Positions 1 through 58,179 of a stretch of 58,179 nucleotides of DNA are shown here, piece after piece; the first letter of the stretch is position 1, and every line of letters starts with the position of its first letter. The translations under genes and the position numbers were made by a program. This DNA is from Oxalobacteraceae bacterium (lineage in GTDB: Bacteria; Pseudomonadota; Gammaproteobacteria; Burkholderiales; Burkholderiaceae_D). The DNA is taken from NCBI GenBank assembly GCA_900299005.1, contig OMID01000029.1, positions 1 through 58,179 on the forward strand. The letters are read 5' to 3'. The notes beneath the pieces were generated by a model that was not told the DNA's origin, did no database searches, and saw only the letters and a list, made by a program, of their open reading frames with translations.

Positions 1-540
1 CGTCAGGCCGGGAAAAATGTCACGCTGAGAGTCGGGAGAGCCCACGACCACGCGTCGGTTGCTGGCCAGCTTGACGCCCACCAGGCTGGAATCTGACAAA
101 TCGGCGATGCGGATAGCGACATCAATACCCTCGCCAATAAGGTCGACGACCCGGTCATTGAGGTCCAGCGTGACGCTGACCTCGCGATGCAAGGCGATAA
201 AGGAGGGAATCAGGGGCGCCACGATCTGCCGGCCAAATCCAGCCGGCGCAGAAACACTCAGATGCCCGCTCGGTCGCGCACTGCGTTCCGAGGCCTGCGC
301 CTCGGCGTTCTCAAGATCATGCAGAATGCGCTGGCAGTTTTCGAGAAAGGCCAGACCTTCGTTGGTCAGCGCAATCTTTCGAGTTGTCCGCTGGAGGAGT
401 TTCACGCCCAGCCTTTCCTCCAGGGCGTCCAGCCGCCGACCAACCACGGCCGGCGCAACGCCCTCGGCACGCGCCGATGCGGACAGGCTGCCGCGAGCCG
501 CGACATCCACAAAAGTGGAAATCTGCTTGAACTGGTCCAT
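1..540 (-). CDS. LysR-family transcriptional regulator, 3' end cut by window edge
   Basis: Read on the minus strand from the ATG at 540-538, the product begins MDQFKQISTFVDVAARGSLS, the typical N-terminal winged helix-turn-helix of LysR regulators. The recognition region around residues 17-50 includes the stretch ARAEGVAPAVVGRRLDALEE, followed by LLQRTTRKIALTNEG. About 180 codons are present. Family members are usually near 300, so most of the effector-binding domain lies beyond position 1. The visible part of that domain (from about residue 90) has the usual GRQIVAPLIPSF and VDVAIRI-type segments. LysR proteins bind DNA as tetramers and respond to a small molecule. The ligand and targets cannot be read here. 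The promoter region to its right contains an inverted repeat (613-650). Confidence 0.9.
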   Translation of the reverse strand, partial: MDQFKQISTFVDVAARGSLSASARAEGVAPAVVGRRLDALEERLGVKLLQRTTRKIALTNEGLAFLENCQRILHDLENAEAQASERSARPSGHLSVSAPAGFGRQIVAPLIPSFIALHREVSVTLDLNDRVVDLIGEGIDVAIRIADLSDSSLVGVKLASNRRVVVGSPDSQRDIFPGLT

Positions 541-612
541 GGGAGACGACGTTGAGTGGTCGGCGGAGTGCTGAGCTGGCTTGTGACTAAAACGCAATAA
601 TACAGCCTCATA

Positions 613-650
613 CACGCCTATATTGCTTATTTTGGGTGTCAATAGGCGTG
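613..650. promoter_or_regulatory. Inverted repeat in the region upstream of the LysR gene
   Basis: Nine bases at 613-621 (CACGCCTAT) are repeated as their exact reverse complement at 642-650, 20 bases apart. The minus strand also carries TTGACA at 642-637, overlapping the right arm. The site lies 70-110 bases upstream of the LysR start codon, where autoregulatory LysR boxes are often found, but the arm spacing is larger than the classic T-N11-A box. It may be an operator, a hairpin in the leader, or chance. Confidence 0.35.
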
Positions 651-690
651 CCGCTCGGGACCTGCAGTCTCTGCCTCCGTGGGTCGATCG

Positions 691-729
691 CAAGGCAGCA
701 GCACAAGGCAGCAGCGCAAGGCAGGAGTA
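691..729. repeat. Three tandem copies of a 13-bp unit
   Basis: The unit CAAGGCAGCAGCA occurs at 691-703, 704-716 (last base G) and 717-729 (CAAGGCAGGAGTA). The copies are contiguous in the non-coding gap between the LysR start and the MarC stop codon. No coding role is apparent. It resembles a short variable-number tandem repeat. Confidence 0.6.
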
Positions 730-793
730 TTCGAGGCAGGAGAGACGTGCAGCGAGATGCTCCCAAGGCTGGCAGTGGTCTGAGGAGAGGGCA

Positions 794-1405
794 TTAGCCG
801 CTCTGGAGTGCCAACACGTAGTCTCGGATCCCGGCCAGCAGCATCTCAATGGCCAGCGCGGTCAGGATTAGTCCCATCAGGCGTTCAAACGCCGTCATGA
901 CCGCAGGTCCCAGCACCCGGTGCAAGCGTTCTGCCGAGAGGAGCACGACAAGCCAAATCAAAGCGACCAGCATCAGCGCGACCACGTAGAGCAGCATCGG
1001 CATTTTCTGGGCGGAAGAAAACAGCAATACAGTCACCAGCGCTGAGGGACCTGCCAAAGCCGGAACCGCGAGCGGCACGATCAGGGGTTCGTGCGACGCC
1101 GCCTGTGTGCCAAATATGCCGCCCGGCTGCGGAAAGACCATCCTGAGCGCGATCAGGAACAGGATCACGCCCCCGCCTATGCGCAGTGACATGTCCGTCA
1201 ACTGCAGCGCACCGAGAAAATGCCTGCCGCCGAACATGAAGAGCAGCAGAAGGAAGAAGGCAATCAGACATTCGCGCACCACGACACGCGGTCGTCGCTC
1301 GGGAGCGACGCCGGCCAATGTGCTCATGAACAAGGGCACGTTGCCAAAGGGGTCGGTGACCAGCAGCAGAAGGACGAAGGTGTGAAAAAAACTCTCAGGC
1401 ATCAA
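794..1405 (-). CDS. MarC family inner membrane protein
   Basis: The 203-residue product is strongly hydrophobic with about six predicted membrane segments. It starts with the family's characteristic segment FVLLLLVTDPFGNVPLFMST, containing the conserved DPxGNxP motif. A second similar half follows, with PLAVPALAGPSALVTVLLF, matching the internal duplication of MarC (UPF0056) proteins. Length fits the family's usual 200-220 residues. The family was once linked to multiple antibiotic resistance in E. coli, but that role is not supported and the substrate is unknown. Two adjacent Met codons (1405 and 1402) could serve as start. The gene stands alone, divergent from the oxidoreductase gene at 1501. 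Confidence 0.88.
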   Translation of the reverse strand: MMPESFFHTFVLLLLVTDPFGNVPLFMSTLAGVAPERRPRVVVRECLIAFFLLLLFMFGGRHFLGALQLTDMSLRIGGGVILFLIALRMVFPQPGGIFGTQAASHEPLIVPLAVPALAGPSALVTVLLFSSAQKMPMLLYVVALMLVALIWLVVLLSAERLHRVLGPAVMTAFERLMGLILTALAIEMLLAGIRDYVLALQSG

Positions 1406-1500
1406 GACTCCGACAGAATGACGTGGGATTTCGGGCAGTCAACTGAAGATAAGCTAGCATTCAGGCTATTGACTGAAATACTAGCGTTGACTGCTCCTTC

Positions 1501-3765
1501 ATGTTTGAACCTGTGTCCAGCTCATTCAAGCGTCGTCATTTTCTGCTCGGCAGCGCTGCAGTTGCGGGGGCCTTGGTGGTGGGATGGTGCTTTCTTCCCC
1601 CACGTCAGCGACTTGAGGCGGATGTTCCGCTACCCGGCCGCGAGGGGGATATTGCACTCAATGGCTGGGTGATGGTGGGCACCGACAATCAAGTCAGTGT
1701 GATGCTGGCCAAGAACGAGCTCGGGCAGGGCATTATGACGGCGTTAGCGGTGCTGGTGGCGGAAGAAATCGATGTGCCTTTGTCGATGGTGCGCGTGGTA
1801 GCCGCGCCCATGGACAAGATCTACGGCGATGCCACGATGCTCTCCGATGGATTGCCCTTTCACCCCGAAGACCAGAGCGCCATGCGACATCTCGGGCACT
1901 GGCTCTCCCGCAAGCTGGGCAGAGAACTGGGCGTCATAGCCACCGGTGGCTCGTCCAGTGTTCGCGATAGCTGGCTGCCGATGCGCGAGGCGGGTGCAGA
2001 GGCGCGCGCCCGGCTGATGAACGCTGCAGCGCATCGGTGGGGCGTGCCGGCCTCGGAATGCGAGACGGCAGGCGGCAAGGTCAGGCATCCCCGTGGGCTG
2101 GTCGCGACGTATGGCGATCTGGCGGCCGATGCGGCCGCCATGGGGTCACCGGGGTTTCAACTCAAGCCCGCGGCCAGTTTCCGGCTGATCGGCAAAGAGA
2201 TCCCCCGACTTGACGTGCCAGCAAAGTCTAATGGCAGCGCACGCTTTGGCATGGATATACGTCCCAAGGGGCTGGTCTACGCGGCGATCCTGATGTGTCC
2301 GGTGTTTGGCGGCAGACTGTTGAGTGTCGACACAACGCAGGCAAGCGAACAGCCTGGCGTGCTCAAGGTGGTCAAGCTCAGCCAGGATCGCTCAGGCGCT
2401 CCCGATGCGCTTGCCGTGGTCGCCGGCAGCTGGTGGACGGCGCAGAGCGCGCTGGGCCTGCTCTCTCCGGAGTGGGACGAGGGCGAGAACGCCGCATCGA
2501 GCACGCAGTCGCTGATGGAACAGCTCTCGCATGCTGTCGTGCATGGCTCGGGTCTTGTGCTGCATAGCGTCGGCGATACGCTAGGTGAGGAAGATCTTCC
2601 GCTGGCCGTCCACGCCGAGTACAGCGCGCCCTATTTGCCTCACTTGACGATGGAGCCGCTGAATTGTACGGCGCAGCTGCTCGATGGCCGGCTTCGCCTG
2701 TGGATACCCACCCAGGTGCCATCCATTGCGGTGAGTACCGCAGCCAGAGTCGCGGGTGTGAGTGAGGATCAGGTAGATCTTCACCCAACCTATGTCGGCA
2801 CTGGCTTCGGACGCCGGCTAGAGACGGACATTGTGGCGCAGGCGGTCGCGCTGGCCCTGGAAATGCCCGGTGTGCCGGTGCAGCTGGTCTGGCGTCGGGA
2901 AGATGATCTCGCGCATGATTTCTATCGCCCGGCCTCAGTGGCCCGACTGACCGCCGTGCTTGGTACCGAACACCGCATCAAATCATTGCAGATCAAGTCG
3001 GCATCGGCGGCCCCAATTCAGCAGCTGTTGCACCGCGCGTTCGGTGTGCCCGCAGTCGGGCCGGACAAGACAGCAGCCGAGGGCTTGTTCGACCATCCTT
3101 ACGAGATACCCAATCAGGAGATAGCGCATGTGATTGTCGATGTGCCGGTGCCTGTCGGGGCGTGGCGCTCAGTCGGCCACTCGCATCATGCGTTTTTCAA
3201 AGAGAGCTTCATTGACGAGATGGCCCATGCGGCCAGGGCAGATCCGGTGGAATTCAGACGTGATTTGCTCTCATCGCATCCCAGACATCTTGCGGTGCTC
3301 AATTCAGCGGTGGAGCGCGCCGGCAAAGCTCCTGCCGGCAGCGCTCACGGCGTGGCCTTGCATGAGTGCTTCGGCAGCATCGTGGCGCAGGTGGCCGAGG
3401 TCGGTATTCAAGAGGGTCGTCTGCGTGTGCACAAGGTAGTCTGCGCGATCGATTGCGGCACGGTGGTCAATCCCGATATCGTGCGACAGCAAATGGAATC
3501 GGGCGTTGCTTTTGGCTTGTCTGCGGCACTGTACGGCGAGCTGAAGATCGCCAATGGCCGCGTCGTGCAGAAGAATTTTCATGATACGCCGATACTGCGC
3601 TTCGACGAGATGCCGGAGGTGGAAGTCATCATTATCGACAGCGAGGCCAGCCCCGGTGGTGTCGGGGAACCCGGGACGCCGCCGATAGCGCCGGCCGTCG
3701 CGAATGCTCTGTTCAGGCTGACGGGAAAACGTTTGCGCAGTTTACCGCTCCGTCTGAAAGACTGA
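1501..3765 (+). CDS. Exported molybdopterin-binding oxidoreductase large subunit (IorB/CoxL-like)
   Basis: The 754-residue protein resembles the large subunit of isoquinoline 1-oxidoreductase and aldehyde dehydrogenases of the xanthine oxidase superfamily, which hydroxylate an aldehyde or N-heterocycle at a molybdenum cofactor. The N-terminus carries a twin-arginine signal (FKRRHFLLGSAAVAGALVVG), so the folded, cofactor-loaded protein should go to the periplasm. Visible landmarks are LPHLTMEPLNCTA, GAWRSVGHSHHAF, and the C-terminal VGEPGTPPIAPAVANA, whose Glu corresponds to the family's catalytic base. Such proteins normally work with a small 2Fe-2S subunit encoded next to them. None is present here: marC on one side and a thioredoxin-like gene on the other both lie on the opposite strand. 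The substrate is unknown. Confidence 0.85.
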   Translation: MFEPVSSSFKRRHFLLGSAAVAGALVVGWCFLPPRQRLEADVPLPGREGDIALNGWVMVGTDNQVSVMLAKNELGQGIMTALAVLVAEEIDVPLSMVRVVAAPMDKIYGDATMLSDGLPFHPEDQSAMRHLGHWLSRKLGRELGVIATGGSSSVRDSWLPMREAGAEARARLMNAAAHRWGVPASECETAGGKVRHPRGLVATYGDLAADAAAMGSPGFQLKPAASFRLIGKEIPRLDVPAKSNGSARFGMDIRPKGLVYAAILMCPVFGGRLLSVDTTQASEQPGVLKVVKLSQDRSGAPDALAVVAGSWWTAQSALGLLSPEWDEGENAASSTQSLMEQLSHAVVHGSGLVLHSVGDTLGEEDLPLAVHAEYSAPYLPHLTMEPLNCTAQLLDGRLRLWIPTQVPSIAVSTAARVAGVSEDQVDLHPTYVGTGFGRRLETDIVAQAVALALEMPGVPVQLVWRREDDLAHDFYRPASVARLTAVLGTEHRIKSLQIKSASAAPIQQLLHRAFGVPAVGPDKTAAEGLFDHPYEIPNQEIAHVIVDVPVPVGAWRSVGHSHHAFFKESFIDEMAHAARADPVEFRRDLLSSHPRHLAVLNSAVERAGKAPAGSAHGVALHECFGSIVAQVAEVGIQEGRLRVHKVVCAIDCGTVVNPDIVRQQMESGVAFGLSAALYGELKIANGRVVQKNFHDTPILRFDEMPEVEVIIIDSEASPGGVGEPGTPPIAPAVANALFRLTGKRLRSLPLRLKD

Positions 3766-3769
3766 CAGG

Positions 3770-3786
3770 GCCAGCCTGATGCTGGC
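3770..3786. terminator. Short hairpin after the oxidoreductase gene
   Basis: A 6-bp perfect stem (GCCAGC/GCTGGC) with a 5-base loop lies just after the stop codon of the oxidoreductase gene. There is no T-run after it, so it is a weak candidate for termination only. Confidence 0.2.
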
Positions 3787-3838
3787 GGCGTGATTTGACG
3801 GTTCGGTGATGGAAGGTGCCGACAGGGCAATGTGATGC

Positions 3839-4264
3839 TTAGCTGACCTGATCTAGCCGTGCCATCAGGTTACATTCCTCCTGCCATGTGGCTCGCTGTG
3901 GTGTGCTGGTTGCTTCTTGCCGTAACTCTTCGTCGCTCCGGTTCTGCTGGGCTTCCAGCATCCTGGTAATGAGTCTGGGTTCGGGCATCATGGTGCCATA
4001 GAAAGTGACGACGTCACCCCGCTGAATGAGGATGGTCGGAAAATTTTCCACGTCGAGGTCACCGACCAGATCGGCTTGATCCTCGATGTCGATCCAGACG
4101 AAATGATGCTGAGGATACTGCTCAGCCAGCGCATCAAAGCCCTCCCGATATTGTTTGCACACATCGCACCACCCGGCGCACAGACAAGCAACTACCCAGC
4201 GACCGGAAGCAAGCATGGCCGACAACTGAGGAAAATTTTCAGGTACGAGGAAGAGGCTGCTCAT
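3839..4264 (-). CDS. Thioredoxin-like protein
   Basis: This 141-residue cytoplasmic-type protein has no signal peptide. A thioredoxin fold is indicated by the active-site motif AGWCDVCKQY at about residues 30-39, the WIDIED strand, and the cis-proline motif ENFPTILI near residue 75. The C-X-X-C is CDVC rather than the CGPC of classical thioredoxin, so the redox potential and partner are likely different. After the fold there is a charged tail of about 40 residues. It converges on the molybdopterin enzyme gene and is divergent from tsaB. It is probably a thiol-disulfide oxidoreductase, but the target is not deducible. Confidence 0.8.
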   Translation of the reverse strand: MSSLFLVPENFPQLSAMLASGRWVVACLCAGWCDVCKQYREGFDALAEQYPQHHFVWIDIEDQADLVGDLDVENFPTILIQRGDVVTFYGTMMPEPRLITRMLEAQQNRSDEELRQEATSTPQRATWQEECNLMARLDQVS

Positions 4265-4340
4265 TGGTTTGATTTTACCGCAAGGCCTTGCCGGTCAACC
4301 CAGCTCTCGTGACCCAAACCCGCAAGGTAAAATAGCGAGC

Positions 4341-5036
4341 ATGACGCCTGCTCCGACCACTCTCATGTCGATAGAAACGTCGACTGAACTTGCCTCGGTC
4401 GCGCTGCTGCATGAAGGGCGGTGCTTGAGTCGAGAATCAGTGGGTGCGCAAACGCATTCGGCCATGGTGCCGGGCATGATCCAGTCTGTTTTGAGCGAAG
4501 CGGGCGTGCGCTTGTCCGATTGCCAGGCGATTGCCTTCGGCGCGGGGCCGGGTTCTTTCACCGGGGTTCGTACTGCATGTGGTCTGGCGCAAGGCCTGGC
4601 CTTTGGCGCTCGTATCCCCGTGATACCGGTGGTTACTTTACTCGCGATGGCAGAAAAGGCGCGTGCCCACGGTGCACATGAGGTGCTGTCAATGCTCGAT
4701 GCGCGGATGGGTGAGGTGTACTGGGCCCAGTATCAATTCGATGGCCAGTGGAAGACGATCACGGCGCCCTGTCTGTCTTCAGCTTCGCAGGTGGGAGCGA
4801 TCGGCGCGCCAGCGCTCTGTGGCAATGGCTTGATTTCGTACCGGAGTGATCTCGGACATCTTGACCTTGGCCAGTGCCTGCCGGAAGTGATCCCGCATGC
4901 GCTGGACGTCCTGAACCTTGCGCTCTTGATGCTCCGCGAGGGTAAGGCCGTGCATGCCCGGGAGGCTCAGCCGCTTTATCTGCGCAACAAAGTCGCGCTT
5001 ACGACGCAAGAGCGCATGGCCGGGGTTGCTGCATGA
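4341..5036 (+). CDS. tsaB: tRNA threonylcarbamoyladenosine biosynthesis protein TsaB
   Basis: TsaB is the non-catalytic partner of TsaD in making t6A at position 37 of ANN-decoding tRNAs. The 231-residue protein opens with the ASKHA-fold strand SIETSTELASVALL and carries the signature AFGAGPGSFTGVRTACGLAQ. It ends near the expected length of 220-235 residues. I place the start at 4341 (MTPAPTT), since upstream in-frame codons give an unlikely leader. A second Met at 4365 is possible. Its stop overlaps the rimI start by four bases (ATGA), so the two are translationally coupled, a common pairing in proteobacteria. Confidence 0.93.
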   Translation: MTPAPTTLMSIETSTELASVALLHEGRCLSRESVGAQTHSAMVPGMIQSVLSEAGVRLSDCQAIAFGAGPGSFTGVRTACGLAQGLAFGARIPVIPVVTLLAMAEKARAHGAHEVLSMLDARMGEVYWAQYQFDGQWKTITAPCLSSASQVGAIGAPALCGNGLISYRSDLGHLDLGQCLPEVIPHALDVLNLALLMLREGKAVHAREAQPLYLRNKVALTTQERMAGVAA

Positions 5037-5527
5037 ACGGACTGCCCGTCACCCGTAGTTCATCGGCGTTGCGTTTTGGGATGATGCGCGCGCAAGATAT
5101 CGAAGAGGTTGTCGCCGTTGAGAACAGAGCCTATCCCTTCCCCTGGACACGCGGTAATTTCCTGGATTCGCTCGCCAGTCGCTACGCGGCGTGGACATTG
5201 CGCGGGCCGGATGCTTGTCTGGCCGCTTATTTCTTGTTGATGCACGCCGTTGATGAGTCGCACTTGCTCAATATTACGGTCAGACCGGATCTGCAGGGCC
5301 AAGGCTTGGGTCGGCTGCTGCTGAACAAGGTGATCGCACTGGCGCATGATGCCAACGCGCACTCCATTCTGCTGGAAGTACGCCCGTCCAATGAACACGC
5401 ACTGGCAGTTTATCGTCACTGTGGTTTCAAGCAGGTCGGTATCAGAAAAAACTACTACCCCGCCGGGAGCGCCTCGCGCGAGGATGCGATGGTGATGCGC
5501 TTGATGCTGGATGACCATGGCGATTGA
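5033..5527 (+). CDS. rimI: Ribosomal protein alanine N-acetyltransferase RimI
   Basis: RimI is a GNAT-fold enzyme that acetylates the N-terminal alanine of ribosomal protein S18. The 164-residue product shows the GNAT N-terminal region (ENRAYPFPWTRGNFLDSL) and the acetyl-CoA binding loop VRPDLQGQGLGRLLLNKVI, then EVRPSNEHALAVYRHCGFKQVG, which is typical of RimI. It overlaps tsaB by four bases and the downstream uracil-DNA glycosylase gene by 17, forming a tight operon. Family membership is certain. The substrate assignment rests on the tsaB neighbourhood and on overall motif agreement. Confidence 0.9.
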   Translation: MNGLPVTRSSSALRFGMMRAQDIEEVVAVENRAYPFPWTRGNFLDSLASRYAAWTLRGPDACLAAYFLLMHAVDESHLLNITVRPDLQGQGLGRLLLNKVIALAHDANAHSILLEVRPSNEHALAVYRHCGFKQVGIRKNYYPAGSASREDAMVMRLMLDDHGD

Positions 5528-6281
5528 TCATGCAAAGGTCCGACGGCTGCACGCCATGGGACTGGGGCCTGTCTGGACCTTGCGGGGGCCGGCAACTTGC
5601 GATGCCGCGCTGATGTCGCCCGACCCGGTTGGGCATGTTGCTGCCCCGGCGTGCTCAACACCCGCTACCGCGTTGCCTGGCCATGATGGCACCCCATCGC
5701 TGATGGGGTGGGAATCGCTTGAGTCGAGCATTCGGAACTGCACTCGTTGCGGTTTGTGCCGAGGCCGCACGCACGCCGTTCCCGGTACTGGCGACCGTCA
5801 AGCGCGATGGCTTTTTGTCGGTGAGGGACCGGGCCGCAACGAGGATCTCGAGGGCGAGCCGTTTGTCGGTCCCGCGGGCAAGTTACTCGACAACATGCTG
5901 CGCGCACTCGGCCTCACCCGAGGTCAGCTTACCTATATCGCCAATGTCGTCAAATGCCGACCGGTTGGCGATGACGGGCGCGATCGACCACCGACATCGG
6001 ACGAGATATCCGCTTGCCTACCTTATCTGCAGCGGCAAATCGCCTTGATACAACCGGACGTGATCGTCGCGCTGGGCAAGACGGCAGCCGTGTCGCTGCT
6101 GGATCTGAGTACAGACGCTGCATTGGCCAGCCTCCGTGGTAAGTCGCACCTTTACGCTGGCATACCGCTGGTGGTCACCTATCATCCCGCGTATTTACTT
6201 CGCAAACCCGCAGACAAAGCCAAGAGCTGGCAAGATCTCTGTCTTGCACAGAAGCTCTACGATGGCCGACATGGCCACTGA
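5511..6281 (+). CDS. Family 4 uracil-DNA glycosylase (iron-sulphur type)
   Basis: This 256-residue enzyme is predicted to remove uracil from DNA, starting base-excision repair. The 4Fe-4S cysteines are visible: Cys-x2-Cys in NCTRCGLCRGRTHAVPGTGD (about residue 75), a third in NVVKCRP, and a fourth in EISACLPYLQRQI. Motif A is GEGPGRNEDLEGEPFVGPAG and the C-terminal active-site motif is VTYHPAYLLR. About 65 N-terminal residues precede the catalytic core, longer than the minimal family but common in betaproteobacteria. The start overlaps rimI by 17 bases. A later start is possible but would not alter the core. Confidence 0.9.
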   Translation: MTMAIDHAKVRRLHAMGLGPVWTLRGPATCDAALMSPDPVGHVAAPACSTPATALPGHDGTPSLMGWESLESSIRNCTRCGLCRGRTHAVPGTGDRQARWLFVGEGPGRNEDLEGEPFVGPAGKLLDNMLRALGLTRGQLTYIANVVKCRPVGDDGRDRPPTSDEISACLPYLQRQIALIQPDVIVALGKTAAVSLLDLSTDAALASLRGKSHLYAGIPLVVTYHPAYLLRKPADKAKSWQDLCLAQKLYDGRHGH

Positions 6282-7248
6282 TCCATTACCGTTTCAATCA
6301 GATTTCCATCGCCGTTGGGGGGAACTGCGCGATCCTCATGTGCGGTCGCTGGCATGGTTGCTGGATGCGCCGGATTTGCTGGATCTGAGCGCCTCCCGGT
6401 GGGAGGGAAAACTGGCCAGCCTTTGTCATCACGCGCAAACCGACTGGTTGATCCATCTGGACAGAGCCCCTTCAAGGCTGCATGACTTCCTGAGTACCCA
6501 GCCATTGGTAAGACTTGGGCGCTACGCAGAAAAGCTGCTGGCATGGTATTTCATGCAAAAAGGTGTGCTCCATGCGCACGGACTTCAGGTGCGTGGCGCT
6601 GCAGAAGGAACGCTGGGCGAATTCGATTTCATTTTGCGTTTTCCCGATGGGCTGGAACACTGGGAATTGGCGACCAAATTTTATTTATTGCGCCCGCAAC
6701 GCACAGGCGCGGGAAGCCCAGATTATCGTGCAGACCGTCCCGACTATTTCATAGGACCGAACCTTGCCGATACGCTGGGCGCGAAAATGCAAAAGATCTT
6801 CGGTCGGCAGCTCTCGTTGGGGGATCATCCGGTGGCCAAGACGCTACTTGGCGAGCCACTGGTAGCCGCAAGGGCTTTGATTAAGGGTTGGTTGTTTTAT
6901 CGATGCGATGATCTTGTCAGTGAAGCACAGTTTGGCGTTTCATCCTCGCATTGCCGCGGGTGGTGGTGTCGCATTGACGAACTCGACAAGCATCTGTCGG
7001 CTACCTCATTGATACTGCCGCGCCTCTCGTGGCTGGCGCCCGCGCGAGTTGAACATCCGGAGTTCACTTCGTTTGCGGCGGCTGATGCCAGAATAAATGG
7101 GTTGTTGGCTGCTCACGGCATGCCGGTGATGGTGGCTAATCTCGCCCCGAGCAACGGCGCATGGACAGAGACTGATCGGGGTTTCGTGGTGCCGGCTGAC
7201 TGGGAAGAGCGGGCAGAGCGGAGCGCATCTGCCACTGCCACGGCGTGA
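6262..7248 (+). CDS. DUF1853 family protein
   Basis: The 328-residue soluble protein matches the DUF1853 family as I know it, with segments LVRLGRYAEKLLAWYF, GEFDFILRF and HWELATKFYL near residues 80-140. The pattern of acidic residues plus E-x-K (GEFDF, ELATKFY) resembles a PD-(D/E)XK nuclease-like core, but this is my inference. No function is established. The start at 6262 (MADMATD) overlaps the end of the glycosylase gene by 20 bases. A second Met at 6271 is also possible. Its stop is one base from the stop of the convergent lplT gene. Confidence 0.75.
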   Translation: MADMATDPLPFQSDFHRRWGELRDPHVRSLAWLLDAPDLLDLSASRWEGKLASLCHHAQTDWLIHLDRAPSRLHDFLSTQPLVRLGRYAEKLLAWYFMQKGVLHAHGLQVRGAAEGTLGEFDFILRFPDGLEHWELATKFYLLRPQRTGAGSPDYRADRPDYFIGPNLADTLGAKMQKIFGRQLSLGDHPVAKTLLGEPLVAARALIKGWLFYRCDDLVSEAQFGVSSSHCRGWWCRIDELDKHLSATSLILPRLSWLAPARVEHPEFTSFAAADARINGLLAAHGMPVMVANLAPSNGAWTETDRGFVVPADWEERAERSASATATA

Positions 7249-7249
7249 T

Positions 7250-8518
7250 TCATGTGCCGACGTGCTTTTGCTCGCCGATCAGATGCAGCGAGTCGTATTC
7301 GCGCTGGTTGGCGGCATGCCGTCTCATGACCATCCACATCACGCCAGCCACAAACAGGCCGAATAGGATAATCACCACGTCAATACCCAAATCGAGTTTA
7401 ATCAGTAGCGCGTAGAACCCCAGCATCATGAGGATGGAAAGATTCTCACTAAAATTTTGTACGGCGATCGAATGTCCTGCACTCATCAGCACATGGCCGC
7501 GATGCTGGAGCAAGGCATTCATGGGCACGACAAAATAGCCGGACAAGGCACCGATCAGCACCAGCAGTGGGTAGGCAACCGCCACATTGCTGACCATGAC
7601 CATCAGGATGACGATGACCCCCATCGCAAAGCCCAGGGGCATGACGGTCAGTGATTTTTTCAATGGCACGCGGCGTGCCGCTGCCATGGCACCAAAGGCG
7701 ACGCCAAAGGCAACGACACCCTGCAATATGGCGCCTTGCGCCAGAGGCATGTTCAGCGCTTTTTCAGCCCACTTGAGAACAATAAACTGGAGCGTCGCGC
7801 CCGCACCCCAGAAGAGCGAGGTGACGGCCAGTGAAATCTGTCCCAGTCGATCTTTCCAAAGCACGACGAAACAGTGAGAGAAGTCGATGACCAATCGGAG
7901 GGGGTGCCGCTCCTGGGCCGGGTAGTGCGCGCCCGTGTCGGGGATTTTCAGATTGAATAAGGCAGCAAGCACATACGCAATCATCACCACGCCCAAGGCC
8001 ACTTCCAAGGACACGCTGAGCTCAAGCGGGTTCACGGGCAGCACACCGGTCATCGCTGCGGCGAACTTTTCGCTGACAAGTGCGCCGCCCAGCACGGTGC
8101 CAAGGATAATGGAGAGAACAGTCAGGCCTTCAATCCAGCCATTGGCTGCAACCAGTTTTTCTGCGGGCAGCAATTCTGTCAGGATGCCGTATTTGGCCGG
8201 GGAGTAGGCTGCCGCGCCGAATCCGACGACCGCATAGGCCAACAGAGGGTGGACGCTAAAGAACATCAGCAGGCAACCGGCTATCTTCACCAGATTGGTC
8301 ACAAACATGACTCGCCCTTTCGGCAGGGCATCGGCGAACGCACCAACAAAGGGGGCAAGTATCACGTAGGAGGTCACAAAGAACAGCTTGAGCATCGGTG
8401 TCATCCACGCTGGAGAGGAGGTGGAGGCCAGAACGGAGATGGCAACGATTAGCAGCGCATTGTCGGCAAGCGACGAAAAAAACTGCGCCGCCATGATGGT
8501 GTAGAAGCCGGGTTTCAT
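7250..8518 (-). CDS. lplT: Lysophospholipid transporter LplT
   Basis: LplT is a major facilitator superfamily flippase that brings lysophospholipids from the periplasmic to the cytoplasmic face of the inner membrane for reacylation. The 422-residue product has about 12 hydrophobic segments and LplT hallmarks: FYTIMAAQFFSSLADNALLI at the start, FVGAFADALPKGRVM between helices 2 and 3, and GAAAYSPAKYGILTELLP. In enterobacteria lplT is next to aas (acyltransferase). No aas gene is seen here, and the neighbour is alr, transcribed divergently. The lplT-alr arrangement is usual in Burkholderiales. Confidence 0.9.
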   Translation of the reverse strand: MKPGFYTIMAAQFFSSLADNALLIVAISVLASTSSPAWMTPMLKLFFVTSYVILAPFVGAFADALPKGRVMFVTNLVKIAGCLLMFFSVHPLLAYAVVGFGAAAYSPAKYGILTELLPAEKLVAANGWIEGLTVLSIILGTVLGGALVSEKFAAAMTGVLPVNPLELSVSLEVALGVVMIAYVLAALFNLKIPDTGAHYPAQERHPLRLVIDFSHCFVVLWKDRLGQISLAVTSLFWGAGATLQFIVLKWAEKALNMPLAQGAILQGVVAFGVAFGAMAAARRVPLKKSLTVMPLGFAMGVIVILMVMVSNVAVAYPLLVLIGALSGYFVVPMNALLQHRGHVLMSAGHSIAVQNFSENLSILMMLGFYALLIKLDLGIDVVIILFGLFVAGVMWMVMRRHAANQREYDSLHLIGEQKHVGT

Positions 8519-8691
8519 GGAAAGACAGGCTGCCTGCGATTGATCTGCGCGGGTTCTATCGCTGCAAGATAGAGGCGACGGTTAATAAACCCCGGCTTTA
8601 TACCATGAAATCCCAGGTGTTCTTCGTCGAGACCCTGTGGCTGTCCGGTAGAATATCGGGTTTGCCACTCAATCGGATTTGACTCAAGTCG

Positions 8692-9768
8692 ATGCCCCGC
8701 CCCATCGTTGCAACTACCGATCTTGCCGCCATGCGCGCCAATTTGTCACGGGCGCGTGCTGTTGCGCCGGGTTCAAAAATCTGGGCGGTCGTAAAGGCTG
8801 ATGCGTATGGTCATGGGCTGCAGAACGGGCTCAAAGGCTTTGCAGACGCTGACGGGCTATCGCTCATCGAATTTGACTGTGCTGTCCGGCTTCGAGATCT
8901 TGGTTGGACGCGTCCTATCATGATGATGCAAGGTATGTTCGAGAGTAGTGATCTGAAGCTGATTGTTGAGCATCGATTGCAGCCCGTGATACACACGGCC
9001 GAACAACTGGAGATGCTCGAGGCGTTTGCATCGCCAATCCCCGTGGATGTTCACCTGAAGATCAATACGGGAATGAATCGTCTCGGCTTCCCTGCCGAAC
9101 AGGCGCGTGACGTCTGGCAGCGCTTGTCGGCCATGCCTTCCGTGGGCAAGGTGTCGATGATCACGCATTTCGCCAACGCGGATCAGGCCACGGCTGACCC
9201 CGATGTCGAGGAGCAGATGCGTCGTTTTCGATTGGCCATCGAAGGATTGCCCGGTGAAGTCAGCGTGTCGAATTCACCTGCCACCCTGCTGCACCCCGAA
9301 TTGCGTTGCGATTGGATCAGGCCGGGTGTAATGCTGTACGGTGGATCTCCCGGTGGCGGCAGTGCCGAATCGTTCGGCCTCAAACCCGCAATGCGACTGA
9401 GCAGCCGTCTGATTGCGGTGCAATCACTGAGGCCGGGTGACTCGGTAGGGTACGGTAGCCTGTTTCGGGCCGAGCACGGTATGCGCATCGGTATCGTTGC
9501 GTGCGGTTATGCCGATGGTTATCCGCGGCATGCGCCCACGGGTACCCCCGTCGTGGTCAATGGCCGGCGCACCCGGCTGCTGGGTCGCGTTTCCATGGAC
9601 ATGCTCAACGTCGACCTGACCGATCTGCCTGATACCGGGGTCGGCGCCGAGGTGATGCTCTGGGGTGATGGTTTGCCGGTTGATGAGGTGGCGCAGGCAG
9701 CAGGCACGATCGGTTACGAGCTGATGTGCGCGATCACACCCCGCGTTCAGCGAGCGACGACCGCGTAA
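8692..9768 (+). CDS. alr: Alanine racemase
   Basis: This 358-residue PLP enzyme interconverts L- and D-alanine, supplying D-Ala for peptidoglycan. The N-terminal TIM barrel contains the PLP lysine in WAVVKADAYGHG (about residue 35). The second catalytic residue, a tyrosine, is in the segment SVGYGSLF (around residue 250). The C-terminal beta domain includes ACGYADGYPR and GRVSMDMLNVDLT. Length is normal for the family. radA begins 8 bases after the alr stop and is probably co-transcribed. In this window a D-amino acid dehydrogenase (dadA) lies far away, so this is the constitutive alr type rather than dadX. Confidence 0.95.
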   Translation: MPRPIVATTDLAAMRANLSRARAVAPGSKIWAVVKADAYGHGLQNGLKGFADADGLSLIEFDCAVRLRDLGWTRPIMMMQGMFESSDLKLIVEHRLQPVIHTAEQLEMLEAFASPIPVDVHLKINTGMNRLGFPAEQARDVWQRLSAMPSVGKVSMITHFANADQATADPDVEEQMRRFRLAIEGLPGEVSVSNSPATLLHPELRCDWIRPGVMLYGGSPGGGSAESFGLKPAMRLSSRLIAVQSLRPGDSVGYGSLFRAEHGMRIGIVACGYADGYPRHAPTGTPVVVNGRRTRLLGRVSMDMLNVDLTDLPDTGVGAEVMLWGDGLPVDEVAQAAGTIGYELMCAITPRVQRATTA

Positions 9769-9776
9769 GGTTCGTC

Positions 9777-11147
9777 ATGGTCAAGCAGAAAATTCAGTAC
9801 AGCTGCACCGAGTGTGGTGGTGTCAGCAACAAGTGGGCCGGTCAGTGCCCTTCCTGTCAAAGCTGGAACACCCTAGTCGAGAGCCTGATTGAGCCTGCCG
9901 GTGGCAATCGCTTTTCCGCGCAAAAAGGTCTGGTGCAAGGTGCACCGGTTGTTCGGCTGGCTGATATCGAGGCGAGCGATGTCCCACGGTTTGGCACCGG
10001 CATTGATGAGTTCGATCGCGTGCTCGGGGGTGGTCTGGTAGCGGGTGGCGTGGTGCTGATCGGTGGTGACCCCGGCATTGGCAAATCAACGCTGCTGCTT
10101 CAGGCACTGGCCAATCTGTCGCGTGCCAAGCGAGCACTGTATGTCAGTGGCGAGGAATCCGGCTCGCAGGTCGCCTTGCGTGCCCGACGTCTGGTGATTG
10201 ATGCCGAGAACTTGCAGCTGCAGGCTGAGATACAACTGGAGAAAATTCTCAACACCCTCGCCGAGCAAAAGCCAGAGGTTGCGGTCATTGATTCCATTCA
10301 GACTCTGTACTCGGATGCGCTGACCTCGGCGCCCGGCTCGGTGGCACAGGTTCGCGAATGTGCGGCACAACTCACGCGCGTGGCCAAGCAATCGGGAATT
10401 ACCATCATCCTGGTCGGTCATGTGACCAAGGAAGGGGCGCTGGCCGGTCCGCGGGTACTGGAACACATTGTGGATACGGTGCTGTACTTCGAGGGCGACA
10501 CGCACTCCAGCTTTCGACTGGTGCGCGCGTTCAAGAATCGTTTTGGCGCGGTGAATGAATTAGGCGTATTTGCCATGACCGAGAGGGGTCTGAAGGGGGT
10601 GTCGAACCCATCGGCACTGTTCTTGTCGCAGCATGATGGCACTGTTCCGGGTTCGTGTGTGATGGTCACGCAGGAAGGTACGCGGCCGTTACTCGTGGAG
10701 ATTCAGGCCCTCGTAGATGCATCGCATGTCCCGAATGCGCGTCGCCTTTCCGTGGGCCTGGAGCAGAACCGGCTGGCGATGCTGCTCGCTGTTTTGCACC
10801 GGCATGCGGGGGTGGCTGCTTATGATCAGGATGTGTTTATCAATGCAGTGGGTGGTGTAAAGATTACTGAGCCTGCCGCCGATCTGGCGGTGCTGCTGGC
10901 AATACAGTCCTCCATGCGCAACAAGCCCTTGCCGCGTGGGCTGGTCGCATTCGGCGAGGTGGGTCTCGCGGGCGAAATCCGTCCTGCGCCGCGTGGTCAG
11001 GAACGCCTGAAAGAAGCTGCCAAACTAGGATTTTCGATGGCGCTGGTGCCCAAGGCAAACCTGCCCAAACAGACCATTGAAGGACTCCAGGTCATTGGTG
11101 TGGAACGCATTGATGAGGCGATGAATCGCGTGAGGGAAATCCACTAG
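9777..11147 (+). CDS. radA: DNA repair protein RadA
   Basis: RadA is a RecA-related helicase that drives branch migration during recombinational repair. The 456-residue protein has the N-terminal zinc finger CTECGGVSNKWAGQCPSC, a Walker A motif GGDPGIGKST (about residues 95-104), the RadA-specific KNRFG motif near residue 252, and a C-terminal Lon-like domain (FGEVGLAGEIRPAPRGQERL). The start at 9777 (MVKQKIQYSC) matches the usual N-terminus directly before the zinc finger. Upstream in-frame codons overlap alr and are rejected. The gene ends with TAG, showing that this organism does use TAG as stop. Confidence 0.96.
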   Translation: MVKQKIQYSCTECGGVSNKWAGQCPSCQSWNTLVESLIEPAGGNRFSAQKGLVQGAPVVRLADIEASDVPRFGTGIDEFDRVLGGGLVAGGVVLIGGDPGIGKSTLLLQALANLSRAKRALYVSGEESGSQVALRARRLVIDAENLQLQAEIQLEKILNTLAEQKPEVAVIDSIQTLYSDALTSAPGSVAQVRECAAQLTRVAKQSGITIILVGHVTKEGALAGPRVLEHIVDTVLYFEGDTHSSFRLVRAFKNRFGAVNELGVFAMTERGLKGVSNPSALFLSQHDGTVPGSCVMVTQEGTRPLLVEIQALVDASHVPNARRLSVGLEQNRLAMLLAVLHRHAGVAAYDQDVFINAVGGVKITEPAADLAVLLAIQSSMRNKPLPRGLVAFGEVGLAGEIRPAPRGQERLKEAAKLGFSMALVPKANLPKQTIEGLQVIGVERIDEAMNRVREIH

Positions 11148-11156
11148 GGACGCGCT

Positions 11157-11173
11157 GACCCTAAAAGAGGGTC
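11157..11173. terminator. Small hairpin between the convergent radA and hpnE genes
   Basis: A perfect 6-bp stem (GACCCT/AGGGTC) with a 5-base loop lies in the 58-base gap between two convergent genes. It lacks a clear T-run, so intrinsic termination is uncertain. Confidence 0.35.
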
Positions 11174-11205
11174 TTCTACAGCGCCTCCCTGGTTTAGTAG
11201 CAGGC

Positions 11206-12528
11206 TCAATCGAGAGAGCCCAACACCAGCTCTGCGGCTTTCAGACCGCTCCTCACGGCGCCCTCAATTGTTGCCGGATACGGGCCTTCCGTGTAGTCAC
11301 CGGCCAGCCAGAGATGGTGCAGAGAAGTCTTGTTTGAGGGGCGCTGAAGATCTGGTGTGCAAGCAAACGTTGCGCGCTTCTCGGTGATCAGCTGAGTCCA
11401 ATGCGGCGATACTAAACTTTTGTCATGGAATATCTCGGACAATTGTCGAGTAATCGAGGGGACGAGCACGCCTTTGTCGATCCCCATGGCTACCGAGGCG
11501 GCGCTGATCACCACGGCCAGCAGGCCCGACTGCGCAGAATCTACCCAACCACGATCGAAAACGAACTGGCCCCAGCGTGCATCGGCCGGTTCATCACGCA
11601 ATGCGAAAAAAGGATGCGGCAGTCTGAAGGAGGGATCGTATTGAAGGTAGCAGGTGGTGATGGCTTCATAATCAAAGTTGAGTCTGGCCGCAAGTTCGGG
11701 ATCAAGCGATGACAGCAGTGCTTGCGCCGACGGGGCCGAGGTCGCGACGATGACGCGGTCGTGCAAGCTATTGAGTACATCGCCAACAATACGCCAGCCG
11801 CCTTGCTCACGATTGATCGTGTGTGCGCGAACACCGATGAGCGCTTGGCCGTGATGTTGTTCCAGATAAGCGATCGCCAAATCCGGGAAGAGGGCGGACA
11901 GATCCTTCATGGGTAATAGCATGTCTGAGGCGCTGCGAGTAGCACCGACGCTGTCGCCCAGCACTTTGAGAAAAACGCGAGCCGATGCACGCTCAGGCGG
12001 CGTATTGAGTGCGGCAATGCACAGGGGGCGCCACATCAGCTGTATCGCTCTCTCGGTTTGCTCAAACCGATCCAGTAGCTCGCTAACGCTGCAATCGACA
12101 TCCAGCATCCAGCCCATCCAGCGCGCGGTAGTTGAAAACCTGACCAGAGAAAGTTTGTCCGCAAACGTCAAGCCTTTTGCGCGTATGACTGCGGCTAGTA
12201 AATGAAATGGCGCAGGCAAGCGGGGGGTGATGAAATCCATGTCACCCGAATCGCCGGGGTAGCGTAATTGCAGAGGCAGCCGCAGAAGTGCGCGCGACGT
12301 CTCCATACCAACCAGCCGCATCATACGCAGCGTATTGCTGTAGGCGCCGAGAAGGATGTGCTGACCGTTGTCTAAGGCATATCCATGATGTTGCCCCCGC
12401 CGTGCTCGTCCTCCCGGCATGCGCGCTGCCTCAATGAGGGTCACACGCGCTCCGCGTCGTGCCAGCTCGACGGCGGCCGCGCAGCCAGCCCAGCCTGCGC
12501 CAATTACGGCGACGTTCGCGTTCTGCAT
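11206..12528 (-). CDS. hpnE: Hydroxysqualene dehydroxylase HpnE
   Basis: HpnE is an FAD-dependent amine oxidase-like enzyme that reduces hydroxysqualene to squalene, the last step of the bacterial HpnCDE route. The 440-residue protein begins with a dinucleotide-binding motif, VIGAGWAGCAAAVELARRGA, followed by the FAD-contacting EAARMPGGRARR. It ends with LWLAGDYTEGPYPATIEGAV, the C-terminal FAD-binding segment of this superfamily. It is the last gene of the minus-strand group hpnC-hpnD-hpnE, 19 bases after hpnD. Carotenoid desaturase-like enzymes share the fold, but the two adjacent squalene synthase homologues make HpnE the best call. Confidence 0.92.
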   Translation of the reverse strand: MQNANVAVIGAGWAGCAAAVELARRGARVTLIEAARMPGGRARRGQHHGYALDNGQHILLGAYSNTLRMMRLVGMETSRALLRLPLQLRYPGDSGDMDFITPRLPAPFHLLAAVIRAKGLTFADKLSLVRFSTTARWMGWMLDVDCSVSELLDRFEQTERAIQLMWRPLCIAALNTPPERASARVFLKVLGDSVGATRSASDMLLPMKDLSALFPDLAIAYLEQHHGQALIGVRAHTINREQGGWRIVGDVLNSLHDRVIVATSAPSAQALLSSLDPELAARLNFDYEAITTCYLQYDPSFRLPHPFFALRDEPADARWGQFVFDRGWVDSAQSGLLAVVISAASVAMGIDKGVLVPSITRQLSEIFHDKSLVSPHWTQLITEKRATFACTPDLQRPSNKTSLHHLWLAGDYTEGPYPATIEGAVRSGLKAAELVLGSLD

Positions 12529-12547
12529 ACGGGCCTTGAAGTCGGGG

Positions 12548-13381
12548 TCATGCCCTGATCCAGGTTTTCCAGGCGAGCCACAGTTTGCGTAAAGGCGTCA
12601 GAGACACCTTGTGCTGTAATACGTGGAAGCCGTCGCGCTGTATCTCGTCGAGCAGGGTTCGATAGATGGCGGCCATGATCAGCCCCGGCCGCTGCGCGCG
12701 CCGGTCTGCCAGCGGCAGTAGCGCGAAGGCCTCGTCGTAGAGCGTTTGTGCGCGCTCAGTCTGGAAACGCATCAGCGACTCAAAGCGTTCACTATGCTGT
12801 GCGTTGAGGATGTCTGCAGCACTCACCTGATACTGCTGAAGCTCGCTGATCGGAAGGTAGATGCGGCCCCGTCGCGCATCTTCACCAACGTCGCGGATGA
12901 TATTGGTCAGCTGAAAAGCAAGACCGAGCTTTTCTGCATAGATCAAGGTGCGCTCGTCACTGTAGCCGAAGATGCTGGCTGACATGACGCCTACCGCGCT
13001 GGCCACATGCCAGCAGTAGCGCTGCAACGCTGGATAATCCAGATAGCGTGTCTGAGTGAGGTCCATTTCCATGCCGTCGATCACGGCCAGCAGGTGATCT
13101 CCACGCAGACCGAACACGCTCAGGTGCGGACCCAGTGCCTGAGTAACCGGATGGGTTGGTGAGCCCGATAGCAATTTCTGCACCTCGCGCCGCCACCAGT
13201 CGAGTGTCGCGCGTGCAATCGACGGGTCGCTCGTCTCGTCCACCACATCATCGACTTCGCGACAAAAGGCATACAGAGCGGTAATTGCCTTGCGGCGCTG
13301 CGGCGGCAGAAACAGAAAACTGTAATAAAAACTCGAGCCGCTTTGAGCGGCTTTTTGTTGGCAATAATCGTCGGGGGTCAT
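12548..13381 (-). CDS. hpnD: Presqualene diphosphate synthase HpnD
   Basis: HpnD condenses two farnesyl diphosphates to presqualene diphosphate. The 277-residue protein has the phytoene/squalene synthase features: the first aspartate-rich motif in FCREVDDVVDE (about residue 43) and the second in QLTNIIRDVGEDARRGRIYLP (about residues 155-175). The N-terminal segment SSFYYSFLFLPPQRRKAITA is typical of HpnD. It lies between hpnC and hpnE in one operon. No squalene-hopene cyclase lies in the window, so the end product (hopanoids or other squalene derivatives) cannot be read here. Confidence 0.93.
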   Translation of the reverse strand: MTPDDYCQQKAAQSGSSFYYSFLFLPPQRRKAITALYAFCREVDDVVDETSDPSIARATLDWWRREVQKLLSGSPTHPVTQALGPHLSVFGLRGDHLLAVIDGMEMDLTQTRYLDYPALQRYCWHVASAVGVMSASIFGYSDERTLIYAEKLGLAFQLTNIIRDVGEDARRGRIYLPISELQQYQVSAADILNAQHSERFESLMRFQTERAQTLYDEAFALLPLADRRAQRPGLIMAAIYRTLLDEIQRDGFHVLQHKVSLTPLRKLWLAWKTWIRA

Positions 13382-13408
13382 CGGTGGGGTGTGAATTCCA
13401 GCGGGTGT

Positions 13409-14251
13409 TCAATGGGCGGAGGCCTGATATTGCGCGGGAGCAGGGCGCGTCCAGGCTCGCCAGATCATCAGCAGCCAGTCGGTGGCACGCAGCGCAGGGC
13501 GCCGTCGAAATACATCATGATGTGCTGACTCAATTTTTTCGAGGATACGTAGCCCACCTTGCACCACCAAGCGAAGCTCCCAGCCAAGCCTGCCGCCGAG
13601 TGCAAGCGCCAGTGGGGCACCGTCCAGCATCATGCGGCGTACGCGGTCGATCTCGAACTGCATCAGCGCATGCCAGTGGTCGTCAATCTCGGCAGTGGCG
13701 ATCTGGTGTTCGGTAACCCTGAAATAGGACAAATCTTCCTGGGGCAGATACACACGGGATTTTTGCCAGTCAATGGCCACATCCTGCAAAAAATTAATGA
13801 TCTGCAGCGCGCTGCAGATGGCATCACTCATTCGGAAGGTGGGCTCGTGTGTCTCGCCCGCGAGCGAGAGCATGAGACGACCCACGGGGTTGGCCGAACG
13901 GGAGCAATAGTCGAGCAGGGATTCAAAGCTGTCATACCGGGTTTGTGTAACGTCTTGCCGGAAAGCAGACAGCAGCTCACGCAAGAGCCCGGTTCCCAAG
14001 TGGTGGTCGCGCAGGGTGTTGGCCAGCTCACGGAAAAGCGGCACCGCTGAGCTCTGGCCGGCGTCGATCATATCGAGTTCCCGCTCATATGCATCGAGCG
14101 CTGCAATGCGTTCATCGGGACTTGCATTACCCTCATCTGCGAGATCATCGGCGCTGCGCGCGAATGCGTAGAGCACCCGGATCGGGGCTCTCAGCTCAGG
14201 CGGCAGCAGAGGTGAGGCCACCGGGAAGTTTTCGTAATGTTGGTTGGGCAT
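13409..14251 (-). CDS. hpnC: Squalene synthase homologue HpnC (hydroxysqualene synthase)
   Basis: HpnC converts presqualene diphosphate to hydroxysqualene. The 280-residue protein opens with NQHYENFPVASPLLPPELRA, a classic HpnC start, and has the aspartate-rich motifs ARSADDLADEG (about residue 34) and INFLQDVAIDWQKSRVYLP. It is first in the minus-strand operon, with 27 bases to hpnD. The 218-base region upstream separates it from a divergent efflux operon. Confidence 0.93.
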   Translation of the reverse strand: MPNQHYENFPVASPLLPPELRAPIRVLYAFARSADDLADEGNASPDERIAALDAYERELDMIDAGQSSAVPLFRELANTLRDHHLGTGLLRELLSAFRQDVTQTRYDSFESLLDYCSRSANPVGRLMLSLAGETHEPTFRMSDAICSALQIINFLQDVAIDWQKSRVYLPQEDLSYFRVTEHQIATAEIDDHWHALMQFEIDRVRRMMLDGAPLALALGGRLGWELRLVVQGGLRILEKIESAHHDVFRRRPALRATDWLLMIWRAWTRPAPAQYQASAH

Positions 14252-14469
14252 GCAGGCGGGGTTGCGCGTGATGGTTTTTGTTAACGCAAAGGAATGTGCT
14301 TTCGCTATAATTACTAACCTTCAAGTCAGTAACTCAGGTCGGCCGTGACCTCTCTAGTGCAGCCGAGCTCAGTCATGCAGGCAGAAGGCTTGCCTTACCG
14401 CGGGACTCACGCTGCCCCGAAAAGTCGGATTCAGAATCTTCATGCAGGCCGAATAGTAAAGGAAAAAAC
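14252..14469. promoter_or_regulatory. Divergent promoter region between hpnC and the RND efflux operon
   Basis: This gap must hold promoters for both directions. A perfect TATAAT lies at 14306-14311 on the plus strand, but no good -35 box is found at the usual 16-18 base distance (TTAACG lies 19 bases upstream). No regulator gene is adjacent, and no clear operator palindrome is visible. Confidence 0.3.
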
Positions 14470-15615
14470 GTGGTTCGCTTCGCTTCTTGCGCCCTTCACC
14501 CGCGCCCTGTCTTGCTGGCTGCCTCTGTCGTGCTGGTCCTCTCTGCCTGCTCCAAGCCGGTGGAGCGCGTCGAGATCGTGCGACCCGTGCGCACGGTTAC
14601 GGTGGCACCCACCGAAAACCGTGCGGTCGTGACCTTGTCTGGCGAAATACAGCCCCGCTACGAATCGCGACTGGGGTTTCGTGTGGGGGGCAAGCTCATC
14701 GGGCGTCAGGTTGACGTCGGGAGCGTCGTGAAACGGGGCCAGTTGCTTATGCAACTGGATCCTCAGGATCTCCAGCTTGCACAATCGCAGGCCAAAGCTG
14801 CTGTCGCTGCGGCCGACAGCAGCTTGTCACTTGCGCGAGCCGAGCTGGATCGCTATCGCGAACTGCGCCAGAAAAATTTTGTCAGTCAGGCCATGCTCGA
14901 TGCCAAACAGGCTGCATACCAATCGGCACTCGCTGGCCATGATCAGGCCAGTGCGGCACTGAAAATTCAAGCGAATCAGAGCGGGTATAACAATCTCTAC
15001 GCTGATGCGGATGGCGTGATCACCGGCATTGACGTAGAGGTGGGACAAGTCCTGGCGGCGGGCTCGCCGGTGGTGCGACTTGCTCGCACCGGCGAAAAGG
15101 AAGTCCGGGTCAGCATTCCTGAGGATCAGGTCGAGACCTTGCGCCGGGTACGCGACTTGACAGTGCGCACATGGGCAAATCCGCAAGTGGCGCTCGAGGG
15201 GAGCTTGCGTGAGCTCTCACCCCTGGCGGATCCGGCGACACGCACTTACACGGCCAAGATCACCCTGCCAAAGGCGGGATCCGAAGTCCGGCTGGGTATG
15301 ACGGCAACGGTTCAGTTTTCGGTTCCCGCTCCCGCAGCGATGAGTTTGCCACTCTCGGCCTTGGTAAAGCATAACGACAGTAGCGCCGTATGGGTCGTCG
15401 AGCATGGCAAGGTGTCACTCGTGCCAGTGCAGGTGGCAGGGATTTCAGGCAATGAATTGCTCCTCGCGTCGGGACTCAACCCTGGGCAAGTGGTGGTGAC
15501 TGCGGGCGTAAATCAGCTTCAGGCCGGGCAGAAGGTCAGCTTGCTGGGAGAAGAATTGTCCAAAAACTCTTCCGTTACGCCTGCAGACAGAGCGACTGCC
15601 GGAGCGGGTAAATGA
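14470..15615 (+). CDS. RND efflux periplasmic adaptor lipoprotein
   Basis: This membrane fusion protein links an RND pump to an outer-membrane channel. The N-terminus is a lipoprotein signal with lipobox LSAC (VLVLSACSK, Cys about residue 27), so it should be lipid-anchored in the periplasm. Then come a lipoyl-type half motif (GFRVGGKLIGRQVDVGSVVK), a coiled-coil hairpin rich in Ala, Gln and Lys (about residues 100-165), and beta-barrel and membrane-proximal domains. The start is GTG at 14470 with an AAAGGA-like ribosome site upstream. The stop overlaps the permease start by four bases (ATGA). No outer-membrane factor gene is nearby. The pump's substrate is unknown. Confidence 0.9.
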   Translation: MVRFASCALHPRPVLLAASVVLVLSACSKPVERVEIVRPVRTVTVAPTENRAVVTLSGEIQPRYESRLGFRVGGKLIGRQVDVGSVVKRGQLLMQLDPQDLQLAQSQAKAAVAAADSSLSLARAELDRYRELRQKNFVSQAMLDAKQAAYQSALAGHDQASAALKIQANQSGYNNLYADADGVITGIDVEVGQVLAAGSPVVRLARTGEKEVRVSIPEDQVETLRRVRDLTVRTWANPQVALEGSLRELSPLADPATRTYTAKITLPKAGSEVRLGMTATVQFSVPAPAAMSLPLSALVKHNDSSAVWVVEHGKVSLVPVQVAGISGNELLLASGLNPGQVVVTAGVNQLQAGQKVSLLGEELSKNSSVTPADRATAGAGK

Positions 15616-18600
15616 AAGGCCGAGTGAATCTTTCGCGCTGGGCACTTGAACACATACCTTTTATCCGCTATCTGATCGTGGTGCTGCTGCTGGGCGGTGT
15701 CATGAGCTACAGCAAATTGGGTCAGGACGAAGATCCCCCGTTCACATTCCGGGCCATGGTAATCCGCGCTAACTGGCCGGGCAGCAGCTCAGTGCAGATG
15801 GCCGAGCAGGTGACGGATAAGCTGGAGAAAAAACTTCAGGAAACGCCGTACATTGAGAAAATCCGCAGCTACTCCAAACCCGGCGAAACCCTGATCATCA
15901 TCGAATTGCGCGAGTCCACCCCACCCAAAGAGGTGGCGCAGGTTTGGTATCAGGTCCGCAAGAAGATCGGCGACATCCGGGCCATGCTGCCGCCTGGTGT
16001 GCAAGGGCCTTTCTTCAATGATGAGTTTGGCGATACCTACGGGTCGATTTTCGCGCTCTCAGGCGACGGCTTTACCTATGCCGAAGTCAAGGAGTACGCG
16101 GACTTCGTGCGTCAGCAGCTGCTGGGTGTTCGCTCGGTATCCAAGGTCGAGCTGTATGGCGTGCAGGAGGAGAAGCTGTACATCGATTTCTCGACCAGGA
16201 AATTCGCGCAACTTGGTCTTCCGATCGAGAGTGTCATCGCACAGATCAATGCCCAGAACGCGGTCGAGGGCAGCGGCGTATTGGTCACGCCGACTGACAA
16301 TCTTCAGGTGCGTGTGACGGGCGCGCTGATGACGGTGAAGGATCTTGAAAATCTGCCGCTGCGTATCAATGGCAATAGTTTTCGCCTCGGTGATTTTGCG
16401 GTAGTCACCCGGGGGTATGCCGATCCCCCTCGCGAGAAGCTGCGATACAACGGCAGAGAAGTCATTGGCCTGGGCGTGTCCATGGAGAAGGGGGGCGACA
16501 TCATCGAGCTGGGTGGCAATCTCGATGTGGCTGCCGAACAGATTCGCTCCAAACTGCCCGTGGGTATCACGCTGGAGCGGGTAGCCGATCAGCCCCGTGC
16601 GGTCAGTTCGTCCGTCAACGAGTTCCTCAAGGTGCTTGCTGAGGCGGTGTTCATCGTGTTGGCCATCAGTTTTGTCTCACTGGGCCTGCATACTCGACCG
16701 CTTAGGATCGACATGCGTCCTGGTCTGGTGGTTGGACTGACGATTCCTTTGGTGTTGGCGGCCACGTTTCTGGCCATGCGCATTTTTGGCATTGATCTTC
16801 ACAAGATTTCACTCGGCGCACTGATCATTGCTCTGGGGCTGCTGGTCGATGATGCCATCATCGCTGTGGAGATGATGGTGCGCAAAATGGAAGAGGGCTT
16901 ATCGCGCTTCGATGCGGCGACCTTCGCGTATACCTCCACCGCGATGCCGATGCTGACTGGCACGCTGATCACCGCCGCCGGATTTTTGCCGATCGGATTC
17001 GCCAAGTCGGCGGCGGGAGAGTACACATTCTCGATGTTCTCGGTGAATGCGATCGCTTTGCTGATTTCTTGGTTCGCTGCGGTGTTGTTTACGCCATATA
17101 TCGGATATGTGCTGTTGCGTGTCAAGCCGGCGACGAATGCAGATGGCCATCATGAGCTGTTCGACACGCCGTTCTACACGCGCTTACGGCGTGTGGTGAA
17201 CTGGTGTGTAGAGTGGCGTAAGACCACGATTATGCTGACGCTGAGTGGTTTTTTCCTCGGCGTCTTTGGTTTTAATTTCATTGAGCAGCAATTTTTTCCG
17301 GATTCCAGCCGGCTAGAGCTGATGGTGGAGTTATGGCTGCCCGAGGGATCTTCCTATCAGGCTACCGAGGCGCAGGCGAAGAAGTTTGAGCAATTCATCT
17401 CGCGTCAGCCCGGTGTGGAAAGCGTGACGACCTATGTAGGCACGGGCAGTCCACGCTTCTACCTTCCACTGGATCAGATTTTCCCACAGACGAATGTGTC
17501 TCAGGTGGTGGTGCTGCCCAAGGATACGAGACACCGAGAAGCACTCAGGCTAAAGATTGTGCAGGCATTCAAGACAGATTTTCCTGAGGTGCGAGGGCGA
17601 GTGAAATTACTGCCGAATGGGCCTCCGGTGCCGTACCCGGTGCAGTTCCGCGTCACCGGTACCGAGATTGACAAGGTGAGAGCGATCGCCGACGAGGTGA
17701 AGGTGATCATGCGCAAGAACCCGAACGCAGTGGGTGTGAACGATAACTGGAATGAATCAGTCAAGGTGCTTCGCATCGACCTTGATCAGGACAAACTGCG
17801 CGCCATGGGCATCAGCTCACAAACAGTCATGAGGGCCGCGAACACGATACTGAGTGGCACGACCATCGGGCAATTTCGTACGGGTGACAAGCTGATTGAT
17901 ATCGTGATGCGTCAACCCATTGAGGAACGCAGCACAATCACAGCGCTCAGCAACGCCAGCATACCGACTGCAAGCGGCCGAGCCGTACCTTTATCTCAGC
18001 TGGCCACGCCGCGATTTGTCTGGGAGCCCGGCGTCATCTGGCGCTACGGCCGAGAATGGGCAATCACCGTGCAATCGGATGTTGCCGATGGCATTCAGGG
18101 ACCGACCGTGTCGATGCAAATTGATCCGCAGCTAAATGGCTTGCGAGACTCACTTCCGCCCGGTTACAAGATCAGCCTGGAGGGCGCGATCGCAGACAGC
18201 GGAAAGGCGCAGGAATCGATTGCTGCCAACGTGCCGCTGGTAATTTTCATTGTATTTACGCTGTTGATGCTGCAGCTGCATAGTTTCTCGCGTTCGGTGC
18301 TGGTATTTCTCACTGGCCCGCTGGGAGTCGCCGGGGCAGCGATGGCCTTGCTGATTCTCCAGCGGCCATTTGGCTTTGTCGCTCAGCTGGGCGTGATTGC
18401 CCTGTTCGGCATGATCATCCGCAATTCGGTGATTCTGGTGGACCAGATTGAACAGGACATTACGGCGGGAATTCCGGCGTGGGACGCCATCGTCGGGTCG
18501 GCAGTCCGGCGCTGTCGACCGATCATGCTGACAGCGGCCACCGCAGTGCTGGCAATGATCCCCTTGTCGCGCTCGGTGTTCTGGGGGCCCATGGCGGTGG

Positions 18601-18710
18601 CGATCATGGGGGGACTGATCATTGCGACGCTGCTCACCTTGCTATTTCTGCCCGCACTCTATGCGGCCTGGTTCAGGGTCAGGCGCCCGCTGCCGTCGGG
18701 TCTGCGCTGA
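15612..18710 (+). CDS. RND efflux permease (AcrB/HAE-type)
   Basis: The 1032-residue inner-membrane proton-driven pump forms a tripartite exporter with the adaptor upstream. The arrangement fits RND permeases: a short N-terminal helix, a large periplasmic loop, a helix bundle, then the same again. The proton-relay aspartate pair is in GLLVDDAIIAVEMM (about residues 408-421). Later motifs include GFLPIGFAKSAAGEYTFSM and the C-terminal FGMIIRNSVILVDQIEQD. It belongs to the branch with single-gene permeases often called efflux RND transporter permease, not to the heavy-metal CzcA class. It is not HpnN, the hopanoid transporter, which has no adaptor. Confidence 0.92.
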   Translation: MKGRVNLSRWALEHIPFIRYLIVVLLLGGVMSYSKLGQDEDPPFTFRAMVIRANWPGSSSVQMAEQVTDKLEKKLQETPYIEKIRSYSKPGETLIIIELRESTPPKEVAQVWYQVRKKIGDIRAMLPPGVQGPFFNDEFGDTYGSIFALSGDGFTYAEVKEYADFVRQQLLGVRSVSKVELYGVQEEKLYIDFSTRKFAQLGLPIESVIAQINAQNAVEGSGVLVTPTDNLQVRVTGALMTVKDLENLPLRINGNSFRLGDFAVVTRGYADPPREKLRYNGREVIGLGVSMEKGGDIIELGGNLDVAAEQIRSKLPVGITLERVADQPRAVSSSVNEFLKVLAEAVFIVLAISFVSLGLHTRPLRIDMRPGLVVGLTIPLVLAATFLAMRIFGIDLHKISLGALIIALGLLVDDAIIAVEMMVRKMEEGLSRFDAATFAYTSTAMPMLTGTLITAAGFLPIGFAKSAAGEYTFSMFSVNAIALLISWFAAVLFTPYIGYVLLRVKPATNADGHHELFDTPFYTRLRRVVNWCVEWRKTTIMLTLSGFFLGVFGFNFIEQQFFPDSSRLELMVELWLPEGSSYQATEAQAKKFEQFISRQPGVESVTTYVGTGSPRFYLPLDQIFPQTNVSQVVVLPKDTRHREALRLKIVQAFKTDFPEVRGRVKLLPNGPPVPYPVQFRVTGTEIDKVRAIADEVKVIMRKNPNAVGVNDNWNESVKVLRIDLDQDKLRAMGISSQTVMRAANTILSGTTIGQFRTGDKLIDIVMRQPIEERSTITALSNASIPTASGRAVPLSQLATPRFVWEPGVIWRYGREWAITVQSDVADGIQGPTVSMQIDPQLNGLRDSLPPGYKISLEGAIADSGKAQESIAANVPLVIFIVFTLLMLQLHSFSRSVLVFLTGPLGVAGAAMALLILQRPFGFVAQLGVIALFGMIIRNSVILVDQIEQDITAGIPAWDAIVGSAVRRCRPIMLTAATAVLAMIPLSRSVFWGPMAVAIMGGLIIATLLTLLFLPALYAAWFRVRRPLPSGLR

Positions 18711-18829
18711 GGCGAAGCGGAGCGCAATTCCCGGCCCTTTCCGAGGTGCAGTCGGGCGAAAATGGAGCAATCAGCATGATTTTCCAGTAAAATTTAGGGT
18801 TAGAGTCACAGCCACCACCATGGCAATGC

Positions 18830-18869
18830 AGGGCGACCGCTCTTGACGCTGGGTCGCCCTTTGCTTTTG
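18830..18869 (+). terminator. Candidate terminator after the efflux operon
   Basis: A perfect 9-bp inverted repeat (AGGGCGACC at 18830-18838 and its complement at 18852-18860), with a 13-base loop, is followed by TTGCTTTTG. It lies 120 bases after the permease stop and ahead of tRNA-Leu. The long loop and interrupted T-run make it moderate evidence. Confidence 0.5.
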
Positions 18870-18920
18870 ATGGAGCCGTGTCGGACCCAGCATGCGCCGA
18901 GTAGGCGGGGTCCGGTTGCC

Positions 18921-19007
18921 GCGAGGATGGCGAAATTGGTAGACGCACCAGGTTTAGGTCCTGACGCCAGCAATGGTGTGGGGGTTCGAGTCCCCCTCCT
19001 CGCACCA
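18921..19007 (+). tRNA. tRNA-Leu (anticodon TAG)
   Basis: An 87-base cloverleaf with encoded CCA. The acceptor arms GCGAGGA and TCCTCGC pair perfectly. The D-loop has AAATTGGTAGAC. The anticodon loop TTTAGGT gives TAG (18955-18957), and the long variable arm is characteristic of leucine tRNA. The T arm is GGGGGTTCGAGTCCCCC. One base pair at the top of the anticodon stem is a C-A mismatch. It sits 31 bases upstream of tig, a common place for tRNA-Leu in this group. Confidence 0.95.
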
Positions 19008-19038
19008 CCGTTCTAATTAACATTTTTGGACGAAGCAC

Positions 19039-20382
19039 ATGTCAACTGAAGTCGAAACCCTTGAAAAACTCGAACGCCGCGTGACGCTGACGGTGGCCAT
19101 GGCCGAGATCAGCGCTGAGGTCGACAAGCGCCTTAAAGTGCGCGCCAGAACCGCCAAGGCACCCGGTTTCAGGCCCGGCAAGGTACCGATGAAGATGGTC
19201 GCCGCTCAGTACGGCGCAATCGTCGAGAACGAAGTATTGAATGACACGGTCGGCCGCGCATTTGCCACTACCGCAGCGTCGAATAATCTGCGCGTGGCAG
19301 GTTATCCCCGCATTGAACCTAAAGAGGGCGATGGTGCGGATGGCTCGCTGGTGTTCCACGCCACCTTCGAGGTGTACCCGGAGGTAAAGATCGGCGATCT
19401 CTCATCCCTCGAGATCGAGAAGAGCCGCTCCGATATTACCGACGTCGAGATCGACAAAACCATCGACATCCTGCGCAAGCAGCGTGTCCACTACCACACC
19501 AAAGGCGAACATCACGCGCATGGTGATGGTGGCGCCGACACCTCGGCGCAAAACGGTGACCGTGTGACCATCGATTTTGTCGGTAAGATCGATGGCGTGG
19601 AGTTTGCGGGCGGCAAAGCGGATGATTTCCCGTTTGTGCTCGGCGAAGGCCACATGCTGCCAGACTTTGAAAAGGCCGCGATCGGGCTGAAGGTGGGCGA
19701 GTCTCGCACTTTCCCCCTGGCTTTCCCGGAGGATTATCACGGCAAGGACGTGGCTGGCAAGACGGCTGAATTCACAATCACCGTGAAGCACATCGAATGG
19801 GCGCATATGCCCGAAGTCAATCCCGAGTTCGCCAAAAGCCTGGGAATTGCGGATGGTGACCTCCAGAAGATGCGCGACGATATTCGCGCCAACCTTGAAC
19901 GCGAAGTCGGTGGTCGCGTCAAATCCCGCACTAAACAGAAAGTAATGGACGCATTGCTTAAGGTCGCTGAGCTTGACGTACCCAAGGCGCTGCTGGATCA
20001 GGACGCAGAACGCCTCGCCGAGATGACCCGCGATGACATGCGTCAGCGCGGCATGAATGTCAATGACATGCCTTTCCCGGCAGACCTTTTCACGCAGCAG
20101 GCAGATCGCCGCGTGCGGCTGGGCCTGATCCTCTCCGAGATGGTCAATGCCCATTCGCTCAATGCAAGCCCCGAGCAGATCAAGGCCTATATTGAAAATT
20201 TTGCGAAGGCCTATGAAGATCCACAGCAAGTCATCAAGTACTACTACAGCGACCGCAATCGCATCGCCGAGGTCGAGGCGCTGGTGCTTGAAGAAAATGT
20301 GGTGAATTTTGTGCTCGAAAAGGCCAAGGTCAAGGAAACGACAGTATCCTTCGATGAGCTGATGAACAACGCGCAGAACTGA
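19039..20382 (+). CDS. tig: Trigger factor
   Basis: Trigger factor is the ribosome-bound chaperone and peptidyl-prolyl isomerase that meets nascent chains. The 447-residue protein has the N-terminal ribosome-binding domain with [12 protein letters not shown] (the GFRxGxxP signature, about residues 43-54), an FKBP-type isomerase domain (about residues 175-262, beginning [20 protein letters not shown]), and a helical C-terminal chaperone domain. An unusual histidine-rich stretch, [15 protein letters not shown], lies just before the FKBP domain (about residues 150-165), where E. coli has a shorter, histidine-poor linker. It heads the tig-clpP-clpX-lon block. Confidence 0.97.
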
Positions 20383-20396
20383 TTGACCAGTAAGAT

Positions 20397-20493
20397 CCTA
20401 TCTCGTTAGGGTGATGGTAAGCCGACATTGCCGCAGACAGTACCGACGTGCGGCAAGGTATTGGTAACGCCGCCCGAGACCCAACGAGATAGG
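20397..20493 (+). repeat. Structured intergenic repeat, copy 1
   Basis: This 97-base element lies between tig and clpP. Its ends, CCTATCTCGTT (20397-20407) and AACGAGATAGG (20483-20493), are perfect 11-bp inverted repeats. Inside, TTGCCGCA and TGCGGCAA form a perfect 8-bp stem around the loop GACAGTACCGACG. A second copy, inverted, is at 28376-28482. About 62 of 75 core positions agree in a hand alignment, including 15 consecutive bases (TCTCGTTAGGGTGAT) and the whole 13-base loop. It could be a REP/MITE-like element or a structured RNA. Confidence 0.75.
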
Positions 20494-20536
20494 TTCTAAG
20501 CTCAGCCTTCGCGACCCCAACACGTTTAAGATCGGA

Positions 20537-21172
20537 ATGACTATGGTTGACAGCGTTTATCGTAAATCTGCACTCGACACTGATATGCTCGGCATGGTTC
20601 CCATGGTGATCGAGCAAAGCGGCCGGGGCGAGCGCGCATACGATATCTACTCCCGCTTGCTCAAGGAGCGTGTGATCTTTCTCGTTGGTCCGGTGAATGA
20701 TCAGACGGCGAACCTGGTGGTCGCTCAGTTATTGTTCCTGGAGAGCGAAAACCCCGATAAGGACATTTCGCTTTACATCAATTCTCCGGGAGGGTCAGTC
20801 TCTGCCGGACTGGCAATTTACGATACGATGCAGTTCATCAAGCCTGATGTCTCTACCCTCTGCACCGGTTTGGCCGCTTCGATGGGCGCTTTTCTGCTGG
20901 CGGCTGGCGCCAAAGGCAAGCGATTTTCCTTGCCCAACTCTCGAGTGATGATCCACCAGCCTTTGGGCGGGGCCCAAGGGCAGGCATCGGATATTGAAAT
21001 CCAGGCGCGCGAAATCCTCTATCTCCGCGAGCGCCTTAACCGCATCCTCTCCGAAAAGACCGGTCGTGATATTGAGCAGATCAGCCGCGACACCGATCGG
21101 GACAATTTCATGTCGGCCGAACAGGCCGTCGAGTATGGCATGATTGACAAGGTCCTGACCCATCGCGCCTGA
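20537..21172 (+). CDS. clpP: ATP-dependent Clp protease proteolytic subunit
   Basis: ClpP forms the tetradecameric serine protease barrel that degrades proteins fed by ClpX or ClpA. The 211-residue product has the catalytic serine in [14 protein letters not shown] (about residue 113), the histidine in [11 protein letters not shown], and the aspartate in the segment [20 protein letters not shown]. The short propeptide before [20 protein letters not shown] is normal. It lies in the usual order tig-clpP-clpX. Confidence 0.97.
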
Positions 21173-21295
21173 GTATTAAAAATACCGCAAGTCTTCCCGG
21201 GTGACAAAAAATGCTCCCCGGACGGCGTCAGCGCTGCGTGACGGATTTCGATTTCGCAGGTAAGATCAGCCAAACTCTCCATTTTTGGTCAACTC

Positions 21296-22564
21296 ATGTC
21301 CGAGAAAAAGTCGTCCAGCGGCGAAAAGTTGCTTTATTGCTCATTTTGTGGGAAGAGCCAGCACGAAGTCAAAAAGCTGATCGCCGGTCCATCGGTATTC
21401 ATCTGCGACGAATGTATTGATCTCTGCAATGACATCATCCGGGATGAGGCGTCGACGGTCGAGTCGGTTGCCAGCCCGAAGTCGGATCTCCCGACGCCTC
21501 AGGAAATCTTCGATTTGCTCGGTCAGTATGTGATCGGTCAGGAGACCGCAAAGCGAACGCTGTCCGTCGCGGTCTATAACCATTACAAGCGTCTGCGTCA
21601 TCTGGGCAAAAAGGATGAAGTCGAACTAGCGAAGAGCAATATCCTCCTCATCGGGCCCACCGGTTCTGGAAAAACGCTACTTGCGCAGACACTGGCGCGC
21701 ATGCTGAATGTCCCTTTCGTGATTGCCGATGCGACCACGCTGACTGAAGCTGGCTATGTGGGCGAAGACGTCGAGAACATCATCCAGAAGTTGCTGCAGA
21801 ACTGTAACTACGAAGTGGAGAAAGCCCAGCGCGGAATCGTCTACATTGACGAGATCGACAAGATATCGAGAAAGTCGGACAACCCTTCGATTACCCGTGA
21901 CGTGTCAGGCGAGGGTGTTCAGCAAGCCTTGCTCAAACTGATTGAAGGAACCATGGCTTCAGTGCCGCCGCAGGGCGGTCGCAAACATCCCAACCAAGAC
22001 TTTGTTCAGATCGATACCACGGATATTTTATTTATCTGCGGTGGTGCTTTCGATGGATTGGCAAAAATTATTTCCAACCGCTCGGAGAAGAGCGGTATTG
22101 GCTTCTCTGCCGAGGTAAAGACCCAAGCGGAGCGCAGCGCAAGCGAAATCATGACAGGCGCCGAACCGGAAGACTTGATCAAATTCGGCCTCATCCCCGA
22201 ATTGGTTGGCCGCTTGCCGGTTGTCGCGACGTTGGCCGAGCTCACAGAGGAAGCCCTGATCCAGATTTTGCTTGAGCCGAAGAATGCGCTTATCAAGCAG
22301 TACTCCAAATTGCTCGAGATGGAAGGTGCGGAACTCGAAGTGCGCCCCGCCGCCTTGCACGCAATCGCCAAGAAGGCACTGGCCCGCAAGACGGGTGCTC
22401 GTGGCCTGCGCTCGATCGTCGAACACGCCTTGCTGGACGTGATGTTTGAATTGCCAAATGAGCACAATGTGGCCAAGGTGGTTATCGATGAAAACACGAT
22501 TACCAACGGAGCCAAGCCCCTGCTGATCTACCACGAGCAGCCCAAAGTCTCTGGCGCCAAATAA
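21296..22564 (+). CDS. clpX: ATP-dependent Clp protease ATPase subunit ClpX
   Basis: ClpX is the hexameric AAA+ unfoldase that recognises tagged substrates and threads them into ClpP. The 422-residue protein has the N-terminal zinc-binding domain (CSFCGK and [10 protein letters not shown]), Walker A GPTGSGKT (about residues 120-127), Walker [11 protein letters not shown], the GYVGEDVE pore loop and the sensor-2 region [12 protein letters not shown]. It follows clpP after 123 bases. Length is standard. Confidence 0.97.
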
Positions 22565-22943
22565 GATCCTGCGCTCTTGTTTGCTGCGGAGAGATGTCTT
22601 CTCCTCGCAATATTCCTAGAAAAATCGCAAAAACTGCCGAAAAAGCGGGTGTTTCGGCAGTTTTTTGAACAAACGCAGTACAATCGACTCAACAACAATG
22701 CATTCGGGCGTAATTTCGCAGCGACCAGGGGCGATTCTGGCGACTTTGCGAGAGTTGCCCTCCCTCCATTCGTCTGCCAGTCCGTCTTTTGTGCCTTGTC
22801 CTGTCATAAACAGCGCCAAATAGCCGATTTAGCAGCTTAGTAGGGCAGAAATGCGTTTCCCGTTGTAAGGTTTGTTAACCAAAGGACTTGTTATCGGCTA
22901 AAACATGCCAACATAGACCCCAGGTTTTATCAAAAGGCTCGCA
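22565..22943. other. 379-base gap between clpX and lon: terminator plus lon promoter region
   Basis: The left part contains a clear intrinsic terminator (see 22630-22666). The right 270 bases should carry the lon promoter. I could not identify a convincing sigma-32 heat-shock promoter or a perfect sigma-70 pair there. An AAAGG ribosome site precedes the lon start. Short open frames here show no recognisable protein. Confidence 0.5.
22630..22666 (+). terminator. Intrinsic terminator after clpX
   Basis: The stem CTGCCGAAA/TTTCGGCAG (9 bp, 22634-22642 and 22652-22660), with a 9-base loop, is followed by six T residues and preceded by an A-run. It ends the clpX transcript before lon. Confidence 0.85.
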
Positions 22944-25358
22944 ATGACGATCACTTCCCAATTTTCCGAACCCACGCAGTTGCCCTTGCTTCCGCTGCGC
23001 GATGTCGTGGTGTTCCCCCATATGGTGATACCGCTGTTTGTCGGCCGTCCCAAATCCATCAAGGCTCTCGAAGCGGCCATGGAGCAGGGCAAGAGCATCA
23101 TGCTGGCTGCGCAGAAGGCAGCCGCCAAGGATGAGCCCTCGGCGGATGATATCTACGAGATTGGCTGTATTGCTAACATCCTGCAGATGTTGAAGCTGCC
23201 TGACGGCACGGTCAAAGTGCTGGTTGAGGGCGCTCAGCGTGCTCGCATTCACACGATTAGCGAGGTCGAGACACATTTTCTGGCGGATCTGTCGCCCGTC
23301 GAGTCAGATCCGGGCGATGAATCCGAGGTCGAGGCCATGCGCCGCGCGATCGTGCAGCAATTCGATCAGTACGTGAAGCTCAACAAGAAAATACCCCCGG
23401 AGATACTCACTTCGCTGGCCGGCATTGATGATGCAGGACGTCTTGCCGATACGATCGCCGCGCACCTTCCCCTGAAGCTTGAGCAGAAGCAGGTGATTCT
23501 CGAGATCTTCAATGTGGCGAAACGCCACGAGCACCTGCTGGGGCAACTGGAGGCCGAACTCGACATTCTGCAGGTGGAAAAGCGTATCCGTGGCCGGGTG
23601 AAGCGGCAGATGGAAAAATCGCAGCGCGAGTATTACTTGAACGAGCAGGTCAAGGCTATACAAAAAGAACTCGGCGAGGGTGAGGAGGGTGCAGACCTCG
23701 AAGAGCTCGAAAAAAAGATCATCGCTGCGAAAATGCCCAAGGAGGCGCGCGAGAAAGCACAAAGCGAGCTCAAGAAGCTCAAGCTCATGTCGCCGATGTC
23801 TGCCGAGGCGACTGTCGTTCGTAACTTCATCGACGTCCTGATCGGACTACCCTGGAGGAAGAAGTCCAAGGTTAACAATGACCTCAGTCATGCCGAAAAA
23901 GTGCTCGAAGACGATCACTACGGACTGGAGAAAATTAAGGAACGCATTCTTGAGTATCTCGCTGTGCAGCAGCGCGTCGATAAATTGAAGGCGCCGATCC
24001 TCTGCTTCGTTGGCCCGCCAGGGGTCGGGAAGACCTCGCTGGGGCAATCCATCGCTCGCGCAACGAATCGAAAATTCGTGCGCATGGCGTTGGGCGGCGT
24101 GCGTGACGAGGCCGAGATACGTGGACACCGTCGAACTTATATCGGTTCGATGCCCGGCAAGATATTACAAAGCCTGACCAAGACCGGTGTTCGCAACCCC
24201 TTGTTTCTACTCGACGAGATTGACAAACTTGGTCAGGATTTCCGCGGCGACCCTGCCTCGGCCTTGCTTGAAGTACTTGATCCTGAGCAGAATCATACCT
24301 TCGCCGATCATTATGTCGAAGTGGACTTCGATTTGTCTGATGTGATGTTTGTTGCCACAGCCAATTCGCTGAACATTCCCATGGCCTTGCTGGACAGGAT
24401 GGAAGTCATCCGTCTGTCCGGTTACACCGAGGACGAAAAAACCAGCATCGCTCAGCGCTATTTGCTGCCCAAGCAGATCAAGAACAACGGCTTGAAGGAT
24501 AGCGAGATCAGCGTTGCTGAGTCAGCGGTCAGAGACATCATTCGCTACTACACGCGCGAGGCGGGTGTACGTTCGCTTGAGCGCGAGATCTCCAAGATTT
24601 GCCGTAAGGTAGTCAAGATGCTGCTGCTTCAGAAGCAGGAGAAAAAGGTCGCTGTGACCAGTAAGAATCTTGGCAAATTCCTTGGGGTACGTCGTTACGA
24701 TTTCGGCGTAGCTGAAAAGGAGAATCAGATCGGACAAGTGGTGGGATTGGCGTGGACTGAGGTCGGCGGGGATTTGCTCACGATCGAAGCGATGACCATG
24801 CCAGGCAAAGGGAATGTTATTCGCACGGGCACACTGGGCGATGTGATGAAGGAGTCTATCGAGGCAGCGCGTACTGTGGTCCGCAGCCGTTCGAAAGTGC
24901 TCGGCATCAAAAACGATGTGTTCGAGAAGACGGATATTCATATTCACGTGCCTGAAGGCGCAACACCCAAAGACGGCCCTTCCGCAGGCATTGCCATGAC
25001 GACGGCGCTGGTGTCGGTGTTCACCGGTATACCCGTGCGCGCCGATGTGGCGATGACAGGAGAAATCACGCTGCGCGGCGAGGTCTTGCCGATCGGTGGG
25101 CTCAAGGAAAAACTGTTGGCCGCACTAAGGGGTGGTACCAAGACCGTCCTGATCCCGGATCAGAATGTCAAAGATCTTGCGGAGATTCCTGATAACGTGA
25201 AAAACCGGCTAGAGATCGTGCCGGTCAAATGGATCGACAAAGTACTTGAAGTCGCGCTGGAGCGTCAGCCCGTTCCCCTGACCGATGAAGAAGCCGCGCC
25301 TCAGCCTGCGGTGGCTTCTGCTGACGAGAAGGTAAAGTCTGCGGTTGTCAAGCACTGA
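22944..25358 (+). CDS. lon: ATP-dependent protease Lon
   Basis: Lon is a cytoplasmic AAA+ serine protease that degrades misfolded and regulatory proteins. The 804-residue protein begins with the substrate-binding LON domain ([20 protein letters not shown]) and has a long helical region with the segment [20 protein letters not shown]. Walker A is GPPGVGKTS (about residue 356) and Walker B is [10 protein letters not shown]. The C-terminal protease domain has the catalytic Ser in [11 protein letters not shown] (about residue 679) and the Lys in [10 protein letters not shown] (about residue 721). It has its own upstream gap and a terminator on each side, so it is probably monocistronic. Confidence 0.97.
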
Positions 25359-25395
25359 TCTTGTGCAATTCGCTCCAATGCAGTCCGCATTAAAG

Positions 25396-25420
25396 AAAGC
25401 GCTCTTCGGAGCGCTTTTTT
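25396..25420 (+). terminator. Intrinsic terminator after lon with a TTCG tetraloop
   Basis: The stem AAAGCGCTC/GAGCGCTTT (9 bp) is closed by the very stable TTCG tetraloop and runs into a stretch of six T residues. It is a textbook terminator. Confidence 0.93.
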
Positions 25421-25645
25421 GATGCAAAATTTTTACGATGGTCTTGATGGCAGCTTGCGCTTATGGTGCTTCGCAAAACAACTTAGCGCGTATAGCTTCG
25501 CAAGACTTGCGGAATCAATGAGTTAGCTACGTTTTGTGATCGTCGATCAAATATTCAATGACTGAATGACATGGCTTCCACCAAGTGTGCCAATGAATCA
25601 GGTCGGAAAATGATCGTTCTTCGGCAGTGTTATTAGGTAATTTTC

Positions 25646-25677
25646 TTGACACTAACGGGCTGCGACGAGTCTAATAT
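25646..25677 (+). promoter_or_regulatory. hupB: Candidate sigma-70 promoter of hupB
   Basis: A perfect -35 box, TTGACA, is at 25646-25651. Possible -10 boxes are TCTAAT (25670-25675, spacing 18) or TAATAT (25672-25677, spacing 20). The start codon is about 95 bases further on, leaving a leader of roughly 90 bases. Confidence 0.5.
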
Positions 25678-25772
25678 TCATTGCAGAAAACTCTGCTGGT
25701 CTTGTCTTCCGGGGTTGATTCGTTTTCCCCGGCAGCAGAAATAAACTCAACAACACGTCCCAGGGGGAGTCA

Positions 25773-26045
25773 GTGAACAAAACTGAACTGATAGATGAGA
25801 TCGCCAAGGCGGCAGACATCTCCAAAGCTTCCGCCAGCCGCGCGCTGGAAGCCGTAATTGATTCGATAACCTCAACGCTAAAGCATGACGGTTCGGTCAC
25901 TCTGGCTGGATTTGGAACCTTCGCAGTGACGGCTCGCGCAGCGCGTACCGGTCGCAATCCGCGTACGGGCGAAGAGATCAAGATCAGTGCGTCCAAGGTT
26001 CCGAAATTTAAGCCTGGCAAAGCCTTGAAAGATGCGCTAAACTAG
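25773..26045 (+). CDS. hupB: DNA-binding protein HU
   Basis: This 90-residue nucleoid-associated protein bends and compacts DNA. It shows the HU/IHF fold: N-terminal helices ([20 protein letters not shown]), the sheet segment [11 protein letters not shown], and the DNA-embracing arm with [14 protein letters not shown], whose Pro intercalates between base pairs. The start is GTG, preceded by a strong AGGGGGAG ribosome site at 4-5 bases distance. Position after lon is typical for HU-beta. It ends with TAG. Confidence 0.96.
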
Positions 26046-26109
26046 CAGTTTTTCCGGCGTCGTGACAACGTCGGACTTGGCTGGCTGAGTTTGGAAGCGC
26101 ATGTATCAG

Positions 26110-26185
26110 GGGTGCTTAGCTCAGTTGGTAGAGCGGCGCCCTTACAAGGCGTAGGTCGGGAGTTCGAGCCTCTCAGCACCCACCA
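26110..26185 (+). tRNA. tRNA-Val (anticodon TAC)
   Basis: A 76-base cloverleaf with encoded CCA. The acceptor arms are GGGTGCT and AGCACCC, and the D arm contains AGCTCAGTTGGTAGAGC. The anticodon loop CTTACAA gives TAC. The T arm includes GTTCGAGCC. It is 64 bases downstream of hupB and 29 bases before tRNA-Asp, likely in one transcript with it. Confidence 0.96.
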
Positions 26186-26214
26186 AGCAGCCAGCACATC
26201 GTTTATGCAGTATG

Positions 26215-26291
26215 GGAGTGGTAGTTCAGTCGGTTAGAATACCGGCCTGTCACGCCGGGGGTCGCGGGTTCGAGTCCCGTCCACTCCGCCA
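26215..26291 (+). tRNA. tRNA-Asp (anticodon GTC)
   Basis: A 77-base cloverleaf with encoded CCA. The acceptor arms are GGAGTGG and CCACTCC with discriminator G. The anticodon stem CCGGC/GCCGG encloses the loop CTGTCAC (anticodon GTC), and the T arm is GCGGGTTCGAGTCCCGT. It is followed directly by a strong terminator. Confidence 0.96.
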
Positions 26292-26298
26292 AAACGTA

Positions 26299-26330
26299 AA
26301 AAGGCGAACCGTGTGTTCGCCTTTTTTTTT
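26299..26330 (+). terminator. Intrinsic terminator after the tRNA pair
   Basis: The stem AAGGCGAAC/GTTCGCCTT (26301-26309 and 26315-26323), with a 5-base loop, is followed by a T-run to 26330. It ends the tRNA-Val/tRNA-Asp transcript. Confidence 0.92.
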
Positions 26331-26415
26331 AATAGTATTTCGTAAGCGTAGTCCATGAAAACCCGCGCCGGTTGCGCTATCGCTGCCGGACAGAGACTTC
26401 ACCGAGTATCTGCAC

Positions 26416-28338
26416 ATGCTTGAATTCATCCGCACCCATCAGCGACTGATGCAGTTCATGCTGCTTCTGATCATCCTTCCCTCGTTTGCTTTCTTTGGTA
26501 TCGAAAGTTACCTTCGCATGGACAGCAAGGTGCCCCCAGTGGCGAAGGTCGCCGGCCAAACCATCACCCAGCCCGAATGGGATGCTGCTCAGGCACGCCA
26601 GGTCGAGCGTTTCCGGTAGATGTTCGGAGAGCAGTTTAATCCGGCTATGCTCGATAACCCTGAGGCTAGGCAGGGAGTGCTGGAAAATCTGATTGCACAA
26701 AAGGCGATGTCTGCGCATGTGGTGGAAAATCACCTGACGGTGTCGAACGATACGCTGCGCAGGACCATACTCGACATCCCTGGCCTCAAGGACCCGGACG
26801 GTCAGTTCAACAAGGAACGCTATCAGCAATTGCTGGCTGCGCAGGGACTGACGCCAGAGAAGTTTGAAGCCGGCTTGCGTCATGACATGGCGGTTCAACA
26901 GATCAATGCGGTCGTGCAGGGCACCGCATTTTCTCCCAAGGCCGTGGCGGCGCGCATTTCGGCACTCAACCAGCAGGTAAGGGAAGTTCAGGAGCTCTCT
27001 TTCACGCCACAGACATTCCGCTCGCAAGTCAAGCCAACTGAGGCAATGATCGAGGAGTATTACGCCAAGCATCCGACGCAGTTCGAGCAGCCGGAGACGA
27101 TTACGGCTCAGTTCGTCGTCTTCAATCCTGACATCGTTGAATCGCGCATCGAGACCACCGAGGCGGAGATCAAAGCGTTTTACGAGCAAAATCAGGCCCG
27201 CTACCGCAGTGACGAACAGCGTCGCGCCAGCCACATCCTCATCAACGCCGGACGCGAAGCGGCGGCAGCCGACAAGGCCGCAGCCAGGGCCAAAGCAGAA
27301 AAACTGCTTGAACAGGTTCGCAAGAATCCCAGCGACTTCGCCAAACTGGCCAAAGAAAACTCTCAGGACCCCGGCTCCGCAGAACGCGGTGGTGACCTCG
27401 ATTTCTTTGGCAAGGGCATGATGGTCAAGCCGTTCGAAGATGCTGCCTATGCGCTCAAGGAAGGTGAGATCAGTGGCGTTGTTCAATCCGACTTCGGTTT
27501 CCACATCATCCGCTTAACCGAGATCAGGCCAGCCACCGTGCGGCCGCTCGCCGAGGTGAAAGCAAATATCATCGATGAACTCCGACGTCAGCAGGCGGGT
27601 AAAAAATATGCAGAGATGGCAGAGACCTTCACCAACATGGTCTACGAGCAGTCGGACAGCCTCAAGCCGGTGGCCGAGAAGCTGGGACTCAAGGTTGAGA
27701 CGATAAGCGGACTGACGCGCAAGCCGAATCCTGCATTGCCGAAGGCAGCGGCCTATAACCAGCCCAAGTTCCTAAGTGCGCTGTTTGCCGATGAGTCGAC
27801 CAAATCAAAGCGTAATACGGAAGCCATTGAAGTCAATCCGCGCTTCCTCATTGCTGGACGTGTCGTCGACTACAAGCCCGTTACACGCAGTCCCCTCGAA
27901 CAGGTAAAGAAGCAGGTCGAGGACACCGTCGCAGCAATTGAGGCCGAGAAGCTGGCGATCGCCGCTGGTCAGGCCAAACTCGCCGAATTGAAGCAAGGTG
28001 GCAGCGCTGATTTCGGAGCATCCAAGCCCGTATCGCGTAACAGCGCGACGGGATTGCCGCCACCCGCGGTAAACGCAATCATGAAAGCGGATCCCGGCAA
28101 ATTGCCTGCTTATGTCGGCGTGGATCTGGGCGGCATGGGATACCGTATCTTCAGAATCAACAAAGTCACCGAAGAAGCCGGCGATGAGGCTGCGATGATT
28201 TCCGAGCAGCAGCAAGTCTATGAATTCCTCGCAGCGCAGGAGATGGCAGCTTACCTTGGTGTGATCAAGAAGCGCGCGAAAGCAGAAATTCTCAAACCCG
28301 TCGCTGCAGCAAAACCCGCAGCGATACCCGCCAAATAA
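26416..28338 (+). pseudogene. ppiD: Periplasmic folding chaperone PpiD, interrupted by an in-frame TAG
   Basis: PpiD is an inner-membrane-anchored chaperone that helps proteins leaving the Sec translocon. Codons 1-67 encode the cytoplasmic start and one membrane anchor (FMLLLIILPSFAFFGIESYL), then the periplasmic VPPVAKVAGQTITQPEWDAA. Codon 68 (26617-26619) is TAG. The same frame continues with [20 protein letters not shown] for 572 more residues. These include a SurA-N-like region and a parvulin domain ([10 protein letters not shown] through [10 protein letters not shown], about residues 270-375 of the full frame). Read through, the protein would be about 640 residues, the normal PpiD length. 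The TAG is probably a CAG-to-TAG change, real or a sequence error. The ATG right after it has no ribosome site and would yield an unanchored fragment. Confidence 0.85.
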
Positions 28339-28375
28339 GTCTTTCGAGATCTGGCCGCAGTATTTGTTACAGGCT

Positions 28376-28482
28376 AAGCACCGATTGCTTCAGGCCGCTG
28401 GCAGCGTTGCCAGTACCCCGCCGTGCGTCGGTACTGTCGGCGGCATTGTCGCCTTGCGATCACCCTAACGAGACAGGTGCTT
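28376..28482 (-). repeat. Structured intergenic repeat, copy 2
   Basis: This inverted copy of the element at 20397-20493 lies between the convergent ppiD and mnmH genes. On the minus strand the order is AAGCACC, then TCTCGTTAGGGTGAT, the loop GACAGTACCGACG, then CTGGCAACGCTGCCAG (a perfect 6-bp hairpin), ending GGTGCTT. The outer arms AAGCACC/GGTGCTT form a 7-bp stem using bases different from copy 1. Outer pairing is therefore kept while sequence changed, which suggests selection on folding. Confidence 0.75.
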
Positions 28483-28515
28483 CATCGGACGGTGTCTGGT
28501 CGGTGACGGAGACGC

Positions 28516-29592
28516 TCATTCGGCTTGGGCATCCACCGCCTGCATCAATTCCGCAGCGGCGGATTGGAAGGTCGCCGTCGAGACATCCGGCAGGTTGATT
28601 GTCAGCGCGTCGCGGTAGCCTGCAAAATTACGGGCAATTGATTTCAGGTAGGCCGGATCATAGTGCTCCTTGAGCAGTACTTCGACCAGCAATCGACTAT
28701 CTCCCGATTCTGCAATAGCACGCCAGTGCGCGATCTTGTCGCGTCCATGCAGTGGCACCAAGTGCGCCAGTTGTGACATCAAGAGGCTTGTGTTGGTCAC
28801 CAGATGCGGGTAATCCTCAATCAGCAGTGCTACACGGTGTGCCGTACTGATTTCCATCCGGAGGCAGGGTGATGTGCGTATCGATTCCATCAATTGCTCG
28901 GGCACTCTGAGATCGCCAATCTTCTTACTTTCCGATTCGACGAAAATAACGCGGTGCGCAGAGCACTGTCGCAGTGCGTGCCAAATACGACTCTCGAACA
29001 TTTTTTGAGTCGGCTGAGATTCACCCGGTAGGCTGCCCAGCAATGAACCTCGGTGCGCGGCGAGCTTTTCAAGGTCGAGAACTTGCGCCCCTCGCAGCGC
29101 GAGTGTTTCAAGCAAACGGCTCTTGCCGCTGCCCGTCGTACCGCAGATCACCTGAAATCGATAACGTCCCGCCATCTCATCGAGTTGCGACACCAGGCAC
29201 CGGCGGTAAGCCTTGTAGCCACCATCAAGCTGCGCCGATGGCCAGCCTATTTTCGCCAGAATATGCGCCATCGCACCGCTGCGGTTGCCGCCACGCCAGC
29301 AATACACCAGCGGTTGCCAGCTCTTGGGATGATGGACGAAGTGGGTATCCAAGTGAGCCGCAATATTGCGCGCCACGATGGCAGCACCGATTTTCTTGGC
29401 CTTGAACGGGCTGTCTTGCTTGTAAAGCGTGCCCACGGTCACACGCTCTTCATCATGCAAGACCGGACAATTGATCGCTCCGGGAATGTGGTCGAGCGCA
29501 AACTCGGACTCGGAGCGCACGTCGATGATCGCATCGAATCCATCCAGGTTGGAGAGTGCCTGACCGACCGAGAGCAGGGCAGGATATTTCAT
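28516..29592 (-). CDS. mnmH: tRNA 2-selenouridine synthase MnmH (SelU)
   Basis: MnmH replaces the sulphur of 2-thiouridine at tRNA wobble position 34 with selenium, via a geranylated intermediate. The 358-residue protein has an N-terminal rhodanese domain (DVRSESEFALDHIPGAINCP) with the catalytic Cys at about residue 98 in YCWRGGNRSG, and a C-terminal P-loop domain (VICGTTGSGKSRLLE, about residues 144-158). It needs selenophosphate from SelD. No selD lies in the window. Its start is 3 bases from the stop of the upstream esterase gene, so the two are probably co-transcribed. Confidence 0.93.
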   Translation of the reverse strand: MKYPALLSVGQALSNLDGFDAIIDVRSESEFALDHIPGAINCPVLHDEERVTVGTLYKQDSPFKAKKIGAAIVARNIAAHLDTHFVHHPKSWQPLVYCWRGGNRSGAMAHILAKIGWPSAQLDGGYKAYRRCLVSQLDEMAGRYRFQVICGTTGSGKSRLLETLALRGAQVLDLEKLAAHRGSLLGSLPGESQPTQKMFESRIWHALRQCSAHRVIFVESESKKIGDLRVPEQLMESIRTSPCLRMEISTAHRVALLIEDYPHLVTNTSLLMSQLAHLVPLHGRDKIAHWRAIAESGDSRLLVEVLLKEHYDPAYLKSIARNFAGYRDALTINLPDVSTATFQSAAAELMQAVDAQAE

Positions 29593-29595
29593 TTT

Positions 29596-30297
29596 TTATT
29601 TCAGCATGGTGCGAAGCACCGGCCACACGTTGTCTAGCATGATGGGCTGTGCCTTCTGGTTGGGGTGGATACGGTCTGGCTGAAAATATTGCTCAGTATC
29701 GTCTAGTCCCTCAAGCAGGAAAGGTACTAATTTGACGGACTTTTCACGGCCCAATCCCTGAAACATCGCGACAAAGCGTTTACTGTAATCGACCCCATAG
29801 TTCGGGGGAAGTCGCATACCAATCAACAGCACTTTGGCGCCATCGGCAACTGATGTGCTGATCATCTCGCGCAGGTTGGATTGTGTCGCAGCCAGCGACA
29901 AGCCACGCAATCCATCGTTGCCCCCCAGCTCAATCACGACAATGCTCGGCTTGTGCTGCTCAAGCAGCGCAGGCAGTCGTGCTCTCCCACCCGCAGTGGT
30001 TTCGCCGCTGATGCTGGCATTGATCAAGCTCAGCGGGGTCTTCTCAGTCTTGAGCTGTTTGTCTAACAGGCTGACCCAGCCGGTGCCACGCGGCAGTCCG
30101 TATTCTGCTGACAGGCTGTCACCAAGCACGAGCAAGGTTTTTGTTGCAGAATGCGCGCAGCGGGAGCCAAGCGACCCGACGACGATCAGGGTGGCCAGTG
30201 TCAGCCAGCATAACGAGCGCGCGCATTGGGCAAGGCATTCGCTCAGCCAGCCAGACCACGATAACGGGCGTAGCCCTTTCTTTGATTGATTATGCAT
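29596..30297 (-). CDS. GDSL-type arylesterase / lysophospholipase (TesA-like)
   Basis: This periplasmic SGNH hydrolase is of the TesA family, which acts on thioesters, aryl esters or lysophospholipids. The 233-residue product has a hydrophobic export segment (LCWLTLATLIVVGSLG), then block I LVLGDSLSAEYG with the catalytic Ser, block III ELGGNDGLRG, and block V DRIHPNQKAQ with the catalytic Asp and His. I choose the ATG at 30297, whose codon overlaps the divergent ybbA-like start. The export signal then has an unusually long N-region of about 25 residues, so a later non-ATG start is possible. tesA beside ybbA is a widespread arrangement. Confidence 0.85.
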   Translation of the reverse strand: MHNQSKKGLRPLSWSGWLSECLAQCARSLCWLTLATLIVVGSLGSRCAHSATKTLLVLGDSLSAEYGLPRGTGWVSLLDKQLKTEKTPLSLINASISGETTAGGRARLPALLEQHKPSIVVIELGGNDGLRGLSLAATQSNLREMISTSVADGAKVLLIGMRLPPNYGVDYSKRFVAMFQGLGREKSVKLVPFLLEGLDDTEQYFQPDRIHPNQKAQPIMLDNVWPVLRTMLK

Positions 30298-31006
30298 GCC
30301 TGAAAACTCCACGCCCATCCCGCTGATCGAAGTGACTGGCCTGACCAAGAAAGTCTCTGATGCCAGCGGCGAATTGACGATCTTGAATGACGTTCATTTT
30401 ACCGTGCACTCCGGCGCGACGGTCGCGCTGGTCGGTGCCTCGGGCTCGGGTAAATCGACGCTGCTTGGCCTGCTCGCCGGGCTCGATTTGCCTTCCTCGG
30501 GACGAGTGCTGATCAATGGCACCGATCTGTATGCGCTTGATGAAGACGGACGTGCCGCATTGCGCAAATCGCATCTCGGCTTTGTGTTCCAGTCTTTCCA
30601 GTTACTCTCGCATCTGACTGCGCTGGAGAACGTCATGCTCCCGCTGGAATTGCGCGCTGATCCGGATGCTCGGCACAAGGCAGAGCAGATGCTCGGACGG
30701 GTGGGACTGGCGCAGCGCTTGCGGCACTATCCGAAATTTTTGTCAGGCGGCGAACAGCAGCGCGTCGCGCTCGCTCGGGCTTTTGTCACGGCGCCTCCGC
30801 TGCTGCTCGCTGATGAACCGACGGGCAGCCTCGATGCCGTCACCGGTGAGGCCATCATCGATCTGATGTTCGCGCTGAATAGGGAGCAGAAATCGACGCT
30901 GGTACTGGTCACGCATGATGCTTCGATCGCCGCGCGCTGCGAACGTACGCTCACCATTGCGGCAGGCAAGCTGGTAGCGGATAGTGTTCAGGCAGTCGCC
31001 ATCTGA
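30296..31006 (+). CDS. ybbA: ABC transporter ATP-binding protein, YbbA/LolD-like
   Basis: This 236-residue ATPase of the LolD/MacB type has Walker A LVGASGSGKSTLLG (about residue 50), signature FLSGGEQQRVALARA (about residue 150), Walker B LLLADEPTGSLD and the H-loop in LVTHDAS. E. coli YbbA is paired with permease YbbP and encoded divergently from tesA. The same divergent layout is seen here, but no permease gene follows: the next gene is nnr on the other strand, overlapping this 3' end by 19 bases. The partner must be elsewhere if the pair exists. Confidence 0.85.
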   Translation: MPENSTPIPLIEVTGLTKKVSDASGELTILNDVHFTVHSGATVALVGASGSGKSTLLGLLAGLDLPSSGRVLINGTDLYALDEDGRAALRKSHLGFVFQSFQLLSHLTALENVMLPLELRADPDARHKAEQMLGRVGLAQRLRHYPKFLSGGEQQRVALARAFVTAPPLLLADEPTGSLDAVTGEAIIDLMFALNREQKSTLVLVTHDASIAARCERTLTIAAGKLVADSVQAVAI

Positions 31007-32520
31007 TTCAACAACGAGCGCACGACGGGGAGCAGCTCGTTGGCAACGATGCCGGTGGGACCGATGCCGTTGGCCACCATCTGATCTGCGGCCGCCCCGT
31101 GAAGCCACACCGCGGCCAGCGCTGCCTCCCACACGGGCCAGTGCTGCGCCAGAAGCGATCCGCTCAGGCCAGCGAGCACATCACCTGTGCCCGCCGTGGC
31201 GAGTGCAGGGTTCCCCGTGGTGTTGATCACCAGCCGTCCATCGGGATGAGCGATGACTGTCCCTGAGCCCTTGAGTATGACCGTCGACAGAAAGAAAGCC
31301 GAGAGTTCTTTTGCAATGCCCAACCTGTCGGCTTGCACGTCGCTCGCGCTCGCTCCAAGCAGTCTTGCGGCTTCGAGCGGGTGGGGTGTCAGAAGCGTCG
31401 GCGCACGCCGCAAACGGGTCTTTTCTTGCAGCGCCGGTTCTGCTGCGATCAGGTTGAGCGCGTCGGCATCAATTACGGCAGGCAGCTGGCTTCCCAGCAC
31501 CCGCGCCAACGCGTCGTTGGCGTGACGAGAGAGCCCCAGCCCGGGACCCGCCACCACGGCTCCGGCGGCATAGGTGAGCGTGCTCGCATTGCGGCACATC
31601 AGTTCGGGATGCACGGGATCGAACGCCGGTGCGGCGTCAATGAAGCCGGCATAGACGCGCCCCGCGCCGCTCATCGCCGCCATCCGTGCGGCGAGCAGCA
31701 CCGCGCCCCCCATGCCGCTGGCTCCTCCGAGGACCGAAAGATCACCGTAACTTCCCTTGTGCGACGCATGCAATCGTGTGGCAGCGAGATGGCGGAACAT
31801 GACCGGCGCATTCAGGTGGGCCACCGGTGTAGGGTAAAGTGCAGCATCGATGTCGAGCGTATCGATGATGACGTCTCCCGCATGGTCACGCCCCCGCGCC
31901 GTGTGCAGGCCCGGTTTGTCAGCGATGAAGCTGATAGTCACGTCGGCACGCACCGCGACGTCGGTGTTCCCGGCGATGGTGCCATGATCAGCGTCCAGTC
32001 CGCTCGGTATGTCGACGGCGAGTCGCGGACAGTCTTGTGCATTGATATAAGCCACCATGTCCGCGAACCGGCCCTTGATGGCACGTGTGAGACCAATGCC
32101 GAACAGACCGTCAACGACGAGATTCCATGGCGTGTCCGGCGTGAGCGCTTCAAAGAGCTCATCGGCGCTGATAAAACGCGCAGCGCTCTGGCGTGCCTTG
32201 GTGAGCGCGCGAGTAAGATCTTCGCTTGGGTTCTCCGGCATCAGTGGCATCACGATGGAAACGTCATGCCCGTCTTTGGCAAGCAGCGCGGCAGCTTCCA
32301 GCGCATCCCCGCCATTGTTGCCGGGGCCAGCCGCGATGAGTATTCGTGCTTTGGTCGAGGGATTGCACAGCCGATGGCGCACTACACGAGCGACGGCGGT
32401 CCCGGCGCGCGCCATCAGGGCGCCTGCGGGCAGCTGATCCAGTGCGGCTCGCTGTATCGAGCGGATCTGGGCGACTGTATACAGACCGCCATCAGGGGGC
32501 TCAGCGCATTCGGTCGCCAT
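30988..32520 (-). CDS. nnr: Bifunctional NAD(P)HX epimerase / ADP-dependent dehydratase
   Basis: The enzyme repairs hydrated, damaged NADH and NADPH. The 510-residue fusion has an N-terminal YjeF_N epimerase domain (motif AAGPGNNGGDALEAA, about residue 65; VVDGLFGIGLTRAI; AVDIPSGLDADHG). The C-terminal ribokinase-like dehydratase domain includes GAGRVYAGF and the anion-hole motif NPALATAGTGDVLAGLSGSL. Fusion of the two domains is the normal bacterial form. Its start overlaps the end of dadA by 20 bases on the same strand, suggesting co-transcription. Confidence 0.94.
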   Translation of the reverse strand: MATECAEPPDGGLYTVAQIRSIQRAALDQLPAGALMARAGTAVARVVRHRLCNPSTKARILIAAGPGNNGGDALEAAALLAKDGHDVSIVMPLMPENPSEDLTRALTKARQSAARFISADELFEALTPDTPWNLVVDGLFGIGLTRAIKGRFADMVAYINAQDCPRLAVDIPSGLDADHGTIAGNTDVAVRADVTISFIADKPGLHTARGRDHAGDVIIDTLDIDAALYPTPVAHLNAPVMFRHLAATRLHASHKGSYGDLSVLGGASGMGGAVLLAARMAAMSGAGRVYAGFIDAAPAFDPVHPELMCRNASTLTYAAGAVVAGPGLGLSRHANDALARVLGSQLPAVIDADALNLIAAEPALQEKTRLRRAPTLLTPHPLEAARLLGASASDVQADRLGIAKELSAFFLSTVILKGSGTVIAHPDGRLVINTTGNPALATAGTGDVLAGLSGSLLAQHWPVWEAALAAVWLHGAAADQMVANGIGPTGIVANELLPVVRSLLNQMATA

Positions 32521-33757
32521 AGCGAGTCAGGGTGAGGCCATCGGTGTCGATCTCGGTTCGCCGTCCGGAAATCATGTCGGCCACCAGCTTGCCACTGCCT
32601 GCGGCCAGCGCCCACGAAGCCGAGCCCTGCCCGACGTTCACGAACACGTTGGTATAGCGGGTGGCGCCCAGAAGAGGGACACCCTCAGGTAGCATCGCGA
32701 CGGGGCCGGTCCAGAAATTTGCGGTGCGGTAGTTGGCGGCGTTCGGGAACCAGTCATCGGCAACCCTGACGAGGGTATTGATCGCCTTTTGGTGCAAGTC
32801 AAGGTTGGACGACCCAAGTTCTGCGCAACCGGCGATACGAATGCGCTTGCCCAGACGGGTCAGCGCGACACGATAGGTGTCATCAAATAGTGAAGTCTGC
32901 GGAGCCAGCTCGAACTCCTGTATCGCCGTCGAGGCGGAATACACTTTGACGGGGTAGGCCGGCAGGTTAATTCCCAAGCCCTTGAGCAGCCGGGGGCTGT
33001 CACTGCCCGCCGCGATCACGATAGCGTCTGCGTCGATCTGCCGATTGTCTATCTGCAGACTGACGCCGCCCGGCTCGGGACGAATAGTCTGGACTTCGCA
33101 GTTGAAGTGGAAGTTGACGCCTTTGTCTTGCGCCAGCGTTTTGAGTTGGCGCACGAACAAAGGGCAATTGCCCGCCCAGTCATCAGGCACATGCAAGGCC
33201 GAATGAAAAGTGGTGTCACCAGACAGCGCAGGTTCAAGCTGGCGCGCGGCATCAATGTCGAGCAATTCATTGCGACAGCCAAATTCTCCGAGCAATTCCA
33301 TGAAGGGCAAGGCCATCTCCAATTCCTTGGCAGTGCGGAACATGATCATCATGCTGCTGCGCTGCTGGAAATCCAGATCATGCGTCTGCACGAGATGCTG
33401 CATGAGCTCTTGACTGTAGCTTGAGAGCCTGTAGAGCCGTTGCTGGTTCTGTTTGTATCGCGTCAGCGCACTTTCGGATATGGAGCGCTTCAACCAGCGC
33501 CACATTGCGGGCTCGAATCGCGCGCTGAAAGCAAAAGAAGATTCCGGACGAAATAGCATGGACAGCACGCGCCCGGGTGCGCCTGGGGAAGCCCAGAGCC
33601 GCAGACCGGACGGTCCCATCAGGTCCAGATTGCCGAAACTGGCCTCCTGGGCCACATTGCCATATCGTTCGATGACAGCGACTTCATGGCCGGCTGACGC
33701 CAGATAATAGGCAGTGCATACACCGATAACACCGCCACCGATTACTGCTACGCGCAT
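32501..33757 (-). CDS. dadA: D-amino acid dehydrogenase small subunit DadA
   Basis: DadA is a membrane-associated FAD enzyme that oxidatively deaminates D-amino acids (D-alanine in catabolism) and passes electrons to the respiratory chain. The 418-residue protein begins with the FAD motif VAVIGGGVIGVCTAYYLASA, followed by EASFGNLDLMGPSG, and ends with VNVGQGSASWALAAGSGKLV. Length matches the family (about 415-435). It is the first gene of a minus-strand pair with nnr. No dadX racemase or Lrp regulator lies beside it. Confidence 0.9.
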   Translation of the reverse strand: MRVAVIGGGVIGVCTAYYLASAGHEVAVIERYGNVAQEASFGNLDLMGPSGLRLWASPGAPGRVLSMLFRPESSFAFSARFEPAMWRWLKRSISESALTRYKQNQQRLYRLSSYSQELMQHLVQTHDLDFQQRSSMMIMFRTAKELEMALPFMELLGEFGCRNELLDIDAARQLEPALSGDTTFHSALHVPDDWAGNCPLFVRQLKTLAQDKGVNFHFNCEVQTIRPEPGGVSLQIDNRQIDADAIVIAAGSDSPRLLKGLGINLPAYPVKVYSASTAIQEFELAPQTSLFDDTYRVALTRLGKRIRIAGCAELGSSNLDLHQKAINTLVRVADDWFPNAANYRTANFWTGPVAMLPEGVPLLGATRYTNVFVNVGQGSASWALAAGSGKLVADMISGRRTEIDTDGLTLTRYGDRMR

Positions 33758-34151
33758 TGGACTCCAGCTTGTTGTAAGACCTCACGGCATGTTTGATGCG
33801 ACCGCGGGGCAGGTCTGTGCCTGCGAGTTCAGGAAAGACGATCTGATCACGCCTAGTAAATTAGGTAAAGCCTCTATAGGGTATCTGTAAAACTTCTCCA
33901 AAACAATCTGCACCGACAAACGAGCTTTCGTTTGGTGCAGGGGATGGCTTGCACCCCTTCGCATGATCTCCATGGTGCGCGTATTGATTGCGGTGTTTTC
34001 GGCTCGCCACAGTCAGATACTCGTTGCGCCGCAAATAACTACTTTCATCGATCAATGCCGTAGGCACGCAAATTGCAAAATAGGAAATGTGGCGAGCCTG
34101 AGCACTCAGTGCCTCGCACCTGTCCATTGTAAGTTGAAGGGAGCATTAGCC
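33758..34151. other. 394-base gap between dadA and the unrecognised gene at 34152
   Basis: The gap separates divergent genes and should hold both promoters. No perfect promoter pair was identified. An imperfect palindrome, CCTAGTAAATTAGG, is near 33852-33865. Open frames on either strand (for example 33861-34127 minus) have no ribosome site and no family resemblance, and I consider them non-coding. GAAGGGAG near 34137 is a good ribosome site for the next gene. Confidence 0.4.
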
Positions 34152-34703
34152 ATGAGATCTATCGGAAAATTGATTGCCGTTCGTCGTGAAGGTAAGACCA
34201 TCGCCTTGCCTCGACCGTCCAGTGATATCGACTTGCCCGGGTCATCCAGTGCAGGCAATCGCATCCGAGTGAAGTCGGGTGGGCGATCACGCAGGGCAGC
34301 TGATGAATACCCTTCAAGGTATGGGTCTTTTCAGGCGTCATACTATTGTCAGCAACTCGCTGATCAGATGGAAGCCTGGGAGCGAGAGCGACAAAAATCC
34401 TCGACTATTGATATTCAATCATTGATGGCAGCTGAAAAAGTCTCGGGCTCGAGCTTTGCAGCGCCGTGGGCGGTGGAGATAGTGGAGCCCGGGCCGCTTG
34501 ATGCGCTCAAGTTAGAGACCGAGGATTATCGGGACCGATTGTCGGAGCTGCAGAGGACGTCCCGCAAGCGGCTGCCAGTCGGGTTGCCAGGAAACCCGCC
34601 AATTTTCGGGATCGGCCCTCTCAAAGCCGCCTGCGGTGTCAATAGCTTTGATGGTTCACCCAGCGACCTGACGTCCAAGCTTATTGAGCTTCGGCCCGGG
34701 TAG
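34152..34703 (+). CDS. Unrecognised protein, N-terminal part of a possible split gene
   Basis: I do not recognise this 183-residue protein. It is soluble, rich in Arg, Ser and Pro, with a basic N-terminal third (VKSGGRSRRAADEYPSRYGS), a short helix rich in Gln and Glu (about residues 65-80), and a Gly/Pro-rich end (LPVGLPGNPPIFGIGPL). There is no signal peptide or membrane segment. The start at 34152 follows a good ribosome site (GAAGGGAG). It ends with TAG at 34701-34703. The frame then stays open through the next entry (GTG at 34710) to 35144, so the two may be parts of one gene of about 330 codons. Confidence 0.5.
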   Translation: MRSIGKLIAVRREGKTIALPRPSSDIDLPGSSSAGNRIRVKSGGRSRRAADEYPSRYGSFQASYYCQQLADQMEAWERERQKSSTIDIQSLMAAEKVSGSSFAAPWAVEIVEPGPLDALKLETEDYRDRLSELQRTSRKRLPVGLPGNPPIFGIGPLKAACGVNSFDGSPSDLTSKLIELRPG

Positions 34704-34709
34704 TCGGAA

Positions 34710-35144
34710 GTGACGTCCGTCGTACGCGGTCCCTACGATCTTCGTTCCTGCAAATATTTGTTCGTGATCGATCACTATGGGCTTCATGTACTGCACGAAC
34801 TAACCGCTTGCAAAACAACGGCAAGGGGTTTTGGCGGACACCCCCAGCTGCCAAAGATCGATGGTTGGGCGGCTGTCGGTGGCGAGGCATTTTTCAGTGA
34901 TGAAGATTATCGGACGGTTTATATCAATTTCGGTTCCGGCAGGTTTCCCCCCACCAGCACGAGTCAAATGGACGCAAGCGCAAGATATTGGCTTGCATGC
35001 GGGATGAACGCGGTGGTGGCCGTATTCTCGGATCGTGATCTTTCGAGACGCGCGTACGGGCTGACCGATCGCTATGGGCAGCAGCTTGCGAACAAGCTTT
35101 ACCTCCGCAAATTTCCCATCAAAGACGCGCTTGGGCGAATATAG
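34710..35144 (+). CDS. Unrecognised protein, C-terminal part of a possible split gene
   Basis: This 144-residue stretch is in the same frame as 34152-34703, separated by TAG and two sense codons. The only early start is GTG at 34710, whose nearest ribosome-like bases (GGAA) are too close, so independent initiation is doubtful. It looks like a compact domain: a strand-like YLFVIDHYGLHVLHEL, then ARGFGGHPQLPK, a GGEAFF turn, VYINFGSGRFPP, and an amphipathic helix with ARYWLACGMNAVVAVF. The pattern recalls small C-terminal domains of polymorphic toxins, but I cannot name a family. Its 3' end overlaps the convergent amidase gene by 26 bases. Confidence 0.5.
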   Translation: MTSVVRGPYDLRSCKYLFVIDHYGLHVLHELTACKTTARGFGGHPQLPKIDGWAAVGGEAFFSDEDYRTVYINFGSGRFPPTSTSQMDASARYWLACGMNAVVAVFSDRDLSRRAYGLTDRYGQQLANKLYLRKFPIKDALGRI

Positions 35145-36474
35145 CCTCTGCCGCCCGCGCTATTGCGGCGACGCGCGCATCCTGCATTGCTACCGACGCG
35201 AAGGAAAAGCCAACCGGGAGTTCTCCTTCCCGGTGGCACGGTAGCGATATCGCACAGCCGTCCAGCAAGTTGATGATCGAGGTATTACGCAGCAAAAGTC
35301 GGTTGGCCTCAAAGAACGCCTCGTCCGAGGCAAGCAGCGCCTCGGTCTTGGGCGCAACGATGGGTACGGTTGGCATGATCATCGCATCATGGCCGGCAAT
35401 GGTTTGCTCAAGCGCCTTGCGCCATGTATCGCGTGCTTTGAGCAGTCGATCCAGATCGTCAGAGCTAGCTTGTGCGCCGAGCATGATTCGCGAGACGACG
35501 CGGGGATCGTATTCTTCCCCGCGCGTCGACAGCAGCGCCTTGTGGCGGGGATAGGCCTCATAGGGTGAGATCAGGTACAGATCTTTTGCATCGGCGAGCA
35601 GTCGCATCGGTAATTCAAGGATATGCGCGCCGGCGGCCGACAGTCGCGAGACTGCCGCCGTGAATGCCCGCGCCACCTGGCTGTCCACGGCATCGAGCAC
35701 CACATCCTCGGGGATCACCAGTTTCAGGCCGGCGACGGATAGGTCCTCGACCCTTAGCGGTGTGTCGGCAATAAGTTCATCAAGCAGCAGGCAGTCGTCC
35801 ACGCTACTGGCTAATGGGCCCACAGAATCCAGTGAAGGCGCGAGTGGCAAGGCACCGCCAACGGGTACACGACGCATCGTTGGCTTGAAACCGACCAAGC
35901 CGCACAGTGCTGCGGGGATTCTGACCGAGCCACCCGTGTCGGAGCCAATCGCGGCCACGCAGCTACCGATTGCCACGGAGACGGCTGCGCCAGAGGAGGA
36001 TCCGCCGGGTATGCGCGTCGGATCAACCGGATTGGCTGGCGTGCCGTGGTGGGGGTTGATGCCCACGCCGGAGTACGCGAACTCCGTCATGTTCGTTTTG
36101 CCGATGATCGCCGCGCCAGCCTCGCGCAGCCGTGCGATGACGACGGCATCGCGTTGTGCAGGGGGAGCGTCCCGCAGGGCGGTTGATCCCGCCAGCGTGG
36201 TCTCTCCCTCGACATCAAACAGATCTTTCACCGAGACAGGCAAGCCAGCCAGCGGCGAACTTTTCTGGCCGGCCACCCTGAGGACATCTGCGTGAGCGGC
36301 AGCGGCCAGTGCCGAGTCGGCGTAGATACGGGTGTACACGGACGCCGATTCACGCGCGATGGTCAGACTGGTCTGCATCAGCTCCCGGCGGTTTTGCGTG
36401 TTCAACGAAGAAATGGACATGGCAAGGTCGGACGACATGGCCCGCGTTTTTGATTGTCGGATTAACGATAGCAT
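35119..36474 (-). CDS. Amidase signature family protein (GatA-like)
   Basis: The 451-residue protein has the amidase signature Ser-cisSer-Lys triad: the Lys in LPVSVKDLFDVEG (about residue 83), the serines in PGGSSSGAAVSVA and GSDTGGSVRIPAALCGLVGF. Such enzymes hydrolyse amides of diverse carboxylic acids. GatA of the tRNA amidotransferase is a relative, but no gatB or gatC is nearby. The start is uncertain: besides 36474, Met codons at 36438 and 36420 (MSISSLNTQ) give a more typical N-terminus. Its 3' end overlaps the unrecognised gene at 34710. Confidence 0.85.
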   Translation of the reverse strand: MLSLIRQSKTRAMSSDLAMSISSLNTQNRRELMQTSLTIARESASVYTRIYADSALAAAAHADVLRVAGQKSSPLAGLPVSVKDLFDVEGETTLAGSTALRDAPPAQRDAVVIARLREAGAAIIGKTNMTEFAYSGVGINPHHGTPANPVDPTRIPGGSSSGAAVSVAIGSCVAAIGSDTGGSVRIPAALCGLVGFKPTMRRVPVGGALPLAPSLDSVGPLASSVDDCLLLDELIADTPLRVEDLSVAGLKLVIPEDVVLDAVDSQVARAFTAAVSRLSAAGAHILELPMRLLADAKDLYLISPYEAYPRHKALLSTRGEEYDPRVVSRIMLGAQASSDDLDRLLKARDTWRKALEQTIAGHDAMIMPTVPIVAPKTEALLASDEAFFEANRLLLRNTSIINLLDGCAISLPCHREGELPVGFSFASVAMQDARVAAIARAAEAIFAQARL

Positions 36475-36544
36475 GAGCCAGACCGCGACCGGCGCGGGAG
36501 CGCTGCCCTGAAGTCCTGCATCTCGGTTGGTTGGGGGCGCAAGG

Positions 36545-36550
36545 TATAAT
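36545..36550 (+). promoter_or_regulatory. Candidate -10 box upstream of purL
   Basis: A perfect TATAAT lies 85 bases before the purL start. No strong -35 element is at the right distance (TTGGTT at 36527 is too close), so this is only a partial promoter match. Confidence 0.35.
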
Positions 36551-36634
36551 GACAGGGTCTAGATTTCATCCAAGAGCATCGCCCGGCCGGGGATTTTTCA
36601 ACACTCGACACTGCTCGCCAACTGCTTTTTTGCC

Positions 36635-39600
36635 ATGCTCATTCTTTCGGGCTCCAGTGCCCTGTCAGGCTCTCGTTTACACCGCTTATTATCACAACTG
36701 AAAGAGATCGAGCCGGCGATTGTCGGCATGTCCGGCCGCTTCTGTCATTTCATTGACGCGCCTAATGGACTAAGCGAAGAAGAAGTGCAGCGCTTGTCGC
36801 TGATGCTGACCTATGGCGAGCCCTTTGATGGCGACGAGACCGGAGAGGAGTTTGTCGTTATTCCCCGCCTGGGTACGATATCGCCCTGGGCGAGCAAAGC
36901 GACCGACATTGCGAAGAATTGCGGCATGCGCCACGTGCACCGCATAGAAAGAGGCATTCGTTATGTCATCCAGCTGAAATCCGGACTGCTGGGCAAAAAA
37001 ACCCTATCCGCAGACAGGCTGAGCGGCATTATCGCCTTGCTGCACGACCGTATGACCGAGACGGTGGTGCGCGATGCCTCCGAGGCGCAAGCCTTGTTCC
37101 ACGAGTTGCAGCCCCAGCCTCTCGCGCATATCGATCTGCTCAATGGGGGCAGGCAGGCGCTCGAGCGTGCCAATGTCGAGCTAGGCCTGGCCCTCTCCGA
37201 GGATGAAATCGATTATCTGCTCGACGCCTTCCTTCGCGCAGATCGTAATCCGACTGACGTCGAATTGATGATGTTTGCTCAGGCGAACAGCGAGCACTGC
37301 CGGCACAAAATTTTCAATGCGGACTGGACGATCGATGGTGAGAAGCAGGATCGTTCCTTATTCTCGATGATACGCAACACCCACGAGCGCAATCCCAAGG
37401 GCACGATCGTGGCCTACGCAGATAACGCTTCTGTGATCGAAGGCGCCACGGTCACCCGCTTTTATCCTCGTGCCGAGCAGGGCTGGCAGTACCAGGCCAG
37501 TGAAGAGCCGACGCACATCCTCATGAAAGTGGAAACGCATAATCATCCGACGGCGATTTCACCGTTTCCGGGCGCCTCCACCGGTGCCGGTGGCGAGATA
37601 CGCGATGAAGGTGCAACCGGCCGTGGGGCCAAGCCCAAGGCGGGCCTGACGGGTTTCACGGTATCGAACCTGATGATCCGGCATGCGGTGCGCACCTGGG
37701 AAAACGCGCGCGATGTGAATCTTCCGCCCGCCCTGCGTGAAGATGCAGGTCTGTCCGGCATCACAGGTAGACCGGAACGTATTGCCTCGGCTTTGCAGAT
37801 CATGATCGATGGTCCGATTGGCGGAGCAGCATTTAATAACGAGTTCGGCCGTCCTAATCTGACCGGTTATTTCCGCAGCTATGAGCAGAATGTTGGTGGC
37901 ACTGTCTACGGCTACCACAAACCCATCATGATCGCCGGCGGTCTGGGCAATATCTCCGGGCTGCACACAAAAAAAGAAGCACTTCCTGTGGGCAGTCTGT
38001 TGATACAGCTGGGCGGACCGGGCATGCGCATCGGTATGGGCGGTGGCGCGGCATCGTCGATGGCCACTGGTACGAACACGGCAGATCTTGATTTTGATTC
38101 CGTACAGCGGGGCAATCCCGAGATGCAGCGACGGGCGCAGGAAGTGATCAACGCATGCTGGGCAATGGCCGAGAACAATCCGGTGCTCTCCATACATGAT
38201 GTCGGTGCGGGTGGCCTGTCGAATGCTTTCCCTGAACTGACCAATGACGCTGGCCGCGGTGCCGTCTTTGACTTGCGCAAAGTACATCTGGAAGAGAGTG
38301 GACTCGCGCCCAAGGAAATCTGGAGCAATGAATCACAAGAGCGGTATGTAATGGCCATTGCGCCCTCCAGCCTGCCCTTGTTCACATCATTGTGTGAGCG
38401 TGAGCGCTGCCCTTTTGCGGTGGTCGGCATTGCGACCGAGGAGCGGCAACTGCGCGTGATCGATCCGCAGCATGACAACTATCCGGTGGATATGCCAATG
38501 GACGTCTTGCTGGGCAAACCCCCGAAAATGCATCGTGATGTGAGACGTGAGCAGCAGTCCGCCATACCGATTGATCTCACAGGCATTGGGCTCGAAGAAG
38601 CCGCGAAGCGCGTTCTGCAGCTACCGACGGTTGCGGACAAATCTTTCCTTATTACGATAGGTGATCGCACGGTGGGTGCGCATACGGTGCGCGATCAGAT
38701 GGTGGGGCCGTGGCAGGTGCCGGTGGCGGACTGCGCAGTCACGACCATGAGCCATGTTGGCTACCTCGGAGAGGCGATGGCGATGGGCGAGCGCACGCCG
38801 CTGGCCGTAGTGAATGCACCCGCATCAGGACGTATGGCAGTTGGTGAAGCCATTACTAATATCGCCGCTGCCGCCATCGGGGCACTCTCTGACATTAAAT
38901 TATCGGCAAACTGGATGGCAGCCTGCGGTCAGCCAGGGCAGGATGCCGCGCTGTTCGACACGGTGAGAGCGGTCGGGATGGAACTCTGCCCCGCGCTTGG
39001 CATCAGTATTCCGGTTGGCAAGGATTCCCTATCGATGCGCACGACATGGCGTGATGACGAGGGCGACAAGGCCGTCATCTCGCCGGTGTCACTCATCGTG
39101 TCCTCGTTCGCACCAGTGACGGATGTGCGACGCTCGCTCACACCTCAATTGCGCACGGATATTGGCGAGACTTCACTGATCCTGATCGATCTCGGGCGTG
39201 GCAAGAATCGCTTGGGTGCCTCGGCGCTGGCACAGGTGATGCAGCAGTTGGGCGACGAGGTGCCGGATCTGGAGGATGCGGCGGACCTGAAGTCTTTCTT
39301 CGATGCAGTGCAACGTCTGAACCTCGAGCAGAAAGTGCTTGCCTACCATGATCGCTCCGATGGCGGGCTGTACACGACGCTATGCGAGATGGCTTTTGCC
39401 GGGCATACCGGGATCTCGGTGAATCTCGACATTCTGGTCACCGAGGGCGAGCATGCGACAGACTGGGGGGACTCCAAAAATTGGGCTGGTCAGGTGGATG
39501 AGCGCCGCAATGATCTCACTCTGCGCGCACTGTTCAATGAGGAGCTGGGGGCGGTTCTCCAGGTGCGTGCAGCCGAAAAGTCCGATGTGATGGCGGTGCT

Positions 39601-40648
39601 TCGCGAGTTTGGTCTGGGTGCATGCAGCCACATTATCGGCAAGACAAATGATCGTGACGTGATCGAGTTCACGCGCGATGCAAAGATCATTTACAGCCAG
39701 CGACGCTCGGCACTGCACCGTCTGTGGAGTGAGACCAGCTGGCGGCTTGCACGCCTTCGGGATAACCGAGCTTGCGCAGACGCAGAATATGACCGCTGGC
39801 TTGACGAATCCGACCCAGGTATGCAGCCAAAGATCACTTTCGATCCGAGCGAAGACGTGGCGGCGCCTTTCGTGGCAAGCGGCGCACGGCCACGCGTGGC
39901 AATCTTGCGAGAACAGGGTGTCAACTCGCACGTCGAGACGGCCTATGTGATGCATCGTTCGGGTTTTGATGCGATTGATGTGCACATGAGCGACCTCATC
40001 GCCGAACGCATATCACTCGAGAGCTTCACGGGCCTGATTGCAGTCGGCGGCTTTTCTTATGGCGATGTACTCGGCGCGGGTGAGGGCTGGTCTAAAACCA
40101 TCTTGTTTAACCCCTCGCTATTAGAACAATTCTCGACATTTTTCCAGCGTGGAGACGCATTCGCGCTGGGCATCTGTAATGGCTGCCAGATGATGAGCAG
40201 TCTGAAGTCCATCATCCCCGGTGCTGAGCACTGGCCGAAATTCACGCGCAATCAATCCGAACAATTCGAGGCACGCTTTGCGATGGTGGAGGTTCCTGAG
40301 TCGCCATCGATTTTCTTCGCTGGCATGGCTGGTACGCGCACACCGATTGCGGTGGCCCATGGCGAGGGATTTGCGAATTTTGCGCACACCGGTGATCTGA
40401 CAAAAGTACAGGTAGCACTGCGTTTTGTGGATAACTACGGGCAGCAAACCGAGCGCTACCCGCTCAATCCCAACGGATCGCCCTTGGGTATCACGGCGGT
40501 CACCACACCGGATGGTCGCTTCACGGTGATGATGCCGCATGCGGAGCGCGTATTCCGGACTGTGCAGCACTCCTGGCATCCGCAGGCTTGGGGTGAGGAC
40601 GCGCCGTGGATGCGCATGTTCCGCAACGCGCGCCAGTGGGTGGGATAA
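36635..40648 (+). CDS. purL: Phosphoribosylformylglycinamidine synthase PurL (large, single-chain type)
   Basis: PurL carries out the fourth step of purine synthesis, turning FGAR, ATP and glutamine into FGAM. The 1337-residue protein is the large form of beta- and gammaproteobacteria. It has an N-terminal PurS-like domain, a linker and first ATP-grasp-like half with [15 protein letters not shown] and [17 protein letters not shown], a second half with [12 protein letters not shown], and a C-terminal glutaminase with the nucleophile Cys in [12 protein letters not shown] (about residue 1180) and the His/Glu region near [14 protein letters not shown]. It is monocistronic and converges on ppiC, with a terminator between. 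Confidence 0.97.
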
Positions 40649-40676
40649 CGCTGCAGCCCAACGGGCGCCGCAAATA

Positions 40677-40700
40677 AAAACGCTCCCGAGGGAGCGTTTT
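40677..40700. terminator. Bidirectional terminator between purL and ppiC
   Basis: A near-perfect palindrome: AAAACGCTCCC and GGGAGCGTTTT separated by two bases, with an A-run on the left and a T-run on the right. It can serve both purL (plus) and ppiC (minus). Confidence 0.88.
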
Positions 40701-40725
40701 GTATTTCACGATCGTTCGCAGAAAC

Positions 40726-41505
40726 CTACTGAATTTTCGCTTTCTTTTTCAGGCTCTGCTGGAAATCCTGCAGTTTGCGCTGTTGCAGAGATTCCGCGAT
40801 CTGGCCTTTGACTTCTTCGAAGGGCGGGAATTGCGCATCGCGCATTTCTTCGAGTCTGATCACGTGGTAGCCAAACTGTGATTTGACCGGATTTTGTGTG
40901 TACTCCCCAGCTTTCAGCGCCGTCATCGCTTCCGAGAATGGCTTGACAAAGGCATCTGGCGGCGCCCAGCCAAGATCACCCCCTTGTTCGGCTGAGCCGG
41001 GGTCCTTTGAAGATTTAGCCAGTTCTTCGAACTTGGCGCCACCCTTGAGCTTGGTGATGATAGCCTTGGCGTCATCTTCCTTTTCGACGAGGATATGACG
41101 TGCGTGATACTCCTTGCCGCTATTGGATGCCTTGACCTTCTCGTACTCGGCCTTCATGTCGTCGTCTTTGACAGGGTTCTTGGTCAGGTAGTCAGACACC
41201 ATCGCGCGAATTACGATGGACTGGCGAGCCATCTCGATCTGGTTCTTGATGTCAGCGCGGCTGGAGACGCCTTGCTTGTCAGCCTCTTGGGCGAGCACTT
41301 CACGATTGATCAGCTCGTCCTTGATCATTGAGCGCATCTCTGGGGTGTCTTGCTGGCCTTGCTGCACCATTTGCTTGACCATCACATCGACGCGGGAAGT
41401 CGGAATTGCCTTGCCATTGACCACGGCGACGTTCTGCGCCAGCACGGGCAATCCGGCCGATACCATCAGCAACACGAGCAGGCGAGCGGTTTTCAGGTTC
41501 ATCAT
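40726..41505 (-). CDS. Periplasmic peptidyl-prolyl isomerase, parvulin type (PpiC family)
   Basis: From the ATG at 41505 the product has 259 residues with a cleavable signal peptide (LLVLLMVSAGLPVLAQN). A SurA-N-like helical segment follows, then a parvulin domain: YHARHILVEKEDDAKAII, SKDPGSAEQGGDLGW and QFGYHVIRLEEMRD. The C-terminus is Lys/Gln rich. The enzyme should assist folding of exported proteins. Two Met codons are adjacent (41505, 41502), and upstream in-frame codons lie inside the bolA gene and are not credible. Order on this strand is msrB-yciB-bolA-ppiC, a common Burkholderiales block. Confidence 0.9.
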   Translation of the reverse strand: MMNLKTARLLVLLMVSAGLPVLAQNVAVVNGKAIPTSRVDVMVKQMVQQGQQDTPEMRSMIKDELINREVLAQEADKQGVSSRADIKNQIEMARQSIVIRAMVSDYLTKNPVKDDDMKAEYEKVKASNSGKEYHARHILVEKEDDAKAIITKLKGGAKFEELAKSSKDPGSAEQGGDLGWAPPDAFVKPFSEAMTALKAGEYTQNPVKSQFGYHVIRLEEMRDAQFPPFEEVKGQIAESLQQRKLQDFQQSLKKKAKIQ

Positions 41506-41567
41506 AATTATTGATTTAGGGGTCGTTGTTAAAAATCGGCCGGCGCCATGGTTGGCGGCTGTTCGGT

Positions 41568-41852
41568 TCAAGGGGATTCCGGTGCAGCTGCCTCGGCCGG
41601 CGTCAGCAAGGTCATCGCGAGCGCATGAATTTCTTTCTGCATCAACTCGCGCAGGCAATCATACCCCAGCCGATGCCGACCCACCTTGCCCAGCCCGTCG
41701 AAGCGCGCTGAAATCATGCGAATCCGATAATGTCCGCCACCAGAGGCTGCGCCGGCATGCCCGGCGTGCAGTGCTGACTCGTCTTCGATATGCAGGGATT
41801 CGGGTGAGAGGCCGAGTGTGAGTAACTGCTGAATTTGCTCGACGCGGTTCAT
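41568..41852 (-). CDS. bolA: BolA family protein
   Basis: This 94-residue protein has the class II KH-like BolA fold. Visible features are [20 protein letters not shown], the loop [16 protein letters not shown], and [20 protein letters not shown], with the conserved RHRxxY segment. BolA proteins bind 2Fe-2S clusters with monothiol glutaredoxins and affect cell shape and stress responses. The start at 41852 overlaps the yciB stop by four bases (ATGA). Upstream in-frame codons lie inside yciB and are rejected. Confidence 0.92.
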
Positions 41853-42469
41853 TCGATTTCTTTCATGTGGCGAGAGAGATAAATACTTTGAAGCACGACA
41901 AAAGCGATCATCAGCCCAAGAAATCCGAACAGCTTGAAATTGACCCAGAAATCCAGTGAAAAATTGAAAGCGATGTACAGATTCAGTGCGCCCATCACTG
42001 AAAAGAAGAGGCACCAGGCGAGGTTGAGTCGCGCCCAGACAGGATCGGGCAGATTGATCTGCTTATCCATCATGGATTTGATGAGATTCTTCTTGAAGAG
42101 AAGCGAACTACCCAACAGGACGAGAGCGAAGCACCAGTACAGCACGGTTGGTTTGAGCTTGATGAATTGCTCATCATGAAAATAGATCGTTGCACCACCG
42201 AACAGCACAATGATGGCCAACGACACCCACAACATATTATCCACAGGTTTGCGTCGGGCCAGCAGCCAGCCGATCTGGCCTAAGGTTGCGAGGATAGCCA
42301 CTGCGGTGGCAAGCAGAATGGGCGCTTGAGCTTCGGTGATCGTGCCGCCCGACACCAGCCCCGACAAGTAGTCAGTTCCCAAGGCGCGAGCGGCTTCCGG
42401 ATGAGCGCCCGCCAGTCGGAACACGACGAAAAATAAAATCACCGGAAAAAGGTCAAATAAAAGTTTCAT
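41849..42469 (-). CDS. yciB: Intracellular septation protein A / YciB family membrane protein
   Basis: The 206-residue inner-membrane protein begins [20 protein letters not shown], the standard YciB (IspA) N-terminus, and has about five to six membrane segments. Conserved segments include [38 protein letters not shown] and [20 protein letters not shown]. It is implicated in cell envelope and division processes, but the mechanism is not settled. It sits between msrB (7 bases) and bolA (overlap) in one operon. Confidence 0.94.
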
Positions 42470-42476
42470 CGCTGTT

Positions 42477-42884
42477 TCATGCTGGAGTCTCCGCAGGCAC
42501 GAAGCGCAGTGCTGCGGAGTTGATGCAATAACGCAAACCTGTGGGCGGTGGGCCATCCGGGAATACATGGCCTAGATGTGCGTCACACACAGCGCATAAA
42601 ATCTCGGTCCTGATCATGCCGTGGCTGCGATCGATTTTTTCGCTGACATGCGTCGGATCGAGTGCTCTGGAATAGCTGGGCCAGCCGCAACCAGCGTCGA
42701 ACTTCGCGTCTGACTCAAACAGGGCAGTGCCACAACAGACGCAATGATAGATGCCGGGCTCATGATGATCCCAGTACCGACCGGTGAATGCGCGCTCGGT
42801 CGCCGCATGACGCGTGACCTGATAGTCCATCGGGTCCAGCATGGCTTTCCATTCTGCGTCGCTGCGGGTCACTTTATGCTTCAT
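42477..42884 (-). CDS. msrB: Peptide-methionine (R)-S-oxide reductase MsrB
   Basis: MsrB reduces the R form of methionine sulfoxide in proteins. The 135-residue protein has the structural zinc cysteines in [10 protein letters not shown] and [17 protein letters not shown], the substrate loop [13 protein letters not shown], and the catalytic Cys in [12 protein letters not shown] near the C-terminus. No signal peptide is present, so it acts in the cytoplasm. It lies 9 bases downstream of the selO gene. Confidence 0.96.
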
Positions 42885-42893
42885 TGAGGCTCC

Positions 42894-44453
42894 TCAAGAA
42901 GAGCAGCTGACTTCAATGCCGGCTGCCCATTCGGGGGGTAATTGCGCATACTCGTCATGCTCCGGCTGCTCATCATAGGGTCGCTGCAACAGCGTCAGCA
43001 GACGTTCTACTTCGGAGAAGTCTTTTTGCTGTGCCTTGTCGATCGCAACCTGCGCCAGGTAATTGCGCAGGACATATTTCGGGTTCACCCGATCCATGTT
43101 CTGCTTGCGGGCAGTATCGTCACTGTGCTCCTGGCCGAGTCGCTGACGGTATTCTGCTAACCATGCGTCGAGCGCGGGTCGGTCCAGGAATAAATCGCGT
43201 AAGGGAGCATCAGATCCGGAATCCTCGCGCTTCACATCGGAGAGCCGGCGGAAGAACAGCGGAAAATCAACGTGGTTGCGAGCGAGGATCTCCAGCAGTC
43301 GGGCAACGAGTTGGTCGTCGCCGTGCGAGTGACTTTGCAGCCCCAGCTTGGCCTGCCACAACGAAGCCATTCTCGTTTCGAATGTCGGCTGGTAGACAGA
43401 CAGCGCCTCGTGCACGTCATCCACATCACCGATCAGCGACACCATGGCTTGTCCAAGAGCGTAGCAATTCCATTCACCGATACGCGGCTGCATCCGGTAG
43501 GAATAGCGACCCTGCTGGTCAGTGTGGTTGCAGATGTGCGCTGGATCGTAGGCTTCCATGAAGCCGAACGGTCCATAATCCAGTGTGATGCCCAGGATCG
43601 ACATGTTGTCGGTGTTGAGTACGCCGTGCATGAATCCTGCCGCCTGCCATTGTGCAATCAATTCAGCAGTGCGTCGCGTGACTTCGCCGAGCAGCGCCTG
43701 GTACGGGCGGCGGGCGTCGAGAAGTTCAGGATAGCTTTGCTCCAAAACATAATCAGCCAGGGTTTTGAGGGCTTTTGGTTGTTGGTGATAGAACCAATGT
43801 TCAAATGAACCAAAACGCACGAAGCTCTGCGCCATGCGTGTGACGACTGCCGTGGTCTCCGGCGTCTCGCGCATGACTCGCAGGTCAGAACCGATGACGC
43901 AGAGCGCGCGTGACGTCGGTATGCCCAGGCCCGCCATCGCCTCAGAGCAGAGAAATTCGCGTATGGAAGAGCGCAGCACGGCCCGGCCGTCTCCCATCCT
44001 TGAGTAGGGCGTTTTGCCCGAGCCTTTGAGTTGCAGTTCCAGCGTGCCAAGGGGTTCTCTATCTGCTCTTACCTCGCCCAACAGAATGGCGCGGCCATCA
44101 CCAAGCTGACCCGCCCAGACGCCAAATTGATGACCGGAGTAGACAGCAGCCAGGGGGCGCGAGTCGGGGTGCACGGCGTTCCCGGAGAACAGACGCAAAA
44201 ATTCCTCCGTGTAGAGCTCGTTGGCGTCCAGTCCGATCAGCCCCGCTGTCGCTTCGCTGGCGCAAACGAGATAAGGCGAAGGCAGTGGCGAGGGAGACAG
44301 CGGCGTGTAGAAAGCCGGTGGTAATTGGCCGAACCGACTGCCCAGCGCAAGCTCAGCTAAGCCAGAGCGCGCGTTAAAAGGCAAGTCCGGGGAATTCATG
44401 AGAAGGCTTCTGTTAGGATGCTCAAAGGAGTGATCGGGCTGCATGCTATTCAT
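42894..44453 (-). CDS. selO: Protein adenylyltransferase SelO (YdiU)
   Basis: SelO is a pseudokinase-fold enzyme that transfers AMP to Ser, Thr or Tyr residues of target proteins, protecting cells against oxidative stress. Visible features are [19 protein letters not shown], the Gly-rich and Lys region [40 protein letters not shown], and the metal-binding [20 protein letters not shown]. The C-terminus ends SCSS, keeping the conserved Cys near the end. The product is 519 residues from 44453, or 501 from the Met at 44399 (MNSPDLPF). Neither has a good ribosome site. Neighbouring msrB also fits an oxidative-stress role. Confidence 0.92.
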
Positions 44454-44634
44454 TTGTCATATTTTGACAGAGAAGCGCGTGCCTCACCGGACGACTATCC
44501 CGAGCGCGTCAGTCGCGCGGAGCGCAGCACCGGTTGCTGCGGCGCAAGATGAAAATTCGTTGACTAAAGGATAAGTCCGGCACAAAAATCGCCCGTCAAA
44601 AAATGCTCTGCAAAAAAACGAGACAGGAGACACC

Positions 44635-46287
44635 ATGATGCAGTATCCCCAGAGCCCTTTGACGGGCCGGATGATGAGCCAGCCTCTGCTGATCTCGAGC
44701 CTGATCAAGCACGCCGATCGGTATTACGGTGACACCGAAGTGGTCTCGCGTCGGGTTGAAGGAGATATGCATCGCTACACCTACCGCGATTGTCACCAGC
44801 GAGCGCGCAAGCTGGCCAATGCGCTCAAACATCTGGGGGTGGCGATGGGCGATCGCGTTGCTACCCTTGCCTGGAATGGTTATCGTCATCTCGAAGCCTA
44901 CTACGCGGTATCTGGTTCTGGCGCCGTGCTGCATACGGTAAACCCCCGACTGCACCCGGAGCAGATTGCCTACATCGCTAACCACGCAGAAGATCAGTAT
45001 CTGTTTTTCGACCTGAATTTTCTGCCGGTGATCGAAGCCATTGCGCCGTTGGCCAAGACGATAAAAGGCTATGTCATGATGTGCGATCGCGATCGCATGC
45101 CGGTTGATTCCAAGGTAGCTAATTTGCTGTGCTACGAAGATCTGATTGCCAGTAGCAGCGACCAATTCGACTGGCCGCTGTTCGATGAGAACTCGGCCTC
45201 CAGCCTGTGCTACACCTCTGGGACCACGGGTAATCCCAAGGGGGCGCTGTATTCACATCGCTCCACCATGCTGCATTCCTACGCATCGGCACTGCCAGAC
45301 GCGCTGAATGTCTCCGCGCGGGATGTCGTCCTGCCGGTCGTGCCCATGTTCCATGTCAATGCCTGGGGCTTGCCGTATTCCGTGATGCTGACCGGCGCCA
45401 AGCTGGTATTCCCCGGCCCAGCGCTGGACGGAAAATCGATCTACGAACTCTTCGAGCAGGAGGGCGTGACATTTTCCGCTGGCGTGCCGACGGTCTGGCT
45501 GGGTCTTCTGACATATACCGCGCAGAATAATCTCAAATTTTCTACTTTCCGACGAACGGTGATCGGCGGCTCGGCTTGTCCGCCGGCGATGATGAAAACT
45601 TTCCGTCACGACTATGGCGTCGAAGTGGTGCACGCGTGGGGGATGACGGAGATGTCGCCTCTGGGTACCTGTTGCACACTTACTGGCAAGCATGCGCACT
45701 TGTCCGATGATGAAAAACAGGCTCGCCTTGAAAAGCAAGGGCGCGCCATTTTTGGTGTGGACATGAAGATCGTCGATGACGATGGCCAGGAATTAGCTTG
45801 GGATGGCAAGACCTATGGCAACCTGCTCGTCAAAGGTCCGTGGGTGATCGAGGCTTACTTCAAGAACGAGGGCGGCAATGTGCTGCAAGATGGCTGGTTC
45901 CCGACGGGCGATGTGGCCGTGATCGACGCGGAAGGCTACATGCAGATCACTGACCGCAGCAAAGACGTGATCAAATCCGGTGGTGAGTGGATAGGTAGCA
46001 TCGATCTTGAAAACATCGCGGTGGCGCATCCCGCCGTGTTGCAGGCGGCCTGCATCGGTATCGCTCACCCCAAATGGGATGAACGCCCCTTACTGGTCGT
46101 GGTGAAGAAACCAGGCATGGAGATCACCAAGGCGGAATTACTCAAATTTTATGAGGGAAAAATAGCAAAATGGTGGACACCGGATGATGTCGTGTTCACT
46201 GACAGTCTGCCCTTGGGCGCTACCGGAAAAATTTTGAAGAACAAGATCCGTGAAGCCTATCGCGACTACAAGCTGCCCACCGCCTGA
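44635..46287 (+). CDS. Fatty acid / carboxylic acid CoA ligase (FadD3-like)
   Basis: This 550-residue adenylate-forming enzyme activates a carboxylic acid with ATP and CoA. Motifs are the P-loop [18 protein letters not shown] (about residue 192), [40 protein letters not shown], and the C-terminal catalytic Lys in [14 protein letters not shown]. It resembles long- and medium-chain acyl-CoA synthetases of Burkholderiales. Substrate length or class cannot be fixed from sequence. A strong ribosome site (AGGAGA) precedes the ATG. It is 51 bases upstream of a branched-chain-type ABC transporter cluster in the same direction. Confidence 0.88.
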
Positions 46288-46338
46288 TAGGGTCGTTACC
46301 ATCATCATCAACCACGACTCGCACCGGGAATTCAGGAC

Positions 46339-47286
46339 TTGGAATTCACACTGATATCACTGCTCAATGGCCTGAGCTACGGACTGCTGCTATTCATGCT
46401 GTCTTCCGGGCTGACGCTGATATTCAGCATGATGGGGGTGCTCAATTTTGCCCATGCGAGTTTCTACATGCTGGGCGCTTATTTCGGCTACGCGACCAGT
46501 CAGCTGCTTGGCTTCTGGGCAGCGTTGCTGATTGCGCCTGTGCTGACCGGACTTGCGGGAGCGCTGGTCGAACGATTTGGACTGCGCGCCGTTCACAAGT
46601 TTGGGCACGTCTCGGAATTACTGTTCACGTTTGGTCTCTCTTACGTCATCGTCGAGCTGGTGCAGCTGGTCTGGGGACGCTCGGCCGTGCCCTACAAAAT
46701 ACCCCCAGCGCTGGAGGGTCCGTTGTTTTCACTCTTCACGATGGCGTTTCCTGTTTACCGCGGGTTCATGATGCTGGTGGCGGTTCTGATGGTGTTGGCA
46801 ATATGGCTGCTCTTGACTCGCACCCGGATCGGGCTGGTCATCCAAGCTGCGCTGACCCACCCTGAGGCGGTCGAAGCGCTCGGCCACAATGTGCCTCGCG
46901 TGTTCATGATGGTTTTTGGCGGCGGCTGTGCGCTTGCCGGTCTCGCCGGTGTCATCGGTGGCAACGCCTTTGTGACCGAGCCGGCCATGGCCGCGACAGT
47001 GGGGAGCATTATTTTTGTTGTTGTCGTCGTCGGGGGCATGGGCTCCCTGGGTGGCGCCTTTCTCGCCTCGCTGCTGATCGGAATGATCCAGACTTTTGCG
47101 GTTGCGCTCGATTGGTCTCTACTCGGACCTCTGGCGCGTCTGGGCATGGTACCCAATCACGAGTGGCCAGCGTACCGATTGCTCTCGCTGACGCTCTCCG
47201 AAGTGGCGCCGATCCTGCCTTACCTGCTGCTGGTATTGGTACTGATCTTCCGACCACGCGGCCTGATGGGTAAAAGGGAGAGCTGA
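46339..47286 (+). CDS. livH: Branched-chain amino acid-type ABC transporter permease LivH
   Basis: The 315-residue inner-membrane permease, with about eight hydrophobic segments, is of the LivH family. It begins with LISLLNGLSYGLLLFMLSSG and has LIFSMMGVLNFAHASFYMLG, the characteristic N-terminal stretch. The coupling-helix region with ALTHPEAVEALGHNVPRVF is clear. The start is TTG at 46339. It forms a heterodimeric channel with LivM (next gene, 2 bases apart). The substrate need not be a branched-chain amino acid, since relatives import aromatic and other carboxylic acids. Confidence 0.9.
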   Translation: MEFTLISLLNGLSYGLLLFMLSSGLTLIFSMMGVLNFAHASFYMLGAYFGYATSQLLGFWAALLIAPVLTGLAGALVERFGLRAVHKFGHVSELLFTFGLSYVIVELVQLVWGRSAVPYKIPPALEGPLFSLFTMAFPVYRGFMMLVAVLMVLAIWLLLTRTRIGLVIQAALTHPEAVEALGHNVPRVFMMVFGGGCALAGLAGVIGGNAFVTEPAMAATVGSIIFVVVVVGGMGSLGGAFLASLLIGMIQTFAVALDWSLLGPLARLGMVPNHEWPAYRLLSLTLSEVAPILPYLLLVLVLIFRPRGLMGKRES

Positions 47287-47288
47287 GC

Positions 47289-48578
47289 ATGCCAGTCGGG
47301 CCACTGCGATACTCACCCCTCAACCTGAGCCGCTGGCTGGTGTGGAGCAGCTTTGCGCTGGCATTGATCATTGCACCGCTTGTGTTCAGCTCCGGCAGCA
47401 GCGTATCGCTCCTCTCGCTGATGGGGACAGTCATGATTTTCGCGCTGTCGTACAACATGCTGCTCGGCCAGAGCGGGATGCTGTCCTTTGGTCATGCGGT
47501 CTATTCCGGTCTGGGTGCCTTCTTCGCTATCCACGCGATCAATCTGGCCAGCCATGGGGTAGGGTTGGTGCCATTGACCCTGGTGCCGCTGGTGGGCGGC
47601 ATCGCGGGTTTGTTATTTGGCGCGCTTTTTGGCTATGTGACCACTCGTCGGGCTGGCACGGCGTTTTCCATGATTACGATGGGAATCGTGGAACTGGTGT
47701 TCGCTTGCTCCCTGATGTTTCCCGGTTTTTTCGGTGGCGAGGGTGGAATATCGGGTAATCGAGTGTACGGACAACCGGTGCTCGGTATCAGCTTTGGTCC
47801 GCAGATCCATGTCTACTATCTCATTGCGTTCTGGTTGTTCATCAGTACGATCGCCATGTTCGCCTTGGCGCATACGCCTTTGGGTCGGATTGCCAACGCT
47901 GTCCGTGACAATCCTGAACGCGCGGAGTTCGTCGGCTATGACCCTCAGCGAGTGCGTTTCCTCATGCTGATGTTGTCCGCTTTCTTCGCCGGGATATCGG
48001 GTGGTCTGACAGCGATCAATTTCGAGATTGTCAGTGCTGAGAACGAGAGCGCCGCTCGGTCTGGCGCCGTGCTGCTGTTCGCCTTCATCGGCGGCACAGG
48101 CGTGTTTTTTGGACCGATGCTGGGGGCAGTTATTGGTGTGCTGCTGACGGTGATGTTGCCCGAATTGACCAAAGCCTGGTTGCTGTACCTGGGATTGTTT
48201 TTCATCATGATGGTGATGTACGCACCGGGGGGGCTGGCAAGCCTGATCCTGATGAACGTGCGTCTGGCATCGGCAGGTTTGATGCCCCGGGTTCTTCCCG
48301 CCATGCTCAGGCTGGCCGCGCCTCTGCTCATCGCCTTGGCGGGTTTTATCATGTTGATCGAAATGACGTACCGACTATCTCTGGACGCAGCGCACGGCAC
48401 CTCGCTGCACGTGTTTGGTATCAGCGTTGAAGCTACTGCTGCCCCGGCGTGGCTCTGCGCAATCGTGATGCTGCTGATTGGTGGTATTTTTTTCCTGAAG
48501 TGTCGGAAGCCCTTCCTGAATGTCTGGGGTGACGCTCAGGCAGAAACCGAGCGCGCATTGCGGGGAGGGCGGCGATGA
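47289..48578 (+). CDS. livM: Branched-chain amino acid-type ABC transporter permease LivM, C-terminally extended
   Basis: The 429-residue permease has the LivM core: VMIFALSYNMLLGQSGMLSFGHAVYSG is represented in shorter motifs such as GQSGMLSFGHAVYSGLG, then YVTTRRAGTAFSMITMG and the loop IANAVRDNPERAEFVGYD. The typical core ends near residue 320. Here about 105 more residues follow, with two extra hydrophobic segments (LRLAAPLLIALAGFIMLIEM and PAWLCAIVMLLIGGIFFL) and a charged tail. Such extended forms occur in proteobacteria. The purpose is unknown. It overlaps livG by four bases (ATGA). Confidence 0.88.
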   Translation: MPVGPLRYSPLNLSRWLVWSSFALALIIAPLVFSSGSSVSLLSLMGTVMIFALSYNMLLGQSGMLSFGHAVYSGLGAFFAIHAINLASHGVGLVPLTLVPLVGGIAGLLFGALFGYVTTRRAGTAFSMITMGIVELVFACSLMFPGFFGGEGGISGNRVYGQPVLGISFGPQIHVYYLIAFWLFISTIAMFALAHTPLGRIANAVRDNPERAEFVGYDPQRVRFLMLMLSAFFAGISGGLTAINFEIVSAENESAARSGAVLLFAFIGGTGVFFGPMLGAVIGVLLTVMLPELTKAWLLYLGLFFIMMVMYAPGGLASLILMNVRLASAGLMPRVLPAMLRLAAPLLIALAGFIMLIEMTYRLSLDAAHGTSLHVFGISVEATAAPAWLCAIVMLLIGGIFFLKCRKPFLNVWGDAQAETERALRGGRR

Positions 48579-49342
48579 GCACGACCATTCTCGAGCTCAA
48601 GGATGTCCGCAAGCAGTTTGGCAGCGCCGAGATCATCCGGGGAGTGAACCTGTCCGTTCGAACCGGGGAACGCATTGCCATCATCGGCCCCAATGGGGCG
48701 GGTAAATCGACGCTGTTCAATCTCATCTCCGGGCGCTTTGCCCCCAGCAGCGGCGAGATTACGCTCAATGGCCGTCCGATTGCTGGTCTGGCCCCATCTC
48801 AGATTAACCGGCTTGGACTCTCGCGTAGTTTTCAGATAACCAACATCTTCCATCGGTTGTCGGTATTCGAGAACTTGCGCTGTTCGGTGCTCTGGTCACT
48901 GGGTTACCGCTATTCGTTCTGGCACAAGTTGAGTGGTCTCAAAGACGTCCGCGAGCTGGCTGAGCAGGTGATGGAAGCTATTGGCCTTTCATGGCGAAGG
49001 GATACGCCTGCGGGTCTGCTGACCTATGCAGAGCAGCGTGCACTGGAAATCGGCATCACGGTGGCAGGGGGGGCAGAACTGATTTTGCTGGATGAACCTA
49101 CCGCTGGCATGAGTCGCTCGGAATCGGATCGGGCGGTTGAATTAATTCGCCATGTCACTCAAGGCAAAACTTTGCTGATGGTCGAACACGACATGAGCGT
49201 TGTCTTTGGTGTCGCTGATCGCATTGCCGTGGTTGTGTACGGCGAAGTAATTGCTTTTGATACGCCCGCATCGGTTCGAGACAATCCGCGCGTGCAGGAA
49301 GCCTATCTGGGTGGTCATGCCTCGGTGAAGGAGGCCTCGTGA
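48575..49342 (+). CDS. livG: ABC transporter ATP-binding protein LivG with altered signature motif
   Basis: This 255-residue ATPase has Walker A IIGPNGAGKSTLFN (about residues 37-50), Walker B LILLDEPTAGMS and the H-loop in LMVEHDMSVVF, all normal. The signature motif reads LLTYAEQRALEIG: the position that is Gly in LSYGEQ-type LivG motifs is Ala152 (codon 49028-49030). In ABC dimers the signature of one subunit completes the ATP site of the other, so this change affects the site built on the Walker A of LivF, which is also altered. It overlaps livF by four bases (GTGA). Confidence 0.92.
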   Translation: MSTTILELKDVRKQFGSAEIIRGVNLSVRTGERIAIIGPNGAGKSTLFNLISGRFAPSSGEITLNGRPIAGLAPSQINRLGLSRSFQITNIFHRLSVFENLRCSVLWSLGYRYSFWHKLSGLKDVRELAEQVMEAIGLSWRRDTPAGLLTYAEQRALEIGITVAGGAELILLDEPTAGMSRSESDRAVELIRHVTQGKTLLMVEHDMSVVFGVADRIAVVVYGEVIAFDTPASVRDNPRVQEAYLGGHASVKEAS

Positions 49343-50040
49343 CTCCCTTGCTTGAAATACATGACCTGCATGCCTACTACGGCAAGAGCCATGTACTTCA
49401 TGGCGTGAACCTCACCGTGGAGCAAGGCGAGATTGTCAGCCTTCTGGGCCGCAACGGCGTTGGTCGCTCGACCACGGTGAAAGCGGTCATGGGCTTGGTC
49501 AGCGCGACGGGGTCGGTGAAGTTCAAGGGTAATCAGATTCTCGGACTGCCGGCTTACCGAGTCGCGCACTGCGGACTCGGTTACGTTCCTGAAAACCGCG
49601 ATATTTTCCCCACCCTGACCGTTGAGCAGAATCTGATTCTCGGCGAGAAGAAGGGGAAAGCGTCGCGCTGGTGCGTCGATGAGATGTACGCAATGTTCCC
49701 CCGACTGCGCGAGCGTCAGCATACCCAGGCTGGCGTATTGTCAGGCGGAGAGCAGCAGATGCTCACGCTGTGCCGCACCTTGATGGGAGACCCCGATCTG
49801 GTCATGATCGACGAGCCCACGGAAGGACTGGCGCCGAAGATCGTCGAACAGGTGGCTGATTATTTGCAGGCACTCAAGCGGCGTGGCATATCCGTCCTGC
49901 TGGTGGAACAAAAGCTTGCCATTGCGCTCGAGATCTCACAGCGGGTTTACGTGATGGGAAGGGGTGCGATCGTGTTCGAGGGAACTCCGGCCAGTCTGCG
50001 CGGAGATGTTATCGTACGCAAAGAATGGCTGGAGGTATGA
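49339..50040 (+). CDS. livF: ABC transporter ATP-binding protein LivF with altered Walker A
   Basis: This 233-residue ATPase pairs with LivG. Its signature LSGGEQQMLTLCR and Walker B LVMIDEPTEGLAP are normal. The H-loop position is Gln (LLVEQKLAIAL), as is usual for LivF. The Walker A reads LLGRNGVGRSTTVK: the phosphate-binding Lys is Arg43 (CGC, 49465-49467). Such a change normally lowers ATP binding or hydrolysis. The start is GTG, overlapping the livG stop. An alternative reading is that the Arg form is a tolerated lineage variant. Confidence 0.92.
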   Translation: MTPLLEIHDLHAYYGKSHVLHGVNLTVEQGEIVSLLGRNGVGRSTTVKAVMGLVSATGSVKFKGNQILGLPAYRVAHCGLGYVPENRDIFPTLTVEQNLILGEKKGKASRWCVDEMYAMFPRLRERQHTQAGVLSGGEQQMLTLCRTLMGDPDLVMIDEPTEGLAPKIVEQVADYLQALKRRGISVLLVEQKLAIALEISQRVYVMGRGAIVFEGTPASLRGDVIVRKEWLEV

Positions 50041-50100
50041 ACTTATCCTACCCACGGCCAATCCTTGTTAATCAAGATCATCAGGTACCGAAGGAGTCCC

Positions 50101-51342
50101 ATGAAATCGCTGAACCGCCCATTGATGGCTGGCTTGACGCTGGCCTTTGCCGTGCTTCCAGTCACTGCGCTGTCGGACAATATCAAAATCGCATTTATCG
50201 ATCCGCTATCCGGTCCGTTTGCGCCGGTGGGGCAGAACACCTTCCGCAGTTTTCAAATTTCTGCCGAGATCGCCAACCGTGAGAAATGGGCTTTGGGTCA
50301 TACGTTCGAGATCACTGGCTTCGACAACAAGGCCAGCCCGCAAGAATCCCTGACTGTGCTTAAAACCGTCATTGATCAGGGTTATCGCTACATTGCCCAG
50401 GGCAATGGTTCGGGTGCTGCAGGTGCGCTGATTGATGCGATCAACAAGCATAACGAGCGCAACCCAGGCAAGGAAATCGTGTTTCTCAATTATGCGGCGG
50501 TTGATCCTGATCTGACTAACAGCAAGTGCAGTTTCTGGCATTTTCGTCTTGATGCGAACTCGGACATGAAGATGGAGGCCCTGACTACCTTTCTCATCAA
50601 GGACAAGTCGGTTAAGAAGGTGTACATCATCGGCCAGAACTATGCGCACGGTCATCAGGTGACAAGGGCGGCAAAAGAGTACCTGAGTCGCAAGCGACCC
50701 GATATCGAGATCGTCGGTGACGATCTTCATCCGATAGGCAGTGTGAAAGATTTCGCACCCTACGTCGCCAAGATCAGTGCTAGCGGTGCGGACACGGTTA
50801 TCACCGGTAACTGGGGTTCCGATCTTGCCCTGCTGGTAAAGGCAGCACGCGAGTCTGATCTGAAAGCCAAGTTTTACACGTACTATGCGTACACGACCGG
50901 TGTCCCCACCGTTATGGGATCGACCGCTGCCGATCACGTGCGTTACGTGGGTACCTGGAATGTGAACAGCGAAATTGCTGCAGGCAAGGATATCGTTGAA
51001 TCATTCAAGAAAAAATACAGCGATGACTTTTACGCAGCGACCGCCTATTCCGCCGTTCAACTGCTGGCCAAGGGTATTGTTCAGGCAAAGTCAACCGACC
51101 CGGTCAAGGTGGCATTTGCGATGGAGGGACAAAAATTCAAGTCGTTGAACGGCGAGGTCGAGATGCGAAAGACGGACCATCAGTTGCAGCAGCCGCTATA
51201 TATCAACACGTGGGTGAAGGTTAATGGCAAGGATGTGAAGTTCGATCAGGAGAACACGGGTTATGGCTGGCGCACTGAACAGAAGGTGGAGCCCTATGTT
51301 GCGGCACAACCGACTTCGTGCAGCATGAAACGTCCTTCATAA
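50101..51342 (+). CDS. Periplasmic substrate-binding protein of the Liv-type ABC transporter
   Basis: This 413-residue type I periplasmic binding protein has a signal peptide (LMAGLTLAFAVLPVTALSDN), then KIAFIDPLSGPFAPVGQNTF, the standard opening of the family. Later segments VYIIGQNYAHGHQVTRAAKE and ADTVITGNWGSDLALLVKAA mark the second lobe. The start at 50101 follows AAGGAG. It delivers the ligand to LivHM. The ligand is not deducible, but the flanking acyl-CoA ligase and beta-oxidation genes suggest a carboxylic acid. It is followed by a strong terminator. Confidence 0.9.
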   Translation: MKSLNRPLMAGLTLAFAVLPVTALSDNIKIAFIDPLSGPFAPVGQNTFRSFQISAEIANREKWALGHTFEITGFDNKASPQESLTVLKTVIDQGYRYIAQGNGSGAAGALIDAINKHNERNPGKEIVFLNYAAVDPDLTNSKCSFWHFRLDANSDMKMEALTTFLIKDKSVKKVYIIGQNYAHGHQVTRAAKEYLSRKRPDIEIVGDDLHPIGSVKDFAPYVAKISASGADTVITGNWGSDLALLVKAARESDLKAKFYTYYAYTTGVPTVMGSTAADHVRYVGTWNVNSEIAAGKDIVESFKKKYSDDFYAATAYSAVQLLAKGIVQAKSTDPVKVAFAMEGQKFKSLNGEVEMRKTDHQLQQPLYINTWVKVNGKDVKFDQENTGYGWRTEQKVEPYVAAQPTSCSMKRPS

Positions 51343-51377
51343 GCACGCACAGACACCGAATTCGCCTCGGTGGCTCG

Positions 51378-51401
51378 AGCCCGCGTTATGCGGGCTTTTT
51401 T
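51378..51401 (+). terminator. Intrinsic terminator after the first binding protein gene
   Basis: The stem AGCCCGC/GCGGGCT (7 bp), with a 5-base loop, is followed by six T residues. It separates the liv operon from the second binding-protein gene. Confidence 0.88.
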
Positions 51402-51520
51402 GTTGGCAGCAAAAACGCTCGATCAGGAGGTGGGGTCTTCGCCACAGTCTGCGCGCTGCTATGGACAGACCTTTGCGACAACCGAGACACTCGTGCTCAT
51501 CCAAACCGAGGGAGGGTGAG

Positions 51521-52768
51521 ATGGGTAAGGTGGGTCGCTACGGGTCAGCATCAGTGGTCAAAGGGTCAATGATGAGGGTACAAACGATCATGTTGCTGGC
51601 AATACTCTCGGGCTATGTCACACCAGCCTGTGCCGAGACACTGCGGATAGGGCTCAGCGGACCCTTTAGTGGCGGATCAAGTCCGATGGGCGAGAGCATG
51701 CGCAACGGCGTCAGACTGGCAGTGGCTGAAATCAATGGCGCTGGGGGCATCCATGGTGTTCCGATCGAGCTCGTTGAGCGTGACGATACGGCAAATGAGC
51801 AGGTCGGCGCAAAAATTGCGGAAGAGCTGACGCAGCTGCGAGTAATAGCGACCATCGGCATTGTCAACACAGGTGTTGGTCTTGCTTCTATCGATTACTA
51901 TCAGCGCGCGAAGATTCCATTAATTATTGCCGTATCCACGGGGCCTGCACTCACGCGTAAGTTCGCGCCGCCAGCGGCAGTTGCTAATTATATTTTTCGG
52001 GTGTCGCCCACGCTGGATCTGGAAGCACGGGTGCTCGCCACTGATCTCAAAAAGAAATCGCTGCTCAAGGTCGCTTTGCTCGCCGACACGACGGCTTACG
52101 GTGAAAGTGGTGCGCTCGCCTTTGCGGAGCAGGCAAGGTTAATGGGGCTCGATCTCGTATCCCAGCAACGGTTCAAGCTTGGCGACAGCGACATGAGCGT
52201 GCCGATCAAGAACGCAAGAGCCGCCGGGGCACAAGTAATCGTCGCCTGGGGCATCGGACCTGAGCTGGCCTCCATTGCAAAAGGCATGCGTTCTTCCGGT
52301 TGGCGGGTACCTCTGCTGGGAAGCTGGACGCTTTCCATGCGAAATTTCATGGATATTGCAGGCGCTGCCGGCGATGGTGCGTTGATGCCACAGACCTTCA
52401 TTCAGGATGCTGGCTCCATTGCGAAAAACAGTTTTCTTCTGGCCTACCAACGAACGTTCAAGACAGACAGGATTCCTTCCCCGATGAGCGCTGCGCAGGG
52501 TTATGACGGAATGCATTTGCTGGCGCATGCCATACGGCAGGCCAAGTCATTGCATGGCGATGCCATCCGGCAGGCAATGGAACATCTAAATTTTCGCTAT
52601 CAGGGCGTAGTGACCAGTTACGAAGATCCTTTCAGCGCGGAGGATCATGACGCGATCACGGCCAACATGATCGTGATGGGCAAAGTGAGCGGCGGTCGTG
52701 TCGAGTACGCCTATCATGAGGATCAGCAGCGTAGTGCACTGCTGAGAATGAAACGCACGGGCAATTAA
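51521..52768 (+). CDS. Second periplasmic binding protein, Liv type
   Basis: This 415-residue type I binding protein is unlike its upstream neighbour in detail. After a signal peptide (TIMLLAILSGYVTPACAET) comes LRIGLSGPFSGGSSPMGESM, then VAEINGAGGIHGVPIELVER, the typical LivK-like first lobe, and VALLADTTAYGESGALAFAE in the hinge region. The start at 51521 follows GGAGGGTGAG. The Met pair at 51569/51572 would give a more ordinary signal length. It is separated from the transporter by a terminator and may have its own promoter, possibly offering a second ligand to the same permease. Confidence 0.85.
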   Translation: MGKVGRYGSASVVKGSMMRVQTIMLLAILSGYVTPACAETLRIGLSGPFSGGSSPMGESMRNGVRLAVAEINGAGGIHGVPIELVERDDTANEQVGAKIAEELTQLRVIATIGIVNTGVGLASIDYYQRAKIPLIIAVSTGPALTRKFAPPAAVANYIFRVSPTLDLEARVLATDLKKKSLLKVALLADTTAYGESGALAFAEQARLMGLDLVSQQRFKLGDSDMSVPIKNARAAGAQVIVAWGIGPELASIAKGMRSSGWRVPLLGSWTLSMRNFMDIAGAAGDGALMPQTFIQDAGSIAKNSFLLAYQRTFKTDRIPSPMSAAQGYDGMHLLAHAIRQAKSLHGDAIRQAMEHLNFRYQGVVTSYEDPFSAEDHDAITANMIVMGKVSGGRVEYAYHEDQQRSALLRMKRTGN

Positions 52769-52883
52769 AATACGGTCGTGCTTTCCTGAGTTATAGTGGC
52801 GGTTTCATGCCCCCTGTGGGGGCAGCGATGTTCGCGCCGGATACGCTCGGCCAGATCGATACAACATTACCGGAGACACTTGA

Positions 52884-54962
52884 ATGACCGCTACCTACCG
52901 CGAGCAGGGCGATATTGCCGTCATCACCCTGAACAACCCGCCTGTCAATGGCCTTGGCTACGACACCAGAAAGGGCATCGTCGAGGGTATTCTCCAGGCC
53001 AACGAGAATGCTGCCATCAGGGCCATTATCTTGGCAGGTGAGGGGAAAGGGTTTTCTGGGGGCGCGGACATACGCGAATTCAACACGCCCAAAGCTTTGC
53101 AGGAGCCATGGCTGCAAACGGTGATCCAAATCGTCGAAAACAGTGGCAAGCCGGTGATCGCCGCGATTCATGGCGTGGCCATGGGTGGTGGACTGGAGCT
53201 TGCGCTGGGCTGTCATTACCGCGTTGCGGTCGCGGGTGCGCAAATCGCTTTGCCCGAAGTGAAGCTGGGCATACTTCCCGGCGCAGGTGGCACACAACGT
53301 TTGCCGCGTATCCTGGGGCTTGAAACTGCGTTGAACATGATTGTCTCCGGAAATCCGGTGATGTCCGAAAAACTCGCAGGCACCAAGTTATTTGATCACA
53401 TGATCACGGGTGAACTAATGGCTGGTGCCATGGACTTTGCTCGGAAAGTCGCTGATGTTCGTCCTTTGCCAAAGGTGCGCGATATCAGCATCACCTATCC
53501 CAATGCGGATGGCTATCTCCAGTTTGCGCGCAACACCGTACGCACGGTGGCAGGTCCTTTCCCGGCTCCGCTCAAATGTGTTGATGCGGTGGCTGCTGCT
53601 GTGAACAAGAAATTCGACGATGGCCTCAAGGTGGAGCGCGATCTTTTCCTCGAATTGGTACAGACGTCTGAATCGAAGGCATTGCGACATGCCTTCTTCG
53701 GAGAACGCGCCGCGTCCAAGATTCCTGATGTGCCGGCTGACACGCCGCTACGCACGATACGCTCTGCCGCCGTCATTGGCGCTGGAACCATGGGAGGTGG
53801 GATCGCCATGAATTTTGCGAATGCAGGCATCCCTGTCAAGGTGCTTGAAGTAAAGCAGGAAGCGCTAGATAAAGGGATGAACATCCTGCGCAAAAATTAC
53901 GAGAACAGCATGAAAAAGGGTAAGCTCACCCAGGAGCAGCTCGAGAAGCGCCTGAGTCTGATCAGCGGCACGATGTCTTACGACGATATTGGTCAGGCAG
54001 ATATCGTAATTGAAGCCGTATTTGAAGATATGAGTGTTAAGGAAGTGGTATTCAAAAAACTCGACGAGGTAATGAAACCGGGCGCCATTCTCGCCTCCAA
54101 TACCTCGACGCTGGATATCGACAAAATAGCGGCATTTACCAAGCGCCCACAAGACGTGATTGGCACGCACTTTTTCAGCCCTGCCAATGTGATGAAATTG
54201 CTCGAAATCGTTCGTGGGGAAAAAACAGCGAAAGATGTGCTGGCGACGACGATGGCGTTGGCAAAGACGATACGCAAGACGGGTGTGGTATCCGGTGTGT
54301 GCGATGGTTTCATCGGTAATCGCATGGTCGAGCAATACATCCGTCAGGCTGGATTCCTGCTCGAAGAGGGTTGTTTGCCCGAACAGGTCGATAAGGCCAT
54401 TGAGAAGTTCGGTTTCGCCATGGGCCCTTTCCGCATGAGTGACCTCGCAGGGAATGATATAGGCTGGTACATCCGCAAGCGCCGATATGTCGAGAAGCCT
54501 GAAGTTACTTACTCGAAGGTTGCAGACCTCCTGTGTGAGAAGGGCAGGTTCGGACAAAAAACATCAGCCGGGTGGTATGACTACAAGCCTAACGATCGCA
54601 AAGCTTATCCGTCAGATGAAGTCAATCAGATGATCATTGCGCATTCAAAAGATCTTGGCATTGAGCATAGGAAAATCAGTGATCAGGAAATCATAGAGCG
54701 ATTAGTGTATGCCCTTGTCAATGAAGGGGCCCTGATCCTGGAGGAAGGAATCGCGATGAAAGCCTCAGATATCGATATGGTCTACCTGACTGGCTACGGT
54801 TTTCCGCTGTTTCGTGGCGGGCCGATGTTCTATGCCGATACGATCGGGTTATCCAATGTGCTGATGGCCATCAACCGCTATGGGAAAGGCCGTCATCCGG
54901 AAGCGTGGGTCCCGGCACCACTGCTGGTCAAACTCGCTGCGGAAAGCCAAGCATTCAACTAA
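52884..54962 (+). CDS. Bifunctional enoyl-CoA hydratase / 3-hydroxyacyl-CoA dehydrogenase (FadB-like)
   Basis: This 692-residue multifunctional beta-oxidation enzyme has an N-terminal crotonase domain with GFSGGADIREF and HGVAMGGGLELALGCHYRVA. The LPEVKLGILPGAGGTQRLPR segment supplies the second catalytic Glu. The C-terminal part has an NAD-binding motif VIGAGTMGGGIAMNFANAGI (about residue 295), SNTSTLDID and the catalytic His in IGTHFFSPANVMKLLEI, followed by two helical domains. It is the monomeric or peroxisomal-like form of about 700 residues. No thiolase is adjacent. Confidence 0.93.
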   Translation: MTATYREQGDIAVITLNNPPVNGLGYDTRKGIVEGILQANENAAIRAIILAGEGKGFSGGADIREFNTPKALQEPWLQTVIQIVENSGKPVIAAIHGVAMGGGLELALGCHYRVAVAGAQIALPEVKLGILPGAGGTQRLPRILGLETALNMIVSGNPVMSEKLAGTKLFDHMITGELMAGAMDFARKVADVRPLPKVRDISITYPNADGYLQFARNTVRTVAGPFPAPLKCVDAVAAAVNKKFDDGLKVERDLFLELVQTSESKALRHAFFGERAASKIPDVPADTPLRTIRSAAVIGAGTMGGGIAMNFANAGIPVKVLEVKQEALDKGMNILRKNYENSMKKGKLTQEQLEKRLSLISGTMSYDDIGQADIVIEAVFEDMSVKEVVFKKLDEVMKPGAILASNTSTLDIDKIAAFTKRPQDVIGTHFFSPANVMKLLEIVRGEKTAKDVLATTMALAKTIRKTGVVSGVCDGFIGNRMVEQYIRQAGFLLEEGCLPEQVDKAIEKFGFAMGPFRMSDLAGNDIGWYIRKRRYVEKPEVTYSKVADLLCEKGRFGQKTSAGWYDYKPNDRKAYPSDEVNQMIIAHSKDLGIEHRKISDQEIIERLVYALVNEGALILEEGIAMKASDIDMVYLTGYGFPLFRGGPMFYADTIGLSNVLMAINRYGKGRHPEAWVPAPLLVKLAAESQAFN

Positions 54963-55246
54963 GAGGCTTAGATGGATGCCTCCCGGAGTTCAAACGATTT
55001 TTTGCATGCTGATCACCCATGGTTGCCACCGCCGCTGTCGCGCTTAACAGATCAGTTTCTGGGAGATTGCGCTACCTCTAAATCGGTCTGAAAGTCAGTG
55101 TTCATGCGGGTTTACGGAAGATTGCAGGTTCGGCTAACGAGCCAGATTCCATCCTGTTTTGACAGTGATGACTTCTTGGTAGCTGACTTCCGCGGGCTAG
55201 GACCTGCAGCGATTCATCATTCATTGCTGGATCAGTCAGCGCTGAA

Positions 55247-56674
55247 TCAGTCAGTATCTCCTCGAATACTGGAAGCGGGTTTTTCAGCGGGATGGCTGCT
55301 GATGACTCTGGGGATTCCACTAGCACCCGCCGTATGCAAAACGACCGGTCTGCGCCACATCCTTGCAATGTACTCAAGTACCCTTTCGGCACGCCCAAGA
55401 TCTAGGCCGCTTCCATCGCTTTGATAATCGTGAGTCAGTTCAAGACTTCCATCAACATGAACTTTGTTCACAGCGATTCTTGGCGCTCCATAATTGAATC
55501 GCGAAGCCAGTAAAGCCTCTCTCAGCGAGAATATGTCTCTTTCAATGATACGAATACTCCCCTCGGAATTGGCTGTGTAAACAAAAAGTCCGAGTTTCTC
55601 TGCGAGTTCTTCTGTTAGGTAATTCCTGATGAAGCCAAAATCATCTTCTTCCCTGCATATCGCTCGGGCAGCCACAATGCCTTGTTTTTCAATAAGGTCT
55701 TCCCAGATCGAAAATCCCAGATGATAGGGGTTGATCGCCAGCGCCAGCTGATCATCTCCAGCGAAAGGACGTACTACATCCGAGTGTGCCTTGACCGCAG
55801 AAAGATATAACTCATCCGGCAGAAAATCGGCTTCGCGAAGTAAACGTGCATGCCAGTAGGATGCCCATCCCTCATTCATGATCTGACAGGCAAAAACAGG
55901 ATAAAAATAGAAAGATTCCTGCCGAACAGCAAGAAAAATATCACGCTCCCAACCGGCGAGCTCAGGTGCAAAGTGCGCAATAAACCAAAGCAAGTCATAT
56001 TCCGGCCGGCGAGGAAAGCATGGTGGAATGAGCGCATCATCCGTATCACGGCTCGGGGGCTGCGCGACAGGTAATTGCTGAAATTTATTTAAGAATGGAT
56101 TCGACATGACGGTGCGATCTGTTGCCGCTTCTTTGAAAGTAAGATCGCTTGCTTCACGATGCAGCCTCTGATTGATATCGATATGTGGCTCAAGAGCCAG
56201 CGCTGCATCGAGAACGGCCTCTACGCGCTGCTGACCATGAGTTTGCAGCGCTAATTCAATATTGTGTGCGCGTTCCGCCGCCGGTTCCAGTATGCGATTG
56301 CCAGCCATGTGCATAAATCTGGAAAATAAATGATTGTTTTTTACAAAATCTGCATGACCGATAACATGAGCAATCACTAGCGTGTTTTCCGCGATTGAAT
56401 TATCTCGAGCAAGATACGCATGGCAGGGATTACCGGGAAACATCACTTCAAAAATGCGTGAATGACCCATCCCCTGACGTATCAATTGATGAATGTAGCG
56501 CAAACCAAATGACCAATGTGGCATGCGGACTGGCAGGCCATAAACGGCGATTTCGGACATGAAATTATTCGGCACGATATCAAAATGAATCGGGTAATAA
56601 TCCAGTCCTGAACTTACCGCCAATTTTTCTAATTTCTCGGCATACACGGCCAGATTCATCCCATCGTGTTGCAT
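55247..56674 (-). CDS. SpoVR family protein (YcgB-like)
   Basis: This 475-residue soluble protein belongs to the SpoVR family. Conserved segments include YAEKLEKLAVSSGLDYYPIH at the start, MPHWSFGLRYIHQL, the segment YLARDNSIAENTLVIAHVIG with its His pair, and FACQIMNEGWASYWHARLLR. The start ATG (56674-56672) overlaps the stop of the DUF444 gene (TAATG), so upstream in-frame codons are rejected. In many proteobacteria SpoVR, DUF444 and PrkA form one operon induced by starvation. The biochemical role is unknown. Confidence 0.93.
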   Translation of the reverse strand: MQHDGMNLAVYAEKLEKLAVSSGLDYYPIHFDIVPNNFMSEIAVYGLPVRMPHWSFGLRYIHQLIRQGMGHSRIFEVMFPGNPCHAYLARDNSIAENTLVIAHVIGHADFVKNNHLFSRFMHMAGNRILEPAAERAHNIELALQTHGQQRVEAVLDAALALEPHIDINQRLHREASDLTFKEAATDRTVMSNPFLNKFQQLPVAQPPSRDTDDALIPPCFPRRPEYDLLWFIAHFAPELAGWERDIFLAVRQESFYFYPVFACQIMNEGWASYWHARLLREADFLPDELYLSAVKAHSDVVRPFAGDDQLALAINPYHLGFSIWEDLIEKQGIVAARAICREEDDFGFIRNYLTEELAEKLGLFVYTANSEGSIRIIERDIFSLREALLASRFNYGAPRIAVNKVHVDGSLELTHDYQSDGSGLDLGRAERVLEYIARMWRRPVVLHTAGASGIPRVISSHPAEKPASSIRGDTD

Positions 56675-57843
56675 TAGATGTGCTCCGACTGTGAAGAATC
56701 CTGCTGGAAGAATTGCCGGATGGCTTTCCACACGTCTTCCGGCTGATTTAAAACGCAGCTCCCAAGAGAGGCTCCGGATTGCTCGAGCTGTTTGCAAATC
56801 ATGCCCATCTCGGATTCCATCACTCTTGGGTTGCCGGGCGCGGTTTCGACATAGCCGACAAAATTCAGCATTGAGGTTAACTGGGTAAGTCCACTGATGG
56901 CAGCGTTTCTGTCCTCTGTAAAATTTTCCCCATCCGAAGCATAAAAAAAATAAATATTATGCTGTGATGGATCGTATTCCGATTTGATCATGTCCACAGC
57001 CCTATGGAAGGCCGTTGATGCACCGGTACCACCCGTTCCGGTAACTTGAAAAAATTCAGATTCGGAAAATTCCCAAGCTTGAGTGGTATGGGCAATAAAC
57101 CGCGTTTCTACCTTGCCATACTTGCGACGTATCCCTTCAAGTGCGAAAAAAAAGAAAGTCTTTGCCAGCTTGCGCTCAGCCTCGGTCATGCTTGCGGAAA
57201 CATCCAAACCAAAAATGACTACAGCACTAGTTGTTGGAGTTTGTTTGTGGATTAGCGGTCTGAAGCGTAAATCTTCATTGGAGAAAGGGACCGGATCATT
57301 TTGGATCGTCCTTCGTTTTACCGCTTCCTTTGCTGTGCGCCGTCTGTCTAGACGAGCGCGGGCACCGTGTTTGTCCCAGCCTTCGCGAGAAAACTCCTTA
57401 TCATGGAGAGCGGGTTTTCGTTTAGGCTGCAACTCCGGGAGCTTCAATTCATCCCATATCCAGTCAATGATGTCATCCACCTGGATCTCAAGCAGCAGGC
57501 GAACTTCGCCTTCGCCGCTGGCTGCGCGTACTTCACCATTATCTTGTCCCGGTTGTCCAGTTTGAAGCACTTCACCGGGCTGTGCCTGGCCCTGTCCCAC
57601 ATGATGCGCGTTGCTACGGCTTTTCTCTACCAGCCGGAATCGTGCATGCTCCAACACTCGCACCGGAACGTGGACCATGCGGTTTTCTGTGCCCGTAATG
57701 AGATCATTTCCACAAATAAGTCCTGGTAAATTCTGCTGTACGCTCTCGCGGATTTTTTCATTGTGCCTCAGCCAGTCGCGTGCCCCCCGTGAAAATAGGG
57801 CATACCAAGGAGAATCGGAAGAAATCGTGCTAGGCGTTTTCAT
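56674..57843 (-). CDS. DUF444 family protein (YeaH/YhbH), von Willebrand A-like
   Basis: This 389-residue cytoplasmic protein is of the YeaH/YhbH family. The N-terminal part is charged, with Gly/Gln-rich linkers. The C-terminal half has a von Willebrand A-like domain with a metal-site motif FGLDVSASMTEAERKLAKTF (DxSxS) and the segment FFQVTGTGGTGASTAFHRAV. It overlaps prkA upstream (ATGA) and the SpoVR gene downstream (TAATG), showing a translationally coupled operon. In E. coli YeaG and YeaH act together in nitrogen-starvation stress. Confidence 0.93.
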   Translation of the reverse strand: MKTPSTISSDSPWYALFSRGARDWLRHNEKIRESVQQNLPGLICGNDLITGTENRMVHVPVRVLEHARFRLVEKSRSNAHHVGQGQAQPGEVLQTGQPGQDNGEVRAASGEGEVRLLLEIQVDDIIDWIWDELKLPELQPKRKPALHDKEFSREGWDKHGARARLDRRRTAKEAVKRRTIQNDPVPFSNEDLRFRPLIHKQTPTTSAVVIFGLDVSASMTEAERKLAKTFFFFALEGIRRKYGKVETRFIAHTTQAWEFSESEFFQVTGTGGTGASTAFHRAVDMIKSEYDPSQHNIYFFYASDGENFTEDRNAAISGLTQLTSMLNFVGYVETAPGNPRVMESEMGMICKQLEQSGASLGSCVLNQPEDVWKAIRQFFQQDSSQSEHI

Positions 57844-58179
57844 TCCTGAGCCAGCAGAGTCGTCACATAATTCAATGCCTCCTGAGCACTGTGCTTGTCA
57901 TAGCCATATTCGTTAACCAGTCGCTGCTCGACCACAGATATCTTGTGGCGGACTTCTTCGTCCGGACGAGCGCTTGAACTGACTAACCTCAGTACATCGC
58001 GCCGCTGCTCGAATAGATACTGTTGAACAGCATTATGAAGTTGTGCATGACTATCCATTGTAAATTTTTCTCCACGCTTGTAAGCAGCCATCGCCTTGCG
58101 CACCACTTCCTGTCTGAATGATTGTTTCCCTGAATCTGAGATATGAATTTTCTCCTCAACGGATCTGAGGAAGCGTTCA
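57840..58179 (-). CDS. prkA: PrkA/YeaG-type serine protein kinase, C-terminal fragment
   Basis: The window holds the last 112 codons, reading from the right edge ERFLRSVEEKIHISDSGKQS and on to VRKAMAAYKRGEKFTMDSHA. The protein ends NYVTTLLAQE. This matches the C-terminal kinase-like region of PrkA (about 640 residues in full), an AAA+-plus-kinase protein linked to stress and starvation. The 5' part is outside the window. It overlaps the DUF444 gene by four bases. Confidence 0.85.
   Translation of the reverse strand, partial: ERFLRSVEEKIHISDSGKQSFRQEVVRKAMAAYKRGEKFTMDSHAQLHNAVQQYLFEQRRDVLRLVSSSARPDEEVRHKISVVEQRLVNEYGYDKHSAQEALNYVTTLLAQE

What the first reader, a model, noticed from the sequence alone, without database searches (positions are those of the whole stretch)
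49018..49475. LivG and LivF motif changes fall in one composite ATP site
LivF has Arg43 in place of the Walker A lysine (GRNGVGRSTT). LivG has Ala152 in place of the signature glycine (TYAEQR instead of the usual YGEQ or YGQQ). In ABC ATPase dimers, the Walker A of one subunit and the signature of the other form one ATP site, so both defects land in the same site. The other site (LivG Walker A GPNGAGKST plus LivF LSGGEQQ) is intact. This predicts a heterodimer with one consensus and one degenerate site, as in asymmetric exporters, but in a type I amino acid importer. Co-degeneration of both halves argues against random error.
Basis: partly seen in the sequence, partly recalled or inferred. Interest (0 to 1): 0.72.

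Follow-up and report, generated by a model that had tools for sequence, protein, structure and literature searches.

The report
Lopsided ATPase pair in nutrient importer
The two ATP-burning subunits of this bacterial nutrient importer make one normal ATP site and one altered site, a conserved arrangement in many Proteobacteria that suggests the pump runs on one working site while the other does a different job.

Summary
The residues are as reported: LivF Arg43 replaces the Walker A lysine, LivG Ala152 the second signature glycine, and both line one composite ATP site. Codons vary.

Two corrections. First, asymmetry runs through the sampled family: in 325 LivFG-type pairs the key residues of the other site are invariant, while LivF lacks the H-loop histidine in 324. 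Second, the changes are separable: K-to-R arose twice, once without the LivG change (45 pairs keep Gly), and 18 of 147 K43 pairs lack that glycine. Strict coupling is not shown.

Precedents exist: ABCG5/G8 has Walker A K-to-R plus a deviant partner signature in one site, and RbsA-type importers have a similar layout. Best reading: one hydrolysing site and one remodelled, probably non-hydrolytic site. Biochemistry is untested. New variant of a known kind.

The parts
48575..49342 (+). LivG-type ATPase subunit (255 aa)
   Evidence: PF00005 plus PF12399
49339..50040 (+). LivF-type ATPase subunit (233 aa, GTG start)
   Evidence: model pLDDT 93.6, best PDB match 1ji0
48686..48712 (+). LivG Walker A GPNGAGKST (intact site); K44 in 325 of 325 pairs
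48833..48835 (+). LivG Q-loop Gln87 (intact site), 325 of 325
49019..49039 (+). LivG signature LTYAEQR (altered site); Tyr151 and Ala152 at the two glycine positions
   Evidence: aligned to LptB G140 and G141
49187..49189 (+). LivG H-loop His205 (intact site), 325 of 325
49447..49476 (+). LivF Walker A GRNGVGRSTT (altered site); Arg43 codon at 49465-49467
   Evidence: R43 in 131 of 131 pairs with LivF at least 52% identical
49591..49593 (+). LivF Q-loop position, Glu85 instead of Gln (altered site; Glu in 295 of 325 pairs)
49738..49758 (+). LivF signature LSGGEQQ (intact site); both glycines 325 of 325
49810..49815 (+). LivF Walker B Asp158-Glu159 (altered site, but kept: Glu 325 of 325)
49909..49914 (+). 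LivF H-loop: Gln191 (His in LptB) followed by Lys192, the clade-specific basic residue
49957..49959 (+). LivF Gly207, distinctive of the clade (133 of 133 against 2 of 147 K43 pairs) and shared with its sister L300
50026..50028 (+). LivF Trp230, distinctive of the clade; aligns with LptB Tyr234, which touches Walker A
46339..47286 (+). LivH-type permease
   Evidence: PF02653
47289..48578 (+). LivM-type permease
   Evidence: PF02653
50101..51342 (+). substrate-binding protein next to livF
   Evidence: PF13458; a homologue lies with LivH, LivG and LivF in all 15 named clade loci that gave a pair

Best explanation
LivG and LivF form a head-to-tail heterodimer with two unlike ATP sites. Site 2 (LivG Walker A/B, Q- and H-loop, plus LivF LSGGEQQ) is consensus and very probably does the ATP hydrolysis that drives import. 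Site 1 (LivF Walker A/B, Q- and H-loop, plus the LivG signature) has been altered in two layers. A layer seen through the sampled family has LivF H-loop His replaced (mostly by Gln), the Q-loop Gln mostly Glu, and usually a residue other than Gly at the first LivG signature glycine. A clade-specific layer has K43R, N192K, LivG G152A/S and Y230W, placed on one stem branch. Site 1 is most likely a non-hydrolytic site that holds nucleotide weakly or statically, or only helps close the dimer. Shown: the residues, their conservation, the phylogeny, and the invariance of site 2 residues. Inferred: the dimer itself, the site assignment (from homologous ABC dimers), and the loss of hydrolysis.
For: Residues read directly. 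Site 2 residues LivG K44, Q87, E174, H205 and LivF G136, G137 are identical in 325 of 325 pairs, while LivF191 is His in only 1. All 178 R43 pairs are of two kinds, without mixtures: 133 with Lys/Arg192 and LivG Ala/Ser152, and 45 with Asn192 and Gly152; each kind is one clade on the tree of all 325 pairs. The window's clade is one branch in the LivF, LivG and joint trees of 102 representatives (SH-aLRT 98, 94, 99), each with the same sister L300, which has K43, H191, N192, Y230 and LivG G152. No K43 row falls inside the clade, over a length of 13.97 substitutions per site (34 representatives). Site make-up as stated in PMC7756269 (passage). In ABCG5/G8 the same pair of changes goes with one site inactive for hydrolysis (passages of PMC7756502 and PMC8403869).
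Against: The Walker B glutamate of LivF (E159) is kept in 325 of 325 pairs and the A-loop Tyr14 in 242 of 251, which a dead site might be expected to lose. No ATPase, binding or transport data exist here. The heterodimer was not modelled. K-to-R and G-to-A are mild swaps; in ABCC1 a Gln or Asn at the NBS2 H-loop kept wild-type-like transport (PMC7756269 passage), so Gln191 alone need not be inactivating. [quoted passage not shown]
Confidence: 0.72

Rival explanations
1. Site 1 is rewired rather than dead. The positive charge lost with the Walker A lysine is replaced by Lys192 next to the H-loop, so site 1 still binds ATP firmly and may hydrolyse slowly with the kept Glu159.
For: Lys (130) or Arg (3) at 192 in 133 of 133 pairs of the window's clade but 0 of 45 in the second R43 clade and 5 of 147 K43 pairs. 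Lys192 follows Gln191, which aligns with LptB His195, a gamma-phosphate contact. Glu159 kept in 325 of 325. In the model Lys192 lies just before helix 193-199.
Against: The second R43 clade manages without a basic residue at 192. No distance to nucleotide could be measured. The LivG signature is also altered. [quoted passage not shown]
Confidence: 0.18
2. Two independent neutral losses: site 1 was already dispensable in the family, and K43R and G152A/S are relaxed drift fixed by chance on one branch.
For: LivG152 is not Gly in 18 of 147 K43 pairs; at least 6 gain/loss changes on the tree. R43 with Gly152 exists (45 pairs).
Against: After fixation the residues do not drift: five Arg codons but only Arg at 43, nine codons but only Ala or Ser at LivG152 (118 pairs); no K43 row inside the clade over 13.97 substitutions per site.
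Confidence: 0.1
3. Sequencing error or a decaying pseudogene in this genome.
For: None found.
Against: Intact frames, the same residues in close and distant clade members, one exact copy of the Walker A stretch in the genome.
Confidence: 0.01

Closest known systems
ABCG5/ABCG8 sterol exporter
   Same: One partner has Arg for the Walker A lysine (ABCG8 GSSGCGRAS, Arg111) and the other a deviant signature (ABCG5 ISTGE), both in the same site; one active site is said to be enough for sterol transport (passages of PMC7756502 and PMC8403869).
   Different: Mammalian exporter; here a bacterial binding-protein-dependent importer. A basic residue after the H-loop was not compared.
RbsA/NupO/AraG/XylG (CUT2-type sugar and nucleoside importers)
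   Same: Second NBD has GxxGAGR in E. coli RbsA, AraG and XylG (MglA did not match my pattern) and, by eye, Ser at the H-loop position in 4 of 4; the first RbsA signature is LSIGDQQ. One degenerate site is noted for B. subtilis RbsA and NupO (PMC11466899 passage). Permease RbsC is in the same Pfam family PF02653 as LivH and LivM.
   Different: Both NBDs fused in one chain; here two genes. Whether the layouts are homologous or convergent was not tested. The family name CUT2 is recalled.
Canonical LivFG (E. coli branched-chain amino acid importer)
   Same: Same gene set, H-loop Gln in LivF, LAYGDQR signature in LivG.
   Different: E. coli keeps Walker A Lys, Asn after the H-loop Gln, and the second signature Gly.
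Second R43 LivF clade (e.g. the same genome's paralogue at G000:C31:63200)
   Same: K43R with the residues of site 2 intact.
   Different: 45 pairs with N192 and LivG Gly152 and Ile-Ser (26) or Ile-Thr (19) after the Walker B Glu; a separate origin (AU p 2.3e-13 against one clade).

Membership tests
HAAT/Liv-type ABC importer | two BPD_transp_2 (PF02653) permeases, two ABC_tran ATPases, LivG C-terminal PF12399, Peripla_BP_6 binding protein | tested here: met
HAAT/Liv-type ABC importer | match to a curated LivF/LivG or UrtD/UrtE equivalog above cutoff | tested here: not met
   LivF 184.2 bits (cutoff 441), UrtE 230.6 (285.8); LivG 180.3 (362), UrtD 201.4 (304.1). So a Liv-type system by domains, but not a member of these named models; substrate unknown.
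ABC transporter with one degenerate nucleotide site | motif deviations in one composite site, the other consensus | tested here: met
   the dimer itself is assumed
ABC transporter with one degenerate nucleotide site | hydrolysis at one site only | not testable with these tools
   needs biochemistry
ABCG5/G8 | Walker A Lys to Arg plus deviant partner signature in the same site | tested here: met
ABCG5/G8 | half-transporter chains holding NBD and TMD together | tested here: not met
   separate permease and ATPase genes
CUT2 (RbsA-type) importer | two NBDs fused in one chain | tested here: not met
   LivG and LivF are separate genes
CUT2 (RbsA-type) importer | altered site with Walker A Arg, H-loop not His, deviant partner signature | tested here: met

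The most novel reading that the evidence does not exclude
On one branch of the LivFG family the second ATP site was rebuilt, not lost: its catalytic lysine moved from the P-loop (K43R) to the switch loop (N192K) while the partner signature glycine became Ala/Ser and the tail residue that packs under Walker A became Trp. The result would be a new kind of stable, slow or regulatory ATP site kept by selection in a bacterial importer.
Probability: 0.18. Interest if true: 0.7.

Novelty: new variant of a known kind. Interest (0 to 1): 0.46.

Why it matters
Why some ABC transporters keep one altered ATP site is an open question, argued in the papers I saw mainly from exporters. LivFG pairs give a large bacterial importer family in which one site is constant and the other varies in steps: H-loop His absent nearly throughout, K-to-R without a signature-glycine change in one clade, K-to-R with a signature change and a new basic residue in another, and glycine loss alone elsewhere. 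These are natural, separable variants, so the role of each change can be tested directly.

Tried and rejected
Rejected: sequencing error (conserved, varied codons). Rejected: strict co-evolution of R43 and A152; only two origins of R43, and treekit's independent-pairs test had two pairs, too few to reach significance. Rejected: the idea that R43 evolved once (AU p 2.3e-13; the grouping was tested after a first tree had been seen, and on a quick tree). On the LivG tree alone one K43 row (L169) falls inside clade 2 and R43 needs three changes, so clade 2 is less clean there.

Circularity: the ranking compares pairs grouped by LivF43 and, for the clade, LivG152, so the ranks of those two columns (1 and 8 of 488) are partly built in; the ranks of LivF192 (2), LivF207 (3) and LivF230 (4) are not. 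For LivF230, 42 of 147 K43 rows were not aligned that far. Likewise 'A/S152 in 133 of 133' and 'Gly152 in 45 of 45' follow from how I sorted the pairs; the free results are that 131 of 131 pairs with LivF at least 52% identical are of the first kind, that no mixture with residue 192 occurs, and that each kind is one clade.

Sampling limits: most clade-1 pairs were fetched because they resemble the query. The less biased sample is 104 pairs from 10 genomes (12 searched, 2 without a match): of 144 LivF matches I took 110. The 34 left out are the weakest, except one stronger place near a contig end (G728:C9:1158) that I also left out; one weak match (L174) was in. Counts (LivF43/LivG152): K/G 72, K/A 9, R/A 7, R/G 6, K/P 4, K/K 2, R/S 1, K/H 1, K/L 1, K/F 1. 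Of 359 loci with a LivF, 18 had no LivG found nearby, 14 were duplicates and 2 too short, leaving 325. Among those dropped is L303 (R43, Arg at 192, no LivG found). The pairs were found by similarity and not sorted by substrate.

The structure model gave no coordinates, so no distances; no dimer was modelled. Paper searches on LivF/LivG or importer asymmetry listed no paper that I saw describe it for LivFG; only open-licence papers are held, and I saw listings and passages, plus one section of PMC6703430. In the passages of PMC2821768 it is not discussed.

Full report
Observation. The window encodes LivH (46339-47286), LivM (47289-48578), LivG (48575-49342), LivF (49339-50040) and two binding proteins, all on the + strand. 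LivF reads GRNGVGRSTT at Walker A, LSGGEQQ at the signature and LLVEQK at the H-loop. LivG reads GPNGAGKST, LTYAEQR and MVEHD. So R43 (codon 49465-49467) and A152 (codon 49028-49030) are real.

Which site. In ABC dimers one site takes Walker A and B, A-, Q- and H-loops from one subunit and the signature from the other (PMC7756269, passage; PMC6703430 section 7). Alignment to LptB gives LivF R43 = K42, E85 = Q85, Q191 = H195, K192 = N196, W230 = Y234, and LivG Y151 = G140, A152 = G141. R43, E85, Q191, Y151 and A152 fall in one site, LivF body plus LivG signature; K192 is the neighbour of Q191. The LivF model has mean pLDDT 93.6, with 1ji0 and ATP-bound LptB as top PDB matches. The dimer itself is assumed from the family, not shown here.

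Family-wide layer. I collected LivF-LivG pairs from the window's genome, family, order and phylum, from a paralogue sample of ten genomes and from one scan of named genomes. Of 325 distinct pairs, LivG K44, Q87, E174 and H205 and LivF G136 and G137 are identical in 325. LivF191 is Gln in 313, Lys in 10, Ser in 1 and His in 1. LivF85 is Glu in 295. LivF E159 is Glu in 325. E. coli LivF also has the Gln. The LivFG pair is therefore lopsided throughout the sampled family.

Clade-specific layer. R43 occurs in 178 of 325 pairs and in two kinds only: with Lys/Arg192 and LivG Ala (114) or Ser (19), 133 pairs; and with Asn192 and LivG Gly152, 45 pairs. The 147 K43 pairs have LivG Gly152 in 129 and another residue in 18. 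All 131 pairs whose LivF is at least 52% identical to the window's are of the first kind. Of 488 columns compared between the first kind and K43 pairs, LivF43 ranks first and LivG152 eighth, which is partly built into the grouping; LivF192, 207 and 230 rank second to fourth, which is not. LptB Tyr234, the counterpart of LivF230, touches the Walker A residues G36 and P37, and LptB His195 contacts the gamma-phosphate (PMC6703430 section 7). So the most distinctive free columns include the neighbour of the H-loop residue and a tail residue that packs against Walker A in a homologue.

History. With the trait columns masked, all 325 pairs give two origins of R43, and the 133 and the 45 pairs each form one clade without intruders. 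A tree of 102 representatives agrees, and holding all R43 rows together is rejected (AU p 2.3e-13). The window's clade is one branch in the joint, LivF and LivG trees (SH-aLRT 99, 98, 94), each time with the same sister, L300 of a deltaproteobacterial metagenome-assembled genome. L300 has K43, H191, N192, Y230 and LivG G152, but already G207. The changes at 43, 192, 230 and LivG152 are therefore placed on one stem branch; their order is unresolved and rests on a single sister sequence. No K43 row falls inside the clade over 13.97 substitutions per site (34 representatives). Five Arg codons and nine codons at LivG152 in 118 pairs show selection on the protein. Named members include Tepidimonas, Variovorax, Paraburkholderia, Comamonas, Reyranella, Bradyrhizobium, Ruegeria and Achromobacter, and Gamma- and Deltaproteobacteria bins. 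All 15 named clade loci with a pair carry homologues of the binding protein, LivH, LivG and LivF; LivM was detected in 14 of 15.

Against strict coupling. The window's own genome has 11 LivFG pairs: one R43/A152, one R43/G152 and nine K43. In the ten-genome sample (104 pairs) R43 goes with non-Gly152 in 8 of 14, and K43 with non-Gly152 in 18 of 90. With two origins of R43, one accompanied and one not, co-degeneration cannot be demonstrated statistically.

Precedents. ABCG8 carries Arg for the Walker A lysine and ABCG5 a deviant signature in the same site; one active site is said to be enough for sterol transport, and the Arg P-loop goes with reduced ATP binding (passages of PMC7756502 and PMC8403869). 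In importers, B. subtilis RbsA and NupO have one degenerate site with a missing second Walker A lysine (PMC11466899, passage). E. coli RbsA, AraG and XylG show GxxGAGR in the second NBD (MglA did not match my pattern), and four of four have, by eye, Ser at its H-loop position. RbsC and LivH/LivM share PF02653.

Mechanism. Most likely the LivG-Walker-A site hydrolyses and the other does not, or hardly does. The kept Glu159 and the new Lys192 leave open a rewired site that still binds ATP. Biochemistry must decide. The literature searches listed in Tried and rejected showed me no description of LivFG asymmetry in the papers held.

Noticed in passing
G000:C31:63200-63898 (L002/L255), same genome: A second, separate R43 LivF lineage with Ile-Ser or Ile-Thr after the Walker B Glu (45 pairs). 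Related pairs in Pelagibius, Thalassospira and Acidisphaera keep Lys43 and DEPT, while Poseidonocella and Celeribacter have Arg43 with DEIT.
   Followed up: partly
window 44635-46287: Acyl-CoA ligase upstream scores above the NCBIfam cutoff for 3-(methylthio)propionyl-CoA ligase (1012.8 against 822); a ligase homologue lies near the importer in 4 of 15 named clade loci. The cargo may be a carboxylic acid rather than an amino acid.
   Followed up: partly
window 50101-51342 and 51461-52768: Two successive binding-protein genes of the Peripla_BP_6 family follow livF.
   Followed up: no
window 47289-48578: LivM has about 118 residues beyond its BPD_transp_2 domain (40-311 of 429).
   Followed up: no
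L300, 2346-3053: The only LivF of 325 with His at the H-loop; sister to the window's clade.
   Followed up: partly
L180, L185, L193, L194, L204, L207, L209, L212, L217, L218, L223, L224, L226, L229, L239, L246, L249, L254: LivG proteins whose second signature glycine is Ala, Pro, Lys, His, Leu or Phe while LivF keeps Lys43, several with another residue than Pro after the Walker B Glu.
   Followed up: no
window 55247-56797 and 56674-57843 (-): Two overlapping minus-strand frames that look like SpoVR and YeaH/DUF444 genes (frames; names recalled, not scanned).
   Followed up: no
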